Positions 1 through 64,000 of a DNA stretch of 64,000 bases are shown here, piece by piece. Under the pieces are notes generated by a model. The model was not told the origin of the DNA. It saw only the letters and a list, made by a program, of their open reading frames with translations, and made no database searches. A program made the translations under genes and the position numbers. Location: positions 1 through 64,000 of the forward strand of contig NZ_AAWS01000038.1 in the NCBI RefSeq assembly GCF_000169175.1, given 5' to 3'. Position 1 is the first letter of the stretch. Each line of letters starts with the position of its first letter. Source of the stretch: Microscilla marina ATCC 23134. GTDB taxonomy: Bacteria; Bacteroidota; Bacteroidia; Cytophagales; Microscillaceae.

Positions 1-110
1 GCAAAGTGTCTATTCGTAAGCAAGGCGAAGGCAACCTGGGAAGCATTACACTAGAAGAGTTTATCCAGAACTTTAAAGCGGAAACCGAAGCTGTGATGAA
101 GTTTTCATAA
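1..110 (+). CDS. thrS: Threonyl-tRNA synthetase, C-terminal end (partial)
   Basis: The window opens inside a reading frame that ends with TAA at 108-110. The last 35 residues include KVSIRKQGEGNLGSI and then an EEF-I helix. This matches the end of the anticodon-binding domain of class II threonyl-tRNA synthetases (E. coli ThrS has KVAVRTRRGKDLGSM at the same place). The full enzyme charges tRNA-Thr in the cytoplasm. Only the tail is visible, so nothing can be said about the catalytic core or the upstream context. A strong terminator follows directly. The identification rests on a short but characteristic segment. Confidence 0.75.
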   Translation, partial: KVSIRKQGEGNLGSITLEEFIQNFKAETEAVMKFS

Positions 111-136
111 AACAAATCATAGTCAATAATATATAC

Positions 137-182
137 ACACCTGTTTGAATGTTCTATGGGCATTCAAACAGGTGTTTTTTTT
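137..182 (+). terminator. Rho-independent terminator after thrS
   Basis: A perfect 15-bp stem (137-151 with 161-175) around a 9-nt loop is followed by a run of T to 182. It ends the thrS transcript and isolates the next gene. Confidence 0.9.
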
Positions 183-224
183 TATGATGAATGTAAGAAC
201 TATAAAAGTTAAAAAAATAGCGAT

Positions 225-250
225 TCACAAAATCCATTGTATTTTTGTGA
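225..250. repeat. Short inverted repeat before the membrane protein gene
   Basis: TCACAAAA at 225-232 pairs with TTTTGTGA at 243-250. It lies about 40 bases before the start of the next gene. It could be an operator or a leader hairpin; there is no T-run on the + strand, so a terminator is unlikely. Confidence 0.4.
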
Positions 251-291
251 GCACAAAATAGAGGGTAAATATGGTTTAAGAAGTGCATTTT

Positions 292-1491
292 ATGAAATTG
301 ATCAAAGCTCATTGGTACTTATTAGTGGCTGTTATCATAGCTGTAGCGCTACAACTATACAGTACCCAATGTGCGCCTGGCATTACCTACGATTCTAACC
401 AATACCTTGCCTCTGCTAAAAGTTTTGCCAAGAATTATACCCTACTCCATGCTGATGGCACCTCCCATATAGATCATGTTCCTCTTTATTCCTTAATTTT
501 ATCTTTACTGGGTGAACATCGTTTGCAATTGTCAAAATATTTGAATACCATTTGTCTGGTAAGTATTTTATGGAGTTTTATTTACCTGTGTCGTCAAACC
601 CTGCCTAATTACGCCAGTAAAATACTCTTTGCGTTGAGCCTGGCTATAGCTACTCCTCTGCAGCTTATTCATCATTTTATTTGGTCAGAACCCCTATTTG
701 TGGCTTTAATAGGCTGGCTAGTGGTGTTATTGTATAAATACCAGTGCCGCCCCCAGGTGGGATACTACCGGGCAATAATAGTGATAAGTTTCATTATGTG
801 TTTACAACGCAATCCTGGTGTTTTTTTAGTAACAGGCATTGCCTTATCTCTTTGGCTTTTTACAAAAGCAGGTTTTTGGCGGGCTGTTTTATATGGTGTG
901 TTGGCAGTGTCGGGTTGGGTTATATGGACTTTGGTAGGGATGCAAACTGCCAAGGGGGGGCTGCATCCTGCGGCTTACAACATTTTTGGGAACATTTTAG
1001 TTAAACAAAACCTTGATCATTACCTCAACGCGGTAAGTGCTTGGTTTATCCCTGTCACGGTTCCTTTGTGGGTAAGAGGGAGTGTATTTATTGCAGGTAT
1101 ATTTGTAGTGATGTGGTGGATGAAAAAACGTCAATTGAAGTTAGAAAACTTTACCCCGGTATTATTGGTTGTTGCTGGAGTATACATTGTTTTCCTACAG
1201 TTAACCGAACGCATCAGTTTTCATGAAACAGAACGTTATGTTGCGGTGGTCTTCCCGTTGTTATGGGGAGTGTTTTTTCAGGTGTATTACACTCTAAGTC
1301 AATCTTTTTCTTCTACAAAACAGTGGCTAATGAACATACTACTAGTGTTGTGGTTGAGTTACCCATTGCTTCGTACTGCCAAAAATATTCATTTATGGCA
1401 AAAAAGAGCGTGCCAGCCAACTTACATACGCCAACAGACCAATGACCCTAAAATGATTTTTTACAACGAAACAAATAAAGATAAAAAATAA
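292..1491 (+). CDS. Polytopic membrane protein, possibly glycosyltransferase family 39-like
   Basis: A protein of 399 residues that is hydrophobic along most of its length, with roughly nine to eleven predicted membrane helices. A first helix (about residues 7-24) is followed by a long outward loop containing YDSNQYLASAKSF, then closely spaced helices. The first-loop acidic residue and the overall layout recall ArnT/PMT-type lipid-linked sugar transferases (GT39), but no decisive motif was recognised, so the function is open. I start at ATG 292; an in-frame GTG at 283 is an alternative adding three residues. It ends 19 bases before moeA, so the two may be co-transcribed, although no functional link is apparent. 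Confidence 0.7.
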   Translation: MKLIKAHWYLLVAVIIAVALQLYSTQCAPGITYDSNQYLASAKSFAKNYTLLHADGTSHIDHVPLYSLILSLLGEHRLQLSKYLNTICLVSILWSFIYLCRQTLPNYASKILFALSLAIATPLQLIHHFIWSEPLFVALIGWLVVLLYKYQCRPQVGYYRAIIVISFIMCLQRNPGVFLVTGIALSLWLFTKAGFWRAVLYGVLAVSGWVIWTLVGMQTAKGGLHPAAYNIFGNILVKQNLDHYLNAVSAWFIPVTVPLWVRGSVFIAGIFVVMWWMKKRQLKLENFTPVLLVVAGVYIVFLQLTERISFHETERYVAVVFPLLWGVFFQVYYTLSQSFSSTKQWLMNILLVLWLSYPLLRTAKNIHLWQKRACQPTYIRQQTNDPKMIFYNETNKDKK

Positions 1492-1510
1492 GCTTTTTTT
1501 TAAAACAATC

Positions 1511-2722
1511 ATGAAATCAGTAGACGAAGCAACACGTGTAATATTAGATCACCCTATAGATTTAGAAGTAGAAACCTGCTCCACCTCAAAGGCTTTGGGG
1601 AGAACATTGAGAGAAGAAATAAAAGCAGACAGAGATTTCCCTCCTTTTGACCGGGTAACTATGGATGGCATAGCCATCAACTATGAAGACTGGAAAAAAG
1701 GGCAAACAAAGTTTTTGGTAACAGGAGTACAAACTGCGGGGAGTCCACCTCTTGAGATTGCAGTTGCCAATGTAGCTCTGGAGATTATGACTGGAGCTAT
1801 GCGTCCTGAAGGAGCAAGTGCTGTGGTTCCAGTGGAAGAAGTAGTGTTTGAAGAAGCACAAGACGGGCAACGATATGCTACCATTACTGCTGAAGTCTTA
1901 ACACTCAATCAAAACATACACCAGCAGGGCAAAGATCGTAAGGCAGGAGATGTATTAGTACCAGCCAATACAACTATAGACCATGCCGAAATAGCAGTAG
2001 CAGTAACTGTAGGGAAAACGGAGCTAAAAGTGACTTGTCAGCCCAAAGTGGCGATTGTATCTACTGGCAATGAATTGGTAGATACCCATGAAACTCCGGC
2101 TCCTTATCAGATTAGGCGTTCTAATAGTTATGCATTGTCTGCTGCACTTGCCAATAGAGGCATCCAGGCGCAACTTTGGCACCTACCCGACGATCAAACA
2201 TTGATAGAAGAACAGTTGACGTCAATTTTTCATGAGTTTGATATAATTATCACCAGTGGGGGAGTGTCTAAAGGAAAAAAAGACTATGTACCTACTGTGA
2301 TGAAACAACTCAATGTAGAGAAACTGTTTCATCGAGTAAAACAACGCCCTGGCAAGCCAATGTGGTTTGGCAAAAAAGGCAACAAGGTATTGTTTGGGCT
2401 ACCGGGCAACCCTGTATCAACTTTAGTGGGTTTATTTAAATATGTAATCCCTTATTTAGATAAAATAGAAGGGAGGACAACCAGCCCTGTCAGGTACGCC
2501 AAGTTAGGACAAGACTTTAAGTTTGATAGAAATTTAACTTATTTCTTATCTGTAAATGTAATTAACAAAGAGGGTGAATTATGGGCGAATCCAGTGCCTG
2601 GACACGGTTCAGGCGACTTTGCCAACCTTTTGGAGTGCAATGCATTTTTAGAATTATCCGAAAATCAGCAAAACTTTTTGGCAGGAAGTGTTTACCCTTT
2701 GATACCTTTTCGCAATATATAG
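1511..2722 (+). CDS. moeA: Molybdopterin molybdenumtransferase MoeA
   Basis: 403 residues, the normal length for MoeA, which inserts molybdate into adenylylated molybdopterin in the last step of molybdenum cofactor synthesis. Visible family signatures are TMDGIAI (about residue 49), the MoCF-domain STGNELV (about 184), SGGVSKGKKDYV (about 249) and FGLPGNPVST (about 295). The last two form the substrate-binding core. The C-terminal beta-barrel domain follows to the end. No other moa/moe/mob genes are in the window, so the cofactor pathway is split across the genome. The upstream gene is only 19 bases away. Confidence 0.95.
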   Translation: MKSVDEATRVILDHPIDLEVETCSTSKALGRTLREEIKADRDFPPFDRVTMDGIAINYEDWKKGQTKFLVTGVQTAGSPPLEIAVANVALEIMTGAMRPEGASAVVPVEEVVFEEAQDGQRYATITAEVLTLNQNIHQQGKDRKAGDVLVPANTTIDHAEIAVAVTVGKTELKVTCQPKVAIVSTGNELVDTHETPAPYQIRRSNSYALSAALANRGIQAQLWHLPDDQTLIEEQLTSIFHEFDIIITSGGVSKGKKDYVPTVMKQLNVEKLFHRVKQRPGKPMWFGKKGNKVLFGLPGNPVSTLVGLFKYVIPYLDKIEGRTTSPVRYAKLGQDFKFDRNLTYFLSVNVINKEGELWANPVPGHGSGDFANLLECNAFLELSENQQNFLAGSVYPLIPFRNI

Positions 2723-2813
2723 TAAAAGGTACTGGTGATAAGTGATACTGCTATGAGGTAGTGTATATATTTAAATTTAAAAGAAAAGATTAAAGTTTTA
2801 CTATAAAACCAAT

Positions 2814-3251
2814 ATGGAAGAGAAGAAAGTTTTTGTAAACCCCATTGACAAAGATAAAATTACCGAAAACCCAAGTACTTTGCCTTATGCACACACAGTA
2901 GGAGGTTTTAAAATAGAGCCTACTAAAAAAGGGCAAATCAAAGGGCAGGCAATTGCAGCTATGGAAGAACAAACTGATATGCAATTGGCGCAAATACAAA
3001 AGCAAGTAGAATTACTGGCTGTTCAAGCAAAAAAAATTCAAGAAAGGGTAGATATATCAAGAACCATCTACAATGCTGAGATGAGTTTTACGCCATTGAT
3101 TGGTAGATTATATCACCTATATCAGCGAAAAAACCAACAATACTTACTTTCAATTATAGCACCCAACGAATGGCGGGATAATATGCCCTATGAAAGGTTC
3201 GTTGCTTCAGTAAGGTTGTTAGCCGACCATACCTGGGAAGTATTAGATTAA
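2814..3251 (+). CDS. DUF2452 family protein
   Basis: 145 residues, soluble, no signal peptide. The segment NPIDKDKITENPSTLPYAH at the start, a helical middle rich in Q and E (about residues 45-85, probably coiled coil), and LIGRLYHLYQR with SIIAPNEW near the C-terminus are typical of the DUF2452 proteins found across Bacteroidota. The function of this family is not known. It stands alone between moeA and the giant secreted protein, 91 bases after moeA and about 250 before the next gene. Confidence 0.85.
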   Translation: MEEKKVFVNPIDKDKITENPSTLPYAHTVGGFKIEPTKKGQIKGQAIAAMEEQTDMQLAQIQKQVELLAVQAKKIQERVDISRTIYNAEMSFTPLIGRLYHLYQRKNQQYLLSIIAPNEWRDNMPYERFVASVRLLADHTWEVLD

Positions 3252-3500
3252 TTTACTGCTTAGGAATTGGCATAGTTTGTTTGGTACATTACCTGTCTGC
3301 AAACCCGTGCCTCATCATTTTTGTTTTTAAATAAATTAGTTAAATCCAATTTTGAGGGGCATTCAAACAACATCAATTACTCAGTTTCGTACTGACTAGT
3401 AATTAAATGTTTAAAGAAATATTGTTTTTTCTGTTTTTTTTACAGTTAAACAAGTGTCTTTGAGTCACTGTTTTTTAAACTTAAACCCACAAATCTTACA

Positions 3501-6500
3501 ATGATAAGTTTATCAAAGCCATTGAAGGGCTTTTCAAAGTTTAGCTTCTTTTTACTGTGCCAATTCCTTATTTTTTCCAGCCTGCAGGCACAACATCAAG
3601 AACCCATAGTAATAGATGTTTTTCCTGGTTTCAATAATTCCAGTAACCCCAGTGAACTCACCGCAATTGGTGATAAACTAATTTTTAATGCTACTGGTTC
3701 AGGAGTAGGAAAAGAGCCACACATTAGTGATGGTACGGTGCCTAATACCAATATTTTGTCAGATATTTTTGCCAGTTCTAACAGTTCTAGTGCAAGTTAT
3801 TTTACTGAGTTTAGTATTGGAGGACAAACCTATGCCTACTATTTTGCCAACGATGGCACCAACTCTGGTGCTTTGTATCGAACCAATATGGCAACCGGCA
3901 CCACAGAGTTTGTAGAGAATGTAAACCCCACAGGAAGCCCCAGTCCAAACCAGGGAGCAGGTAATGGGGAGTTTTTAGTCAATGTGAATGGTACACTGTT
4001 TTTTGCAGGACAGCATCCTTTAAAACGACAAGAATTGTTTAAAAGTGATGGAACAGTAGGTGGAGCCTCATTAGTAAAAGATATTAACAACACAAAAGTT
4101 GGCGGCGGAGTTGGTGGTCCATTAGACGCTACCATTCCTTCAAACCCCGAAAATCTCACCAATATTAATGGTACATTATTTTTTACAGCTGACGCTGATT
4201 TTGATGGGGGAGGCTCCTCAATAAACCGTGAGTTGTGGGTAAGTGATGGAACAGATGCAGGTACGATGATGGTGTTAGATATTAACCCTGGTGGTAGTTC
4301 TAATCCCAGTAATTTGGTAGAGAAAGATGGACTTTGCTATTTTTTAGCAGATGATGGTGCTGGTACCGCCCTTTGGAAAAGTGACGGAACTCCCGGAAAT
4401 ACCTCAAAAATCACCTTTCCGTCAGGTACCACAGTAGATGCCAACGCAGGCTTGGTAAACTCTAACAATATCTTATTCTTTGCGGCAAGCGATGCTACCG
4501 ATGGTACAGAGCTTTGGATCAGTCCAGATGGTACTACAGTAGGACGCTTGAAAGATATTTTCCCTGGAACAAGTAGCTCTAACCCTACCGGCTTTGTAGA
4601 TGTTGGAGGTATATGTTACTTCTCAGCAGCAGGTGAAACTACAGGTGCTGAGCTGTGGAAAAGTAATGGCACCGCTCCAGGTACTGTTTTAGTGAAAGAC
4701 ATCCAACCAGGTTCTTTCCCCTCAGCTCCACAAGACCTCACCGCTGTACGAGGGTTGGTAAATGGAGCCACTAAATCTGTACTATATTTTACTGCCTTTA
4801 GGGGAGATACAGGAAGAGAGCTTTTTAAAAGTGATGGCACAGATGCTGGAACAGTATTAGTAAAAGATGTTAATCCATTGACTGCCTCAGGAGCAGCTAA
4901 AATTACTGGATTGACAGCAGTACGAGTAAAGCCTGACAAAGATGGACTTTTCTTTGCTGGTTTTGACAACGATCAAAATATAGGTACTGAGCTTTGGTAT
5001 GCCAAGCCTTGTCCCACAGCATCCCTTACTTATGGTACCCTCTCGATATGTAAAAATGCAGGTTGTGCTTCGCCTACCCTTACAGGTGAAGATGGAGAGG
5101 ATGTTTCTGGAGGTACTTATACAATTAACCCTGCTGGTTTACCTATTGATGCCTCTACCGGAGAGCTTTGCCCCAATGCAGGGGTGGCATCAGGAGCCTA
5201 CACTATTACATACAAAGTAACCAAAGGGATTTGTGACATTGAGGCCAAATATACAATTACTGTAGTAGATGGAGGAAGTAGTTCGAGCCTTCAGGTAAGT
5301 TCGTTTGCCACAGGCTTCAATTTCAACGTTGATCAAAGCAATTCCAGTAATGGTAACGAAACCACTTCTGATGCGCCTGCTGGTATGGTGAAATCTCCTG
5401 ATGGCGTATTTTTATATGTATCAGATGAAAAAAATCATGTAATTAAAAAAATTCGTGTATCTGATAGTACCGTGTCAATTGTTGCTGGAAGCGTAGGTGC
5501 CAGTGGTTTGGTGAATGACCCGGTAGGTACAAACGCCCGCTTTAATCACCCTTCTGGCTTAGCTATTGACGATGCTGGGATACTGTATGTAGCAGATAAA
5601 GACAACCACGTCATTCGTGCTATAGCTAATCCTGATGGAGCAGCTACAGTCACTACAGTAGCTGGTGATGGTACCAGTGGTGATGCGATAGGCGCCTCCA
5701 CCTCAGCTCGTTTTCGTGAGCCTTCTGATGTAGCAGTAGATTTTTCAGGCAATTTATATGTGGCTGATAAGAACAATCACAAAATCAAGAAAGTTGATTT
5801 AAACACCAATACAGTGTCTATTTTGTCAGGACCAGCAGTAGGCACAGTCTTTCCGGCAGGTGCTACTGATGGAACTGCCAGTATTGCCCGTTTTTTCTTT
5901 CCCACCAGCATTGCCCTTGACCGTTCAGGTAACCTTTTTGTGGCAGACCGTCACAATAACCTCATTCGCCAAGTAGCCACCTCTAGTGGAGCTACTTCTA
6001 CCTATGCTGGTGACATTTCTCAAACAAATGCCTTGTACGTAGATGGTGCGGCAGCTTCCGCGCGTTTCAATCACCCCACGGGCATTACAGTAGATATGGT
6101 AGGAGACGTATATGTAGCTGATACCCGAAACCAAGTGATTCGTAAGATTAGTGAAGGGCAAGTAACTACTATTGCTGGCATAGCCAACGACAGAGGGTTA
6201 ACCAATGGAACTGCTCAGGCGGCTAAATTTAACTACCCAGGCAGTGTTTATGCCGATTTAGAACAAAATATTTATGTAGGTGATAAGGTAAATCAGCTAG
6301 TTCGACGATACTATATCAGTAACCCAAGCGGGTTTGTGACTACTGGACGAGCAGTCTGTGCAAGTGTTGCCGGAAACCTTACCTTACAAGACGCCACTGG
6401 TACAGTTACAAAGTGGGAATCGTCTACCGATGGAGCCACTTGGACAGAAGTACCAAGCTCGGCAGGACTCACTACTTTACCTTTCTCAAATTTGACTGCC

Positions 6501-9500
6501 AATACTTTTTTCAGGGCTTTTGTGCAAAACGGAGCTTGTGCTGCTGAAGCTTCTAACTATGCCGTGTTGTTAATAGGAGGACCTAGTGCTCCAACTTCAG
6601 GAGGAGATCAGTCCAGGTGTGGTACAGGTACGGTTGATTTAACGGCCACTGGTTCAAGCGATGGTAATTACCGTTGGTATTTAGCGTCTACAGGTGGTAC
6701 TTCACAGGGGGCTAATGCTACTTTTACTACACCAAGCCTTGCTGCAGGCAATCATACTTTTTATGTAGCTATAGCTGGAGCTACCTGCGAGAGCGCCCGT
6801 GTTCCGATAAATGTGACTGTAAATGCAGACCCTACTCCAGCAGTAGCAGGAGCTACCACCGCTTGCCCCGCCCAAACAGAGACTTATACTACTACCAACA
6901 ATGCCGGAAACACCTATAATTGGGAAATAACCAATGGTACCATTACCGCAGGTCAGGGGACTGCCTCAGTTACGGTAGAATGGGGAACACCCGGAGCCTC
7001 CACCGTAAAGGTAACTGAAACCACCCCAGAGGGTTGTGTTGTTACGACGGCTGACTATGCTGTTACTATCAATGGCTCATCTGCTGAGCCTACAGCAACC
7101 AATGGATCAAACTGTGGTACAGGTACTGTAAACCTAAGTGCGAGTGGAGCTACTGGACCAATGAAATATCGCTGGTATGATGCTGCTACAGGTGGTAATA
7201 TGTTGAAAGAATCAGCCAATGCTGCTGATCCTAACTTTACAACACCTTCTATTTCTGCTACAACAAGCTATTTTGTAAGTATTATCAATGGTACATGTGA
7301 AAGCGATAGGGTAGAGGTCATTGCAACTATTTTTCCGGGGACACCCGCTGACCCTACAGCTGCTGCTACACCTGACGCTCGCTGTGGTGCTGGAAATGCC
7401 GATTTTACTGCCTCAGGTTTGGCAGCCAGCGGAGAAACTTACCGTTGGTATGATGCATCTACTGGCGGAAACTTTCTACAAGATGATGCTTCTCCAAACT
7501 TTTCAATTGGGGTAACTGCTACTACTACTTATTATGTAAGCATTAATAACAATGCTTGTGGAGGCGAAAGTAATCGGGTACCCGTAACCGTGACTGTTAC
7601 AAGTTCAGGTGGAACGCCTCCTAACGTAACCAATCAGTCTCGCTGTGGTACAGGTGACATTGTTTTGACAGCAGCAAAAGCAGATGCTACTGCCCCCACC
7701 GCTGGAGAAGAATTTAGATGGTATGATGCAGCAACCGCAGGAACTTTACTGGAAAGCAACACAGGTTCTTTTACTATTACAAACCTATCAACCACTAGTA
7801 GCTATTATGTAAGCTTTTATAATGGAAGTTGTGAAACCGACAGGGTAGAGGTGACTGCCACTATAGAACAGTTGCCTACGCCTGCCGTTGTTGATGCTTC
7901 AAGGTGTGAAGCTGGTACTGTAACCCTCACTGCCAATGGCGCAGGTGCAGGGCAAGTCTACAAATGGTATTTAGATGCTTCCACTACCTCGCATTTGAAA
8001 TTATCGGCTGACGAAAACGACAATACCTATACCACCCCAAGTCTTGCTGCCACCCGTGATTTTTACGTGGCAATTGCCAAAGCTGATGGCTCTTGTGAAG
8101 GTAGCCGCTCTAAGGTAACGGCTGTTATCAATAGTGCGGGTACTTCACCAACTGCCCCTACAGTAGTGGCTATTCCTGCTGCACGCTGTGGTGCAGGCAC
8201 GTTTTTGCTGGATGCTTCTGGAGCCACTGGAGGGCAGGTCTACAAATGGTACGATGCCGACCAGACCACCTTGCTTAAAACCAGTACAGACCATTTAGAT
8301 ACAACATTTACTACGCCTTCTGTTGGTGCTACTAAAAGTTTTTATGTAAGTATATTGGATGCAAGTTGCGGAAATGCAGAAAGCACACTTACTCAGGTAG
8401 ATGCAACTGTAAGTGCAGGTGTGGCTGACCCGGTAGCAACTGCTGGCGCAAATTGTGGGCCTGGAACAGTAACACTATCTGCTACTGGAGGAGTGGACGG
8501 GCAATACCGTTGGTACGATAGTCCCACTAGTACGACAGACCTTGGACAAAATTCAGGCTTTACTACCCCAAGTCTTACTGCTACTACCACTTACTATGTA
8601 AGTTTGTTTAATGGTACTTGTGAAACCGACCGTGTATCGGTAGTAGCAACGATCAATGCCAACCCCACTCCGACAATTTCAGGAACTAACCTTGCCTGTA
8701 CTGGAACCACAGTTACTTACAACGCCGGAAGCACGGGCAACACTTATGTTTGGAATGTTAGTGGGGGAACGATTCAATCAGGAGCCGGTACTGCATCTAT
8801 TACTGTAGACTGGGGCGTAGGTACTGTTGGCTCTATTACCCTGGATGAGAGTATTGGAGGATGTACCGCGCAAATTGTGAAAAATATCAGCATCAAACCT
8901 GTGCCGACTCCTGCTTTAGTAGGAATTGTAGGAAACTGTATTGCAGAACAAACTACTTATTCTACAGCATCGGTACCAGGGAACACTTACACCTGGACAG
9001 TCAACGGAGGTACAGTAGCTTCAGGGCAAGGCACTAATTCTATTACCGTAACCTGGGGTACTTCGGGAGCTAAATCGATAAGCGTAGAAGAGGATAATGG
9101 AGCTTGTAAAGTAACAGCAAGCGCCAATGTAAACCCAACCCCTGTGATTACAGGAGCTACTACTGCTTGCCAGAACGTAGCTGGAACCATTTACTCTACC
9201 CCCAACAATGCTGGCAATACGTACAATTGGATGATTACAGGCGGAACTATAGACAATGGGGCAGGTACCCATCAGATTTCAGTGACCTGGACTGATGCTA
9301 CAGCCGGAACCCTTACATTGACTGAAACTGACCCACTGGCTTGTGCCACTACCACTGCAACATTCAATGTGTCTATTTTTACCAAACCTACAGCCCCAAC
9401 TGTTACTGGTGATATGAATATCTGTGCGTTTACTGCTGGTACCAGTTATGAAGCTACTTATACTATTACTTCGCCAGATGCTAACTACATATACTCTTGG

Positions 9501-11147
9501 AGCATAGTAAATGCCAGTGATGGGCAGATAGTGTCTACCAACACGGCTGATTCTACTGAGGTAAAAATCAGGTGGAGTAATAATTTACCGTTTAGTGGGT
9601 TAGATGTAGCTGACGCGAAATTTAGAGTATTGGCTAAAATCAAAAGTACGAACTGTAGTGGAGATTTTAACGAGCAAACAGTTACTGTAAAACGTACACC
9701 AATAAAACCTCAATTAACTGATAATACCGACTCTGTATATGTGAATAATGTAAGAACCTATGCGCTTACCACCAATAATACAGGGAGTACTTATGCTTGG
9801 ACAGTAACAGGAGGAACGATTCAATCGGGCGCTGGTACCAACCAAATTACTGTAAAGTGGGCGGCTACTGCTGGTACAGGCGAAGTATACGCCAAAGAGA
9901 TAGTAACCAATACCAATTGTGAAAACTTCTCAGATACAGCCAGGGTAAGCATTTTTCCTTATAGTATTACCGCAAGTGCTTTGTCTCCCCAAATTTGTGA
10001 GGGTGGGCAAGTAAGGCTCAAAGGTGTTGATGCCAACGCTGCGAAGTTTGAGTGGTACGATGCCTCAACAGGTGGTACCAAACTGGGAGAATCTACCAAT
10101 AGCGGATTGCCATCTGATACCTTACGAATTACGCAAAATAATTTAGGCAATTTTATTTACTATGTCACTCCTGTCACAGCGTCTGGAGCTAAAGGAGCTG
10201 ATGATTCTGCTGGGGACAATGCCCGTATTCCAGTAGTATTTGATGTGGTAGTAAACGATCCTACTAATTTTACGATTGTGGGTGATACTACCAATGCTCA
10301 AAACTGTACAGCTAATGGTGCTGGTGGTGGAGCAGTAGCACTTACCACAGTTTCGGGAGGTTTTGGTGGAGCACCTTATACCTATCTTTGGACTAAGACA
10401 GGTGATGCTGCTTATAATGCTACTACAAAAGACATTACAGATTTGACTCCAGGGACTTATAATGTACAGGTGACCGATGCAGGAGGGTGTACTTCTAACA
10501 TTATTTCTTTCCTTATAGAAGATAGACGTCAATATGTAACTGATGCTAAGATCACCCCTACAAGTTCTGGAAGCTTGCTGGTAAACTCAGTAGGAGATAC
10601 TGCTACCATTACAGTGGGCGAGTCAGTTATACTGGCTGCTACTGCTACCGATGCGGCTACTTTTGCCTGGACGGCAGATACCGATGCCGATGTGGCAAAT
10701 ATTTCGGATGCTACGTTAGGAGCACCTACAATGACTCCTAAGCAAACGACGCGTTATTCAGTATTACTGACCAATAGTAAAGGATGTGATACTACAGTAT
10801 CAGTTGTAGTAAGGGTGCTAAGTTTTCAGGTATTTGTACCTACTATGTTTACCCCTAACAATGATCAGAAAAATGATTTGTTTCAGGTCTTTGGCAACCA
10901 AGTAGAAACATTGGGCATAAAAGTGTATAATCGGGAAGGCAAATTGGTATATGAAAGCAATGATAAGGCGGAGTTTTTGGGAAGCGACGAATTTGGAATA
11001 AAAACAAGTGAGACTCAAAACAAAGGTTGGGATGGAACCTTTGAAGAAAAACCGTTGCCTAAAGGAAATTATGTATGGTATTTGACAGGAAAATTTAAAA
11101 ATGGCGTAGAAATTAAAAAATCGGGCAACGTGCTGTTGGTACGATAA
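3501..11147 (+). CDS. Giant T9SS-secreted surface protein with ELW, NHL, Ig-like/PKD-like and SprB-type repeats
   Basis: 2548 residues. A signal peptide (about 1-30, ending SSLQAQ) precedes several modules. Residues 34-503 carry repeats of the ELWxSDGT...LVKDI type. Residues 597-940 contain six NHL repeats (xLYVADxxNHxI), enough for a complete propeller. Residues about 950-2250 hold eight Ig_7-like units (RCGxGT...YRWYDAxTGG) mixed with six PKD-like units (GNTYxWxxxGG.I.xGxGT). About 2265-2340 is a SprB-like repeat (SGGFGGAPYTYLW ... DLTPGTYNVQVTDAGGC). The last 110 residues (FVPTMFTPNNDQKNDLF ... KGNYVWYL) are a CHU_C/type B gliding-motility-associated sorting domain recognised by the type IX secretion system. 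It is therefore predicted to be exported and held on the cell surface. The stop codon overlaps the start of a PorP/SprF-like gene. Adhesion or gliding is the likely role; this is inferred. Confidence 0.93.
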   Translation: MISLSKPLKGFSKFSFFLLCQFLIFSSLQAQHQEPIVIDVFPGFNNSSNPSELTAIGDKLIFNATGSGVGKEPHISDGTVPNTNILSDIFASSNSSSASYFTEFSIGGQTYAYYFANDGTNSGALYRTNMATGTTEFVENVNPTGSPSPNQGAGNGEFLVNVNGTLFFAGQHPLKRQELFKSDGTVGGASLVKDINNTKVGGGVGGPLDATIPSNPENLTNINGTLFFTADADFDGGGSSINRELWVSDGTDAGTMMVLDINPGGSSNPSNLVEKDGLCYFLADDGAGTALWKSDGTPGNTSKITFPSGTTVDANAGLVNSNNILFFAASDATDGTELWISPDGTTVGRLKDIFPGTSSSNPTGFVDVGGICYFSAAGETTGAELWKSNGTAPGTVLVKDIQPGSFPSAPQDLTAVRGLVNGATKSVLYFTAFRGDTGRELFKSDGTDAGTVLVKDVNPLTASGAAKITGLTAVRVKPDKDGLFFAGFDNDQNIGTELWYAKPCPTASLTYGTLSICKNAGCASPTLTGEDGEDVSGGTYTINPAGLPIDASTGELCPNAGVASGAYTITYKVTKGICDIEAKYTITVVDGGSSSSLQVSSFATGFNFNVDQSNSSNGNETTSDAPAGMVKSPDGVFLYVSDEKNHVIKKIRVSDSTVSIVAGSVGASGLVNDPVGTNARFNHPSGLAIDDAGILYVADKDNHVIRAIANPDGAATVTTVAGDGTSGDAIGASTSARFREPSDVAVDFSGNLYVADKNNHKIKKVDLNTNTVSILSGPAVGTVFPAGATDGTASIARFFFPTSIALDRSGNLFVADRHNNLIRQVATSSGATSTYAGDISQTNALYVDGAAASARFNHPTGITVDMVGDVYVADTRNQVIRKISEGQVTTIAGIANDRGLTNGTAQAAKFNYPGSVYADLEQNIYVGDKVNQLVRRYYISNPSGFVTTGRAVCASVAGNLTLQDATGTVTKWESSTDGATWTEVPSSAGLTTLPFSNLTANTFFRAFVQNGACAAEASNYAVLLIGGPSAPTSGGDQSRCGTGTVDLTATGSSDGNYRWYLASTGGTSQGANATFTTPSLAAGNHTFYVAIAGATCESARVPINVTVNADPTPAVAGATTACPAQTETYTTTNNAGNTYNWEITNGTITAGQGTASVTVEWGTPGASTVKVTETTPEGCVVTTADYAVTINGSSAEPTATNGSNCGTGTVNLSASGATGPMKYRWYDAATGGNMLKESANAADPNFTTPSISATTSYFVSIINGTCESDRVEVIATIFPGTPADPTAAATPDARCGAGNADFTASGLAASGETYRWYDASTGGNFLQDDASPNFSIGVTATTTYYVSINNNACGGESNRVPVTVTVTSSGGTPPNVTNQSRCGTGDIVLTAAKADATAPTAGEEFRWYDAATAGTLLESNTGSFTITNLSTTSSYYVSFYNGSCETDRVEVTATIEQLPTPAVVDASRCEAGTVTLTANGAGAGQVYKWYLDASTTSHLKLSADENDNTYTTPSLAATRDFYVAIAKADGSCEGSRSKVTAVINSAGTSPTAPTVVAIPAARCGAGTFLLDASGATGGQVYKWYDADQTTLLKTSTDHLDTTFTTPSVGATKSFYVSILDASCGNAESTLTQVDATVSAGVADPVATAGANCGPGTVTLSATGGVDGQYRWYDSPTSTTDLGQNSGFTTPSLTATTTYYVSLFNGTCETDRVSVVATINANPTPTISGTNLACTGTTVTYNAGSTGNTYVWNVSGGTIQSGAGTASITVDWGVGTVGSITLDESIGGCTAQIVKNISIKPVPTPALVGIVGNCIAEQTTYSTASVPGNTYTWTVNGGTVASGQGTNSITVTWGTSGAKSISVEEDNGACKVTASANVNPTPVITGATTACQNVAGTIYSTPNNAGNTYNWMITGGTIDNGAGTHQISVTWTDATAGTLTLTETDPLACATTTATFNVSIFTKPTAPTVTGDMNICAFTAGTSYEATYTITSPDANYIYSWSIVNASDGQIVSTNTADSTEVKIRWSNNLPFSGLDVADAKFRVLAKIKSTNCSGDFNEQTVTVKRTPIKPQLTDNTDSVYVNNVRTYALTTNNTGSTYAWTVTGGTIQSGAGTNQITVKWAATAGTGEVYAKEIVTNTNCENFSDTARVSIFPYSITASALSPQICEGGQVRLKGVDANAAKFEWYDASTGGTKLGESTNSGLPSDTLRITQNNLGNFIYYVTPVTASGAKGADDSAGDNARIPVVFDVVVNDPTNFTIVGDTTNAQNCTANGAGGGAVALTTVSGGFGGAPYTYLWTKTGDAAYNATTKDITDLTPGTYNVQVTDAGGCTSNIISFLIEDRRQYVTDAKITPTSSGSLLVNSVGDTATITVGESVILAATATDAATFAWTADTDADVANISDATLGAPTMTPKQTTRYSVLLTNSKGCDTTVSVVVRVLSFQVFVPTMFTPNNDQKNDLFQVFGNQVETLGIKVYNREGKLVYESNDKAEFLGSDEFGIKTSETQNKGWDGTFEEKPLPKGNYVWYLTGKFKNGVEIKKSGNVLLVR

Positions 11148-12712
11148 TGTATATAAAGAATTGTATGAAGTTGAAAATGAACCACCATAAAGCAAGAAAA
11201 GTATTACTAGGAGTTTTAATCATTGTGTTGATAACCAGTGTCAGGTTGTCGGCACAATCGGTTTCTTACTCCCAGTTTCACCTTTCTCCTATGCAAACAA
11301 ACCCTGGAATGATAGCATCTTATAATCAGCCACAAGCGATTATGAGTTACCGTAGAATGAATGTAGGTGGAGGAGTAGGGGCAGCGTTTGAAACCCCTAT
11401 GTTTTCAATCACTCATCCACTGATTACAAAAACCAGGGGGAGAATAGCAGGTTTTGGTTTTTCAGCCGTAAATGATAGGTTAGGAGCAGACGGAGCATTA
11501 CAGATTACAGGTTTAAGTGCTGGTGCAGCTTATAACCATCAAATAGGTCGGGCACAATACATTAGTTTAGGTGTACAAGGTGGTTATTTCTGGCAGAGTA
11601 TCAATATTGACCGCTTGACAACCGGGAGTCAATGGATTAACGGGGAGTTTTTGAATACAGCGGCAAGCAATGAAGTTTTTGATATTACAGCCATTAGCTA
11701 CCCAACCATGAATGCTGGGCTATATTGGTACTTTACCGATTCAGACTCTACCTCTAATACCAGGGCTTTTCTGGGTATTTCGGGACAAAACCTCAATCAA
11801 CCAAATGTTTCGTTAAGTGCTAAAGAAGAGCGAATACCCATTAGTCTTGTTTTTACTGGAGGATTTACTGCTTACCAGAGTGAAAAACTTAAGATTATGC
11901 CTAATATACGTTGGATACAGCAAGATGGGGGCAACCGACAGGTGAATATTGGTTCTATGTTTTGGTATAATTATGCACCATTTAGTGGATTTATCAAACC
12001 TGGAAATGTAGGGGTGGGGCTTTGGTATGAGTTAAACGGAGCCGCCATTGTGTCTGTAGAAATGAACCAACCCAAATACTCGGTAGCTTTTAGTTATGAT
12101 TTAAGTATGGATCGTCAGGCAAAAAGGTTAAGTGCTTTTGAGCTAAAAGTAGGGTTTAGGATAGGTAAAAAAGAAGTAAAACGTAAGCCAAAACCTGATG
12201 AGATCAAACAAGATACAATACGACCAAAAGACGATAAGTTTATTTACACAGTAGTAGTTACCAAGCGTAATCGTAGAATAATAGGTCGTGATACTATTGC
12301 TACTGATCCTATAAAGGTTGACAATGTGCCTCCAAAGAACTTAACTACCCGTGACCTTGAGATACTCAAGTCTACGGCGTATTTCTATTATACCAACGAT
12401 GATATTAATAAAGCCACAGAATCATTGTTAAACGACATTGTTGTAATTCTTAAAAAACACCCTGACATTTATCTGGAGCTCGAGGGGCATACCTGTAACA
12501 TAGGGGAAACCGAAGACGCCAATCAGAATCTTTCGGAAAGAAGGGCAAGTGCAGTGAAAAAATACCTGGTAAACAAAGGAATAGATGAGAACCGACTGAA
12601 AACCGTAGGGTATGGTTCTAAGAGACCAGTAGCGTCTAACAAAACCGAATTTGGTAAAATAAGGAACCGAAGGGTAAAATTTAAGTTGGTAAAAACTGAA
12701 AAGAAAAAATAG
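11147..12712 (+). CDS. PorP/SprF-like T9SS outer-membrane protein fused to OmpA-like domain
   Basis: 521 residues from ATG 11147, which shares its first base with the TAA of the upstream gene (TAATG coupling). Internal ATGs at 11165 and 11177 would put the hydrophobic segment (KVLLGVLIIVLITSVRLSAQ) closer to the N-terminus and are possible true starts. After the signal peptide, YSQFHLSPMQTNPGMIASYN and MSYRRMNVGGG mark the PorP/SprF family, a membrane barrel of about 300 residues. A linker rich in K, P and D (about residues 345-400) leads to an OmpA C-terminal peptidoglycan-binding domain (LELEGHTCNIGE ... NLSERRASAVKKYL ... GYGSKRP, then RNRRVKF). SprF-like partners are known to be needed to attach or secrete cargo with type B sorting domains, so this is the presumed dedicated partner of the giant protein. 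Confidence 0.9.
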   Translation: MYIKNCMKLKMNHHKARKVLLGVLIIVLITSVRLSAQSVSYSQFHLSPMQTNPGMIASYNQPQAIMSYRRMNVGGGVGAAFETPMFSITHPLITKTRGRIAGFGFSAVNDRLGADGALQITGLSAGAAYNHQIGRAQYISLGVQGGYFWQSINIDRLTTGSQWINGEFLNTAASNEVFDITAISYPTMNAGLYWYFTDSDSTSNTRAFLGISGQNLNQPNVSLSAKEERIPISLVFTGGFTAYQSEKLKIMPNIRWIQQDGGNRQVNIGSMFWYNYAPFSGFIKPGNVGVGLWYELNGAAIVSVEMNQPKYSVAFSYDLSMDRQAKRLSAFELKVGFRIGKKEVKRKPKPDEIKQDTIRPKDDKFIYTVVVTKRNRRIIGRDTIATDPIKVDNVPPKNLTTRDLEILKSTAYFYYTNDDINKATESLLNDIVVILKKHPDIYLELEGHTCNIGETEDANQNLSERRASAVKKYLVNKGIDENRLKTVGYGSKRPVASNKTEFGKIRNRRVKFKLVKTEKKK

Positions 12713-12730
12713 AAGAATATAAATTATTAG

Positions 12731-12769
12731 AAAAGGAGAGCCTATGAGTTATTAGGTTCTCCTTTTTTA
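12731..12769 (+). terminator. Rho-independent terminator after the PorP/OmpA gene
   Basis: A 14-bp stem with one G-T pair (12731-12744 with 12753-12766) and a T-rich tail. It closes the cargo and partner operon. Confidence 0.85.
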
Positions 12770-12958
12770 TTTGTATTAGAGTGAAAAATATGGCGATAGG
12801 CATGTTTGCTTTAATATAATTTGGGGCTTATCCATTAAGACAAAAAAAGCAGTATTTTATTTTGTTGAATATACTCTATCCTTCTTTATTTTAAAAGGTT
12901 ATTTCTGTTTGGAATTTTATAACTTTCTGCATAGGCTGGCATGAATCCCGGTGGTGAC

Positions 12959-12990
12959 TTTCTTTTTTCGATAAAATTCTTTTAACTTTG
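12959..12990 (+). promoter_or_regulatory. Possible metK promoter of the Bacteroidota type
   Basis: TAACTTTG at 12983-12990 fits the -7 consensus TAnnTTTG. A TTTC at 12959-12962, 24 bases upstream, is a one-base variant of the -33 TTTG element. The spacing fits, and it would give a leader of about 35-40 bases before metK. The rest of the 320-base gap (12713-13033) holds only the terminator and no other clear element. Confidence 0.4.
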
Positions 12991-13033
12991 GCTGCTTTTT
13001 AAATTAATTAGGAAACAATATTAAATAGACTCA

Positions 13034-14287
13034 ATGGCATATTTGTTTACGTCTGAATCAGTTTCGGAAGGACACCCTGATAAGGTATCTGATCAGATTT
13101 CTGATGCACTTATCGATTATTTTTTAGCTTATGACCCTAGCTCAAAAGTGGCTTGTGAAACTCTTGTAACTACTGGGCAAGTCGTTTTGGCAGGTGAAGT
13201 GAAGTCTGATGCTTACCTTGATGTACAGGAAATAGCAAGAGAAGTAATCAAGAAAATTGGTTATACCAAGTCAGAATACATGTTTGAGGCAACTTCTTGC
13301 GGTGTTTTGTCTGCTATCCACGAACAATCTCCTGATATTAACCAAGGCGTAGATAGACAAAAGCCAGAAGAACAAGGTGCTGGTGATCAGGGAATGATGT
13401 TTGGTTATGCAACCAACGAAACTGCTAACTATATGCCACTAGCCTTAGATTTATCGCACAAAATTCTAAAAGAGCTTGCGGATATGAGACGCGAAGCAAC
13501 TGATATTAAATATCTTAGACCTGATGCAAAATCTCAAGTAACTATTGAATATAGTGATGATAATAAACCTGTTCGTATAGACACTATTGTAGTATCTACA
13601 CAACATGACGATTTTGATACGGAGGAAGCTATGCAGGCAAAAATTCGTGAGGATATTATCAGTTTCTTGATCCCTCGTGTGAAAGCCCAACTTCCTGAAC
13701 ACATTCAAGCATTATTCAACGATGATATTACGTACCATATCAACCCTACTGGCAAGTTTGTAATTGGTGGCCCTCACGGAGATACTGGGTTGACAGGTAG
13801 AAAAATTATTGTTGACACTTACGGTGGCAAGGGAGCCCATGGTGGAGGTGCTTTTTCTGGAAAAGACCCTTCAAAAGTAGATAGAAGTGCAGCGTATGCT
13901 TCTCGTCACATTGCCAAAAATTTGGTAGCTGCCGGAGTAGCTGACGAAATTTTAGTACAAGTTTCTTATGCTATTGGTGTTGCCCAGCCTACAAGTATTA
14001 TGGTAGACACTTATGGGAGTGCTAAGGTAGATATGACCGATTCAGTAATAGGACAAAAAGTAGCAGAAGTGTTTGACATGCGTCCTTATTACATTGAGCA
14101 AAGGTTGAAGTTGCGTAATCCGATGTATCAGGAAACAGCTGCTTACGGCCACATGGGGCGTGAGTCTGAAACCATAACCAAAACTTTCAATGCAGGAAAA
14201 TCAAATGAAAAGACTGTAGAAGTTGATTTGTTTACCTGGGAAAAGTTAGACTACGTAGATAAGGTAAAGGCAGCTTTTAGCTTGTAG
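13034..14287 (+). CDS. metK: S-adenosylmethionine synthetase
   Basis: 417 residues, slightly longer than E. coli MetK (384). The enzyme makes S-adenosylmethionine from methionine and ATP in the cytoplasm. Family signatures are clear: [18 protein letters not shown] (about residues 11-28), the [13 protein letters not shown] signature (about 117), [19 protein letters not shown] (about 248) and [16 protein letters not shown] (about 270). The C-terminal ThiI-like domain is complete. It is a single-gene unit flanked by a possible promoter and a strong terminator. No SAM riboswitch was recognised upstream. Confidence 0.97.
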
Positions 14288-14314
14288 TTATCTAATGAAA
14301 CCGAAAATATGATG

Positions 14315-14353
14315 AGCCCTCTAAACATTTTTAAATGTTTAGAGGGCTTTTTT
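14315..14353 (+). terminator. Rho-independent terminator after metK
   Basis: A perfect 16-bp stem (14315-14330 with 14333-14348) with a very short loop, followed by T to about 14353. Confidence 0.9.
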
Positions 14354-14423
14354 TATAGCTGAGTACAAACAAACAGGTGTATATCAAAGTTGTGATGATA
14401 CAACAAATCAAAGAAGTATACAC

Positions 14424-14852
14424 ATGCAAGAACGATCGTTTCCGAAATGGATGACTACTATGCTGCGTATGGCAGCTATTTACAACATACTATGGGGAGC
14501 CTGGGTCACCTTATTTCCTTTTCACTTTTTTGATTTAGTACATTTGCCCCGCCCCAATTACGCGGCTATCTGGCAGGCAGTAGGAATGATTGTAGGCTGC
14601 TATGGAATAGCTTATTGGGTGGCCTCTTACAATCCTTATAAACATTGGGGTATTGTATTGGTAGGTTTTTTGGGCAAAGTGTTTGGACCTATTGGTTTTT
14701 TGCAACACGTAGTGCAAGGTTCTTTGCCTTGGGTATTTGGATTGCATAATATTACCAATGACCTGGTATGGCTTGTTCCTTTTGGCTTGGTATTGTATGG
14801 CGCATATAAACAGTACAAGCAAACACCAGACAAAGTAAAAGAAGTGGCATAA
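14424..14852 (+). CDS. Small conserved-looking four-helix membrane protein, function unknown
   Basis: 142 residues with four hydrophobic segments: about 14-34 (MAAIYNILWGAWVTLFPF), 45-65, 72-95 and 108-128. The C-terminus is short and charged, ending QTPDKVKEVA. Conserved-looking positions sit in the loops, for example HLPRPNYAAIWQAVGM and GLHNITNDLVWLVPFG. The layout suggests an inner-membrane protein of the kind often annotated only as hypothetical in Bacteroidota. I do not recognise a family with known function. It lies 80 bases before the NHLP-type exporter on the same strand and could be co-transcribed with it, but nothing else links them. Confidence 0.75.
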   Translation: MQERSFPKWMTTMLRMAAIYNILWGAWVTLFPFHFFDLVHLPRPNYAAIWQAVGMIVGCYGIAYWVASYNPYKHWGIVLVGFLGKVFGPIGFLQHVVQGSLPWVFGLHNITNDLVWLVPFGLVLYGAYKQYKQTPDKVKEVA

Positions 14853-14932
14853 AAATCATTTGTGTTTTACATCTTCTGGCGTGGTTCATGAAATCTTTAT
14901 AAATTTACCAGACACAATTTAAAAAGATTTCT

Positions 14933-17863
14933 GTGGAGGCATTTTTAGAGATTATCAGACAAGAAGCAAAGCCAATACAAATGACGGTGAATACACCGTT
15001 TTTGATGGATACACCTGGAAAAGTATGGTTTATTGATCAAGGACAAATCAATGTATATACTGTTCAATTGAAAGATGGAAAACCAGAAGGACAACGCTTT
15101 TATTTCTTTACTGCCGAGCAACAACAACTTTTATTAGGGCTTGATTCTGCCAATTCTGTGCATCACATTGGTTTTTCGGCAGATGCCACCAAAGATACAT
15201 TGGTGTATGAATTTGACCTGGCTCGCCTGAAAGAATTGGCACTCACGTCGAACTACTCGCCTATAATAGCTGGCTTGATCAGTGATTGGGTAACCAATTT
15301 GTTTTTTGGTATTTCAGAAAATGAAAATCACCCTAATAAAGCGGCAAATGTACTAATTAAAAAGGGGGAGCGAGTTATTTTGAGAGAAGGTGACAGCATA
15401 TCGGCTCAAAAAAAGGTAGTTTGGGCAGTCATTAAACCTCGCAAAGCCAATACCTTACTCATCAACGGCTCAGGAAAGCTTGATCAACCCACCAAAGAAC
15501 TTTTATTACCTTTGTGTCGAGAGTCATTTTGGGAGTCAAACGGAAACCTGGGACTAAAATTTATAGGTACTACTGAAGCCATTCAGCAAGAAGCCGCCTG
15601 GCAAGGTTTAGAGGCGCTGGATAACACTTTGTTTGCGCTTGAAAAAAATGCCATTGATTTTGTGGCGCGTAATGAACAAATTCGCCTCAAGTCCAAATAC
15701 CAAAATCAGTACATTAAAACCATTCAAACCCTTAAAGATGCTGAGGCTATTCTCAACCGTGAGGCTGCCGACAAATACGCCAAAGGCCTAAGAGTTCAAA
15801 CCGACGATGTGCTGTTTAACGCTTGTCAAGTAGTGGCCGATCCTGCCAAAATACGCCTAGTGCCTCCGCTTGAAAATACAAAAGAGGGGTATGATCCTAT
15901 TGGAGATATTGCAAGAGCATCGAAGGTAAGGTATCGTGAGGTACTGCTGGACAGCAAATGGTGGCAGCAAGACTCTGGAGCATTGCTAAGCTTTTTGAAA
16001 GAAGGCGATACACCTATAGCTTTGATGCCCGTCAAAGGCAATCGTTATGAAGCCTACAACCCTGTAACCAAAGAAGCCTTCAGAATTACCGAAAAGAATC
16101 AACACTTAATAGATAAAGTAGCTTATACATTTTATAAACCATTTCCTCAGAAGAAAATCACCCTGATAGACCTCCTCAAATTTGGCCTGTTTAAAGAAAA
16201 AAGAGATTTTTATATCTTGATTATTATGGGGCTTGCCGGAACAGGTTTAGGGCTCATTACACCTATTCTTACAGGAGTGTTGTTTGACACCGTAATACCT
16301 AACGCGGGCAAATCTCAGGTAATGCACGTAGGTTTTGCCTTGTTTATGGCGTTAATTGGTTACATTTTGTTTGAATTAACCGAAGGGTTTGCGCTGTTGC
16401 GGATAGAAACCAAAATGGACCATAGTTTACAGGCAGCAGTTTGGGATAGGTTGTTGGATTTGCCCGCCTCATTTTTCAGAAAGTTTACTACAGGCGACCT
16501 GGCAGATCGGGCAATGGGAATCAATGAAATACGTAAATTATTGTCAGGTGTAGTAATTACCACCATTTTAAGCAGCGTTTTTTCATTGCTTAATTTTTTG
16601 TTATTATTTTATTATAGTGTAAAACTAGCCTTAGTAGCTTTGGGCATTTCTTTGGTAGAGGTGCTGATTATGTATTGGATTGGTAGGTGGCAAATTTCTA
16701 AAGAAAAGCAGGCCTTAAATTATGATGGAAAAACTCAAGGCATTGTTTTACAGTTGTTAAACGGAATAAGTAAATTTAGAGTAACAGGTACCGAAATAAG
16801 GGCTTTTAATCATTGGCTGAAACTTTTTACCAAGTCCAAACAATTTTCTTTTGAAGCAGCAAGGGTAGAAAACATTCAAACAGTCATTAATTCGATTATG
16901 CCTTTGCTTGCCAGCGGTATTATTTACTGGACTTTTTTTTCCTCTAGTGAATGGGGGAAACTGTCTACCGGACAATTTTTAGCTTTTAATGCTGCCTATG
17001 GTGCTTTTTTATCGTCGATACTGGCAATGAGTGCCGCTTCATTGACCATATTTCAGGTTTTTCCTATATACGAGCGTACACGCCCAATATTAGAAACTTT
17101 ACCCGAAAACGATGACCGAAAGTCGAACCCAGGGAGATTGAAAGGAAATATTGAAGTATCTAAAGTAAATTTTAGATATAACAAAGATGCCCCGTTAGTA
17201 TTAAATAATATATCTTTGCAATTAAGGTCAGGAGAGTACGTAGCTTTTGTAGGAGCATCTGGTTCGGGTAAGTCTACACTAATCAGGTTGTTGTTGGGTT
17301 TTGAGAAACCCGAAGTTGGAAGCATTTTTTATGACAATCAAGATTTAAATAAGTTAGATCTAAGGCTGGTAAGGCGACAAATTGGTGTAGTATTGCAAGA
17401 TGGTCAACTTACACCAGGCGATATATTTTCTAACATCGTGGGATCTTCGCCACAATTGACTATGGATGATGCCTGGAACGCCGCAAAAATGGCTGCATTT
17501 GATGAAGACATCAAACAAATGCCTATGGGAATGCACACGATTATTAGTGAGGGTGGTTCTACCCTTTCGGGAGGACAAAAACAACGTTTGCTTATTGCCA
17601 GAACTTTAGTACATAAGCCGCGCATTGTCATGTTTGATGAAGCCACCAGCGCCTTAGATAATCGAACACAAGCTGTAATTACAGAAAGCCTGAATAAACT
17701 ACAGGCAACCCGTATTGTGATTGCGCACCGACTAAGTACTATTCGTAATGTAGACAAAGTTTTTGTGTTTGACCAGGGTAAAATAGCTCAAACAGGAAGC
17801 TACGAAGATTTGATTCATCAGGAGGGGTTGTTTAAAGATTTGGCAACCAGGCAACTGGCATAA
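14933..17863 (+). CDS. NHLP-type peptide exporter ABC transporter (fused permease and ATPase)
   Basis: 976 residues from a GTG start. The N-terminal 400 residues hold no C39 peptidase. They resemble the regulatory-like N-terminus of the second ABC protein of NHLP (nitrile hydratase leader peptide) bacteriocin export systems, with a segment (about 140-190) like a small cyclic-nucleotide-binding fold (GERVILREGDSISAQKKVVW). From about residue 425 a six-helix ABC exporter domain begins, followed by an intact ATPase: Walker A GASGSGKSTL (about 773), Q-loop VLQDGQLTPG, signature LSGGQKQRLLIARTL, Walker B IVMFDEATSALD and H-loop IAHRLSTI. NHLP systems normally also have a C39-containing ABC protein, an HlyD-like adaptor and a leader peptide; none is visible here. 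The next gene, an LRR lipoprotein, starts 23 bases later and is probably co-transcribed. Confidence 0.88.
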   Translation: MEAFLEIIRQEAKPIQMTVNTPFLMDTPGKVWFIDQGQINVYTVQLKDGKPEGQRFYFFTAEQQQLLLGLDSANSVHHIGFSADATKDTLVYEFDLARLKELALTSNYSPIIAGLISDWVTNLFFGISENENHPNKAANVLIKKGERVILREGDSISAQKKVVWAVIKPRKANTLLINGSGKLDQPTKELLLPLCRESFWESNGNLGLKFIGTTEAIQQEAAWQGLEALDNTLFALEKNAIDFVARNEQIRLKSKYQNQYIKTIQTLKDAEAILNREAADKYAKGLRVQTDDVLFNACQVVADPAKIRLVPPLENTKEGYDPIGDIARASKVRYREVLLDSKWWQQDSGALLSFLKEGDTPIALMPVKGNRYEAYNPVTKEAFRITEKNQHLIDKVAYTFYKPFPQKKITLIDLLKFGLFKEKRDFYILIIMGLAGTGLGLITPILTGVLFDTVIPNAGKSQVMHVGFALFMALIGYILFELTEGFALLRIETKMDHSLQAAVWDRLLDLPASFFRKFTTGDLADRAMGINEIRKLLSGVVITTILSSVFSLLNFLLLFYYSVKLALVALGISLVEVLIMYWIGRWQISKEKQALNYDGKTQGIVLQLLNGISKFRVTGTEIRAFNHWLKLFTKSKQFSFEAARVENIQTVINSIMPLLASGIIYWTFFSSSEWGKLSTGQFLAFNAAYGAFLSSILAMSAASLTIFQVFPIYERTRPILETLPENDDRKSNPGRLKGNIEVSKVNFRYNKDAPLVLNNISLQLRSGEYVAFVGASGSGKSTLIRLLLGFEKPEVGSIFYDNQDLNKLDLRLVRRQIGVVLQDGQLTPGDIFSNIVGSSPQLTMDDAWNAAKMAAFDEDIKQMPMGMHTIISEGGSTLSGGQKQRLLIARTLVHKPRIVMFDEATSALDNRTQAVITESLNKLQATRIVIAHRLSTIRNVDKVFVFDQGKIAQTGSYEDLIHQEGLFKDLATRQLA

Positions 17864-17886
17864 CATTACACGTAAATGACCAAAAA

Positions 17887-19062
17887 ATGATAAATATACA
17901 AAGGGTGAAGGTAGTCAAATTAATTTATGCAAGCATTTTATCTTTGGTGTTGACAGGCTGTGGAGGGAAAGAAGAACCTTTTTTGAATTCACCGGGATTA
18001 TTGAGCGATATAGAGTTGGATAAAAAGCCAATCTATACATCGTTAGAAGTTGCTTTGGAGCAACCCAATGATGTATATATGATGAAACTGGCAAACAAAG
18101 ATATGCTGGTGCTTTCTAAAAAAATAGCTCGTTTTAAAAACCTTCAGGTATTAAACTTACAACAAAATAAGCTCACAGAGCTACCCCCAGAAATAGGTGA
18201 CCTAACCAAGCTTCAAAAATTAATTTTGAGCAATAATCAATTAGAAAAGCTACCTCCGGAAATAGGCAAACTAACCCACCTTTTGGAGTTGCGAGTAAGT
18301 GCCAACCGTTTAACTACCTTGCCCCCAGAAATTGGTAAACTCCAAAGCCTTCAATACTTATATATACCCAATAATAAGCTCATTACTCTGCCGCCAGAAA
18401 TAGGACAACTTGCTCAGTTAAAACGTTTGTTTCTAGAGCACAACCAGCTAACCCAATTGCCTGCTTCTATAGGGAAACTAAATAATCTTCAGTCGTTGAT
18501 TTTAAATAATAACCGAGTCAATCAATTGCCCCACGAAATAGGACAGTTAAAAAACTTGCATACTTTTTATTTAGCAAACAACCGCTTAAAAGAGCTACCT
18601 CAGGAAATACTCACCTTACAAAACCTTAAGAAACTCTATCTGGTAGGCAACCAATTACAGCAATTGCCTCCTCAGTTGGCAAAACTAGATAAATTACAGA
18701 TTTTAGATCTGCAAAAAAATAATTTTTCAGAAGTACCTGCTGCTATTACCAAACTTACCAATTTGCAAAAACTTTGGCTCAACAACAATCAGCTTACCTC
18801 ACTTAACGCTGAAATAGGCAAACTCCAAAACCTGCAAATATTGTATCTGGAAGAGAATAAAATAACAGAGCTACCTACCTCTATTGGTAGTATTCAGAGC
18901 TTGAAACACCTAAGTCTAAGCGATAATATGCTTACCTCGCTACCCCAGGAAATAGGCCAGTTACGCAAGTTGCAGGCGTTGTACCTACGCAATAACCAAC
19001 TGCCTAAAGATGAAAAGGCCAAGATCAAGGAATGGTGCAGCAAAGCGTATGTTACCTTTTGA
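17887..19062 (+). CDS. Leucine-rich-repeat lipoprotein
   Basis: 391 residues. A lipoprotein signal peptide ends in the lipobox LTGC (about residues 23-26), so it should be anchored to a membrane by a lipidated cysteine. From about residue 75 to the end there are thirteen successive leucine-rich repeats of exactly 23 residues with the pattern LxxLxLxxNxLxxLPxEIGxL, the plain bacterial or Shoc2-like type. The very regular period suggests expansion by internal duplication. The C-terminal cap is short (KAKIKEWC). It probably shares a transcript with the ABC exporter upstream (gap 23 bases). Such proteins usually bind other proteins; the partner cannot be named from sequence. Confidence 0.92.
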   Translation: MINIQRVKVVKLIYASILSLVLTGCGGKEEPFLNSPGLLSDIELDKKPIYTSLEVALEQPNDVYMMKLANKDMLVLSKKIARFKNLQVLNLQQNKLTELPPEIGDLTKLQKLILSNNQLEKLPPEIGKLTHLLELRVSANRLTTLPPEIGKLQSLQYLYIPNNKLITLPPEIGQLAQLKRLFLEHNQLTQLPASIGKLNNLQSLILNNNRVNQLPHEIGQLKNLHTFYLANNRLKELPQEILTLQNLKKLYLVGNQLQQLPPQLAKLDKLQILDLQKNNFSEVPAAITKLTNLQKLWLNNNQLTSLNAEIGKLQNLQILYLEENKITELPTSIGSIQSLKHLSLSDNMLTSLPQEIGQLRKLQALYLRNNQLPKDEKAKIKEWCSKAYVTF

Positions 19063-19071
19063 TTCGAAACC

Positions 19072-19113
19072 AAAAAAACCTTTTGATACAAACAGGCACC
19101 AAAAGGTTTTTTT
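19072..19113. terminator. Bidirectional terminator between the LRR gene and sodA
   Basis: A 14-bp stem (19072-19085 with 19100-19113) has A-rich and T-rich ends, so it can stop transcription on both strands between two convergent genes. Confidence 0.85.
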
Positions 19114-19166
19114 ATTGTGAAAACTTGCCCAGTTTTAGTGCAAGTTTACAGTGAGTAAGTGAGTTA

Positions 19167-19790
19167 TTACTTGGCAGCAGCGTATTTTTCGGCTGCTTTG
19201 TACTTTTCAGCTACTTTTTCCCAGTTGATGATATTCCAAAATGCAGAAATATAATCAGGACGACGATTTTGATACTTTAGGTAGTAAGCATGCTCCCATA
19301 CGTCCAAACCAAGAATAGGGGTACCTTTTACTTCGGCTACATCCATCAAAGGATTGTCTTGGTTAGGTGTAGAAGTGACATGCAATTTGCCATCCTCACC
19401 TACAATCAACCAAGCCCATCCGGAGCCAAAACGAGTAGCAGCAGCAGCGTTAAACTTCTCCTTCAAACCATTCAAAGAGCCAAAAGCTTCTTTGATAGCT
19501 GCTTCAAGGTCTCCACTTGGAACGCCACCTTCAGGACTCAAAATTTCCCAAAAAAGACTATGGTTATAAAAACCACCTCCATTGTTGCGAACACCAGTGC
19601 TGTGGCTTCCAACATTTTTTAATATATCTTCTATAGAATGGTTGGCCAAGTCGGTTCCTTCAATAGCAGCATTTAACTTTGATGTATATCCAGCGTGGTG
19701 TTTACCATAGTGAATTTCCATTGTTTGCGCATCAAAGTGTGGCTCTAGTGCGTTGTAAGCATAAGGTAAAGCTTTCTGTTCGAATGCCAT
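19167..19790 (-). CDS. sodA: Superoxide dismutase (Mn/Fe family, Mn-type features)
   Basis: 207 residues, cytoplasmic, no signal peptide. It converts superoxide to hydrogen peroxide and oxygen. All four metal ligands can be placed: His in MEIHYGKHH, His in [11 protein letters not shown], and Asp and His in [18 protein letters not shown]. The segment NQDNPLM (about residue 145) carries the Gln in the position typical of manganese enzymes, and Gly rather than Gln precedes the FYNHSLFW motif, so Mn or cambialistic use is likelier than strict Fe. It is convergent with the LRR gene and lies downstream of tadA on the same strand, separated by a leader with an inverted repeat. Confidence 0.96.
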
Positions 19791-19837
19791 AATTTCGTGC
19801 TTTTTAAAGTTGTAAAATGTTTAAAAGACAGTTGTAA

Positions 19838-19884
19838 ATGGTAAGATCAGCCTCATTCTTTTGAGTGCCTCATTGTCTTACCAT
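19838..19884 (-). promoter_or_regulatory. Inverted repeat in the sodA leader
   Basis: ATGGTAAGA at 19838-19846 is mirrored by TCTTACCAT at 19876-19884, 29 bases apart. The same leader has a possible - strand promoter, TATATTTG, at 19908-19901 near the end of tadA. The repeat could be a regulator site or an RNA hairpin; there is no U-run, so it is not a clear terminator. Confidence 0.45.
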
Positions 19885-19910
19885 CGTATGTATAACAAAA
19901 CAAATATAAA

Positions 19911-20375
19911 TTAGTTTCGCAATTTTTGAAAGAATCGCTGTAAAAGTTCTGCGCACTCATTTTCGAGCACTCCACCCACTTGTAAAGTTTTTGGGTGCAA
20001 CAATTTTGTCACTTTGTTGTTGGTACCTTCAGTAGCAGACTCAATGCGAGAGAACCCCCTTTTAACATCATAGGCACCAAACACCAGCCTACCTAATTGA
20101 GACCAGGCTATAGCACCAGCACACATCACGCAAGGTTCTAAGGTTACATACATGGTACATTGGTTGAGGTACTTTGCCCCCAAATAGTTGGCTGCCCCCG
20201 TTACTGCAAGTATTTCGGCATGAGCGGTTACATCCAACAACTGCTCGGTTTGGTTATGAGCTCTAGCTATGATTTTGTCTTGTACTACTACTACTGCTCC
20301 TACAGGTATTTCTCCTTTGTTATAAGCTATTACTGCTTCCTTATAAGCTTGTTGCATGTAAAACTCGTCGTGCAT
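19911..20375 (-). CDS. tadA: tRNA-specific adenosine deaminase
   Basis: 154 residues. It deaminates adenosine 34 to inosine in the anticodon of tRNA-Arg(ACG), acting in the cytoplasm. The zinc-dependent cytidine-deaminase-fold motifs are intact: HAEI (about residue 52, catalytic Glu and His ligand) and PCVMCAGA (about 82, two Cys ligands). EIPVGAVVV at about residue 21 is also typical. It follows the phosphoesterase gene by 19 bases on the - strand, so the two probably form an operon. The function is housekeeping and independent of its neighbour. Confidence 0.95.
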   Translation of the reverse strand: MHDEFYMQQAYKEAVIAYNKGEIPVGAVVVVQDKIIARAHNQTEQLLDVTAHAEILAVTGAANYLGAKYLNQCTMYVTLEPCVMCAGAIAWSQLGRLVFGAYDVKRGFSRIESATEGTNNKVTKLLHPKTLQVGGVLENECAELLQRFFQKLRN

Positions 20376-20394
20376 GGGACTTTTTTATGGGTGA

Positions 20395-21150
20395 TTATAT
20401 TCTTTTTACTTCACAATGTACCCTTCGTGTTTTGGGGTGTATACTCAATACCTGATACCCAGGTGCCAGCTCATCCAGGGCAAACTCGGGTGCATAAGGG
20501 TTAAATTGGTAAGAGGTAGCTGGTGCTGAAAAATACTGCACTCCCTTGCGTTGCCAGGCGTGGGCGTGGTGTATGTGTCCACAAATAACTGCTTGTACCT
20601 GAGGGCACGCGTCAATTATTTTATAAAAATCATTTTTATTAGTCACCCCTAAATTGTTTGTCCAGGAGCCAGGGGTTGCCAAAAGCTGATGGTGTAATGC
20701 AATGATGGTAGAAGTATTAGTGGCTTCTGCCAATGATTTTTCTAAAAAACGAAGTTCATCGTCAGGCAAAAAGCCCGCCACCGCCTTTTCTTGCCTATCA
20801 GTGCTGTCTAACAATATAAAACGAGTTCCTTTAGTTTCAAACACATTGGTATTTTGTACTTGTACTTTAGGAGCGATTCGCTTCATAAGCACAGCACTGT
20901 CATGGTTGCCCGGTAGCCAATAATAAGGAGTACCCAAAGGTGCCAGCAACTCGTCTACATGAAAATAACTTTCTTTTTCCTGTTTGGCTGCAATGTCTCC
21001 TGTGATCAATATAAAGTCTAATGTGTCTTCTTGCTTCAGCAAATCTACTACATTGCAAAAACTTTGATAAGGGTGATGTTCATGATACATAAAATCCTTG
21101 TACTTGTACAAATGCAAGTCAGACAAGTGAGCAAACCTGAGAGTATTCAT
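20395..21150 (-). CDS. Calcineurin-like metallophosphoesterase
   Basis: 252 residues from the ATG at 21150 (MNTLRFAHLSDLHL); a start seven codons earlier (21171) is possible but would place extra residues before the first beta-strand. All metal-binding motifs of the family are present: DLH (DxH), GDIAA, GNHD, then HHQLL and GHIHHAH. It resembles CpdA-like cyclic-nucleotide phosphodiesterases in layout, but the true substrate cannot be told from the motifs. No signal peptide, so cytoplasmic. It is the upstream member of a two-gene unit with tadA. Confidence 0.88.
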   Translation of the reverse strand: MNTLRFAHLSDLHLYKYKDFMYHEHHPYQSFCNVVDLLKQEDTLDFILITGDIAAKQEKESYFHVDELLAPLGTPYYWLPGNHDSAVLMKRIAPKVQVQNTNVFETKGTRFILLDSTDRQEKAVAGFLPDDELRFLEKSLAEATNTSTIIALHHQLLATPGSWTNNLGVTNKNDFYKIIDACPQVQAVICGHIHHAHAWQRKGVQYFSAPATSYQFNPYAPEFALDELAPGYQVLSIHPKTRRVHCEVKRI

Positions 21151-21171
21151 GCTGTATAAGTGTTTTTGCAA

Positions 21172-21432
21172 ATATGTAGCATGAATCTAAGAATGTAAAA
21201 ATTAATTTGAAATAGAAAGAGGGGTAGCAGAAGTGGAGAGAAATATATTGTTTGGTAAAAGAGGCGCAACCAACCCGTAATATAAAAGCATAAGTCAACC
21301 CACTAAGAATCAACGTACTGCATTTGGAGTAAAAGAATAGAAAAAATATGGCGGCTTCATTAGCAATAAATGTGCCCTGAAAAGGTTATTATTTGGAGAG
21401 CAGTATAATTTTACCTATCTTGTCCCGTATTC
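21172..21432. other. First part of a 0.6-kb gap: no gene seen
   Basis: AT-rich DNA upstream of the phosphoesterase gene (- strand). No open frame with coding character and no clear promoter was seen. The rest of the gap (21433-21763) is taken by the two short repeated units described separately. Confidence 0.6.
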
Positions 21433-21540
21433 AAAAAAAAAGGCATTGCAGTTTGAAAATCAAACCGAATGCCCGTTACAAAAATGACACCAAAATTAAT
21501 AGCAATTATATAAGTACAACAACAATGCCAAACTGGCTTT
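21433..21540. other. Short repeated unit 1 (micro-ORF or small RNA)
   Basis: This unit shares GCCCGTTAYAAAAATGAC (21471-21488) and ACAACAACAATGCCAA (about 21516-21532) with unit 2. A hairpin (21442-21456 with 21460-21473) lies at its left edge. It carries a run of A beside it at 21433-21441, so it can act as a terminator on the - strand. At the right edge GCCA-AAC-TGGC followed by TTTTT looks like a small + strand terminator. A 14-codon frame, ATG 21469 to TAA 21513, encodes MPVTKMTPKLIAII. Strand and nature are uncertain. Confidence 0.4.
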
Positions 21541-21554
21541 TTAATAGCATCTTC

Positions 21555-21562
21555 TACCTTTG
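21555..21562 (+). promoter_or_regulatory. Possible promoter of short unit 2
   Basis: TACCTTTG fits the TAnnTTTG -7 consensus and lies about 57 bases before the micro-ORF of unit 2. No good -33 element was seen at the right distance. Confidence 0.3.
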
Positions 21563-21618
21563 TAGAAAATTTTTGCTAGTTTGCATCGTTTATTGATTAT
21601 AATTCAATGTTGAATACA

Positions 21619-21708
21619 ATGCTTCATCTTTTAGATGAATCGCCCGTTATAAAAATGACGTTTACATCATTAATAAGATAGTTGTTAGGAAAACAACAAC
21701 AATGCCAA
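21619..21708 (+). other. Short repeated unit 2 (micro-ORF or small RNA)
   Basis: Second copy of the unit, about 170 bases from the first. A 20-codon frame, ATG 21619 to TAG 21681, encodes MLHLLDESPVIKMTFTSLIR. It shares the P-V-x-K-M-T...L-I pattern with unit 1, and the spacing difference between the copies is one codon. A hairpin (21623-21629 with 21633-21639) overlaps the frame. GTTGTT and AACAAC after the stop can also pair. A strong hairpin follows at 21702. Confidence 0.4.
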
Positions 21709-21735
21709 GCTAAAAAGCTTGGCATTTATTTTTCG
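21702..21735. terminator. Bidirectional terminator between unit 2 and the GT2 gene
   Basis: A perfect 10-bp stem (21702-21711 with 21716-21725) with an AAAA loop. It is followed on + by TTTATTTTT and on - by a T-rich stretch. It can end unit 2 on + and the glycosyltransferase operon on -. Confidence 0.75.
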
Positions 21736-21763
21736 ATTAAAATTGGCTTCCTATGATCAATAG

Positions 21764-22534
21764 TTAATACCCCTTGCCACGTTTGAGGATAAACCAAACA
21801 CTGCGTAGTACAATCAACACGTGATTTTTAAGCGTAGTCAACAACCCATAATGCTTCTTGAGTATTTGGTAGCGATCTTTGAGCGAGGCTTTCAAATGTT
21901 TGCGAGAAAACCCCCCTTGTAAATATATTGCCAGAACTTGGTGGGCATTGATCGTTTTTTTTGAGCGTTTCAACACCTTAATTACCCAGTCAATATCAGC
22001 ACTGTAAGGGTGTTGTTCATAGTCATAAGGTTCAGCAATGCTTTTGCGTACCAAAATAGATTGATGACAAACAACCATGCCTTGTTGCATGTCTTCCCAG
22101 TGAAGTTGCTCTGGTAGCTTGTGAGGAGTAGCTTTACTTCTGATACCCAGTGGATTACGTTCAAGATCGAGAAACTCAGTCTCGCCATAGTAAACATCAC
22201 CATCAGTATCTTTGGCAAACATATCTGTCAGCACTTCAGGAGTTCTTATTTCATCTCCAGCATTCATAAACCACACAAAATCGCCTGTAGCAAGCTCCAT
22301 TCCTTTGTTCATTGCATCGTACAAACCTTTATCTGGTTCGCTAATCCATTGATCAATATTGGCTTCATACTTTTTTATAATATCCAGTGTACCATCTTTC
22401 GACTGCCCGTCTATAATCAAGTACTCTATGTTGGGATATGTTTGGGCTATAATGCTTTGAATGGTACGTTCCAGGTATTTTTCGGCGTTGAAACACACCG
22501 TAATGATTGATATTTTGGGTAGAGGTTGATTCAT
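21764..22534 (-). CDS. Glycosyltransferase family 2
   Basis: 256 residues with the GT-A fold signatures: ISIITVCFNAEKYLERTIQSI at the N-terminus (nucleotide-binding start), IEYLIIDGQSKDGT (first Asp pair), SEPDKGLYDAMNKGMELATG, and WFMNAGDEI in place of the DxD metal site. It resembles WcaA/PglI-type transferases that add a sugar from a nucleotide donor during polysaccharide synthesis. No membrane helix is evident; a basic C-terminus (WFILKRGKGY) may bind the membrane. It is last in a - strand operon of three genes, starting 3 bases after the GT4 stop. Confidence 0.9.
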   Translation of the reverse strand: MNQPLPKISIITVCFNAEKYLERTIQSIIAQTYPNIEYLIIDGQSKDGTLDIIKKYEANIDQWISEPDKGLYDAMNKGMELATGDFVWFMNAGDEIRTPEVLTDMFAKDTDGDVYYGETEFLDLERNPLGIRSKATPHKLPEQLHWEDMQQGMVVCHQSILVRKSIAEPYDYEQHPYSADIDWVIKVLKRSKKTINAHQVLAIYLQGGFSRKHLKASLKDRYQILKKHYGLLTTLKNHVLIVLRSVWFILKRGKGY

Positions 22535-22537
22535 AGA

Positions 22538-23854
22538 CTATTTTTGATCAAGTATCTTTTTATATAACTGTACATACTGATTACTCACTACCTCTTCGGT
22601 AAAGTTATTCAATACTTTTCGTCGGGCATTTTGCGTAAGTGTTTGATTATCTGCCTGGTACAATACCCAGTAAATACCCTTGGCGAGGTCTTCAGCAGAC
22701 TTGTACGACGCCAGATAACCATTTTGTTGGTGGTCAATCAAATCACTTACTCCGCCTACATCAAAGGCAATTGCTGGGGTACCACAAGCCATTGACTCCA
22801 TAATAGTGTTAGGGAGGTTTTCTTCCAACGAAGGCATCACCAATGCATCTCCCAGGTTATAATTTTGTCTCAAAGTTTCATCCCCTGAGAGCAATCCTTG
22901 TAAATGAACAGTGTAAGGAGATAGTGCTTTTACTTGCTCTCCTGCACCACCAAAAACCAATAATTCAACTTCTTGCAAGGTGGCAGGGTATAGCTCCTTA
23001 AGTATTTGCAAAGCCTCCAGAAAGTAGTCGATTCCTTTTCTCTTGTCACTGATTTTGACTGACCCAAACAATAAGTACTTTTTATCTACAGCCAGTGACC
23101 TTTGTTGGCGAAGTAGCTTTTTATCCAAAGGGGTGTAAACTGTAGTATCTATAGGATTAGGAATACTTTGAATACTACTTTTGGTAGATACCTCAGCACT
23201 CATTAGACCACTTTTGGTTGCTTCATTGGCAATCCATTGGCTACAGCCTACCAAATGCAGTGATTTGTTTTCATAAATGGTAAGTTTTTTCTGGAAAATC
23301 CGGTAAGACAGGTCTTTTGGGTGGGGGTGTTTTAAAAAAACACAATTGCCACACTCTTGTTGGTAATGGTCACAGTTGCGGGCGTGATGGCAACCACCAG
23401 TAAAAGCCCACATATCGTGCATTGTCCATACAATGGGTTTACCAAGCGCAAAGAGTGTTTTGAGCGATTTGAGAGATAAAAAACCAAAGACAATCCAGTG
23501 TAAATGAATAATATCGGCTTGTTTTATCAATGGGTGTTGGCTAATGTTGGTACCAATATAGGCCGGCGAAATAGCATAACGGGTGGCTTTTGACTTGGCT
23601 TGTCGCCAAAAAAGCAGGCGATCTACAGTAAATCTAAGGAAAGCTCTTTTCTTGCCCCACCAGGTGTTAGCTACTGCCTGTAGGTGTTGCTGTTTTTGGC
23701 TTTGTACTTGTACCAGTAGTTGAGGCTCTACCAAAGGTTGGTCTTGTAGTGCCTTATGGAGGCGTTGTGCGGCTACTGCCGCTCCGCCAAAATCCTGAAA
23801 AGTGTTAACAATTGCTATTTTTATTGCCCTCTGTTCCATTGTATCCCACCTCAT
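22538..23854 (-). CDS. Glycosyltransferase family 4
   Basis: About 438 residues from the ATG at 23854 (MRWDTMEQ), which overlaps the TAA of the upstream FkbM gene by one base. MEQRAIKIAIVNTF at 23839 is another possible start. The N-terminal Rossmann domain begins IAIVNTFQDFGGAAVAAQRL. The middle has LHWIVFGFLS, WTMHDMWAFTGGCHH and a Cys-rich stretch (CDHYQQECGNCVFL) seen in a subgroup of GT4 enzymes. The GT-B donor site appears as MPSLEENLPNTIMESMACGTP with the E-x7-E pattern. It would transfer a sugar in surface-polysaccharide synthesis. Tight spacing with both neighbours indicates an operon. Confidence 0.9.
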   Translation of the reverse strand: MRWDTMEQRAIKIAIVNTFQDFGGAAVAAQRLHKALQDQPLVEPQLLVQVQSQKQQHLQAVANTWWGKKRAFLRFTVDRLLFWRQAKSKATRYAISPAYIGTNISQHPLIKQADIIHLHWIVFGFLSLKSLKTLFALGKPIVWTMHDMWAFTGGCHHARNCDHYQQECGNCVFLKHPHPKDLSYRIFQKKLTIYENKSLHLVGCSQWIANEATKSGLMSAEVSTKSSIQSIPNPIDTTVYTPLDKKLLRQQRSLAVDKKYLLFGSVKISDKRKGIDYFLEALQILKELYPATLQEVELLVFGGAGEQVKALSPYTVHLQGLLSGDETLRQNYNLGDALVMPSLEENLPNTIMESMACGTPAIAFDVGGVSDLIDHQQNGYLASYKSAEDLAKGIYWVLYQADNQTLTQNARRKVLNNFTEEVVSNQYVQLYKKILDQK

Positions 23855-24627
23855 TATTTTTTTACTGCCATAATAGACGCCCAATGCTTGGTATCTTTCC
23901 AGCATTTAAACCCTTCTTGACTTACTATGTCTATAGCTTTTTGTACAAATTCGTCTTCGTGCAATTCTATATTCATTGCCTGTACTTTTTGCATCCAGCT
24001 TAGGTCATCACTTTCCAGTATATTTTTTTCGGCACCTTCAATATCCATCTTCATATAGTCTACCTTATCTAGCGAGTGGGTGGCCAAGATGTCGCTCAGG
24101 CTGATAGAAGGCATTTCTTTGGTAGCAATTTGAGTATTTTCGGTAATGGCATACGCATCAGTATCTGCATTGTCTGCATACTGTATAGTGCCAGTGTTTG
24201 TCCATACGGCCTTATTGGTAATGATTACCCCAGGTAGGTCAGCACAATTTTTTTTGCAGGTTTCAAAGTTTTGCTCATCCATTTCAAATCCAAAAACCTT
24301 GCTCTGGGGGTACAGGTGTTTAAAGTGACGTATGGTGAGCCCAATGTTGGCGCCTAGGTCTAATATCACAGCATCAGCAGGTAATTCAACAGGAGGGAGG
24401 TGGTACTGGTGATAAAACACATATTTTATTACACTTCGGTCTATAGCATTATTACTACGTATAGTCACTCCTTCATTATCTAAGGTTTTAATGTGTAATT
24501 GGATGTCATCATTCCCCGTCTTATCAAAGTATTTTTTTCTTTCTTTGAATGGTAAAATTTTAAAAAGGATATAATTCTCTAATAAGTAATTTGTAACCGG
24601 CAAAAGTGCTTTTTTGAAGCTATTCAT
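23854..24627 (-). CDS. FkbM-family methyltransferase
   Basis: 257 residues. The SAM-binding motif LDLGANIGLTIRHF (about residues 90-103) and the FkbM signature VDYMKMDIEGAEKNIL (about 190-205) are clear, with FGFEMDEQNF between them. FkbM enzymes O-methylate sugars or related small molecules. Here the neighbours suggest methylation of a glycan residue. First gene of the - strand three-gene unit; its stop overlaps the next start. No signal peptide. Confidence 0.88.
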   Translation of the reverse strand: MNSFKKALLPVTNYLLENYILFKILPFKERKKYFDKTGNDDIQLHIKTLDNEGVTIRSNNAIDRSVIKYVFYHQYHLPPVELPADAVILDLGANIGLTIRHFKHLYPQSKVFGFEMDEQNFETCKKNCADLPGVIITNKAVWTNTGTIQYADNADTDAYAITENTQIATKEMPSISLSDILATHSLDKVDYMKMDIEGAEKNILESDDLSWMQKVQAMNIELHEDEFVQKAIDIVSQEGFKCWKDTKHWASIMAVKK

Positions 24628-25161
24628 CTTAAGGTGTTTTTCTTGAAAATATGAAGGCTACGTTAGCCTGGGTAGTGAATGAAAATAAAAGGAAACTGTG
24701 TACCTCATACGATCTCTTTAATTGTCTTATACATCAGTATAAGCAAGAGAATTGTGCAAAAGTAATAAGTTTAAATCTTTTTGATCAATTTAATTTTGAT
24801 ATGTTTGAGTTTATCTCCTTTCTATTAAATAAACACGCTTGTTTTAAAGTGGCTATTTCCGTGTTTTATAAGGCAAATGCCCAGCGAAATCAGAATCACC
24901 AGTTTTGTGAGTCTCTATGCTTATAAGAGCTTGTTGGGATTTTGTTTTTGCCAGTAAACCTTCTACTTTTGCTGCGTTTAAGGGCTCATCTCTAGTTTTT
25001 GTTTTGCCTAATGGCAAACAAAATGAGTGAGTTCTGAACCTTGCTCCCCTTTGGTTTAGCATAAAGCGGGTATAGGTTTGTTTACCATAGAGTTGCAACA
25101 GAAAATGCATAATGTGGTTTTACCTTTGTATTCTAATTCAACAAACATAGCATAGTCTCCG
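24628..25161. other. Gap of 534 bases with no confident gene
   Basis: A divergent intergenic region between the FkbM gene and yfhO. A small perfect hairpin, AGGCTA-CGT-TAGCCT, lies at 24655-24669. A - strand frame at 24853-25110 would give 85 residues with ordinary composition (it contains PLGKTKTRDEPLNAAKVEG and GDSDFAGHLPY). It has no recognised family, so it is not called as a gene. It could be an expressed small protein or part of an intergenic repeat. Confidence 0.5.
25121..25128 (+). promoter_or_regulatory. Possible yfhO promoter
   Basis: TACCTTTG matches the TAnnTTTG -7 consensus. A TTG at 25093-25095 is a little further upstream than the usual distance for the -33 element. The leader would be about 27 bases. 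Confidence 0.4.
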
Positions 25162-27693
25162 ATGAGCATCAAAAAAATATTACCAGACTTAGCCATTATC
25201 TTTTTCTTTTTTATCCTAAGTGCCATTTATAATTATCCGGAGTTATCAGGAGAAAAGCTGCCTCAAAATGATGTGCTGCAAGCTCAGGGAGCATCTAAAG
25301 AACTGAGAGACTACAAAACAAAAACGGGTAAAGTGGGGCTTTGGACAAATAGCATGTTTAGTGGAATGCCTGCAAATATGGTATACTCTGAGCGTCCTAA
25401 TAGCTTACCTCTTTGGTTGGGGCGTGCACTGCACTATAGTTTAATGCCTTTCACTATCAATACAGTGTTTATGTTATTGGTCACCTCTTTTTTGGCATTT
25501 CTCATCTTGGGCTTCGATCGATGGATAGGCGTGTTAGGGGCCATAGGAATTGTGTTTGCTTCTTATAACTTTATTAATATAGACGCTGGGCACGTGTCCA
25601 AACTTGTGGCTCAATCGTATGGTTTTCCATTGATTGCCTCAGTGATCATCACCTTTAGGGGTAAGTACTTGTTAGGAGGGGTATTGACCGCGTTGTTTGC
25701 TGGGTTGGAGCTATACAGTAACCACGTGCAAATTACCTACTATATATTCATTATTTTGCTTATTATAAGTCTGTATGAGTTCATAAGAGCCTTTCAAGCC
25801 AAGCAGGTCAAAGAATTTATGATAGGCGCGTTGGTATTATTAATTGCCGGAGGCATTGCCTTTGGTTCTAATGCTTCTTTGCTAGTGCCCAATTACGAGT
25901 ACTCCAAGCAAACCATTCGTGGTCCGTCAGAACTGACCACTAACGACCAAACCAAGGGAGGGGGACTTGATATAAAATACGCCTTTCAGTGGAGCTATGG
26001 CAAAATGGAAAGTTTTACTGTGTTGGTGCCCAACTTTTATGGTGGAGCATCGGGCGGAGAACTGAGCAAAAAATCTAATATGTATGAAACCCTCACCCGA
26101 AGAGGGGTACAAGGCAGACAGGCAGAGCAGTTTGTAAAACAACAACCCTTGTACTGGGGCGACATGCCATTTACTTCAGGGCCTGCCTATTATGGTGCCA
26201 TTATCTGTTTCTTATTTGTTTTTAGTCTTATTGTTGCCAAAAACAGCTTTAAGTGGTGGTTATTAGGCATTGTTGTGTTTTTATTGCTTCTATCATGGGG
26301 GCGCAACTTGACCTGGTTTAATGACTTCTTCTTTTATAATGTGCCGCTTTATAATAAGTTCAGGGCAGTAAATATGCTCTTCTCTTTGATCAATATTTTT
26401 ATGGTGTGGGGCATTGCTTTGGGGTTAAAAGACATATTCAACGGAGAATTCAAGGGCAAAGACCTGATCAAGCCATTGGGTTATAGTGTAGCTATTGTAG
26501 GAGGGCTGGCAGCTGTTTTTGCGTTGTTAGGTGGTGGCTTATTCAGCTTTGAGGCTGCTGGAGATCAAAAATACCTGGAACAACTTGAAAAAATGACCGG
26601 AAGCAAAGGGTTTGCTATGGATTTGCTTAGTGCGCTGCAAGCCGACCGTGCTAGTTTGCTAAAAGCCGATGCGTTGCGCTCATTGATATTTATTTTATTA
26701 GCCGCAGGAGTCTTGTGGGCATTTTTTACCGAGAAAATTAAAAAAGAATATGCTTTGGTAGCGGTTACTTTGCTTATATTGGTTGACTTATGGGGGGTAA
26801 ACAAGCGTTATTTGAACACTAAAAGTTTTAAAAAACCACGCAATGCAGAAGCTGCCAAAAAGCCTCAGCCTTACGACCTTGAAATTTTGCAAAAAGCGCA
26901 AAAAGATCCACATTACCGAGTGCTAAATACTGCCAAAAGCCCAATGAATGATGCTACCACTTCTTTCCATCACAAGTCTATTGGGGGATATCATGGTGCC
27001 AAATTGCGCCGCTACCAAGAGCTTGCTGACGCCCACTTTACCCGCAACATGACTTCTACTTATATGTTGAGAACGACCCAAGGTAAGTTAAGGCAACACA
27101 ACCCCAACGATAGCAACAACGTGTCAATATTGAGCATGTTAAATATGAGGTTTTTGGTAGACAATGGGGGCAAAGTGTTTGAAAACACCAATGCAATGGG
27201 GCATGCCTGGTTTGTAGATAGCTACAAAGTAGTCAATAGTTCAGATGAAGAATTGGCTTTGCTTACCAAGTTTGACCCTAAGAAAATAGCTTTTATCAAT
27301 CCTAAATATGCTAAAGAAGTACAAGGGCTTACCATCAAACCTGATAATAATGCTACCATCAAACTTTTGTCTTATGCCCCTGATGTAATGAAATATGAAG
27401 CCAATGTGGGCAGCAAACAGTTGGCGGTTTTTTCTGAGATTTTTTATGACAATGGAGCGCGTTGGGTCGCCTATATCGATGGCAAGCCTGTGTCACACCT
27501 TAGGGTAAACTATGTGCTCAGGGCGTTGGTAGTACCAGCAGGTAAGCATACAATAGAGTTTCGTTTTATTTCTAAAACTCTTGCCATAAGCGAAAGCATT
27601 GCTTTAATTTCATCTATATTGCTGCTACTGGGCATAGCAGGGGCAATTGGTTTGTATTTTAAGAAACAAAAGACTGAATCGAAGCCAGAGTAG
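25162..27693 (+). CDS. YfhO-family polytopic membrane protein
   Basis: 843 residues with about twelve membrane helices in the first 550 residues and two near the ends, typical of the bacterial YfhO family. In Gram-positive bacteria YfhO-type proteins attach sugars to teichoic acids; in Bacteroidota the role is unknown but is likely to be glycosyl transfer from a lipid carrier. The segment SGEKLPQNDVLQAQGASKEL after the first helix, NSMFSGMPANM, and the soluble C-terminal part with IFYDNGARWVAYIDGKPV and LRALVVPAGKHTIEFRF are characteristic. It stands alone on + between two - strand glycan gene groups and has its own terminator. Confidence 0.9.
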   Translation: MSIKKILPDLAIIFFFFILSAIYNYPELSGEKLPQNDVLQAQGASKELRDYKTKTGKVGLWTNSMFSGMPANMVYSERPNSLPLWLGRALHYSLMPFTINTVFMLLVTSFLAFLILGFDRWIGVLGAIGIVFASYNFINIDAGHVSKLVAQSYGFPLIASVIITFRGKYLLGGVLTALFAGLELYSNHVQITYYIFIILLIISLYEFIRAFQAKQVKEFMIGALVLLIAGGIAFGSNASLLVPNYEYSKQTIRGPSELTTNDQTKGGGLDIKYAFQWSYGKMESFTVLVPNFYGGASGGELSKKSNMYETLTRRGVQGRQAEQFVKQQPLYWGDMPFTSGPAYYGAIICFLFVFSLIVAKNSFKWWLLGIVVFLLLLSWGRNLTWFNDFFFYNVPLYNKFRAVNMLFSLINIFMVWGIALGLKDIFNGEFKGKDLIKPLGYSVAIVGGLAAVFALLGGGLFSFEAAGDQKYLEQLEKMTGSKGFAMDLLSALQADRASLLKADALRSLIFILLAAGVLWAFFTEKIKKEYALVAVTLLILVDLWGVNKRYLNTKSFKKPRNAEAAKKPQPYDLEILQKAQKDPHYRVLNTAKSPMNDATTSFHHKSIGGYHGAKLRRYQELADAHFTRNMTSTYMLRTTQGKLRQHNPNDSNNVSILSMLNMRFLVDNGGKVFENTNAMGHAWFVDSYKVVNSSDEELALLTKFDPKKIAFINPKYAKEVQGLTIKPDNNATIKLLSYAPDVMKYEANVGSKQLAVFSEIFYDNGARWVAYIDGKPVSHLRVNYVLRALVVPAGKHTIEFRFISKTLAISESIALISSILLLLGIAGAIGLYFKKQKTESKPE

Positions 27694-27708
27694 AGCTAAT
27701 ACTCATAT

Positions 27709-27750
27709 AAAAAGGGTGTATCACAAATTTGTGATACACCCTTTTTTAAT
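27709..27750. terminator. Palindromic terminator after yfhO
   Basis: A perfect 19+19 palindrome (27709-27727 with 27728-27746) with T-rich and A-rich ends. It can work on both strands, between convergent yfhO and the GT4 gene. Confidence 0.9.
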
Positions 27751-27961
27751 ATATACTTGACCCAATGCACTCACTATACCATCAATTAAGTTTGCCAAAT
27801 ACTTTTAGCTTCTTTTACTGTGGCTAAGGTAAAGCAAAATTGTGCAGAGCGAAGCCCAAATAAGACGGTGCACCCTGCAATTAAATCCCGGTTATGTTGG
27901 AATATAAGCTCAGCTTTATTTACTCCCAATAAAAAAGTAAACATCTTTAATTTACAATGGG

Positions 27962-29200
27962 TTAGCCTTCTGTAATCAGTGTGCCTTTGTTTACAAACTT
28001 AAAAGCATCAACATAGCCCTTAATTACCGTGTGTACATTAATTTCATTTTGTATAATGCCCAGCGAGTTTTGCCCCATCACCTTAATTTTGTCTGGGTCG
28101 GAAAGCAATATCCGGATTTGCTGGGTAAGGTCATCTACATTGTCGTTTTCGAAAAATCTACCATTGTAGTCTTCTCTTAAAAGCTTTTTCTCGGTACCAT
28201 CGCATTCTGAGCAAATCACTGCCTTATCAAAACACATGGCATCGTTGATACTTAAGCCACCCACCCCCGCCAGCACATATACACTGGAGTCGAGCAGGTA
28301 CCTGCCTAGCTCTTTGGTTTCATGAATAGGTCCCGTAAAGGTAGTATTTGCCTCAAGCCCGGCTTCTTTTACCTGAGCTTTTAGGTTGTCTTCTTCGGGA
28401 CCACCTCCCACTATTACCAGTTCTATTTCAGAAAACTCAGGTTTTAAACGCCTTACTGCTTCCACAAGCAAGTGTACCTTTTTCCATTTAACCAAGCGCC
28501 CTACATGAATAAGACGGTAAGGGTTAGGAGCAAGCAACGGAGGTTCTTTGAGCAACTGTTCTCTTACGTTCAGAATATAGTCGGTATCGGGCGAATTGTA
28601 AATAATATGGATACGTTCTTTTGGTACCCCGTAGCTTTCGAATATTTCGTAAGCTTCTTCTATATAATCTACATGAGCATCTACCCAGTTGAAATATTTT
28701 TTGCGTAAGTATGCCAAAAACTTAAACTTGATATAAAACAACAGCCCGGAGGTTTTTTTCTGATCATCTTCCAGGTTTTCGTCTACAAAGCCCTTGCCTG
28801 ATGCATAATACTTGATGGTATCCTGGTATTTAGGCATTTTATAAGGAATGTCCTTATGAATAAGCTTTATATTTTGTTTTTTGAGCAGCTTTCGCAAAGC
28901 AGGACTGAACAAAAAGCCCAAAAAGTAAGGCCAGCCAATCACTATAGCTTGGGGCTGTTCTTCTTTAATAGTTTGCTTGATGTCTTTAAAAAACGGTTTC
29001 TTGTAAAAAGCTTTGTATTCTTTCAGACGAATGACTTTAAAGTTGATGCCTTTGTTAGTTTCATATACTCCTTTGCCCAAGCTTTGCCCGTCTTTTTTGG
29101 GGACTATTACAGATATTTCCAGTTCAGGTATATCGTTGAGCTTGTTTAGTATTTTATTGTAATAATGAGGCAGCCCTCCAAACAGGAATAATACTTTCAT
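27962..29200 (-). CDS. Glycosyltransferase family 4
   Basis: 412 residues with GT-B architecture. The N-terminal domain begins MKVLFLFGGLPHYYNKIL. The C-terminal donor domain shows RLIHVGRLVKWKKVHLLVEA, ELVIVGGGPEEDNLKAQV and GVGGLSINDAMCFDKAVICS. The last segment replaces the usual E-x7-E by a variant with Asn-Asp, so the exact subfamily is uncertain. Several basic stretches suggest membrane association. It lies about 430 bases downstream of wecC on the same strand, so it may share the glycan pathway without being in the same tight operon. Confidence 0.87.
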   Translation of the reverse strand: MKVLFLFGGLPHYYNKILNKLNDIPELEISVIVPKKDGQSLGKGVYETNKGINFKVIRLKEYKAFYKKPFFKDIKQTIKEEQPQAIVIGWPYFLGFLFSPALRKLLKKQNIKLIHKDIPYKMPKYQDTIKYYASGKGFVDENLEDDQKKTSGLLFYIKFKFLAYLRKKYFNWVDAHVDYIEEAYEIFESYGVPKERIHIIYNSPDTDYILNVREQLLKEPPLLAPNPYRLIHVGRLVKWKKVHLLVEAVRRLKPEFSEIELVIVGGGPEEDNLKAQVKEAGLEANTTFTGPIHETKELGRYLLDSSVYVLAGVGGLSINDAMCFDKAVICSECDGTEKKLLREDYNGRFFENDNVDDLTQQIRILLSDPDKIKVMGQNSLGIIQNEINVHTVIKGYVDAFKFVNKGTLITEG

Positions 29201-29631
29201 AAAAAGATTAAAATTAATTTATGTACCTAGTGCATTAGGCACTAAGTTACTCACATATTATTTGGCGTCCCCGAATCAAGTTCGGCTCACAGCTCCGAGC
29301 TTGTTCTCGGGGGACTGTGAGCTTTTGCCCCTGACTTCCTCGTAAAAAAGTTAGATAGCTAAGGTTCCGATATGCATCGGAATTCAAAAAGCGAACTATC
29401 CGCCATTTTCACGACTCGTCAGAAAACAAAACCAAGCTTTTCGCGAGCTCAACGTAGTTAATTCATCCAAATTAATAGGCAACTTATTTAATTCCTAATG
29501 GACTAGACAGTTGCCAAGGCAATAAAAGATGGTTGAGCAACTGTTATGTACTACCATAGAAACACAGCACATCCAGACAAAATATTTTATGGCTTTCATT
29601 ATATATATGGATAATGAGTCCTGCAAGGGGA
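29201..29631. other. Structured non-coding gap between wecC and the GT4 gene
   Basis: No open frame of note. The stretch is rich in inverted repeats. A nested hairpin has GCTCACAG (29285-29292) with CTGTGAGC (29315-29322) and an inner CCGAG/CTCGG. An overlapping alternative pairs 29267-29285 with 29295-29315. A perfect hairpin, TTCCGAT-ATGC-ATCGGAA, lies at 29365-29382. TAGTGC/GCACTA pair near 29230. It looks more GC-rich than most gaps here and may be a structured RNA leader or a decayed repeat element. Confidence 0.55.
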
Positions 29632-30855
29632 TTAGTTATGAAGAAACCCACAAAAATCCAGTACCAAAGCCTTTGATTCAGACAACTGTTCTTTTAAAAA
29701 ATTAAACTTTTGGTGAGCTACTAAAAACACAATAATATCGGCTTTTTGCATAGCAGTGCTTGTCGAGGTAAGCGTTTTGCCCTTTGCCAAGGTTTCTATA
29801 TTGGGTTCTACTAACAGAATATCTGGTTCGGTGTTCTGCAACATTTCAGCAATGTATTTGGCAGGCGATTCTCTCAAATCGTCGATATTGGGCTTAAAAG
29901 CAAGACCCATGCAGGCAATTACAGGCTTATGTTTATTATCAAGCTCGAACTGCAAAGCTGTATTTTTTATTTTTTCGATGACCCATTCGGTCTTATAATT
30001 ATTAATGTTTCGTGCCTGAGCAATTATTTGGGCCTCTTTGGGGTAAGCGTTTACAATAAACCAAGGGTCAACCGCAATACAATGCCCACCCACACCCGGA
30101 CCAGGCTGCAAAATGTTAACCCTTGGGTGGCGATTTGCAAGCTCTATAAGCTCCCAAACATTAATTTGAGCTTGTTCGCAAATCATTGATAACTCATTGG
30201 CGAAAGCAATATTTACATCACGCGAAGAGTTTTCTACCAGTTTGCACATTTCGGCGGTACGGGCATTTGTTCTGTGCAGAGTACCTTTTACAAACAACTG
30301 GTAAAACTTGCAGGCCTTGAGGGTTGATTCTTCATTTATTCCCCCAATTACTCGGTCGTTTCTTTCCAGTTCATAAATGATTTTACCTGGCAGTACCCTT
30401 TCTGGGCAATAGGCAAAATAGATTTTACTGGCAAGTTCAGGGCGTTTTGCCTTAATAAATTCAAACATTTTTTCGGTAGTACCTACTGGGCTGGTTGATT
30501 CTATAATTACAAGATCACCTTCTTTGAGCAAAGGAGTGATATTTTCGATCACTGCTTTTATATAAGACAAATCGGGCACATGATTGTCCTTAAAAGGAGT
30601 AGGCACTGCAATAAGGTAAACATCTGCCGGGGTGGCTTTAGTGCTGGCTTTCAGGTAGCCCTTTTCTACTGTATACTTTACTAAACCCTCTAAGTCGGGT
30701 TCTATAATATGTATTTCACCTTTGTTTACTGTTTCTATTACCTGTGCGTTAATGTCGACACCTGTTACCTGTATTTTTCGGCTGGCAATAAGTGCGGCAG
30801 TAGGCAAACCAATATAGCCCAGCCCCATCATGGTTACTTGTACGCTTTTATCCAT
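29632..30855 (-). CDS. wecC: UDP-N-acetyl-D-mannosamine dehydrogenase
   Basis: 407 residues, the normal length for the UDP-glucose/GDP-mannose dehydrogenase family. The NAD site is MGLGYIGLPTAALIA (about residues 10-24), followed by VPTPFKDNHVPDLSYI and IIESTSPVGTTEKM. The catalytic region has GPGVGGHCIAVDPWF with the nucleophilic Cys, and the C-terminal domain has GLAFKPNIDDLRESPA. These details match the WecC branch, which oxidises UDP-ManNAc to UDP-ManNAcA. It overlaps the end of wecB by eight bases, and the pair gives two successive steps from UDP-GlcNAc. Confidence 0.93.
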   Translation of the reverse strand: MDKSVQVTMMGLGYIGLPTAALIASRKIQVTGVDINAQVIETVNKGEIHIIEPDLEGLVKYTVEKGYLKASTKATPADVYLIAVPTPFKDNHVPDLSYIKAVIENITPLLKEGDLVIIESTSPVGTTEKMFEFIKAKRPELASKIYFAYCPERVLPGKIIYELERNDRVIGGINEESTLKACKFYQLFVKGTLHRTNARTAEMCKLVENSSRDVNIAFANELSMICEQAQINVWELIELANRHPRVNILQPGPGVGGHCIAVDPWFIVNAYPKEAQIIAQARNINNYKTEWVIEKIKNTALQFELDNKHKPVIACMGLAFKPNIDDLRESPAKYIAEMLQNTEPDILLVEPNIETLAKGKTLTSTSTAMQKADIIVFLVAHQKFNFLKEQLSESKALVLDFCGFLHN

Positions 30856-31975
30856 TAATATTCTCTTCTACTGTTAATAAAATGTCGAGCACTTGTTTGC
30901 TGGTTGTGCCGTCTCCATAAGGATTTACTGCCTGAGACATTGTCTGATAATGACTTGCATCTGACAAAAGTTTTTGAGTTTCTGTCACAATTACCTCGCG
31001 ATTGGTGCCTACCAGTTTGGCGGTACCTGCTTCTATACCTTCTACCCTTTCGGTTACGTCGCGCATCACCAGCACTGGCTTGCCCAAGGCAGGAGCTTCT
31101 TCCTGAATACCCCCTGAATCGGTCAGCACCATGTACGACTGGTTCAAGAGCCATATCAAATCGGCGTAGTTGAGGGGTTCGGTCAGGTGAATATTTTTAA
31201 CTCCAGAAAGTGTTTGATTTACTACACTTCTCACGTTGGGGTTGAGGTGTACTGGGTATACTATTTCTACGTCAGGATGCCCCTGGGCAATTTCCAGTAT
31301 GGCATTGGTTAAGTTCTGAAAAGGCTTGCCAAAACTTTCGCGTCGGTGTCCGGTTACCAGTATAACCCTTTTATCGAAATTAATGTGCGAAAAAAGTGCG
31401 GAATGCTGGGGTGAGGGGGTATTTTTTAAAATATCCAAACCCAGAAACAAAGCGTCCGTTACGGTATTGCCTACCACAAAAATATTGTCTTTATACCCTT
31501 CTGTCTCCAAGTTATTTTTTGCTTTGGCAGTAGGTGCAAAGTGATAATCAGCTATTTTGCCGGTAAGCCCCCGATTTATTTCTTCCGGAAAGGGAGAGTA
31601 TTTGTTAAAGCTTCGAAGCCCAGCTTCTATGTGGGCAACTTTTATTTTTTTATAAAAAGCTGCCAGGGCTCCAACAAAACAAGTGGTAGTATCGCCTTGT
31701 ACAAACACTAAATCTGGTTTTTCGGTGTCTAACACACCTTCCAGTCCTTTGAGGGCTTTGGCAGTAATATCAAATAGTGTTTGATTGGGTGACATCAGGT
31801 TGAGGTCGTAGTCAGGTGTAATATTAAAAAACTCAAGTACCTGATCCAACATTTCCCGGTGCTGGGCAGTAATGCATATCTTAGTGTTGATGGCAGTATG
31901 CTTTTTAAACTCATGAATCAGAGGAGCCATTTTGATTGCCTCAGGTCGTGTTCCAAAAATAAATAATACTTTCAT
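30848..31975 (-). CDS. wecB: UDP-N-acetylglucosamine 2-epimerase (non-hydrolysing)
   Basis: 375 residues from the ATG at 31975 (MKVLFIFGTRPEAIKMAPL); the frame continues 12 codons upstream to another ATG, but the family starts at this beta-strand. Other signatures are QGDTTTCFVGALAAFY, HIEAGLRSFNKYSPFPEEINR, VTGHRRESFGK and LTDSGGIQEEAPALGKPVLVMR. It interconverts UDP-GlcNAc and UDP-ManNAc, the step before WecC. The stop overlaps the wecC start by eight bases, so the two are translationally coupled. The product is likely used by the nearby glycosyltransferases. Confidence 0.95.
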   Translation of the reverse strand: MKVLFIFGTRPEAIKMAPLIHEFKKHTAINTKICITAQHREMLDQVLEFFNITPDYDLNLMSPNQTLFDITAKALKGLEGVLDTEKPDLVFVQGDTTTCFVGALAAFYKKIKVAHIEAGLRSFNKYSPFPEEINRGLTGKIADYHFAPTAKAKNNLETEGYKDNIFVVGNTVTDALFLGLDILKNTPSPQHSALFSHINFDKRVILVTGHRRESFGKPFQNLTNAILEIAQGHPDVEIVYPVHLNPNVRSVVNQTLSGVKNIHLTEPLNYADLIWLLNQSYMVLTDSGGIQEEAPALGKPVLVMRDVTERVEGIEAGTAKLVGTNREVIVTETQKLLSDASHYQTMSQAVNPYGDGTTSKQVLDILLTVEENING

Positions 31976-32538
31976 TAAAAAAGATCCTGAAAAGTTATCA
32001 CAATAATCCACAATGATTAGTCTACAGCACTGGCAAACCCAAAAGTCTTAAGGCTCTGTTTTACAGAGCTTTGGCTTATAGTTGCCATATTTATAAATCC
32101 CGTGTAGTGGGTCTCAATACATCAGTTCAAGATAGAATTTGGTTTGAATGACTACCTTGTTGAAAAAACTGTGGAGTATTGTGGTTAAGAATGCGCAAAT
32201 ATATAAACAAAGACTGTAGATTACACTATTGCGGTCAATTTGTATAAGCATAGCCAGGTGAGTAATATTTAAATTTAAAACAGAGGGTGTTTCAAACATG
32301 TTTTGCTTGTATTGAGACAATATTCTTATGTTGATACTGCTGGATTTAGCTTGATAAATAGCACTCTGGATACTACATAAGTAAAGCACTGTTTTCGCTT
32401 CCCTGAATCAAATTTGGGACTTATGCCTTTTGCTATCAGAAAAAATATGAAGATTGCATTTAGCAGCCAAATTAGCCTTTAATAAATAAGCAACAACTAC
32501 AATAGGTGCAGTTGTATGAGCCATTATATTGAGTAGAG
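31976..32538. other. Gap of about 560 bases upstream of wecB, no confident gene
   Basis: A clean hairpin, GCTCTGT-TTT-ACAGAGC, lies at 32053-32069 in the wecB leader and may be a regulatory or attenuator structure. TCCCTGAATCAAATTTGG at 32400-32417 is an 18-base relative of 29268-29285, with three transition differences. A - strand frame at 32114-32389 has no convincing protein features. No promoter could be assigned. Confidence 0.5.
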
Positions 32539-33186
32539 TTAAATATTGAAACAGTTGTTTGGTCTATAAAACAGAGAAGTACAAGTGTTATGCGCAGCAG
32601 AGGGAGCTATGCCCCAAAAAGCAATTTCCTTAAAACCATTGGCTGTTAAAGTCATTTTTCCAGATGTATAATTATCTCTTTCAGAGTTGTCAAGTATGAT
32701 TATCCCATTATCGGCAATAGAGTGAAGCGATTCTTTGATGGACTCATTTCTTTTGCGACCATCTACAATAATTACCTGGTACTTATCGCCAGATGTCCTG
32801 ACGCTTTTTTCGTAGCTGTCGTCATCTTCCAGTTTCTTGAGCATTAGTTGAGCATTTTGAGGTATTTGTGCTTTAATTTGATTAAACCAACCTTCATGAT
32901 GTTCTACCGATGTAACCCTTTTTACCCGCTGGGCATACCATATTGTAGAGTTCCCACAACCAAACTCAAATATGTCCATATCTTTGTTAAGTCTGGTCTC
33001 AAGAAATTTAATGAAAGGATAATTTAGCCAAGGAATAGGCTTGGAGTTTTTGTCTACAGATTGTTTTTTGTGGTAACTTACAAACCAACCATCGTCTTTC
33101 AAACCACTTTGTAAGTGTAAATTGATAGCCCCACCAACGCCAATAAAATTCAGCAACTTCCAAACTATATTTTTTAATCCTCGCAT
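32539..33186 (-). CDS. Class I SAM-dependent methyltransferase
   Basis: 215 residues. The SAM-binding loop is IFEFGCGNSTIWYAQ (about residues 73-87), followed by VTSVEHHEGW (acidic residue binding the ribose) and YQVIIVDGRKRNESIKES, then GIIILDNSERDNY. These are the ordered motifs of a Rossmann-fold methyltransferase. Proteins of this type often occur in polysaccharide clusters, and the strand and neighbours agree with that. The substrate is unknown. The N-terminus (WKLLNFIGVGGAINLHL) is mildly hydrophobic but not a signal peptide. Confidence 0.82.
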   Translation of the reverse strand: MRGLKNIVWKLLNFIGVGGAINLHLQSGLKDDGWFVSYHKKQSVDKNSKPIPWLNYPFIKFLETRLNKDMDIFEFGCGNSTIWYAQRVKRVTSVEHHEGWFNQIKAQIPQNAQLMLKKLEDDDSYEKSVRTSGDKYQVIIVDGRKRNESIKESLHSIADNGIIILDNSERDNYTSGKMTLTANGFKEIAFWGIAPSAAHNTCTSLFYRPNNCFNI

Positions 33187-33688
33187 CTAAATATTTTTGT
33201 ATAGAAAAACAAAACGCAAATTTAGAAACATTAATTTATCTAAAAAATGTACATAATAGATTAAAATTTATTTTCTTCATTTGTATCAGGTCAGGCTATT
33301 GGCAATATATACTTGCCAATGAGACATTTCCAAGAAACAAGGCACCCTCCTTTGTTTTTATTATCCCTTGTATTGCCAATTACTCAGACAAAAGTACTTA
33401 CGATATATTTTTTATGTGCTGTTTTCACGTAGGAAGAATAAGAAGGAATACCTGAAAATATTGAAGCTTGCTCTGGTATTTTTTTATATTTGTTTATCTA
33501 CAGACAAAAATAGGCTTACCTACCCTATGTTTGTAGCATAAGCGCAGGTTGAAGGTATTGTTTGAGTAGACCTTAGGTAACAATGAATAAAAACTTTGAA
33601 ACAATGTGCTAGAGCATTGTATAAAAAAGAATTAATACCCAAAGCACTGGTGCCATATACTAACAATCTCTCACTTAATTGAACTTGA
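33187..33688. other. Gap of about 500 bases between divergent genes, with a possible promoter
   Basis: A TTG at 33461-33463 and TATATTTG at 33485-33492 have the spacing of a Bacteroidota promoter reading toward the WD40 gene, leaving a leader of about 190 bases. No open frame with coding character was found in the rest. Confidence 0.45.
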
Positions 33689-35920
33689 ATGATGAAAATG
33701 TTAAAAAAAGTGGTAATAATAAATATACTCGTGTTTTTTATACAAGTATGTACCACCCAAAGCAGTCAGGCACCCAGCAAAGCAACTTTTAAAAGCTTTG
33801 ATGTAAGCTATGCTTCCGCTGGAGTAGATGTTTCGAAAGAAGAAAACGTATCGTTTAAAAACGGCACTAATATCAAAGTACCAGTCAATGCTTTTGTAGA
33901 CGCCAGTGGTGCTACTGTAAAAGGAAAGGTAAATATCGAGTACCGTGAATTAAAAAATGCCTCTGAGATTGTTGCAAGTGGTATTCCTACCAACTATGCC
34001 AATGATAAAAAACAACAGTTTGAAACTGAAGGAGTGATAGAAGTACGAGCCAAAAGTAATGGTAAACAAGTATATTTGGCAAAAAATAAAACCATAGAAG
34101 TAAAGCTACCCAAAGAAGTAGCTGCTGGGCAAAACCTGTATTATTTGGAAGAAGGCGGTGGCAAAAGTAGTTCGCTGTTGCATAACCCTTTTATATCGCA
34201 GGCATACGCCCAATCAGAAAATGACAAACGCCGTTGGGTGTTGGTACATCAAGGCGTTGCCAGCCCTGGAGGAACCCCCCCGGCTAATCGTACCGATACT
34301 ACCCCTACAACAAATATCCGCAAAAAAGAAAGTTTTAAGTTAAAGCTTAACCTGTCAGCTTCGCCCGAATTGGCAAAGTATAGAAACACCCGCTGGGCAT
34401 TTGCCGGAAAAAACGAGGCACAAAACCCTACTACTGAGGCTAATCAATGGGTATTGAATGAAACCTGGGACAGAATGGAGTTGGTACAAGCCTTATTTGC
34501 TCCCAATGTAGTGCTCAAAGGTCACCAAAAGGCAGTAGCTACGGCAGTTTTTTCGCCCAATGGCAGTTATCTGGTAACAGCATCAAGCGATAAAACAGCG
34601 AAGGTTTGGTCGGTTACTGGTCGTTTGATTGCCACATTACGTGGACACAAAGATTTTATCAGAACTGCAGTTTTTTCTAAGAACAACCAATACATTGTGA
34701 CGGCTTCGGGCGACAATACAGCCAAAATATGGTCTACCCGTGGACAGTTACTACATACCCTGAGTGGACACACAAACAGTGTTTATTCAGCAAGCTTTTC
34801 GCCCGATGGGAAAAAAGTCATTACGGGGTCGGAAGATGGTACCGCGAAAATATGGTCATTTGATGGAAAGTTGCTCAAAACCCTGACAGGACACCGCAAA
34901 GCAGTATATTCTACTGAGTTTTCGCCCAATGGCAAGTATGTATTGACTGCCTCAGCAGATAAAACAGCCAAGGTGTGGTCCTTGGATGGTAAGATCATTC
35001 GTGACCTCAAACGTCATCGCCGGGCTATTTTTTCAGCAAGGTTTTCACCCAATGGCTCTAAAATAGTAACAGCGTCAGCAGATCGTACAGCACGTATTTG
35101 GTCATTTACAGGCAGGCAATTACACCGCCTGAAAGGACATCGCAAGGCGGTATATGCGGCTACATTTTCGCCTAATGGACAATATATTCTGACAGCGTCA
35201 GAAGATAACACTGCCAAACTTTGGGATGTACAAGGTACTAAAGTATCTACCCTAAAGAGTGAAAACAGTCCTTTTTCTTATGCAGTTTTTTCACCTAATG
35301 GACGCTACATTCTTACAGCGTCGAAAGATAATACTGCCAAACTGTGGACTAAACCCGATCTGGCGGCTAACACGCCTTATCAACTGGAATTGTCGAATAA
35401 CCAAAAGGTTTTTCAAACCACCATTAAGATCTTACCTGCTACCACTCAGGAAACCGCCAGTGTAGAAAGAGGTGACACCAGCAATACTGATGTTGTGACT
35501 ACCCCTATACAAAAAAGCACTGAGGAGGTGGTTGTAACAGGCAAAACCATTAAAGTAAATAGGTGTGGTTATTATAGCTTTGCCCGTCCCATACGTGATA
35601 AAAACACGATTACAATGAGAGCTCAGTTTAAAGTAGATGGCAAAAAGTTGAACAATGCCACTATTTATCTTATAAGCGGCAAAAATGATAAGGTAGTCAC
35701 TAAGTTTGGTAAATATGAGTGGCGTAACTTCAGGTTTAATCCTGGCGAACGTAACCAGATTTTGGCTATCTTACCCGACGATCGGGTGGCTACACTTGGT
35801 CGCAAAGACTTCAGTAAGATACCTGTACAACAAATAATAAAGAATAAAAAATATGTTTTTGACTTGAGCAAAAAATCTAAGGTCAAGTCTCTCAAGGTAT
35901 TAAAACAATTGTTACAATAA
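33689..35920 (+). CDS. Exported seven-bladed WD40-repeat protein
   Basis: 743 residues. The N-terminus is a hydrophobic signal segment ending VCTTQSS; the Cys could be a lipidation site, but the lipobox is weak. Residues about 35-150 form a domain with GTNIKVPVNAFVDASG and a K-G-K-V pattern, IEYRELKNASEIVASGIP, also seen at the start of other Bacteroidota lipoproteins. Residues about 275-560 contain seven WD40 repeats (LxGHxxxVxxAxFSPNGxxIxTASxDxTAKxW), enough to close one propeller. The C-terminal 180 residues have no recognised domain. The repeats are close to each other in sequence, suggesting recent internal duplication. It probably acts as a periplasmic or surface scaffold; no partner is evident. 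Confidence 0.9.
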   Translation: MMKMLKKVVIINILVFFIQVCTTQSSQAPSKATFKSFDVSYASAGVDVSKEENVSFKNGTNIKVPVNAFVDASGATVKGKVNIEYRELKNASEIVASGIPTNYANDKKQQFETEGVIEVRAKSNGKQVYLAKNKTIEVKLPKEVAAGQNLYYLEEGGGKSSSLLHNPFISQAYAQSENDKRRWVLVHQGVASPGGTPPANRTDTTPTTNIRKKESFKLKLNLSASPELAKYRNTRWAFAGKNEAQNPTTEANQWVLNETWDRMELVQALFAPNVVLKGHQKAVATAVFSPNGSYLVTASSDKTAKVWSVTGRLIATLRGHKDFIRTAVFSKNNQYIVTASGDNTAKIWSTRGQLLHTLSGHTNSVYSASFSPDGKKVITGSEDGTAKIWSFDGKLLKTLTGHRKAVYSTEFSPNGKYVLTASADKTAKVWSLDGKIIRDLKRHRRAIFSARFSPNGSKIVTASADRTARIWSFTGRQLHRLKGHRKAVYAATFSPNGQYILTASEDNTAKLWDVQGTKVSTLKSENSPFSYAVFSPNGRYILTASKDNTAKLWTKPDLAANTPYQLELSNNQKVFQTTIKILPATTQETASVERGDTSNTDVVTTPIQKSTEEVVVTGKTIKVNRCGYYSFARPIRDKNTITMRAQFKVDGKKLNNATIYLISGKNDKVVTKFGKYEWRNFRFNPGERNQILAILPDDRVATLGRKDFSKIPVQQIIKNKKYVFDLSKKSKVKSLKVLKQLLQ

Positions 35921-35939
35921 ATTTGTTCATTTAACTTTG
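35909..35939 (+). promoter_or_regulatory. Possible adk promoter
   Basis: TTG at 35909-35911 and TAACTTTG at 35932-35939 are correctly spaced for the -33 and -7 elements of a Bacteroidota promoter. They overlap the end of the WD40 gene and leave a leader of roughly 95 bases. Confidence 0.5.
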
Positions 35940-36039
35940 CCCCTGATAAGCCTATGTATTTTTGGGCAGGCTAATTCATCATTCGGGTGATAGCATTATT
36001 AGTTTTAACCCATTCATTTGAATCACATATCACACAACT

Positions 36040-36615
36040 ATGGATATTATCATTATTACCGGTCCTCCCTATTCAGGCAAAGGTACCCAGTGTCAGTTTT
36101 TGAAAGATACCTTCAACCTTGCTCACGTGTCAACAGGAGACCGAATAAGAGAAGAAAAGGAAAATAAAACTGAAGTAGGCAAGCTTATGAGCGAGTATGC
36201 CGACCGGGGCGAATTGGTGCCCGATGAGGTAATGAAAAATCTTTTTGGCAATGTTATAGATGAAAACTTAAACAAAGCCGGAATCATATTGGACGGTTAC
36301 CCCCGCACTAAACCACAAGTAGATACCTTGCTGGAGTTGGCAAGCGAAAAAAATACGCCTATTACCCATGTGCTCAATATAGAAGTACCTACTGAAGAAC
36401 TGCTCAAACGAGCAAAAAAGCGGGCAGCGACTTCTGACCGGGAAGACGACAAAAACGAGCAAACTCATCTCAAACGTATCAAGGTTTTTGAAGAGTCAAC
36501 CAAGCCCGCCATTGAGTATTTGAAAAGTAAAGTAAATGTATTGAACATCAATGGTTTAGGTGATATTAAAGGCATTACTGAAACTATTTCCAATCATTTG
36601 GCTAGTAAAGCTTAA
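36040..36615 (+). CDS. adk: Adenylate kinase (short-lid type)
   Basis: 191 residues. It transfers phosphate between ATP and AMP in the cytoplasm. The P-loop is GPPYSGKGTQ (residues 7-16), with Tyr where most adenylate kinases have Gly or Ala. HVSTGDRIREE, ELVPDEVM, IILDGYPRT (the DGxPR motif) and SDREDD near residue 132 follow. The lid is short, without the zinc-binding cysteines of long-lid enzymes. Substrate AMP is likely, but another nucleoside monophosphate cannot be excluded, and the genome may hold a second copy. Confidence 0.87.
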   Translation: MDIIIITGPPYSGKGTQCQFLKDTFNLAHVSTGDRIREEKENKTEVGKLMSEYADRGELVPDEVMKNLFGNVIDENLNKAGIILDGYPRTKPQVDTLLELASEKNTPITHVLNIEVPTEELLKRAKKRAATSDREDDKNEQTHLKRIKVFEESTKPAIEYLKSKVNVLNINGLGDIKGITETISNHLASKA

Positions 36616-36641
36616 ATACTTTGTTAAATACTTTCATCTAA

Positions 36642-36680
36642 AAAAGCTCGATTCAGACAATGTCTGGGTCGGGCTTTTGG
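36642..36680 (+). terminator. Terminator after adk
   Basis: A long hairpin pairs 36642-36659 with 36661-36678, with small internal mismatches and a T-rich 3' arm. Confidence 0.7.
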
Positions 36681-36851
36681 TTTGTCATGAGGTTTACAGT
36701 AAGTGTCAAGATTTGATAAGTTTTTAATCAGCAAAGTCGCTTAAAACCTCATCGTTTCGAATGATCAGGTGCCTAACCAATAAACTATATAAGTTCTAAA
36801 TTTAGCCCTGTTTCAGGTAGCCTTCATACAAGTGAAAAAAAGTAAAAAGTA

Positions 36852-38147
36852 ATGAACAAAAAAATACTCAACCTTGCCATTCCCAACATTATCAGTAATG
36901 TATCGGTGCCACTGTTAAGTATGGTAGACCTGATGCTGATGGGACACCTGGAGTCTGAAGCTTATATTGGGGCTGTAGCTTTGGGTGGTATGATCTTCAA
37001 TTTCATATTCTGGGGGTTAGGTTTTTTGCGTATGGGTACTACTGGGTTTACCGCCCAGGCCTTGGGCAATCGCAGGCTTGACGAATCCGTCATGACCCTG
37101 GTACGCGCCTTGGCGGTAGCTATGTTGGCAGCATTGATCATTTTGTTGTTGCAGGCACCTCTTGCTCATGTAAGTTTTATGCTTATTCAAGGCAGCAACG
37201 AAGTAGAACACATTGCCCGCTCTTACTTTTATATTCGCATTTATGCTGCTCCAGCCGCATTAGGTTTGTACGCCTTCAATGGTTGGTTTTTGGGTATGCA
37301 AAACGCCAAAGCACCTTTGTTTATCAGCGTACTGGTAAATGTGGCCAATATTGGACTCAACTATTTACTGGTAGTACGTTGGGGAATGAAAGCCGAAGGG
37401 GTGGCCTTAGGTACTGTCATTGCTCAGTACATGGGCTTTTTGGCAGCCATAGGTATTTTTTCCTGGCGCTACCGCAAACTATTTAAATATATTGTGCTGA
37501 AAAAGGCCTTTCAAAAAACCGACTTATGGATATTTTTTAAGGTCAACAACGATATTTTTATACGCACACTGGCACTTATTTCTACCTTTTCATTCTTTTA
37601 TGCCGAGTCGGCTAAGTACGGCGATCAAATGCTGGCGGTTAATTCGCTTTTGATGCAGTTTTTATCATTGATGGCTTATGGAGTAGATGGATTTGCCTTT
37701 GCCGCAGAATCGTTGGTGGGTAAAGCTATAGGAGCCAAAGATGGTTCCCTGTTACACAAGAGTATCCGATATATTTTTCGCTGGGGCATTGGGTTGGCAG
37801 GAGTATTTTCGCTCACTTATTGGGTGGCAGGTGAGGCTGTACTAGCAATAATGACAGACAAAACCCAAGTGATTGCGCTGGCAGGTGAATTTATGCCTTG
37901 GGTAGTGTTGGCGCCTTTGGTCAATGCTTTTTGTTTTATCTGGGATGGTATTTATATAGGAGCTACTGCTTCTAAGGCCATGCGTAATACTACTATCATT
38001 GCTACCTTTGTGGTCTTTTTGCCAGTGTACTGTAGCACCCAATATTGGTGGCAAAACCACGGTTTGTGGTTTGCTTTTACTTTGTTTATGGCAACCAGAG
38101 GCATTGGGCTTGCCTGGCTTGCCAAACGGTACATTCGTATATATTAG
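36852..38147 (+). CDS. MATE-family multidrug/Na+ efflux transporter
   Basis: 431 residues with about twelve membrane helices in two similar halves, as in MATE transporters, which export cationic compounds in exchange for Na+ or H+. The N-terminus IPNIISNVSVPLLSMVDLMLMGHL and GFLRMGTTGFTAQALGNRR match the DinF-like branch; the second half has YGVDGFAFAAESLVGKAIGAKDG. The substrate cannot be predicted. It stands 236 bases after adk and 221 before guaB; no operon link is clear. Confidence 0.92.
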   Translation: MNKKILNLAIPNIISNVSVPLLSMVDLMLMGHLESEAYIGAVALGGMIFNFIFWGLGFLRMGTTGFTAQALGNRRLDESVMTLVRALAVAMLAALIILLLQAPLAHVSFMLIQGSNEVEHIARSYFYIRIYAAPAALGLYAFNGWFLGMQNAKAPLFISVLVNVANIGLNYLLVVRWGMKAEGVALGTVIAQYMGFLAAIGIFSWRYRKLFKYIVLKKAFQKTDLWIFFKVNNDIFIRTLALISTFSFFYAESAKYGDQMLAVNSLLMQFLSLMAYGVDGFAFAAESLVGKAIGAKDGSLLHKSIRYIFRWGIGLAGVFSLTYWVAGEAVLAIMTDKTQVIALAGEFMPWVVLAPLVNAFCFIWDGIYIGATASKAMRNTTIIATFVVFLPVYCSTQYWWQNHGLWFAFTLFMATRGIGLAWLAKRYIRIY

Positions 38148-38256
38148 CTCTATTTCGTTTGCCTTTGTTCGGTCAATGGCTTGCTTTGCGCCAATTTGTA
38201 ATTCGTAATTCACTCACTCGTAATTTAAAAATACCTAAGGTTATTCAAAAAAGTTA

Positions 38257-38264
38257 TACCTTTG
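38257..38264 (+). promoter_or_regulatory. Possible guaB promoter
   Basis: TACCTTTG matches TAnnTTTG. No TTG lies at the usual -33 distance. An inverted repeat (CATGT...ACATG) just downstream, around 38267-38285, falls near the expected transcription start. Confidence 0.35.
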
Positions 38265-38368
38265 TACATGTTAAATCGTGACATGCAATCTTAAAGCATG
38301 TTTTTGCCCCCAAAATTATGTTTGGGTGGGCGACAAAAAGCGCTTAGGCAAAGAAAAATATTTAAAAT

Positions 38369-39871
38369 ATGGCGATAATCAACGACATTTCAAGAACATT
38401 CAACGAGTTCCTGCTCATTCCAGGACTCACAAAAAAAGAGCATACTCCCGACAATATCGACTTGTCTACTCCTTTGGTAAAATTTAAAAAAGGAGAAGAA
38501 AGCGCGCTTAAGCTCAACATACCTTTTGTATCAGCTATTATGCAAGCGGTATCAGACGATAACCTGGCCATAGCCTTGGCAAAAAACGGGGGCTTATCGT
38601 TTATATTTGGTTCACAGCCTATAGAGTTGCAAGCTGCTATGATTTCAAGGGTAAAATCACACAAAGCTGGTTTTGTTAAGAGCCGCGCCAACCTTACCCC
38701 TGACTCTACCATTCAGGATGCCGTAGATTTGAAAGAAAAAAGCGGTTTTTCAACCTTTGGTGTCACTATCGATGGAAGCTCTAACGGCAAACTGTTGGGA
38801 GTAGTGACTGGACGTGACTTTCATCCGGAAAGAACCCCACGTGAGGGCAAAATAGCCGACTACATGACTCCTATTGACAAATTGATTGTGGGGCAAGTGG
38901 GCGTATCGCTTACCGAAGCCAACGAAATTATTTGGGACAAAAAACTGAACAGCTTACCTATTATCGACAAAGAAGGCAACCTGGACAGTTTTGTGTTTCG
39001 CAAAGACTATGACTCACACAAGTTGCACCCTTATGAGTTGCTCGATGACCATAAGAAGTTTTTGGTAGGTGCTGGTATCAATACCAGAGACTACAAAGAA
39101 AGAGTACCTAAGTTGCTCGAAGCTGGAGCCGATGTATTGTGTATCGACTCGTCGGATGGGTACTCTGAATGGCAATATGACACCATTCGCTATGTAAAAG
39201 ATACTTTTGGCGACTCAGTAAAAATAGGTGCTGGAAATATTGTAGACAAAGAAGGGTTTAACTACCTGGCAGATGCCGGAGCCGACTTTATCAAGGTGGG
39301 CATTGGCGGAGGGTCTATTTGTATTACCCGTGAGCAAAAAGGGATTGGACGTGGGCAGGCTACATCAGTGATTGAAGTAGCGAAGGCACGCGATGAATAT
39401 TTTGAAAAAACGGGCATATATATTCCTATTTGTACCGATGGGGGCACCGTGCAAGACTACCACATGGTATTGGCAATGGCTATGGGTGCCGATTTTATTA
39501 TGATGGGAAGATACTTTGCTCGTTTTGACGAAAGCCCTACCAAAAAGGTGAAAATTGAAGGCAATTACTTCAAAGAGTATTGGGGAGAAGGCTCTAACCG
39601 GGCGCGTAACTGGCAACGTTACGATTCGGGGGGCAATAGTTCACTCAAGTTTGAGGAGGGGGTAGACAGCTACGTGCCTTATGCCGGAAAACTAAAAGAT
39701 AATATGGATCGCACCATTGCCAAAATCAAGTCTACCATGTGTAGCTGTGGTTGTGCCAATCTGGACGAAATGAAACGCAACGCCAAAATCACGTTGGTAT
39801 CGTCTACCAGCATTATAGAAGGTGGCGCTCACGATGTAGTAGTGAAGAGCGAAAAAACGAATGCTACTTGA
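38369..39871 (+). CDS. guaB: IMP dehydrogenase, Tritrichomonas foetus-like type
   Basis: 500 residues. It oxidises IMP to XMP with NAD+, the committed step of GMP synthesis. The order is an N-terminal barrel half ([11 protein letters not shown]), two CBS-like modules inserted at about residues 105-220 ([10 protein letters not shown] ... [10 protein letters not shown]), then the rest of the barrel. The catalytic Cys is residue 318 in [18 protein letters not shown]. The flap Arg-Tyr pair is 417-418 in [11 protein letters not shown], one residue off Arg418/Tyr419 of the T. foetus enzyme as I recall it. Overall the wording is far closer to that protist enzyme than to the usual bacterial form (GPGSICTTR). 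The C-terminus has a Cys cluster, [10 protein letters not shown]. It is convergent with the next gene. Confidence 0.94.
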
Positions 39872-39872
39872 T

Positions 39873-39968
39873 AAAGTTTGAAAGGCCTAAGCCACCTTAC
39901 CTGCCAGATTTTCAGAACCTGGCAGGTATCAAACTCCCTGACAGTACAGCCCTGTATTGTCAAACTTT
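39873..39968. repeat. Three-stem inverted-repeat structure between guaB and the first phosphatase
   Basis: AAAGTTTGA (39873-39881) pairs with TCAAACTTT (39960-39968) and encloses two hairpins: TACCTGCCAG (39898-39907) with CTGGCAGGTA (39919-39928), and 39940-39949 with 39952-39961 (one G-T pair). The element fills almost the whole gap between two convergent genes and may serve as a two-way terminator or be a small repeat element. Confidence 0.6.
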
Positions 39969-39978
39969 CAAGTACAAA

Positions 39979-42900
39979 TTACAACTTGATGCCCATGAGT
40001 AAAATATCGTCACGTTGTTCAGTATCTACCATAAACTCATCCAATGCTTGCTCAAGCAATTGTTGTTGTTCAACCAAGGGAAGGGTACTATTTTGGGCAA
40101 GTAGTTGTCGCAAACGTCTGCCACTAAACTTTTTGCGTTGCGCATTATTTTGGTCAGCAAAACCATCAGAGCTAAGGTATAACACGGTTCCTTTGTCCAG
40201 TAATAATTGTTGACTGGTAATGGTTCTGCCTTCTACATAATCAATGCCTATAGAGACATTGCTACCCTTGACAACCTGGAGCTGGTCATTTTCGGGGGGA
40301 GCATACCATAGTGGGCGCTTGGCTCCAGCAAAGTGTACAGTTACTTGGTGGTTGTTAGAGGGCGTGATATTTATCATTGCCACATCCATGCCGTGTTGTT
40401 TGCCGGTTTGTTCTTGTTTGAGCGCGTTGCGTAGTTCTTGGCGCAGGGTTTCCAATATTTGGACAGGGTTGGTTTTTTGTTGGGCATAAATAATGTCATT
40501 GAGCAATGCATAGCCAATCAAACTCATAAATGCTCCTGGTACTCCGTGCCCAGTACAGTCAATGGCAGCTGCTATAGTAACATTGCCCACCTGCTCGATA
40601 TAATAAAAATCACCCGATACCACATCTCGTGGACGGAAAAGCACAAAGTGCTCTCCAATTAACGCCTGTAGACGATCGGCAAAAGGCAAAATCGCTGCCT
40701 GAATAGTTTCAGCTGATTTAATACTTTGGGTAATATGGTAGTTTTGTTTATTAAGTGCCTTATTTGACATCTCTATGGCATCACGTTGCGCCATAATTTC
40801 TTCACTTTGTTGAAACAGTTCTTCATTTTGAGCGGTGATTTCATTACTCTTTTGCTGTAAGGCTTCATTTTGAGCAGTGATTTCTTCACTTTTTTGTTGT
40901 AACACTTCGTGTTGTGCTTCTATCTTTTCTTTTTGTTTTACTACCTCTTGGGTACGCTCGACTACTTTTTGCTCCAGCATTGTTTTTTGTTGGCGCAAAC
41001 GCATCGTATATATTTTGATTCCCCCATATAACACAAGCAAGGCTGCTGCTACATATAATACCCTTGCCCACCAGGTACGGTACCAAGGCGGCAATACTTT
41101 AAAACTATAAGTGGCCACTACGCTTTCTACGCCATAAATATTGCGTGATTTTACCCTAAATACATAATTGCCTTCCGGTAAGTTGGTATATTCTTTCTGG
41201 GTTTTACTGGTCCACTTAGACCAATCGCTTTTATAGCCTGCCAATTGATAACTATACTGGGTTTTGTCGGTAAAACTAAAATACAAGGCAGCATAGTCAA
41301 AGGTGAGTGAGTTGTGGGTATAAGGCAATGTGGGGGCAGTAGCAGTTTGATAGCCCGCATACAATACCGAATCGTTATTGGTAACTACCTTGCGTATATT
41401 TACTTTAAAACTTTGTTGTATGTTTGACCGACGGTTTCCATCATAGCGTACTAAACCCTCATCAGTCGAAATCCAAAAAATACCATTAGGTTCTATATTT
41501 ACCCCTGTCACCTCTTTTTCGTACAATGCTTTTAGCGTCAGGGTATCTCGTATAAAGACACTGCCTTTTTTCTTACAAACCAAGTTAGTTTTTGATTGCG
41601 CGTCCTGTGCCAACCAATAGGTTTGGGTAGAATCGTTTTCGGCAAACGCAACCGCTTGTTTTTTGTGGTAGCCCAAGTGTTGGTTGATGCCATAATCGCG
41701 TACAAAACAACGCTTGTTGGCATCAAACGAGTAAATGCCTTTTGGGGTAGTATAGTACAAATCTCCATTATAAGAGACGATATTTAGCTTTTGAGTGGGC
41801 AGGCCAGCCGTTGAGTCAAACAGGGTTACCTTATTACCCTCTACCAACCCTGCACCTTTGTAGTGGGTAACAAACCAAAGCTGCTGTTTTTTATCTTGCC
41901 TCATCTGCAATGGTGGATCTTTCAAACCTTCCATGAGTGCCTGTTCTACTTGCCACTTACCTTGCTTGTATACCCTGGTACCTATCCCGTTCAATAGAGC
42001 TAAATAAGCCTTGGTAGGTTGTTGTCGGTCAGGCAAAAACTTAACGACCACTTGTTCTTCAAATAATAGCTGAGCTATATTGCCTTTGATGGCAAACAAG
42101 CCTTGTGAACTCCCCACCAACAATTGTTGTTGTCCAGTGTTGGGATGATGATGAATTGTAAAATTAATGCTTTGCCCTTTGATTCCCTTGATCCTGGTAA
42201 AACCCTCTGGGTCTAACCGAAAAACCCCTACTGTAGTAGACACATACAGCTTTTGCTGAAATCGACATGAAGCAATAACGGCTCCTTCCAATCCAGTAGA
42301 TGCGTCAAATTGTAACATTGGAACATCATACATCACCTTGGCAATGCCATTGTCAGTGCCCACCCATAGGTTTTGAGTACCCTTTTGGTGGTAAATGCTC
42401 CAGATGGTATTGTTACACAAACCTCTATCTCGGTTAATCACACTTAGTAACTTTCCCGCTTTATCCATCAGTAACACTCCATGGGTTCGGGTACCAAACG
42501 CAAACCAACCATTGGGCAACGCGGTGCTACAGTAAATAAGGTACTTTTTGTGGTTGATCTCTGAGTCAAACTTGGTAAATGTAGCAGAGCGCTTGTCATA
42601 CAACCAAAAGCCCGTATTTGCCTCTTGAATCAACACCTTTTGCCCTGGGTAAGGCAACATAGAAAATACCTGCCCTTTCCCTATTTTTTCAGACCCTCTG
42701 ATAGTGTTTAGAACTTCCCCTTTTAACACATCAATACCCACATTCGTATGTGGCTGGTACCAAGTACCGTTTATGTTAAATCCTGGAAAAAGCGTGGTTT
42801 TTTCAGGAAACTCATGTCTTTTTACAAATTTGTTATTCTGGTAAGAGTACACTTTGGTCATAGTAATAAAATGTACCCAGCCTTGAGCAGCCACTGTGGT

Positions 42901-43305
42901 CCATACATCACTAAAACGGCGTTTGTCTTTGGGCAAAGCAGGTAGTAAAGATTGATAGGCCAAGTACCCTTGTTTGTTAGGAGCCAAGTAGCCAAAGTCG
43001 CCAGGTAACCCAAGGTACACCCCCCCATTTTTATCTGCTGCAAGCGACCTCACCCTTTTATTGCTGGGGGTAGCAATTTGTCGCCAGGTTACCCCATCAT
43101 ACTCAACCAAACCTTCATCGGTTCCAAAATACATAAAACCTCGCTTGTCTTGCACCATAGACCAAATCTGTTGGTGACTGTTGTACTCTTTAGCGCTGTA
43201 GTTTTGTATTACAGGTTTGCCTTGTTGTTGGGTGTTTACCTGAGCCGTGGACAAGTGGCCTATACATATCCACCATAGCAGCATAACGTTTTGTTTTTTT
43301 ATCAT
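39979..43305 (-). CDS. Periplasmic beta-propeller sensor with SpoIIE/PP2C phosphatase output (paralogue 1)
   Basis: 1108 residues. A signal peptide (ending HLSTAQ) is followed by a two-component-regulator-type propeller region (about 30-650: IWSMVQDKRGFMYFGTDEGL, VWVGTDNGIA-like motifs). A Y_Y_Y domain (about 665-735: NSLTFDYAALYFSF, EYTNLPEGNYVFRVKSRN) and one membrane helix (about 740-762) come next. A coiled coil (about 765-855) then leads to a SpoIIE-type PP2C domain. Metal-binding Asp residues are visible in DVVSGDFYY, AIDCTGHGVPG, SSDGFADQN and QRDDILLMGI. The layout is that of a hybrid two-component sensor, but the output is a serine/threonine phosphatase in place of a histidine kinase. 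The coiled coil contains a tandem 14-residue repeat. Ligand and target are unknown. Confidence 0.93.
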   Translation of the reverse strand: MIKKQNVMLLWWICIGHLSTAQVNTQQQGKPVIQNYSAKEYNSHQQIWSMVQDKRGFMYFGTDEGLVEYDGVTWRQIATPSNKRVRSLAADKNGGVYLGLPGDFGYLAPNKQGYLAYQSLLPALPKDKRRFSDVWTTVAAQGWVHFITMTKVYSYQNNKFVKRHEFPEKTTLFPGFNINGTWYQPHTNVGIDVLKGEVLNTIRGSEKIGKGQVFSMLPYPGQKVLIQEANTGFWLYDKRSATFTKFDSEINHKKYLIYCSTALPNGWFAFGTRTHGVLLMDKAGKLLSVINRDRGLCNNTIWSIYHQKGTQNLWVGTDNGIAKVMYDVPMLQFDASTGLEGAVIASCRFQQKLYVSTTVGVFRLDPEGFTRIKGIKGQSINFTIHHHPNTGQQQLLVGSSQGLFAIKGNIAQLLFEEQVVVKFLPDRQQPTKAYLALLNGIGTRVYKQGKWQVEQALMEGLKDPPLQMRQDKKQQLWFVTHYKGAGLVEGNKVTLFDSTAGLPTQKLNIVSYNGDLYYTTPKGIYSFDANKRCFVRDYGINQHLGYHKKQAVAFAENDSTQTYWLAQDAQSKTNLVCKKKGSVFIRDTLTLKALYEKEVTGVNIEPNGIFWISTDEGLVRYDGNRRSNIQQSFKVNIRKVVTNNDSVLYAGYQTATAPTLPYTHNSLTFDYAALYFSFTDKTQYSYQLAGYKSDWSKWTSKTQKEYTNLPEGNYVFRVKSRNIYGVESVVATYSFKVLPPWYRTWWARVLYVAAALLVLYGGIKIYTMRLRQQKTMLEQKVVERTQEVVKQKEKIEAQHEVLQQKSEEITAQNEALQQKSNEITAQNEELFQQSEEIMAQRDAIEMSNKALNKQNYHITQSIKSAETIQAAILPFADRLQALIGEHFVLFRPRDVVSGDFYYIEQVGNVTIAAAIDCTGHGVPGAFMSLIGYALLNDIIYAQQKTNPVQILETLRQELRNALKQEQTGKQHGMDVAMINITPSNNHQVTVHFAGAKRPLWYAPPENDQLQVVKGSNVSIGIDYVEGRTITSQQLLLDKGTVLYLSSDGFADQNNAQRKKFSGRRLRQLLAQNSTLPLVEQQQLLEQALDEFMVDTEQRDDILLMGIKL
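40821..40904. repeat. Two tandem 42-bp repeats inside the coiled coil of paralogue 1
   Basis: 40821-40862 and 40863-40904 are near-identical in-frame copies that each encode 14 residues (two heptads, pattern L-Q-Q-K-S-x-E-I-T-A-Q-N-E). A diverged third unit adjoins them. The other two paralogues have fewer units. Confidence 0.85.
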
Positions 43306-43581
43306 AGTTCATCTGTCAAATCATTGAAACAGGTATGTAATAATATACCCAATCAATCATATTGTTGGAGGGTAACTAGAGCTTACTTAATAAGGCGTAT
43401 AGGAAAGGAAGTAATAACTTAGCGGTTGAGGAAAGAAACACTATATAGTTGGCAAAAAAACAACTATCAACAGATACTTAACTGTAACTGATTAGCAATA
43501 ATGATGCAACGTGAAATATTATTTTGTTGTTTGGTGTTTATGCTTATTATTTAACGGTTTTTTAACGGTCTTGCTTATGTA

Positions 43582-46500
43582 TTATAGTTTTATGCCTATC
43601 AACAAAATATCGTCTCTTTGTTCGGTGCCTTGCATAAACTCATCTAAGGCTTGTTCAAGTAACGATTGTTGCTGAGGTAAGGCAAGTGATTTGTTTTGGG
43701 CTAACAGTGTTTTAAGCGACCTTGTCCCAAACTTTTTTCGGTCTTGATTGTTTTGGTCAGCAAAGCCGTCAGAACTTAGGTACAGTATCGAACCTTTTTC
43801 TAACAATAGTTGCTGGCTGGTAATTGCTCTGCCTTCCACGTAGTCAATCCCTATAGATACATTACTGCCTTTTATTACCTGTATTTTATCGTCTTCAGGG
43901 GTAGTATACCAAAGTGGGCGTTTGGCTCCGGCAAAATGTACTTGTATACTGGTGTTGTTTTGGGGTTCTATAGTAACCATTGCCACATCCATGCCGTGTT
44001 GTTTGCCGGTTTGTTCTTGTTTGAGCGCATTGCGTAGTTCTTGACGCAGGGTTTCTAATATTTGGGCGGGGTTGGTTTTTTGTTGGGCATAAATAATGTC
44101 ATTGAGCAGTGCATAACCAATTAGACTCATAAAAGCTCCTGGCACGCCGTGCCCAGTACAGTCAATGGCTGCCGCTATAGTAACATTGCCTACCTGTTCT
44201 ATATAATAAAAATCACCCGATACTACATCTCGCGGACGAAAAATCACAAAGTGCTCTCCGATCAAAGCCTGTAGCCGATCGGCAAATGGCAAGATAGCCG
44301 CCTGAATAGTCTCTGCCGATTTAATACTTTGGGTAATCTGGTAATTACGTTCATTGAGCGTTTTATGAGACTCTTCTATGGCGTCACGTTGCGCCATAAT
44401 TTCTTCACTTTGTTGCTGTAGTTCTTCGCTTTGCTGTAAAAGCTCCTTGTTTTGTTCGTAAATCTCTTCTTTTTGCTTCACCACTTCCTGAGTACGCAGG
44501 CTTACTTTGTGCTCCAGTACCACCTTTTGCTTGTGCAAGCGGTTGGTATATAGTTTTACCCCACCAAATAAGCTCAAGGCAAACAATACTGCAAACAATA
44601 CATACGCCCACCAGGTACGGTGCCAAGGGGGAAGTATTGTAAACTGATAAGTAGCTACGTGACTTTCTATGCCATAGAGATTACGTGCTTTTATCTTAAA
44701 TGTGTAAGTACCTTCGTCTAGGTTGGTGTACTCTTTTTGGGTTTTACTAGTCCATTTTGCCCAATGTTTGTCATAGCCTACCAATTGATAGCTATATTCA
44801 TTTTTATCAGTAGAGTTAAAATACAAAGCAGCATAGTCAAAGGTAAGCGAGTTGTTGGTATAGAGGAGTGTAGGTGGTTCAGTGATTTTATTTCCCGCAA
44901 AGAGCACCGAGTCTTGCCCGATTTGCACCTTACGCAGCAGTACTTTAAATTGCTGTTGAATATTGAGTGTGTTACGTGCATTGTACTTTACCAGCCCTTC
45001 GTTGGTAGAAATCCAATACACCCCATTGGGGTCAATGTCAATCGTGTTGATTTTTTTGCTGTATATCGGCTTCAGTATCAGGCTGTCAGGGTTATAGCCT
45101 TTGGTTGTTTTATAATAAGGCACCCAGCGTTTGGAGCGGGCATTTTGGGCGATCCAATAAGTTTGGGTAGTATCGCACTCTACTTGTGTAGTTTTAGGGT
45201 TGTTCAGTAGTTTATCAAAGGTGAGGTCTGGCTTAAAACGACGGCTTGCCTCATCAAAAGTGTATATGCCATCCTGGGCACAATAATACAACTTGTTTTG
45301 GTACATGAGCATGTTTACCATTTTGGGCGGAAGCCCCGCCAGCGAATCAAACAAGGTGACCTGGTTGTGCTCTAATAAGCCTACTCCCTTATAACGAGTA
45401 GCAAGCCAGATTTTCCCTTGGGCGCTCTGCATGATTTGCCAGGGAGGGTCTACCACTCCTTTTAATCGACGTTTTTCTGTTTCCCATCGTCCATTCTGAT
45501 ATAACCAAGTGCCCAGACCATTTAAAAAACCTACATACAATCGCTTGGGGTTATTTTTATCTACACAAAAACTATAAGCGCTTTGTTCTGGTATCACTTG
45601 TTTAAATACAGAGTCCTGTAGGGTGTATATTCCTCGGCTATTGGCAACCAACAAGCGTTGTTCGGTGGAGTTAGGTACTTGGTAGGTGAAAAAATCCCAG
45701 GTTTGACTACTCAAGCCTTTCACTTGTTTAAACTGACCTTTGTCTAACAGAAAAGCCCCCACACTGGTAGCTACATAGGTTTTACCTTTAAAATGGTGTA
45801 CATCCTCTACCGACCCCTCTAGTCCGTGACTAGCATCGTACAGTTCCCAGGGCAAGCCTATAGTTATTCTGGTAAGGCCTTTATCAGTGCCTACCCATAA
45901 GTTTTGAGTGCCTGTTTGGTAGTATACTTCCCAAACAGTATTGTCGATTAACCCTTGCGACTGATCAATTATACTCACGACCTGCCCCTGTTGGTCAATA
46001 ATGACTAAACCTTTAGTACGGGTGCCCAAGGCAAACTGTCCGTTGGGCAAAGCAGTACCACTGTATACTTCGTCGCGACTAAATATTTTGCTTAAGTGGC
46101 GGGCAAATGGAGCTACCTGACCAGATTTGAGGTCATACAACCAAAACTCCGCTAAAGCATCTACTATCAATATTTTGTTGCCAGGGTAAGGCATCATGGT
46201 ATATACATGACCCCTGTTGGCTTTCAAGGTCCCCTTAATCACCTGTAGAGAGTCTGCTTTTAATCGAGCAATTCCTTGTTGGCTTTGGGGTTGCCAAAGT
46301 TGATCGTATACCCCAAAGCTCAAGTGAAAAAAATGTTTGGGGCTGGTTTTGTATATCTTATATAGTTGGTTGTTTTGATAACAAAATATTTGGGTCAAGG
46401 TTACAAAGTACACTTTGTCTTGGGCAATGATTGTTTTCCATACATCGCTAAAGTTTCGTTGGTTTTTGGGAACAGTAGGCAGCAGAGATACAAACTTTAA

Positions 46501-46839
46501 AAAGCCTTTCGAGTTGGGAGCCAGGTAGCCAAAATCACCCGCCGAACCAATGTATAGTGTCCCATCTTTGGTCAACCCCATCGACCTTACCCTTGTGTTT
46601 TTAGGCATAAGTGAGTGGCGCCAGTTTACCCCATCATATTGTACCAGCCCTTTGTCGTGTCCAAAGTACATCACTCCCCTTTGGTCCTGTGCTATTGCCC
46701 ATACTTGTCGGTCGCCTTTGTATATTTTGGGTGGGTAGTTGTCTAGCAAAAGTTTTCCTTGCTTTTGAGGAGTGATTTGCCCTTGTGCAAAACCTGCGAT
46801 GAATAATAACCACCATGTGTAAGTCAATGCTTTTTTCAT
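43582..46839 (-). CDS. Periplasmic beta-propeller sensor with SpoIIE/PP2C phosphatase output (paralogue 2)
   Basis: 1085 residues from the ATG at 46839 (MKKALTYTWWLLFIAGFAQGQ, a good signal peptide); the frame extends nine codons further to 46866. Domain order is as in its neighbour: propeller (about 25-645), Y_Y_Y (about 660-730), membrane helix (about 735-760), coiled coil (about 763-835), SpoIIE phosphatase (about 840-1085). Metal-site motifs DVVSGDFYY, DCTGHGVPG, SSDGFADQN and QRDDILLIGI are intact. The phosphatase core is almost identical to paralogue 1, with only a few changed residues over about 120, whereas the propellers are far more diverged. The coiled coil is shorter by about one and a half 14-residue units. 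Confidence 0.93.
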   Translation of the reverse strand: MKKALTYTWWLLFIAGFAQGQITPQKQGKLLLDNYPPKIYKGDRQVWAIAQDQRGVMYFGHDKGLVQYDGVNWRHSLMPKNTRVRSMGLTKDGTLYIGSAGDFGYLAPNSKGFLKFVSLLPTVPKNQRNFSDVWKTIIAQDKVYFVTLTQIFCYQNNQLYKIYKTSPKHFFHLSFGVYDQLWQPQSQQGIARLKADSLQVIKGTLKANRGHVYTMMPYPGNKILIVDALAEFWLYDLKSGQVAPFARHLSKIFSRDEVYSGTALPNGQFALGTRTKGLVIIDQQGQVVSIIDQSQGLIDNTVWEVYYQTGTQNLWVGTDKGLTRITIGLPWELYDASHGLEGSVEDVHHFKGKTYVATSVGAFLLDKGQFKQVKGLSSQTWDFFTYQVPNSTEQRLLVANSRGIYTLQDSVFKQVIPEQSAYSFCVDKNNPKRLYVGFLNGLGTWLYQNGRWETEKRRLKGVVDPPWQIMQSAQGKIWLATRYKGVGLLEHNQVTLFDSLAGLPPKMVNMLMYQNKLYYCAQDGIYTFDEASRRFKPDLTFDKLLNNPKTTQVECDTTQTYWIAQNARSKRWVPYYKTTKGYNPDSLILKPIYSKKINTIDIDPNGVYWISTNEGLVKYNARNTLNIQQQFKVLLRKVQIGQDSVLFAGNKITEPPTLLYTNNSLTFDYAALYFNSTDKNEYSYQLVGYDKHWAKWTSKTQKEYTNLDEGTYTFKIKARNLYGIESHVATYQFTILPPWHRTWWAYVLFAVLFALSLFGGVKLYTNRLHKQKVVLEHKVSLRTQEVVKQKEEIYEQNKELLQQSEELQQQSEEIMAQRDAIEESHKTLNERNYQITQSIKSAETIQAAILPFADRLQALIGEHFVIFRPRDVVSGDFYYIEQVGNVTIAAAIDCTGHGVPGAFMSLIGYALLNDIIYAQQKTNPAQILETLRQELRNALKQEQTGKQHGMDVAMVTIEPQNNTSIQVHFAGAKRPLWYTTPEDDKIQVIKGSNVSIGIDYVEGRAITSQQLLLEKGSILYLSSDGFADQNNQDRKKFGTRSLKTLLAQNKSLALPQQQSLLEQALDEFMQGTEQRDDILLIGIKL

Positions 46840-47362
46840 AGTTCTCAGCATAAAATACTCCCTCAAAAAATCCCTATAGTAAATCTACAAAACTTACCTA
46901 ACCACAAAACGGAGTTCAAGCATTGTGTAGCTCATCTACTGAACTTCGTCTCTAGTCTTTGTCTTTCTTCAAAAAACAGGTACTACTTTCCTTTAGATTA
47001 CTTTATTTTTTTTATTTTACATAGAATTATTGAGTAGGGTAATAAATTAAAGACAGCTGATAAGGTATAGTAGGTTTGTGAGTTGTGGCAGAAAGTAAGT
47101 AATTGAAAAATTCGTAACTACAGACCCTCAGGTCAAGCACTGTGACAGTGAATTAAAAATGTATTTTGTTTGATCAACCATTCCTGTAAACCCTGAACTT
47201 CCATTATATTTCAGGTACGTTCGTAATTAAATTCAACTGATAAGTAAGCATCATTAGCCCGGAACCCTGCCTATAGTTGATTGCCTATTGTACTAATACT
47301 TATTTATGAAGTATTAAATATAATAAATTTTATTGGACAAGCATCAGGCAAAACCCGATTGG
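46840..47362. other. Gap of about 520 bases between paralogues 2 and 3
   Basis: AT-rich, no open frame of note. CGGAGTTCA (46910-46918) and TGAACTTCG (46940-46948) form a hairpin that on the - strand is followed by TTTT. It may be a weak terminator of paralogue 3 or a leader structure of paralogue 2. Confidence 0.5.
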
Positions 47363-50300
47363 TTATAATTTTATGCCCATCAGCAAAATATCGTCACGTT
47401 GTTCGGTACCTGCCATAAACTCTTTCAATACTTTCTCAAGGCAATGCCTTTGTTTGGTAAGTGGTAAATGACTGGTGCTCGCGAGTAGCTTTATGAGTTG
47501 GACTGAGCCAAACTTTTGCCTACAGTCATTATTTTGGTCAGCAAAGCCGTCTGATCCCAGGTAAAGTTTTGTTCCTGTGGCGAGCAATAGCTCATGTGTG
47601 GCAATAGTACGCTTGTGCTCATAGTTAAACCCGACCGATATTTTACTTCCACTTATTTGTTGTACCTCTGGGTGGTTGGGTTCAATATACCAAAGGGGAC
47701 GCCGTGCTCCGGCAAAAAGTACTTTTACTTGCGCTTCAGGGAGGTGTTCCAAGGTCACCATAGCTACATCCATGCCATTATGCCTGCCCGTTTTTTCTTG
47801 TTTTAATGCTACTTTTAGTTCTACTCTGAGGGTCTCCAATATGTTGCCAGGATTGGTTTTTTGCTGTACATTCACAATATCATTGAGCAAGGTATACCCA
47901 ATCAGGCTCATAAATGCCCCTGGTACCCCGTGCCCGGTACAGTCAATGGCAGCCACAATGGTTTTGTTGCCTACGGTTTCTAAATAGTAAAAGTCACCTG
48001 ATACAATATCGCGAGGCATAAAAATAACAAAGTGTTCGTGTAGGGCCTGTTGCAGGTCTTCTATCAGAGGCAATATGGCCGACTGAATGGTTTCGGCTGA
48101 TTTGATGCTCTGCTTCATATGTAGATTTTTTAGGTTCAAGGCATCACGGGCTTCTTCTATAGCATCTCGTTGACTGGCAATTTCTTCGCTTTGTTGCCAT
48201 AACTCCTCGTTTTGTGCCTGAATTTCTTCTTTTTGCTTTAAAATCTCCCTTGTACGTCTTTGTACCTTTTTCTCTAGCATTACTTTTTGTCGTTGCAAAC
48301 GCGCCGTGTACCAGCGAATACTGCCTGCTATGATCACGAGCAATAGCAATACATATACTACAAACGCCCACCAGGTGCGATACCAGGGGGGAAGTATAAT
48401 AAAGCTATAGGTGGCAATGTTGCTCTCGATACCGTAAAGGTTGCGGGATTTTACCCGAAAAGTATATTTGCCCTCATTGAGGTTGGTATACCCTTTTTTA
48501 TTGTCACTACTCCATTCCGACCACTCTTTGTCATAGCCTACCAATTGGTAACTGTATTGGTTTTTGTGGGCAAAGCCAAAATATAAGGCAGCGTAGGCAA
48601 AAGTAAGTGAGTTATGACTATAGGATAGGGTAGGAGAGGGGGGGGGTTGGTAGCCTGCATATAGAAGCGAGTCGGGGTGGGCTTGCACCCGACGAATAAG
48701 TGTGGTGAATTTCTTTTGCAACAGAAAAGGTGCTTTGGCATCATACCTGAAAAAACCTTCGTCAGACGACAACCAAAATATTCCATTAGTTTCTACCTCT
48801 ACCCGATCAAGCATTTTGTCATAAATGGGTTTAAACACTGATGTATCTGCCCGGTAGTGCTGTCCTCGTTTGACATAAGGTACATACTGTTTTTTAGGAA
48901 GCTGTTTAGCAATACAATAAGCTTGGGTAGAGTCAAACGATAAAAAACTGAGGGGTGTATCACCCAGTGGTTTACTTAAAACATGTGATTTATGAAAGCG
49001 TCTTTTAGCCTCATCAAAAACATATTCCCCTTTTTGGGTAAGATGATAGAGTTGGCCACCTTGAAACACTATGTTTACTCTGCCAGGTGGTAACCCAGCA
49101 GTAGAATCAAACATAGTGATTTTTTTGCCTTCCAACAAGCCTACCCCCTTGTAGCGTGTGCTTACCCAAACCCGGTTTTGCTTGTCTTGCAACACCTGCC
49201 GAACCGGCTCAGTGAGCCCTTCGTAGCGTTCTACTTCGATCTGCCATTGGCGATTTTTATAGACAACTGACCCCAATCCGTCTATAAAACCTATGTACAT
49301 TCGGCGTGGGTTAGTATGGTCGGTATGCGTCCGGAACACGCTTTTTTCGGGTAAAATCAATTGAGCAATAGTGTCTTTTAGTGTATATATGCCTAGGTTG
49401 TTGCTTATCATTAAATGTTCCTCTTTCACATTAGGGGCTTGGTATGACCAAAGCCCCCAAGTTTGTCGTTTGATGCCTTTTATACGTTGAAAACGATTGT
49501 TTTTGAGGCGAAATACTCCCACACCGCTCGATACATACAAAGTATTCTTAAAACGAAGTATATCATCTATAGAACCCTCAAGCCCATGTATATCATCAAA
49601 CTGTTCCAGAGGTGAGCTTACGTCTATTCGGGCAATGCCTTGGTCGGTGCCCACCCATAGGTTTTGGGTGTTTGGTTCATAATAGAGACTCCACACGGTA
49701 TTGTCGGGCAAACCTTTAGTTTTATCAATCAAGTCTATTACTTTACCTTGTCTGTTCATAATGATCACCCCTCGCAATCTGGAGCCAAATGCAAATAAAC
49801 CATTGGGTAGATTCACTCCGCAGTAAATGGCTTGTTTTTCCCAAGTGTTGTCTAAGTCAGAACGAAAACGTTTTGCTTGCTGTGTATTTGTGTCATACAA
49901 CCAAAACTTGGTAGTGGCTTCGCAAAGTAATATTTTTTGCCCCGGATAGGGTAACATAGCAAATACACGTGATTCTCCTATGTTAGCAGCCCCAGCAATG
50001 GTTTTAAGCGAGTCAGCGTCATAGGTGGTTATACCATTGGCTTGGCGAGGTTGGTAAAGCATACCAGCAATATTAAAGCTATAATGAAAGCGGTAGGGTT
50101 TGGGCGAGTGGTATATGCGCAGTAATTTTTTGTTTTGGAAACAATACAAATGTGGAAAAGTAATAAAGTTGACCTTATTTTTTACAATACTCACTCGCCA
50201 TACATCGCCAAAGTCACGACTGTTTTTGGGGAGTTCAGGCAGCAACGACTGATATTGTAAAAAACCTCTTGAGTCGGGTTTGAGGTAACCAAAGTCTCCT

Positions 50301-50599
50301 ACTGAAGCCACATATACAGTACCTTGTTTGTCTACAGCAAGCGATCGTACTCTTTTGTTATGAGGAGTAGCTATTTTTCTCCACGATACCCCATCATACT
50401 CAATCAAACCCTTGTTGTGCCCAAAATACATCACCCCTCTCTTGTCTTGAGCTATTGCCCATACCTGGCGGTCTCCACCATAGGTTTTAGTATTGTATAC
50501 CTCTATTAAAGGCTTGCCTGCTTTGGTTCGGGTTGTCTGCCCCTGTACAGTATCAATGATGAGTAAAACTAAAAGGACACAATGAAGTGCTTTATTCAT
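47363..50599 (-). CDS. Periplasmic beta-propeller sensor with SpoIIE/PP2C phosphatase output (paralogue 3)
   Basis: 1078 residues with a signal peptide (VLLIIDTVQGQ), propeller region (about 22-645, e.g. QVWAIAQDKRGVMYFGHNKGL), Y_Y_Y domain (about 660-730), one membrane helix (about 735-760), a short coiled coil (about 763-830) and a SpoIIE phosphatase (about 831-1078). Metal-binding motifs DIVSGDFYY, AIDCTGHGVPG, GSDGFADQN and QRDDILLMGI are intact. It is the most diverged of the three, and its coiled coil has the fewest 14-residue units. Same-strand tandem order indicates two duplications. No response regulator, STAS or anti-sigma gene lies beside it. Confidence 0.93.
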   Translation of the reverse strand: MNKALHCVLLVLLIIDTVQGQTTRTKAGKPLIEVYNTKTYGGDRQVWAIAQDKRGVMYFGHNKGLIEYDGVSWRKIATPHNKRVRSLAVDKQGTVYVASVGDFGYLKPDSRGFLQYQSLLPELPKNSRDFGDVWRVSIVKNKVNFITFPHLYCFQNKKLLRIYHSPKPYRFHYSFNIAGMLYQPRQANGITTYDADSLKTIAGAANIGESRVFAMLPYPGQKILLCEATTKFWLYDTNTQQAKRFRSDLDNTWEKQAIYCGVNLPNGLFAFGSRLRGVIIMNRQGKVIDLIDKTKGLPDNTVWSLYYEPNTQNLWVGTDQGIARIDVSSPLEQFDDIHGLEGSIDDILRFKNTLYVSSGVGVFRLKNNRFQRIKGIKRQTWGLWSYQAPNVKEEHLMISNNLGIYTLKDTIAQLILPEKSVFRTHTDHTNPRRMYIGFIDGLGSVVYKNRQWQIEVERYEGLTEPVRQVLQDKQNRVWVSTRYKGVGLLEGKKITMFDSTAGLPPGRVNIVFQGGQLYHLTQKGEYVFDEAKRRFHKSHVLSKPLGDTPLSFLSFDSTQAYCIAKQLPKKQYVPYVKRGQHYRADTSVFKPIYDKMLDRVEVETNGIFWLSSDEGFFRYDAKAPFLLQKKFTTLIRRVQAHPDSLLYAGYQPPPSPTLSYSHNSLTFAYAALYFGFAHKNQYSYQLVGYDKEWSEWSSDNKKGYTNLNEGKYTFRVKSRNLYGIESNIATYSFIILPPWYRTWWAFVVYVLLLLVIIAGSIRWYTARLQRQKVMLEKKVQRRTREILKQKEEIQAQNEELWQQSEEIASQRDAIEEARDALNLKNLHMKQSIKSAETIQSAILPLIEDLQQALHEHFVIFMPRDIVSGDFYYLETVGNKTIVAAIDCTGHGVPGAFMSLIGYTLLNDIVNVQQKTNPGNILETLRVELKVALKQEKTGRHNGMDVAMVTLEHLPEAQVKVLFAGARRPLWYIEPNHPEVQQISGSKISVGFNYEHKRTIATHELLLATGTKLYLGSDGFADQNNDCRQKFGSVQLIKLLASTSHLPLTKQRHCLEKVLKEFMAGTEQRDDILLMGIKL

Positions 50600-50775
50600 G
50601 GGTTCTAAAAAAACATATTCGCTATAATCTACGGAGGTTTTACCTAGAGGTATCTTAAATATAATAAAAATTCACAAAGCAACAATTACAACACAGGCAG
50701 AAAAGGTACATATAGGTCACAAACATTGGAATATAGGGTGGAATTGACCAAGTAATACACTCAAAAAAGGGTTTT

Positions 50776-52092
50776 CTAATGAGACTCAAAAATACGTTGC
50801 AGTTGTTTTTTTAACTTTTGCTCAAGCGCTTCAGCAAACTTTGTTTGGGCAGTAGTGGTAATGTCAAGACTCTCTGCCCTTATGCGCAAAGGGGTGGTCA
50901 ATAAATCGCTTTGTATGTTGAAAGACTCAGAGAAACTCAGCGTTTTGGGCTGCCTGTAACTTGCCGGGTACAACAGTACCATTTCAGAGCAGCGATACCC
51001 CAGGGCATACGCAATCATTTGATAAATATCACTTTCTTCTATAGCAGTTTGGCTATGTCGCAAAGGTACTTCTCTTATTTTATATTTAGTATCGGCAATT
51101 ACCTGAGGGCTCCCCAGCAACATATCCGGTTGGACACTAAAGACAGGCTTACCTGTTGGGTTCCGACCAAGGTATTTCTTGGGTTGCAGTCGGGGTTGCC
51201 ATTGGGCAAAGTGAGTTTGTACAAATTGGCCAATGAAGTCCTCATACACCAACTCCATTGGCAACAAAAATGCAAAGTTGTACTTTTGCCCCACCTCATA
51301 ATTGATCATTTCGTTGCCCAAAAACATAGCACACATATCTACCACTGTCTGTAGGGCTATTTGTTGCTCTGGCAGGCGTATTTTCATGCAATCTTTATAA
51401 GTCATGGGTACATCGCTTACATTTTGCAAGAGTGCAATCATGTGCTGCAGGTGTTCCAGCGAAGGTGCGTATTGGGTCATGAGAAGCAACTGGCGTGCAG
51501 TGTACTTTACCAACTGGTTAAACCGGTTATTGTAAAGCAAAGGTGTGTGGCGGCTATGTAGTTTTTGCCAGTTGCCAGTGGCTATATTTTCTTTGAGGTA
51601 TTGGTCAATGTCAAGCTGTCCTTTCAGGAAATCTAACTCTTCAGTGCGTTCCTGGTACAAATGCAATGGTTGTTCGATGAGCAATTGTTCGGCATAAGAA
51701 GCAAACAGAAAGATGCATATTTCGGGTAAAAATAATGACGGACTGGTGTGGGTACGTGCCAGCGCAAAAGGAAAACGTACTCGTTGGCTGTAGCTTAAAT
51801 AATACAACACGTGGTCAAAACATACCTTAGGTGGGGGAGGCGTCAAACAGTTGAAAACCTTGGGCAAGACATATATATCGTGACCTTCAAACCTTACAAA
51901 ACCCACATAGTTGCGTGCCTTGATCTGGTGCCCGTCAAAATCAAACATACGCTGTTGGACTGTATTGGGCAAAGAGGCATTGTAAAATAAGTGGCGGTTT
52001 TGCCATACAGTATTTAAATACGCCTTAAGCCGGGTGATTTTTTTGGAGTCAAAAGGTAAATCGTGCCAGGCACCAAATTCGAATAAGTACAT
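50776..52092 (-). CDS. McrC-like restriction endonuclease subunit, without McrB
   Basis: 438 residues. The N-terminal half (residues 1-250) has the wording of McrC-family proteins (VLPKVFN, FLKGQLDIDQYLKEN with RHTPLLYNNRFNQLVKYTA). The C-terminal half holds a PD-(D/E)xK nuclease core: VYEDFIGQFVQTHF, then FSVQPDMLLGS and VIADTKYK, giving the Asp and D-x-K catalytic residues, and SDIYQMIAYALGY. In McrBC, McrC is the nuclease subunit driven by the McrB GTPase that recognises methylated DNA. No AAA+ McrB gene flanks it: the upstream neighbour is a small divergent protein and the downstream one is paralogue 3. It may pair with a distant McrB or act alone. Confidence 0.86.
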   Translation of the reverse strand: MYLFEFGAWHDLPFDSKKITRLKAYLNTVWQNRHLFYNASLPNTVQQRMFDFDGHQIKARNYVGFVRFEGHDIYVLPKVFNCLTPPPPKVCFDHVLYYLSYSQRVRFPFALARTHTSPSLFLPEICIFLFASYAEQLLIEQPLHLYQERTEELDFLKGQLDIDQYLKENIATGNWQKLHSRHTPLLYNNRFNQLVKYTARQLLLMTQYAPSLEHLQHMIALLQNVSDVPMTYKDCMKIRLPEQQIALQTVVDMCAMFLGNEMINYEVGQKYNFAFLLPMELVYEDFIGQFVQTHFAQWQPRLQPKKYLGRNPTGKPVFSVQPDMLLGSPQVIADTKYKIREVPLRHSQTAIEESDIYQMIAYALGYRCSEMVLLYPASYRQPKTLSFSESFNIQSDLLTTPLRIRAESLDITTTAQTKFAEALEQKLKKQLQRIFESH

Positions 52093-52161
52093 ATAGGTAT
52101 TGAGGTGTTATGTAGAGTTTGTACAAAGCTTTTACTCAAGCTAAGTTATCCATTTGCCAAA

Positions 52162-52189
52162 GCCTATACAACTTCTGGTTGTATTAGGC
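52162..52189. promoter_or_regulatory. Hairpin in the divergent region between the mcrC-like gene and the small protein gene
   Basis: GCCTATACAAC (52162-52172) and GTTGTATTAGGC (52178-52189) pair with one bulged base, and a T-rich stretch follows on +. It is centrally placed between two divergent starts (52092 and 52342) and could be an operator or a terminator. Confidence 0.5.
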
Positions 52190-52341
52190 ATTACTTTTAT
52201 TTTTTCTAAATAACCATCCAAAGCCAGTGATTACAATTATTTGAACAATTGCCCGAAAACTTAGAATTATTTTTGGTAGCCAAGGCAAAGTTTTTGTGCC
52301 CAATAAATCAACATTTGAGGTAATTATTAAGACTTGACCTA

Positions 52342-52794
52342 ATGAAAACAGCCAACAACTATGATGACTGGGTAAAGGTAAAAAGCAAGAAAGAGATCAG
52401 AGCCCTGAACCCAAAAAACAATGATTTGATCTGGTACGCTGGGTTATGTAACCAGCACAAAACCCACCCATCAGAGTGTACTCATCACGCGCCCATTACT
52501 TTGCAAGAGTTTTTTAGGCGAAGAAACCAAAAACAACGCAAAAAAATAAAGAAAGTATACTACCACCGCACCACCGCCCCAACTATGGGTTTTTGGGCAG
52601 GTGTACAGCACCAAACACAACAAAACGTGGCAGTCATTGCCAATTTTATCGTGGTGTTATTAGTCATTGGGTATATATTTTTCGATATCCACTCACACTC
52701 CACCCATTTGCCAGAGGCAAAGCACAAAACAGCCCACATCGATACATCAAAGAACGCCCAAGTTTCGGATGGGTTGAATATCTCAAAGCAGTGA
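52342..52794 (+). CDS. Small membrane protein with a CxxH...CxxHH motif, function unknown
   Basis: 150 residues. The N-terminal 90 residues are hydrophilic and basic, with a Cys/His cluster, LCNQHKTHPSECTHHAP (about residues 37-53), spaced C-x2-H-x6-C-x2-HH, which could bind zinc. A very basic stretch (RRRNQKQRKKIKKVYYH, about 56-74) precedes one membrane helix (about 96-115, VAVIANFIVVLLVIGYIFF); the C-terminal 35 residues are polar. By the positive-inside rule the N-terminal part is in the cytoplasm. No family was recognised. It is the only + gene between 40 and 60 kb and is divergent from the McrC-like gene. Confidence 0.65.
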   Translation: MKTANNYDDWVKVKSKKEIRALNPKNNDLIWYAGLCNQHKTHPSECTHHAPITLQEFFRRRNQKQRKKIKKVYYHRTTAPTMGFWAGVQHQTQQNVAVIANFIVVLLVIGYIFFDIHSHSTHLPEAKHKTAHIDTSKNAQVSDGLNISKQ

Positions 52795-52802
52795 ACAAAA
52801 TA

Positions 52803-52835
52803 AAAACCGCCCAAGTTCTTAATCTGAGCGGTTTT
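52803..52835. terminator. Bidirectional terminator between the small protein and the tricorn-like gene
   Basis: AAAACCGC (52803-52810) pairs with GCGGTTTT (52828-52835) between two convergent genes, with A and T runs at the ends. Confidence 0.7.
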
Positions 52836-52842
52836 GCACACT

Positions 52843-55800
52843 TTATTTTTTTGTGTCTATTTGCTTGAGCAATACCTCTACCGCTTTTTTCAGCTGAGCA
52901 TCTTCTTTTTTAGCCCGGTTATCTGGTACATTGTCTAACACAAAGTCAGGCACGGCAGGCCCCAGCTCCATGTTTTTTTCGGTAGCTTTTACATACCAGG
53001 CTCTAAATGGCATGCGCACTCGCGAGCCATCTATCAAACGACGGCTACCAGTAGAAATTACCGCCCCAAAAGTAGGCTTACCCACCAGCTTGCCTATGCC
53101 CAGATGTTTGTAAGCATGTGAAAATATCTCAGCGTTTGAGTAGCTGTTTTCGTTGCACAAGGCTACCGAAGGCTTTACCCAGGACGACAAAGGCAAGCGC
53201 TCGCTAAACGGGTAATAGTTACGGTACTTTTTATGTTCTTTTTGTAGGCTTTTTACTGCCCCACGTGGAATGGTATAGGCGTGTTGACGTACGTTGAGCA
53301 CTGCCATTAAATAGTCGGTAGTCCAACCTCCCCCATTAAAACGTACATCAATCACAATGCCTTCTTTGCCATAACCACTTGCCATCAGTTCGCGTTCAAA
53401 CCGCTCAAAACTTGGCATATTCATTCCCCGGATGTGGATATAGCCTAAGCGTCCTCCAGAGTACTTTTTTACCAAAGCTTTCTGGTCACTTATCCACTCT
53501 TCATATAAAAGGTTAGACAAGCTTTTTATTGGACGAATAATGACCTCACGAGTCCCACCTTTACCTTGTACTGTCAACATCACCCGTTCATTGTGGGTGT
53601 TGGTGAGTAATGAGTAAAAGTTAACCTTGTCATTGACTTCCTGCCCGTTTACTTTGGTAATGACATCACCTTCATTGAGTTTGCTGCGGGTTCTGTCAGC
53701 AGGGGCATGCCTGATCACGTGCACTATTTTTACTCCTGTGGTTACTGGCACCACCTCTGCACCTAACAAACCAGTCTGTTCTCGCTGAATGGTTTCAGGG
53801 TTAGGGCCATACAACCCCATGTGGCTGGCGTTGAGCTGTCCCAGCATACGGTTATATATCATCCGAAAGTCTTGCGTAGTAGAAGCTGCCAAAGCCCAAG
53901 GTTTGTATTTTTTGCGCAAAGCAACAAAGTTTTGCCCGTGAAAATTAGGGTCATAAAAACCTGCCTGGAGCGCACGCCAACCTTCTTCAAACATTTGTAT
54001 TCTTTCTTGGTGATGGTCAATCACCATTTTGGCTTCATGAGGGAGAGGAGTTGTTTTTTTTGCCTTGAGCAACATTTGTTGCAATACACCACTTGCCAAA
54101 AAGTGCAGTTTTTTGCCTTTCGGCGATAGCAATAATCTTCGGGGGTTTTTGCCCCTTTTGGTAAGCATTTTTGTTTGGGAGCCATCCCATTTTACCTGAT
54201 ACAAATCATATCGATGGTGACGGGCGGTGGGATTGGTAGCTGTAAAATAAAAAGTTTGCCCTTTATTGCCAATAGCCAAGCCACCTTCATTGCCAGGCAG
54301 CGAAGTAACCCTGGCTACCCGATGATGGATATTTTCAAAATCTATGTTTACCAGCGCATTCTTTTTGGGCTTACTCTTTTTCTTGTCAGGGTCATCATAG
54401 TACCCACCTTCTTCGTGGTCTGATTTTGATTTTTCCCAATCTGCCCGGTTCAACCACACAAACCATACGTCGTAGTCATTGATACGGTTAGACATAAATG
54501 CCAGTTTCGACCCATCCGGACTCCATACTGCACCGTAATCGCCACGAGGATGCATGCTTACATTTACCCCTGGCTGGCTGTTGTTGGCAGCCTGAATGTA
54601 TACTTCTCGGTTAAAGTTAAGGTTAGTAAGTGAGTAAGACAGCCAACGACTATCAGGGCTCCAGGCGACTCCTCCTGGAGTTGCCCAACCTTTTACCAAT
54701 ACTTTTTCATTGCTAAGCTTGCCTGTTGCCGATATACTAGCTACCACCAGCTCGCCTCTGCCTCGTCGATAAGCTATTTTTTTGCCATTGGGCGATAGTG
54801 TAGGTGCAAACTCCTCTGCCTTGGTTTGGGTAAGTTGTATCACTTTGGTTTTAAGTGTTTTATACAGGTTACTTTGTTTTTTGTCTATTGATCGCACCAG
54901 GTATAAGTCGCGCTGCCCATTACGGTCAGAAATAAAAACAAGGGTAGAGTCATTGAGCCATTCAGGTGATTCATCACGAAAAGCATGGTCAGACAAGTTC
55001 ATCGCTTTGCGCTTGTCTTTGGCTATAGGTTTTATAAATATTTCACCTCTAATCTCTACTGCCACATATTTGCCATTGGGTGCTACCTTATAATCAGCCA
55101 CCCCATTGCGGTAAGTTTGGTGGGTCACCTGGTCAAACCGATAGTCATTGGTTGCCTGTATGGTCAGTTTTTTAGCCTTTCCTTCGTTGGCGTTCATTGT
55201 ATACAAGCTTATCTGGCGCTCAAATACCAATTGATTGTTACGGCTTACGCCAAAATAGCGTATGCCATCGTCGGTATACCGGGTAATTTGGCGTGCATTG
55301 CCGTTAGCAGTGCCATCTGTGTTGAGTTTTTGTTGATAAATATTATACTTACCACTTTTGGCGCTTATATAATACAAAGCATTATCATCGCTCCAAATCG
55401 GTTGAAACTCATTCGATGGGTCGTTGGTCAGTTGGGTATACTGTTTCGTCTCGTTATTATATATCCATATATTTCTGTTGGCAGGACCCTGGTAGGCTTC
55501 ACGTACGACGCCACAAGTGCCACGTACAAAGGCAATGAGTTTGCCATTGGGCGATTGGGTAGGCATGTACCCTTGGGCATCCAGCATTCTTTGCGGAGTC
55601 CCCCCCTCAGCACTTACTTTGTGTATTTCACGTTCATAAGCAATTTGGCGATAAGCCCTAACCCGTGAAGTAAACAAAACCTCGTTTTGAGCTGTCCAGC
55701 AAGTGGCTTGGTCGCCACTGCTGTGGTAAGTAAGGCGTTTGGTCGCTCCTCCGTTGGCTGGAATGGTAAAAACATCGTAATTGCTCGCCCGGTTGCTACT

Positions 55801-56043
55801 AAAAGCAATGTGTTTGCCATCGGAGCTCCATATAGGGTTGGCATCGTACCCCTGGTGAATCGTGAGGCGGCGGGCAACTCCACCATTAGCAGCCATTACC
55901 CATATATCTCCCTGAAACGAAAACGCTACTTGATTGCCGTCCGGACTAATGGCGGGCTGAGTAGCAAATATAGGTTGAGTTTGTGCCTGAATAACACTGG
56001 CTAACCCCCACAGGAAGCAAGCTACTAGGTAAAATTTTCTCAT
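52843..56043 (-). CDS. Tricorn-like S41 family protease with N-terminal propeller
   Basis: 1066 residues. The signal peptide (ending SVIQAQ) indicates export to the periplasm. The first 640 residues carry PD40/TolB-type propeller repeats (ISPDGNQVAFSFQGDIWVM, PIWSSDGKHIAFSSNR and similar). A linker, a PDZ domain (about 750-835: LNEGDVITKVNGQEV) and a tail-specific protease domain (about 840-1030) follow. The putative catalytic His is in LNASHMGLYG (about 739) and the nucleophilic Ser in NENSYSNAEIF (about 965), the same arrangement as archaeal tricorn. It probably breaks down peptides or misfolded proteins in the envelope. It lies between two signalling groups; a functional tie to them is not shown. 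Confidence 0.93.
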   Translation of the reverse strand: MRKFYLVACFLWGLASVIQAQTQPIFATQPAISPDGNQVAFSFQGDIWVMAANGGVARRLTIHQGYDANPIWSSDGKHIAFSSNRASNYDVFTIPANGGATKRLTYHSSGDQATCWTAQNEVLFTSRVRAYRQIAYEREIHKVSAEGGTPQRMLDAQGYMPTQSPNGKLIAFVRGTCGVVREAYQGPANRNIWIYNNETKQYTQLTNDPSNEFQPIWSDDNALYYISAKSGKYNIYQQKLNTDGTANGNARQITRYTDDGIRYFGVSRNNQLVFERQISLYTMNANEGKAKKLTIQATNDYRFDQVTHQTYRNGVADYKVAPNGKYVAVEIRGEIFIKPIAKDKRKAMNLSDHAFRDESPEWLNDSTLVFISDRNGQRDLYLVRSIDKKQSNLYKTLKTKVIQLTQTKAEEFAPTLSPNGKKIAYRRGRGELVVASISATGKLSNEKVLVKGWATPGGVAWSPDSRWLSYSLTNLNFNREVYIQAANNSQPGVNVSMHPRGDYGAVWSPDGSKLAFMSNRINDYDVWFVWLNRADWEKSKSDHEEGGYYDDPDKKKSKPKKNALVNIDFENIHHRVARVTSLPGNEGGLAIGNKGQTFYFTATNPTARHHRYDLYQVKWDGSQTKMLTKRGKNPRRLLLSPKGKKLHFLASGVLQQMLLKAKKTTPLPHEAKMVIDHHQERIQMFEEGWRALQAGFYDPNFHGQNFVALRKKYKPWALAASTTQDFRMIYNRMLGQLNASHMGLYGPNPETIQREQTGLLGAEVVPVTTGVKIVHVIRHAPADRTRSKLNEGDVITKVNGQEVNDKVNFYSLLTNTHNERVMLTVQGKGGTREVIIRPIKSLSNLLYEEWISDQKALVKKYSGGRLGYIHIRGMNMPSFERFERELMASGYGKEGIVIDVRFNGGGWTTDYLMAVLNVRQHAYTIPRGAVKSLQKEHKKYRNYYPFSERLPLSSWVKPSVALCNENSYSNAEIFSHAYKHLGIGKLVGKPTFGAVISTGSRRLIDGSRVRMPFRAWYVKATEKNMELGPAVPDFVLDNVPDNRAKKEDAQLKKAVEVLLKQIDTKK

Positions 56044-56309
56044 GTTATATATGTAAAAGGTTTGGTGTATAAGTAGTCATAAGTACTGGTATGTCAATGC
56101 ATACCCAAGACTACAAGTAAAATTACATTGTTTATAATAAGTCTGTTATACTTGTTATGTTGTTAAAACTACAACTTATGATTTGTATAACCTGAGGCAA
56201 GTAGCGGGTGTTTAAAGGGGGAACATGGGTGAGGGATCATTTATTATTTAAATCGTCTTTTTCAGCTTCTCAGGAATAAATGATGGAAAGGTCACCTCCA
56301 AACTGAAGC

Positions 56310-57701
56310 CTATTTTTGACTCTCCAAAACAGGTGCTTTGCGTGGCAGGGTAAATTTAAAAGTAGTGCCTTCGCCTTGAGTACTTTCTGCCCATATTTTC
56401 CCCTGGTTCTTCTCTACAAACTCCTGGCAAAGCAACAACCCCAACCCTGTACCTTTTTCGTCGTCAGTGCCCTCAGTAGTATAAGTATGGGTACTGTCAA
56501 ACAAATAGGGCAATACATCAGGTGGTATACCTACACCATTGTCTTGAATGGCCACCTCAACATAGCCTTTATCCATTGCTTGAGCAGTTACCCTCACCTC
56601 ACCATCTTGTTGGGTAAACTTAATAGCATTAGCACTCAGGTTTCTGATCACCAATGCTACCATGTGTGCATCAGCAAACACCTTTGTTTCGGCAGGAACA
56701 TCGTTATACAATTCAATATTTTTATTTTGTGTAGCAGTCAGTACCTTAAGGGTATCTGCGGTTATATCGTGTAAATTAAGTAATTCGGGAGTAAACTTTA
56801 CCTTTTCCATTTGCATCATAGCCCATTGCAAAATGTTTTCCATGAGGTAGCGGGTGGCTTGCATTTTATCGCGTAATTCCAGAGTAAGCACCTGAAGTTC
56901 TTCAGGAGTAATGGCGCCAGCTCCCAATAAGGTAAGCGTGCCTTGTAGTGTGTTGAGTGGACTTTTGAGGTCGTGCGAAATGATAGACAACAACTTGTCT
57001 TTGAAATGGCTCAGGTCAGAAAGTTCTGCTTGCTGTAAGCGTATGGCTTCGTTTTTTTGCTTAATCTCATGATTCTTGGCAATCAACTCTGATCTTTGGT
57101 TTTTCAACAAGCGGTTGACCTTTCGGCGTTTGATATTTACTACAATGTAGGCACGGATCATAAAAAAAGTAATGACTCCTATAATACCTGCATTGATCGT
57201 AAAGAAAAATTTCTGGTTGATGTTGCTCTGTAATATTTGTGGGGTGCGTACCTGTACCTGATGATCAATAAAAGCACTGGCTACCAGTAATAGTATAAAC
57301 CAGACGATCCAGTAATTGGCGCGCTCTATATGAGTAAATGATAAAAGCCCAAACAGTGGTATAAACGACCACAACATCACCGCACCTGTAGCCATGTACC
57401 CACCCAATGTCCACTGGTACACAAAAGGCAGCGTCATGCTGGTAAGGATTTGAATAAAACGTACTATCTTAAAGTTTTGCGAAGCGTACAAGTACCACAT
57501 GCTAAGCAATGTAGTTACCATAAAGCCCGCAGGGATAATAGCTACATTGTATAAACCGTATGCAATGCTCAAGCTTACCCATAGCGAAGCCCCCAACATA
57601 GTAATGCTAGTAAATATGTGAAAAGCATATTTAAAACTACGAGGGAACTGCCGAAGAAAATCTTCGTCATTAAATTTATTGACAAATTGTTGAAATAGCA
57701 T
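56310..57701 (-). CDS. Histidine kinase with a six-helix membrane sensor
   Basis: 463 residues. Six hydrophobic segments (about 28-195) form a membrane sensor, with QWTLGGYMATGAVMLWS in the middle. A coiled coil (about 200-235) joins it to a HisKA domain (LLSIISHDLKSPLNTLQG, phospho-His about residue 243) and a HATPase domain with N box (NLSANAIKFT), G1 (DNGVGIP) and G2 (GTGLGLLLCQEF). It should autophosphorylate and pass phosphate to a response regulator, none of which is adjacent. The membrane sensor is clearly related to that of the next gene (57936-59477), which ends in a phosphatase instead. Confidence 0.92.
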   Translation of the reverse strand: MLFQQFVNKFNDEDFLRQFPRSFKYAFHIFTSITMLGASLWVSLSIAYGLYNVAIIPAGFMVTTLLSMWYLYASQNFKIVRFIQILTSMTLPFVYQWTLGGYMATGAVMLWSFIPLFGLLSFTHIERANYWIVWFILLLVASAFIDHQVQVRTPQILQSNINQKFFFTINAGIIGVITFFMIRAYIVVNIKRRKVNRLLKNQRSELIAKNHEIKQKNEAIRLQQAELSDLSHFKDKLLSIISHDLKSPLNTLQGTLTLLGAGAITPEELQVLTLELRDKMQATRYLMENILQWAMMQMEKVKFTPELLNLHDITADTLKVLTATQNKNIELYNDVPAETKVFADAHMVALVIRNLSANAIKFTQQDGEVRVTAQAMDKGYVEVAIQDNGVGIPPDVLPYLFDSTHTYTTEGTDDEKGTGLGLLLCQEFVEKNQGKIWAESTQGEGTTFKFTLPRKAPVLESQK

Positions 57702-57935
57702 TCAGTGCTTTTGATGAAGTGTTGGGTAAAGAAAAACTGCCATGTTTTTTGTTAATTTTTAAGTAGTGCGTAAGAAGCATTCAAACAAAAATACAAATGA
57801 TTTGTAAAATATTCTAAGAGTTGAAAAACTTGTTTTTCCTTTTGATTGATATTTTTATGCGTGGTTGTTTGGTATAGGGTACAGAAGTGCGCTTCGACGA
57901 AGTTTTTGCCTGGCATCATTCCACCCAAAAAACGC

Positions 57936-59477
57936 TCAAACCTTAACTCCTACCACCAACACATCATCTGTTTGGTAGTTGTCCTTTTGCCAGGCTCTGA
58001 GCTCTTGTTTGAGCAATTGTTTTTGTTCGGTCAGCGGCAACGAACTTATGCTGAGCAATAATTCCCTAAAACGCCTTTTCATATATTTTTTATCGTTTCC
58101 ACCACCAAACTGGTCTTGAAACCCATCAGAAAAAATATAAAATACATCGCCTGGCTGAGTAGCAATGTAAGTATTCTCAAAACTCTTACCATATTTGTAT
58201 TGCCCACTGCCAATAGGAAACTTAGATCCTGATACTTGATGCATGAGGCCGTTTCTTACGTACCAGAGCGGGTTTTTTGCGCCCGAAAAGACCAGTGTAT
58301 GGTCATCTTGGTCGAGCATCATGAGCGACATGTCCATACCATCGTTTAGGCTGGTATTGCTGGTAAGGGCATGTACAATTTTTTTGTCGAGAGCAGTGAG
58401 TATTTTGGCAGGGTCGGTCAGGTGGTGCAGTAGTACAATCTCATCTATAAATACCTTGCCCATTACCGTCATAAAAGCCCCCGGCACCCCATGCCCAGTG
58501 CAGTCAATAGCTGCGATAAGAATTTTTTCGTTTTCAAACCCTTGAAAAACCCTTTGTATACCGTCAAAGGTGCTTATTTCTTGATATATAGGCTTGGCTT
58601 CTGTTTGGGTAAACCAAAAAAAATCACCGCTCACAATATCTTTAGGTTGGTTAAGGACAAACGACTCAGGGAGCACTTGCCGCAAACCTTTAGAAGAAGC
58701 GTGCAAAGCCTTTTGAATGTTTTTGGCATAGGTGATTCCCCCCATCATAGCCACCCGTTTCTGTTCTATTTCAATGGTTTGACGTTGCAGTTCATCATTA
58801 ATGCTTAATATCTCTTCGTTTTGTTGTTCTATCTCAAAGTGGCGCTCCGACAAACCGTGTTTTTGTTGTGCCAGTTGTTGGTTCATAGACTTGGTGTGGC
58901 GGTCACTTTTGATAAAAAACTTGAATAGAAAAAAAGTGATAGAAGCAATCATGCCAATATTAACAGTGAGTAATATTAGTTGTACCTGAGCAGCTTTGAG
59001 GGGAGCAGGAGTAAACTCAACCAAGTAGCCGTCAGCTATTGTTGAGCCTACCAATAATACAATAAACAATACCAGCCAACCATTGCCCTCTTTAGCTTTG
59101 GAGAAAGTAAGTAGTGCAATAAGGGTAAGCACCGACCAAAGCATGACTACTCCAGTGGCGTTGAATCCACCCAACAGCCATTGAAACAAAAAAGGCAATA
59201 ACAAACTAAATAGTACCTGTATAGAACGACACCGTACAAAGTTTTCGCGTTGTAGTAAGTACTGTAGGTTAACAAGGCTTAATGCAATATACCCAAAGGG
59301 AATGATAGAAATCAGGTAAAAACCAAATAAAAGGCATAATATACCCCACATCAAGCCTCCAGTGTTCATCATCAATAAAAAAAAGAAATAGGCTTTTTTA
59401 AAGTCTGCGGGGTATTGGGTAAGAAAAGACGCATTGTTGATTTGCTGGCGTATAAACTGGATAGAAAGCAACGGCAT
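57936..59477 (-). CDS. SpoIIE-type PP2C phosphatase with a six-helix membrane sensor
   Basis: 513 residues. The N-terminal 195 residues are a six-helix membrane sensor with QWLLGGFNATGVVMLWS, matching the neighbouring histidine kinase. A long coiled coil (about 195-260) leads to a SpoIIE phosphatase domain (about 265-513). Its metal-site motifs are DIVSGDFFWF, AIDCTGHGVPGAFM, FSDGFQDQFGG and QTDDVLVVGV. Compared with the propeller-linked phosphatases it has an insertion after DFFWF (EAKPIYQEISTFDG). It is predicted to be an inner-membrane signalling phosphatase acting on a phosphoserine or phosphothreonine protein. The tandem position next to the kinase suggests duplication with a change of output. 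Confidence 0.92.
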   Translation of the reverse strand: MPLLSIQFIRQQINNASFLTQYPADFKKAYFFFLLMMNTGGLMWGILCLLFGFYLISIIPFGYIALSLVNLQYLLQRENFVRCRSIQVLFSLLLPFLFQWLLGGFNATGVVMLWSVLTLIALLTFSKAKEGNGWLVLFIVLLVGSTIADGYLVEFTPAPLKAAQVQLILLTVNIGMIASITFFLFKFFIKSDRHTKSMNQQLAQQKHGLSERHFEIEQQNEEILSINDELQRQTIEIEQKRVAMMGGITYAKNIQKALHASSKGLRQVLPESFVLNQPKDIVSGDFFWFTQTEAKPIYQEISTFDGIQRVFQGFENEKILIAAIDCTGHGVPGAFMTVMGKVFIDEIVLLHHLTDPAKILTALDKKIVHALTSNTSLNDGMDMSLMMLDQDDHTLVFSGAKNPLWYVRNGLMHQVSGSKFPIGSGQYKYGKSFENTYIATQPGDVFYIFSDGFQDQFGGGNDKKYMKRRFRELLLSISSLPLTEQKQLLKQELRAWQKDNYQTDDVLVVGVKV

Positions 59478-59563
59478 GACAATGGTTTTTTATAAAAATA
59501 GGTTGATTTCTATATTGTCACGCAAATATCGTGGAAAAGACAAAGTGAGAGAAGAAGAAAGTT

Positions 59564-59620
59564 AAAAAAAAAAGATTAGCCCCTCTTTTTTCTTGGTACA
59601 TTAGGTAAAAAGCAGGGGCT
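59564..59620 (-). terminator. Terminator after the DUF423 gene
   Basis: On the - strand a 14-bp stem with one mismatch (59607-59620 with 59578-59591) is followed by a run of T opposite the A-run at 59564-59573. Confidence 0.85.
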
Positions 59621-59644
59621 GGTAGCATGCTACTGAGCGTTGGT

Positions 59645-60019
59645 TTATTTAGCGTTCCAAACTGCTAAAAACAAAAATATCCAGCCAACAATAAAGGCAG
59701 TGCCACCCAATGGAGTAATAGCGCCCAACCAACGAATGCCCGTAAGCGAGAGCACATACAGGGTACCTGAAAAAATAACCGTACCTATGATAAATGAATA
59801 TCCCGCATAGGTTAAATATTTGTGGGGCATTTGCAAAATAAGTATGCCTACTATACAAAGTGCCACTGCGTGAAAAAATTGGTAACGTACTCCAGTTTCA
59901 AATACTTCTGTATAGTTGTTTTGTTCTAATACTTTTTTTAAAGCGTGTGCACCAAAAGCACCTATTGCTACCGAAAGCCCGCCAAGTAAGGCGCCAGCCA
60001 TTAAAAAAAACTTATGCAT
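59645..60019 (-). CDS. DUF423 family small membrane protein
   Basis: 124 residues with four membrane helices. The start (MAGALLGGLSVAIGAFGAHALKK), ETGVRYQFFHAVALCIVG and the end, AITPLGGTAFIVGWIFLFLAVW, are the conserved wording of DUF423 proteins, found widely in bacteria without an assigned function. Length and topology are normal. It has its own terminator. A possible promoter lies upstream (TAACTTTG on the - strand at 60079-60072, without a clear -33 element). Confidence 0.92.
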   Translation of the reverse strand: MHKFFLMAGALLGGLSVAIGAFGAHALKKVLEQNNYTEVFETGVRYQFFHAVALCIVGILILQMPHKYLTYAGYSFIIGTVIFSGTLYVLSLTGIRWLGAITPLGGTAFIVGWIFLFLAVWNAK

Positions 60020-60231
60020 AAATATTATTTTAAATCAGCAAAACAATTCAAGACTAATCATTGATTATGAGCAAAGTTATTATAAATTTTGAGAGCTTGA
60101 CGAAGTTTTTTCAAATTGAATTTTAATAGCGCGACAGACCATAAGTTTTAGGTTATATGATAGGGGTATTTTTATTTAAAATGCTTTTATATCACTTACT
60201 ATTTGTAGCGCGCCACTTGTTGCACACAAAT

Positions 60232-61407
60232 ATGATATTACAACAAACCCACAAAGCTTTATATGCTGCGTTCGATGTGTACCCCTCGGCAAAAGGAGCA
60301 GCCACCCATATTTACCATAGTGCCCAAACCCTGTTTGACTGGAAGGGGGGAGGGTGGTTGTCGGTGGTAGGCAATGAAAAACTGATGGACTACCAGCAAG
60401 AAGGCAATGTAGAAATTACCCGGTTTTCGGAGCAAATACCCAACTACCTGGTAAGAAGCCAAGCCTATAGCCAATACCTGTACGATTTGCTGGAAACACA
60501 GCCTCGGTTGGAAATATGCCATTTTAGAGACCACTGGAGTGGAGTGCCTGTACTGATGCACAAACAGCACCAAAACCGGAGCTACCAAACAGTGTATGAG
60601 GTCAATGGCTTGCCTTCTATAGAGTTGCCCTACCGTTATCCAGCTTTGTCGGCGCGCACATTAGAAAAAATCAAAAACCTGGAACAACTGTGTTACCAGC
60701 AAGCTGACTTTGTCATTACTCCCTCTGAGGTGATCAAAAATAATTTGATAAACCTGGGGGTAGCCCCCAAAAAAATTACGGTGATTACCAATGGAGCTGA
60801 AGTTCCCAACATCTTTGGCAAACCAGTTCATCCCCCCAAGGGTAGGTATGTCATTTATTTTGGTGCTCTGCAGCCATGGCAAGGGTTTGATGTATTGCTC
60901 AAAGCGATGGCATACCTTGCCGATTACGACGACTTGAGTTTGGTAGTGTGTGCGTCGACCAAACAAAAAAAAGCCCGGTTTTACCATAAAGTCATAGAAA
61001 AGCTAGGGCTTACCAACCGCGTAATATGGCAGTATCAGTTGCCTAAGCGTACATTGTATGACTGGGTACACGGGGCAGTGTTTTCTTTGGCACCGCTCAA
61101 AGAGTGCTCGCGAAACCTGGAGCAAGGTTGTTGCCCTTTAAAAATACTGGAGTCTATGGCAGTGGGTACTCCAGTGGTGGCTTCTGACCTTCCGGTAGTG
61201 AAAGAGATCATCTCTGATGCATCACTGGGCAAGTTGGTGCGTGCAGACCGTCCCGCTGAACTGGCCAGAGCTATGCGCATTTTGCTCGATTACCCCCATC
61301 TGCGCCAACAAATGAGCGAGGCAGGCAAGGCACACATCGAGGCACATTTTACCTGGCAACAAAAACGCGAGGAACTAAGCACATTTTATTCACGTATAGT
61401 GGTGTAA
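60232..61407 (+). CDS. Glycosyltransferase family 4
   Basis: 391 residues from the ATG at 60232 (MILQQTHKALYAAFDVYPSA). An in-frame ATG at 60157 would add 25 hydrophobic residues that are unusual for this family, so the later start is preferred. It has GT-B architecture: a first strand with SAKGAATHIYHSA, then VITPSEVIKNNLINLGV, ITVITNGAEVP and VIYFGALQPWQGFDVLLKAM. The donor site is PLKILESMAVGTPVVASDLPVVKEI with the E-x7-E-like pattern. It transfers a sugar to an unknown acceptor. Two membrane-protein genes follow on the same strand, so it may act in an envelope pathway with them. Confidence 0.85.
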   Translation: MILQQTHKALYAAFDVYPSAKGAATHIYHSAQTLFDWKGGGWLSVVGNEKLMDYQQEGNVEITRFSEQIPNYLVRSQAYSQYLYDLLETQPRLEICHFRDHWSGVPVLMHKQHQNRSYQTVYEVNGLPSIELPYRYPALSARTLEKIKNLEQLCYQQADFVITPSEVIKNNLINLGVAPKKITVITNGAEVPNIFGKPVHPPKGRYVIYFGALQPWQGFDVLLKAMAYLADYDDLSLVVCASTKQKKARFYHKVIEKLGLTNRVIWQYQLPKRTLYDWVHGAVFSLAPLKECSRNLEQGCCPLKILESMAVGTPVVASDLPVVKEIISDASLGKLVRADRPAELARAMRILLDYPHLRQQMSEAGKAHIEAHFTWQQKREELSTFYSRIVV

Positions 61408-61464
61408 TCTTTGACAGGCTCAAATAGTGTTAGTAAAGAAGAAGTACTGAGGATTGATTTAGAT

Positions 61465-62598
61465 ATGGATGCACAAGTTTTGAATACAATGATTGCCTAC
61501 CAGGCAATTGCCCGCACCGAAAAAATATATAAACAGCTCAGCCACGAGCAACGGCAAATTATTGATGATCAAATCATTGAAGGGAGTCATACCCCTGGCG
61601 AATGGATTAATTTGATCGCGAAAATTGTGCAGTACGATGCTATGGCAGATGAAGCCCGCCAGTTTAAAATAGATCGCCCCATTCCCTCGCGCGATGCTTT
61701 GCTGATGATTGGTGGGGTAGTAGCAGGGGTGTTTTTGTTGGCTTTTCAGGTGTGGGCTTGGGTGGCAATGGTGTTGCCCTTGTATTGGTTGTTGGTTTTT
61801 GCGTATTTTTTATTGCCTGTGGGTAAAAAAGTTTTAAGAAAAGAAGCGAAACAGAGAGCCATGGCAAGAAAATACGCCCACCTCTTGTTTGATTACTCTG
61901 ATTTGCCCAATCACTTTCGTAAATTTATCTTGCCTTTGATTCGTGAACTGGCAACTATGATGAACAGCAACGACAAGCTGGAACTACACGTAAACCTGGG
62001 ACCCAAAAAACAGGCAATCCACCGCACCGAACGCGAAGATGAGCCCTCTAACGAAGCGTATGATGCCCCTGAAAGCTATGTATACGAAAACTCAGAGTTT
62101 TACAATTACCCTTTGATGAATATTCGCGCCAGGCTCAAGGATGGCAGCTATTTGAATTTCAATATCGAAGACATGATTCGCAATCGCCGTTATATAAGAA
62201 GGGTGTTTGTAGAAGATGACCAAAACGAAGAAATATGGAAAGGTACTATGCGTATCTCTTACCATTTGCAGGTATTGTTGCGTAAAAGCCTTTATGACCT
62301 TGCTTCTAAACATGCCCATAAGTCAAGTAACTTTATGGTAGACGATGTAGATAAAACCGTACTTGATCTGAGAGCCCGTGACAATGCGTTTTTATTATCT
62401 TATGTAGATGGAGGCGATACCCACATACTGAATATACAAGCAAGTACTGTAACCAAACTTCAACGTTATTATTATTTTGGCGATTTTGAAGTAGACCAGG
62501 AGTTGTATTACATTCCAGACATAGATTTTTTAAAGCGGCTGTTACGTATCATCAAGCATCAGGTAAAACCAATAAAAAATGTTGCTGACAACACATAG
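61465..62598 (+). CDS. Two-helix membrane protein, paralogue of the next gene, function unknown
   Basis: 377 residues from the ATG at 61465 (MDAQVLNTMIAYQAIART). The frame is open back to a TTG at 61411, four bases after the previous stop, which is a less likely start. The first 65 residues are helical with a LSHEQRQIIDDQIIEGSHTPGEW segment. Two membrane helices lie at about 78-97 and 100-120. A large soluble C-terminal part contains SEFYNYPLMNIRARLKDGSY, a basic RNRRYIRR segment, and RARDNAFLLSYVDG. The second half resembles the next gene in order (SEFY...P...L.DG...RxIRxV). No known family was recognised. Confidence 0.72.
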   Translation: MDAQVLNTMIAYQAIARTEKIYKQLSHEQRQIIDDQIIEGSHTPGEWINLIAKIVQYDAMADEARQFKIDRPIPSRDALLMIGGVVAGVFLLAFQVWAWVAMVLPLYWLLVFAYFLLPVGKKVLRKEAKQRAMARKYAHLLFDYSDLPNHFRKFILPLIRELATMMNSNDKLELHVNLGPKKQAIHRTEREDEPSNEAYDAPESYVYENSEFYNYPLMNIRARLKDGSYLNFNIEDMIRNRRYIRRVFVEDDQNEEIWKGTMRISYHLQVLLRKSLYDLASKHAHKSSNFMVDDVDKTVLDLRARDNAFLLSYVDGGDTHILNIQASTVTKLQRYYYFGDFEVDQELYYIPDIDFLKRLLRIIKHQVKPIKNVADNT

Positions 62599-62647
62599 GT
62601 ACCTAACGAGCCATATTATATGAGCTAATCAAAAACTTAAGCATAAA

Positions 62648-63691
62648 ATGATGTCTTCTTCTTTACCCTCTACCGATTTACAGGCCAAGTATGACCTGAT
62701 TGAGAAACTACACGAACAATACACTAGTTTGCCAGACCAGGTGCAGAGCGCTATTAGCCAAGAATTACTCACAGGTAAAAAAAACAGCAAAGAATGGCTT
62801 AGCATAGTACAGCAAATGATTGCTTACAAATATGAAGTACGTCAGGCAAAGAGCAACTGTTTCTTAGAGAAACCCAAATCAGCCAAACAATTGATCAGGA
62901 ATGCTTTTTGGCAGGCAGTATTGGTCATTTCTATTCTTTGGGCAATTGTAGAGCGTTCAGGACTTTATTCGCTTTCCTGGTCTTTGTTTGCCTATGTTGG
63001 GGTTATATTTCTGGCAGGAGTAGCATACGCCTTGGTAAAGAAGGTGCAAAAAAAGGAAGTACTCAGAGAAGCCAGGGTACGTATGATTGCGTATGAAAAG
63101 TATGCCCCTTTGCTCAAACAAATACGGGCTGCTGAGGCAAAAATTGCTGCTACCTATGAAAAATTCCTTCACCCCACGCTTGTCCTGCTCAAAGAAGAAT
63201 TTCCCTCGCAACACTTGCTGAGCCTACACTTTGATACTGTTCATTGGAAACTGAGCCAGTACAAAGTAGACCAACCTGACCCCCGAGCGCCAAGACATGT
63301 GATGAGTAGTGAGTTTTACGAAATGCCTGTATTTGAGGCAATGGGTAAGCTTGCTGATGGAGCCGTCATGCAATTGCAGGTACTGAGAATAGTGCGTGTG
63401 CGTAATATTCGCAAGGTGAATCCGCGCGGCAAAATAAAATATAAAACCAAAACCAAGTATAAGTTGTTGTACAAAGTACAGTTAGGCTTGCCAACTCAAG
63501 CTTATCAATTGGTGTCTCATAGTATAGAAGCACCTGCCGAAAACATTAAGGTTAAGTTTGCCTCGAGTGAAAAACGGCATACATTCAAAGTACAACAAGT
63601 AGAGGTACGCTCCAGTAACAATCCTTTGCCACAACACAAAGTGTTTATAGAACTGTTAGGGTTGGTATACCGTCAGGTAAAATCGGTTTAA
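62648..63691 (+). CDS. Two-helix membrane protein, paralogue of the previous gene, function unknown
   Basis: 347 residues. The layout matches the upstream gene: helical N-terminus with a similar PDQVQSAISQELLTGKKNSKEW segment, two membrane helices (about 88-106 and 112-131), and a soluble C-terminal part with SSEFYEMPVFEAMGKLADG and RVRNIRKVNPRGKIKYK. The intervening helix (about 140-190) is charged and probably coiled coil. The two copies are diverged, so the duplication is old. Gap to the previous stop is 49 bases; probably the same transcript. No function can be given. Confidence 0.72.
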   Translation: MMSSSLPSTDLQAKYDLIEKLHEQYTSLPDQVQSAISQELLTGKKNSKEWLSIVQQMIAYKYEVRQAKSNCFLEKPKSAKQLIRNAFWQAVLVISILWAIVERSGLYSLSWSLFAYVGVIFLAGVAYALVKKVQKKEVLREARVRMIAYEKYAPLLKQIRAAEAKIAATYEKFLHPTLVLLKEEFPSQHLLSLHFDTVHWKLSQYKVDQPDPRAPRHVMSSEFYEMPVFEAMGKLADGAVMQLQVLRIVRVRNIRKVNPRGKIKYKTKTKYKLLYKVQLGLPTQAYQLVSHSIEAPAENIKVKFASSEKRHTFKVQQVEVRSSNNPLPQHKVFIELLGLVYRQVKSV

Positions 63692-64000
63692 TCTGTTTTT
63701 TGTAGCGCTAAGTTGTTTTCTTTGGCTGTTAGTACTATTACCCATTAGAAATATAGGGAAGAATAAAGACTTAAAACAAGGAAAAAAAAGGTGTGAGAAA
63801 TAACATAAATTTAAAAATAATTTTCTCCTTGATTATGAGTTAGTTAGCAGTTTTTAAGTACTTTAGTTCAAGTCAGACTTCGAATTATGCAAAACTTTGT
63901 GCCTGCATTTGACGTAATAAAAACGCGTGTTTTAATGATATAAACACACCGCTATACTACATCAATTAAAAATTAAATTGTTTTCGACCTTAACTTATTA
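63692..64000. other. Terminal 309 bases, no gene seen
   Basis: AT-rich. An inverted repeat, GTGTTT (63927-63932) with AAACAC (63942-63947), lies near the end. A tiny frame starting at the ATG near 63888 is too short to support. The window ends before any next gene. Confidence 0.5.

Follow-up and report, generated by a model that had tools for sequence, protein, structure and literature searches.

An unnamed six-helix membrane sensor exchanged between SpoIIE phosphatase and histidine kinase outputs, with a predicted resemblance to adenylyl cyclase membrane domains

Two adjacent genes of Microscilla marina ATCC 23134 carry homologous six-helix membrane sensors in front of two different enzymes, a histidine kinase (HK) and a SpoIIE phosphatase, and the exchange of outputs behind this sensor is real. 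The sensor is an unnamed module that is joined to many outputs across bacteria, and its predicted shape resembles the membrane domains of adenylyl cyclases, including human ones. Taking the explanation as a whole, we consider it somewhat probable that the sensor is a dimeric intramembrane receptor with the adenylyl cyclase membrane-domain fold, swapped between SpoIIE and HK outputs. The computed parts of this explanation are sensor homology, output exchange, the conserved gene pair, modular use, and the predicted fold match.

Both genes lie on the minus strand of contig NZ_AAWS01000038.1, in the 64,000-nucleotide stretch of DNA analyzed here (the window). The HK gene (56310-57701) encodes 463 amino acids, and the SpoIIE protein gene (57936-59477; 513 amino acids) is located upstream, at a distance of 234 bp. 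In the HK, the six-helix sensor domain (residues 1-190; 57132-57701) is delimited by its 38% identity to the SpoIIE protein sensor and by matches in genome searches. This domain is followed by a coiled-coil linker at about residues 191-228 (57018-57131; the alignment reaches residue 220 and the rest comes from sequence reading), the HisKA dimerization and phospho-acceptor domain at residues 234-297 (56811-57002; PF00512, 1e-06), and the HATPase_c domain at residues 344-455 (56337-56672; PF02518, 1.6e-27). In the SpoIIE protein, homology to the HK sensor and the AlphaFold helices place the six-helix sensor domain at residues 1-195 (58893-59477). A coiled-coil linker then continues TM6 over about residues 196-260 (58698-58892; the model helix runs to residue 224 and the remainder is read from sequence), ahead of a SpoIIE (PP2C-type) serine phosphatase domain at residues 317-512 (57942-58529; PF07228, 1.7e-19).

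A Pfam scan of both proteins at curated cut-offs reported only HisKA and HATPase_c for the HK and only SpoIIE for the phosphatase. The HK is a HisKA histidine kinase by these two domains and by the sequences SHDLKSP, NLSANAIKF, DNGVGIP, and GTGLGL, which we take to be its H, N, and G boxes. Similarly, the phosphatase has the Pfam SpoIIE domain along with VSGDF, DCTGHG, DGMDM, SDGFQDQ, and TDD, presumably the acidic metal-site motifs of that domain. Neither sensor has a credible family match in Pfam or NCBIfam. A DUF6057 match over residues 15-230 of the SpoIIE protein (E 0.029; 13.7 bits, with the cut-off at 29.8) was taken as chance. Membrane-embedded input modules common to kinases, cyclases, and phosphatases include MASE1-MASE5, 7TMR-DISM, and MHYT, and the window sensors lack a Pfam match to any of these. 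Searches of the open-access literature on MASE domains, six-helix cyclases, and SpoIIE in Bacteroidetes or Microscilla yielded no paper describing the sensor family.

The first-pass annotation of this DNA had proposed that the N-termini of the two proteins align along their length, and this was borne out. BLASTP aligns HK residues 5-220 with SpoIIE protein residues 7-223, giving 83 of 217 identical positions (38%) with one gap and an E value of 4e-42. The similarity extends into the coiled coil past TM6 and ends ahead of the HisKA and SpoIIE domains, and the motifs QWTLGGYMATGAVMLWS and QWLLGGFNATGVVMLWS quoted in that annotation are both present. Generic similarity between membrane helices, which was the named way for the proposal to fail, does not account for such an E value. 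It is likewise excluded by a profile match to the MASE6 domain for which reversed and block-shuffled controls fail, and by residues retained in nearly all 64 members of the family. The annotation had further suggested that one signal could feed both outputs. Identity between the two sensors is the same in the outer membrane half (27 of 69 positions) and the inner half (29 of 74), so that, apart from the residues kept across the family, nothing indicates a pocket conserved specifically between the two.

Exchange of outputs follows from two results, namely that the HK sensor is nested among SpoIIE-linked sensors and that single origins are rejected. In a first sensor tree, the window HK sensor sits inside a SpoIIE-linked Microscillaceae group (96/90), and the next larger group around it in a 20-row tree is valued at 99/97. 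Approximately unbiased (AU) tests on the 20-row tree reject a single clade of the eight SpoIIE-linked rows (p-AU 1e-135) and a single clade of the 12 HK-linked rows (p-AU 1e-133). Two more pairs of HK- and SpoIIE-linked sensors appear as sisters in both trees: L012 with L025 (100/96 in the first, 96/93 in the second) and L045 with L024 (98/98 and 98/97). The family illustrates how outputs are exchanged behind one sensor, and it might merit a domain name of its own.

The first-pass annotation had also attributed the exchange to a tandem duplication. The trees and AU tests uphold the exchange, while leaving the duplication neither supported nor rejected. A possible but not a favored origin of the pair is that a single sensor-SpoIIE gene was directly duplicated in tandem and one copy then exchanged its output. 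The genes are adjacent on one strand, their sensors fall in one clade, and constraining the two sensors as sisters in the 20-row tree is not rejected (p-AU 0.177). However, the neighboring sensors are only 38% identical, which means that any duplication is old, and the free trees weakly place the HK sensor nearer to the SpoIIE-linked L020 and L010 than to its neighbor (84/48 and 82/46 in the first tree; 80/83 in the 20-row tree). In the preferred account, the HK would have arisen when a sensor from a SpoIIE-linked lineage was joined to a kinase core, and we infer that the joint lies in the coiled coil. The donated core would be of a type found elsewhere in the genome behind unrelated sensors; the three kinase cores in the genome that are closest to the window HK (45-49% identity) lie behind 7TMR-DISM, SBP_bac_3, and TPR domains. 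A tree of the SpoIIE domains, for which five of the eight loci L001-L008 passed a motif pattern that lost L045, has an unsettled bootstrap. Some placements in the sensor trees are unsure because of long branches, and the SpoIIE-linked sensor of L049 groups with cyclase sensors (87/80, first tree).

The sensor is used repeatedly in this genome and far beyond it. Searches of the genome with one sensor and with a five-row profile, both at E values up to 10, each returned five copies, four on SpoIIE and one on an HK. The outputs fused to a profile of the sensor, which the first-pass annotation had proposed to list, were collected by Pfam from 64 members in several phyla. Histidine kinases account for 30 of the 64 by HATPase_c (28 with HisKA and two with Hpt), class III cyclases (Guanylate_cyc) for 14, with a 15th recognized by reading, SpoIIE for 11, chemoreceptors (MCPsignal) for three, and Ser/Thr kinases (Pkinase) for two. 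These 64 rows constitute alignment A3, which with A1 and A2 serves as a sensor-family profile. Omitted from A3 were the same or near-identical proteins L009, L011, L014-L018, L021, L038, L040, L043, L044, L046, L051-L055, L057, L059-L066, L068, and L069; fragments, frames with stops, or seemingly broken frames (L036, L050, L070, L083, L085, and L096); L084, which was read in a wrong frame although the search reported it as open; and the MASE6 protein L058. L056 was used in trees only, and in alignment A5 the full-length L038 represents its orthologue L013, whose sequence is incomplete.

Comparisons of profiles suggest that the family is distantly related to MASE6 (PF20966; profile A4). With hhalign, A3 matches A4 at 94.6% (E 6.6e-8) over 165 columns and the full domain length, A2 matches at 80.4% (E 1.3e-5), and a conserved Trp and Asn are aligned between the families. 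Eight block shuffles reached at most 16.3%, and reversed profiles reached 4.7-9.5%. Five circular permutations of MASE6 scored 67.6-87.9%, one of them above the real A2 score, probably because long blocks stay intact, so permutation is a poor control. At the level of single proteins, neither window protein nor any of 24 A2 members matches MASE6 (cut-off 27.4 bits) at an E value up to 1, and three of the 64 A3 members do, L098 reaching 29.0 bits. The two families differ in their outputs: of six MASE6 proteins scanned, five carry GGDEF and one carries PAS and a kinase part, whereas GGDEF is absent among the 25 of 26 Pfam families listed for the 64 members.

An AlphaFold model of the phosphatase N-terminus (pLDDT 93.5) has six membrane helices at residues 24-50, 54-77, 80-102, 111-125, 128-155, and 163-224, with no sizeable loops between them. 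Its sixth helix runs into the linker, which is the arrangement of adenylyl cyclase membrane domains (six helices, with TM6 entering a helical domain). In VIA, model residues 20-225 superpose on residues 41-245 of the adenylyl cyclase Rv1625c (Z 15.2, 3.7 A, 193 residues), AC9 gives Z 12.7-14.5, and the top seven rows are all adenylyl cyclases, followed by an unrelated row at Z 6.7; VIA re-aligns only the list from Foldseek, and for models made up mainly of helices a top Z near 14 is attainable in the absence of clear kinship. The predicted sensor resembles the membrane domains of Rv1625c/Cya and AC9 also in being N-terminal to an enzyme, and in some members of the family that enzyme is itself a class III cyclase. 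In contrast to adenylyl cyclases, its outputs are mostly kinases and phosphatases, and mammalian adenylyl cyclases have two such bundles per chain.

It is rather doubtful that these matches to adenylyl cyclases and MASE6 reflect convergence of a simple six-helix bundle instead of kinship. Such bundles are common, Foldseek with the sensor model gave no match that reached an E value of 0.001 (its top adenylyl cyclase row is at 1.6), and searches of PDB sequences with A1-A4 returned no adenylyl cyclase at E values up to 10, only three unrelated rows at 0.45 or worse. Against convergence, however, the 14 Pfam-assigned cyclase members and the 15th found by reading carry the sensor as the N-terminal domain of a class III cyclase, the MASE6 match is in register, and an AlphaFold model of a MASE6 domain superposes on AC9 (Z 17.3, 1.9 A, 156 residues). 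The suggestion in the first-pass annotation of a possible new sensor domain stands in that the family has no Pfam or NCBIfam name, but not in that it is isolated, given its apparent distant relation to MASE6 and its predicted adenylyl cyclase fold.

A broader possibility, to which we assign slightly less than even chances, is that the mammalian adenylyl cyclase membrane domain is a member of a general superfamily of bacterial receptors that includes this family and MASE6 and reads membrane-soluble signals throughout. What the adenylyl cyclase membrane domain does was an open question for decades, and reports of lipid ligands are recent. If such a superfamily exists, the sensor family spans HK, CheA-like, SpoIIE, Ser/Thr kinase, chemoreceptor, and cyclase outputs, MASE6 spans diguanylate cyclases and others, and the Microscilla pair is a naturally occurring example of related receptors controlling a kinase and a phosphatase encoded next to each other. 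Fusions of the same predicted fold to chemoreceptors, HKs, and phosphatases would offer simple readouts for finding ligands, such as chemotaxis and phosphorylation, and the family may reveal the origin of the adenylyl cyclase membrane fold. Among related sources, the review PMC12414865 has no word starting with "mase" or "bacterial," and the ImcA structure paper (PMC10904736) has none starting with "adenyl."

As to how the sensor might work, we infer dimerization, a lipophilic ligand, related ligands for both proteins, and the following signal path. The ligand would arrive at the sensor dimer by way of the membrane or the periplasm and occupy a putative pocket in the helix bundle, where it would alter how the two TM6 helices are set. 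This change would travel down the coiled-coil extension into the following dimeric enzyme, such that related inputs would lead to serine dephosphorylation by SpoIIE and histidine phosphorylation by the HK in one genome. CqsS-type quorum receptor kinases are described as having a comparable layout, with six short helices directly before the histidine kinase and a lipophilic ligand, and a receptor role for the six-helix cyclase membrane fold has been proposed as well (PMC4821796).

A simpler role, in which the domain does no more than dimerize its outputs and keep them at the membrane without sensing a ligand, appears quite improbable. The lack of sizeable interhelix loops in the model would suit an anchor, as would the pattern of conservation, whose bias toward the outer half over all helix positions is not significant (p 0.26; 61 of 64 rows, without L104-L106; a cytoplasmic N-terminus is assumed in assigning the halves), although eight of the 10 best-conserved positions in the helices are in that half. 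Nevertheless, the near-invariant polar, aromatic, and glycine residues across members (Q87, Q99, W100, G103, W114, and N173) and the fusion to many outputs are what one typically sees in sensors, and in adenylyl cyclases this fold is reported as a receptor for fatty acids (PMC12505454 and PMC11606603). The sensor is also unlikely to read membrane state (fluidity, thickness, or cation load) in place of a bound ligand, even though it is predicted to consist of helices with tiny loops and a cation-binding outer site is described in Rv1625c (PMC9433096). A QW-GG-S/T-G-W motif conserved near the outer face of TM3/TM4 suggests a specific site rather than a general sensor of thickness. DesK-like sensors, which do read membrane state, provide the comparison here. 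A bound ligand remains the preferred input.

Another Microscilla genome (L019) has the gene pair too, with the gap length preserved, and dN/dS values are 0.06-0.125 for the sensors and outputs of both genes. The gap itself (57702-57935, minus strand) is 97% identical to its counterpart. It has no Rfam match at an E value up to 1, and an RNA element was therefore rejected. No sigma-70-like promoter or terminator-like site is listed inside it, and the counts of such sites over 56000-60200 are no different from those of shuffles. Within the gap, TTTGTATTTTTGTTTG (57782-57797, minus strand) has identical letters in the L019 gap and contains a TAnnTTTG box, which we take to resemble the Bacteroidota -7 element. 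The promoter of the kinase gene probably lies within the gap.

Two adjacent minus-strand genes of Microscilla marina encode proteins in which the same membrane sensor precedes different catalytic domains. The first gene of the pair (57936-59477, minus strand) encodes a SpoIIE protein of 513 aa, and the second (56310-57701, minus strand), located 234 bp after the SpoIIE gene, encodes a histidine kinase (HK) of 463 aa. When the two proteins are aligned, their first ~217 residues are 38% identical with one gap (E 4e-42), and the common N-terminal sensor proposed by the first-pass annotation is thus upheld. The likeness extends through all six membrane helices into the beginning of a coiled coil and stops short of the catalytic domains. 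These are unrelated, and Pfam finds SpoIIE in one protein and HisKA plus HATPase_c in the other. The usual catalytic motifs can be read in both the SpoIIE and the kinase sequences.

By reading, the pair lies between a small DUF423-like membrane protein on its upstream side and a tricorn-like protease on its downstream side, and no response regulator adjoining the pair was seen among the frames of 50-64 kb. A second Microscilla genome carries the pair (L019) with gene order and gap length preserved. Comparison of these genomes gives dN/dS values of 0.125 (sensor) and 0.081 (output) in the SpoIIE gene and of 0.068 and 0.060, respectively, in the kinase gene, indicating that purifying selection acts on each protein in both its halves. 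The 234-bp gap retains 97% identity, although the sensors and outputs have dS values of 0.15-0.31; dS is lower (0.045) in the short kinase linker. The kinase probably has its own promoter in this gap, which contains a TAnnTTTG box at 57782-57797 that resembles the Bacteroidota -7 element. No sigma-70-like promoter is listed within the gap, and no Rfam family matches it at E up to 1.

The first-pass annotation also suggested a new sensor domain, and the sensor indeed has no family name: members of two sensor alignments (A1 and A2, the latter of 24 rows) match Pfam and NCBIfam entries only singly and below credible scores. A larger alignment (A3) comprises 64 sensor domains, the window's own included. 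Against a profile of 28 gathered MASE6 domains (Pfam PF20966), its own profile scores a probability of 94.6% (E 6.6e-8) across 165 columns, in an alignment that pairs a conserved Trp and a conserved Asn, and the smaller A2 reaches 80.4% (E 1.3e-5). Reversed and block-shuffled controls of the MASE6 profile gave at most 16.3%, and rotated controls, which keep long blocks intact, gave 68-88%. Of the 64 members, 3 hit MASE6 with E-values up to 1, and one, the cyclase L098, passes the Pfam cut-off (29.0 versus 27.4 bits). These profile matches and cut-off results make the family a distant relative of MASE6 and, by Pfam's rule, not a member. A protein of the second Microscilla genome (L058, on G395:C316) exceeds the MASE6 cut-off (32.2 bits) and has a C-terminus that reads as SpoIIE; this part groups with SpoIIE domains in a tree whose bootstrap had not settled.

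The AlphaFold model of the sensor (pLDDT 93.5) has six helices, with TM6 prolonged as a long helix. Foldseek alone found no match at E 0.001, with adenylyl cyclase rows (AC9) at E 1.6 and 2.8. When Foldseek's list was structurally realigned (VIA), the top seven entries were all adenylyl cyclases, including Rv1625c (Z 15.2, 3.7 A over 193 residues, model 20-225 on chain 41-245) and AC9 (Z 12.7-14.5), and the next row had Z 6.7, although for mostly helical models a best Z near 14 can be reached by arrangement alone. A MASE6 model from a diguanylate cyclase (L110:1501-1998, pLDDT 94.5) superposes 156 of its 166 residues on the AC9 membrane domain at 1.9 A (Z up to 17.3), followed by AC5 (15.5), the diguanylate cyclase ImcA (12.8) and Rv1625c (11.3), with the next at 8.3. 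The case for an adenylyl cyclase fold draws on top rows from one family, the gap below them, the sequence-order superposition on Rv1625c, and the direct fusion of the sensor to class III cyclases in 14 of 64 members (15 by reading).

The outputs behind the sensor are diverse. A Pfam scan of the 64 proteins, which yields counts without member names (individual domain tables cover 20), found HATPase_c in 30, accompanied by HisKA in 28 and by Hpt in two (CheA-like, e.g., L077), Guanylate_cyc in 14, SpoIIE in 11, MCPsignal in three and Pkinase in two; Response_reg occurs in 11. By the labels assigned here, no protein falls into two catalytic classes, and the classes together account for 60 of 64. 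The remaining four were read as a PAS-only protein (L028), a sensor-only frame (L037), a kinase truncated where its contig ends (L034) and a cyclase whose reading frame is disturbed (L108). The Ser/Thr protein kinase fusions (L102, L103) mean that this bacterial sensor fronts serine kinases as well as serine phosphatases. Chemoreceptor signaling domains are fused to it in L078, L079 and L080, from the phylum of a Leptospiraceae locus, and these might offer the easiest route to the ligand, via chemotaxis. The wide range of outputs and the connection with MASE6 and with the membrane domain of adenylyl cyclases go beyond the earlier annotation, and no description of either was found in the open-access literature searched.

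That annotation further proposed output exchange after tandem duplication, and one signal that could feed both outputs. The exchange is borne out; the duplication and the common signal are unproven. A 65-row sensor tree requires 13 label changes over eight labels, compared to a shuffled mean of 31.8, and 11 once PAS-only and output-less rows are dropped. The window HK sensor and its orthologue nest within a Microscillaceae group of SpoIIE-linked sensors (96/90; next larger group 99/97 in a 20-row tree), and the larger tree holds two more HK/SpoIIE sister pairs, L012/L025 (100/96) and L045/L024 (98/98). In AU tests on the 20-row tree, forcing together all SpoIIE-linked rows (p 1e-135) or all HK-linked rows (p 1e-133) was rejected. 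Forcing the two window sensors as closest kin was not rejected (p 0.177); free trees join the HK sensor to those of L020 and L010 with weak support.

The SpoIIE-domain tree, with its bootstrap unsettled, places the SpoIIE parts of most fusions in one group (nine rows, 100/99), apart from the fusion L027 and nine other SpoIIE domains (eight from the M. marina genome plus L058), an arrangement consistent with SpoIIE being the older partner in this lineage. One protein (L049) has its SpoIIE part inside the fusion group and its sensor among cyclase sensors (87/80, 65-row tree). The three nearest same-genome paralogues of the kinase core are 45-49% identical and carry 7TMR-DISM, SBP_bac_3 or TPR domains. 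Because these too read as having a helical linker before HisKA, the joint between sensor and kinase core is probably the coiled coil.

Studies of cyclase anchors suggest how such a module might work. Published reports describe inhibition of Rv1625c by C18 mono-unsaturated fatty acids through its membrane domain, with a modeled ligand in a deep pocket and its carboxyl group near the outer surface (PMC12505454), lipid ligands for mammalian cyclase membrane domains (PMC11606603), and outer pockets whose alteration disturbs a cytosolic helical domain (PMC9433096). Replacing the membrane anchor of Rv1625c with the CqsS quorum receptor gave a CAI-1-regulated cyclase, and the authors asked whether six-helix cyclase anchors are universal receptor modules (PMC4821796). 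A membrane-soluble ligand might likewise bind the Microscilla module, which would then drive the kinase or phosphatase via TM6 and the coiled coil. Assuming a cytoplasmic N-terminus, the outer half holds eight of the ten most conserved helix positions (W114, P60, N173, Q99, W44, W100, P95 and L102; the exceptions are Q87 and W134), and conserved G103, S/T108 and G109 lie in the outer loop. Over all positions, the two halves do not differ significantly in conservation (p 0.26).

The 9.77-Mb genome (135 contigs, the window on C38) holds five sensor copies, by single-domain search and five-row profile alike. Besides the window pair, these comprise two SpoIIE fusions on C5 and, on C11, a long multi-PAS SpoIIE protein with a full-length orthologue (L038). 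The two C5 genes (L010, L012; C5:98983-106056) lie on either side of a gene read as HMG-CoA reductase, and the stretch compared from the second Microscilla genome shows just one of them (L021). This neighborhood offers a hint, and no more, of an isoprenoid link to the sensor.

Counting the center genome each time, the five-row profile found the sensor in at least 4 of 395 genomes sampled from the phylum, and the 24-row profile in at least 8 of 57 relatives (one a fragment) and in at least 13 of 198, 4 of 398 and 18 of 188 genomes from the phyla of a Leptospiraceae, a gammaproteobacterial and a myxobacterial-type locus, respectively. These are lower bounds, since most of the searches scored a limited number of candidates in each genome. 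A single peptide pattern, run against genome contigs, hit 21 loci, with titles from Bacteroidota, Poribacteria, Desulfobacterales, Myxococcota, Leptospiraceae, a Chloroflexota MAG and others. Three loci in genomes from the phylum of the Leptospiraceae locus (L069, L070, L083) have an in-frame stop within the matched stretch and are perhaps decaying copies. The SpoIIE fusion L027 lies on a contig filed under a Thalassovita MAG, its sensor groups among Bacteroidota, and its placement is possibly a binning error.

The M. marina genome has at least 151 SpoIIE domain matches versus six STAS matches, three of the latter in short frames of 120-131 aa; phosphatases thus far outnumber classical partner-switch substrates. 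Three further large SpoIIE proteins (39985-40572, 43588-44175 and 47369-47968, minus strand), in frames of ~1100 aa, lie close together in the window. Their catalytic domains group together, two being 84% identical and the third 64%.
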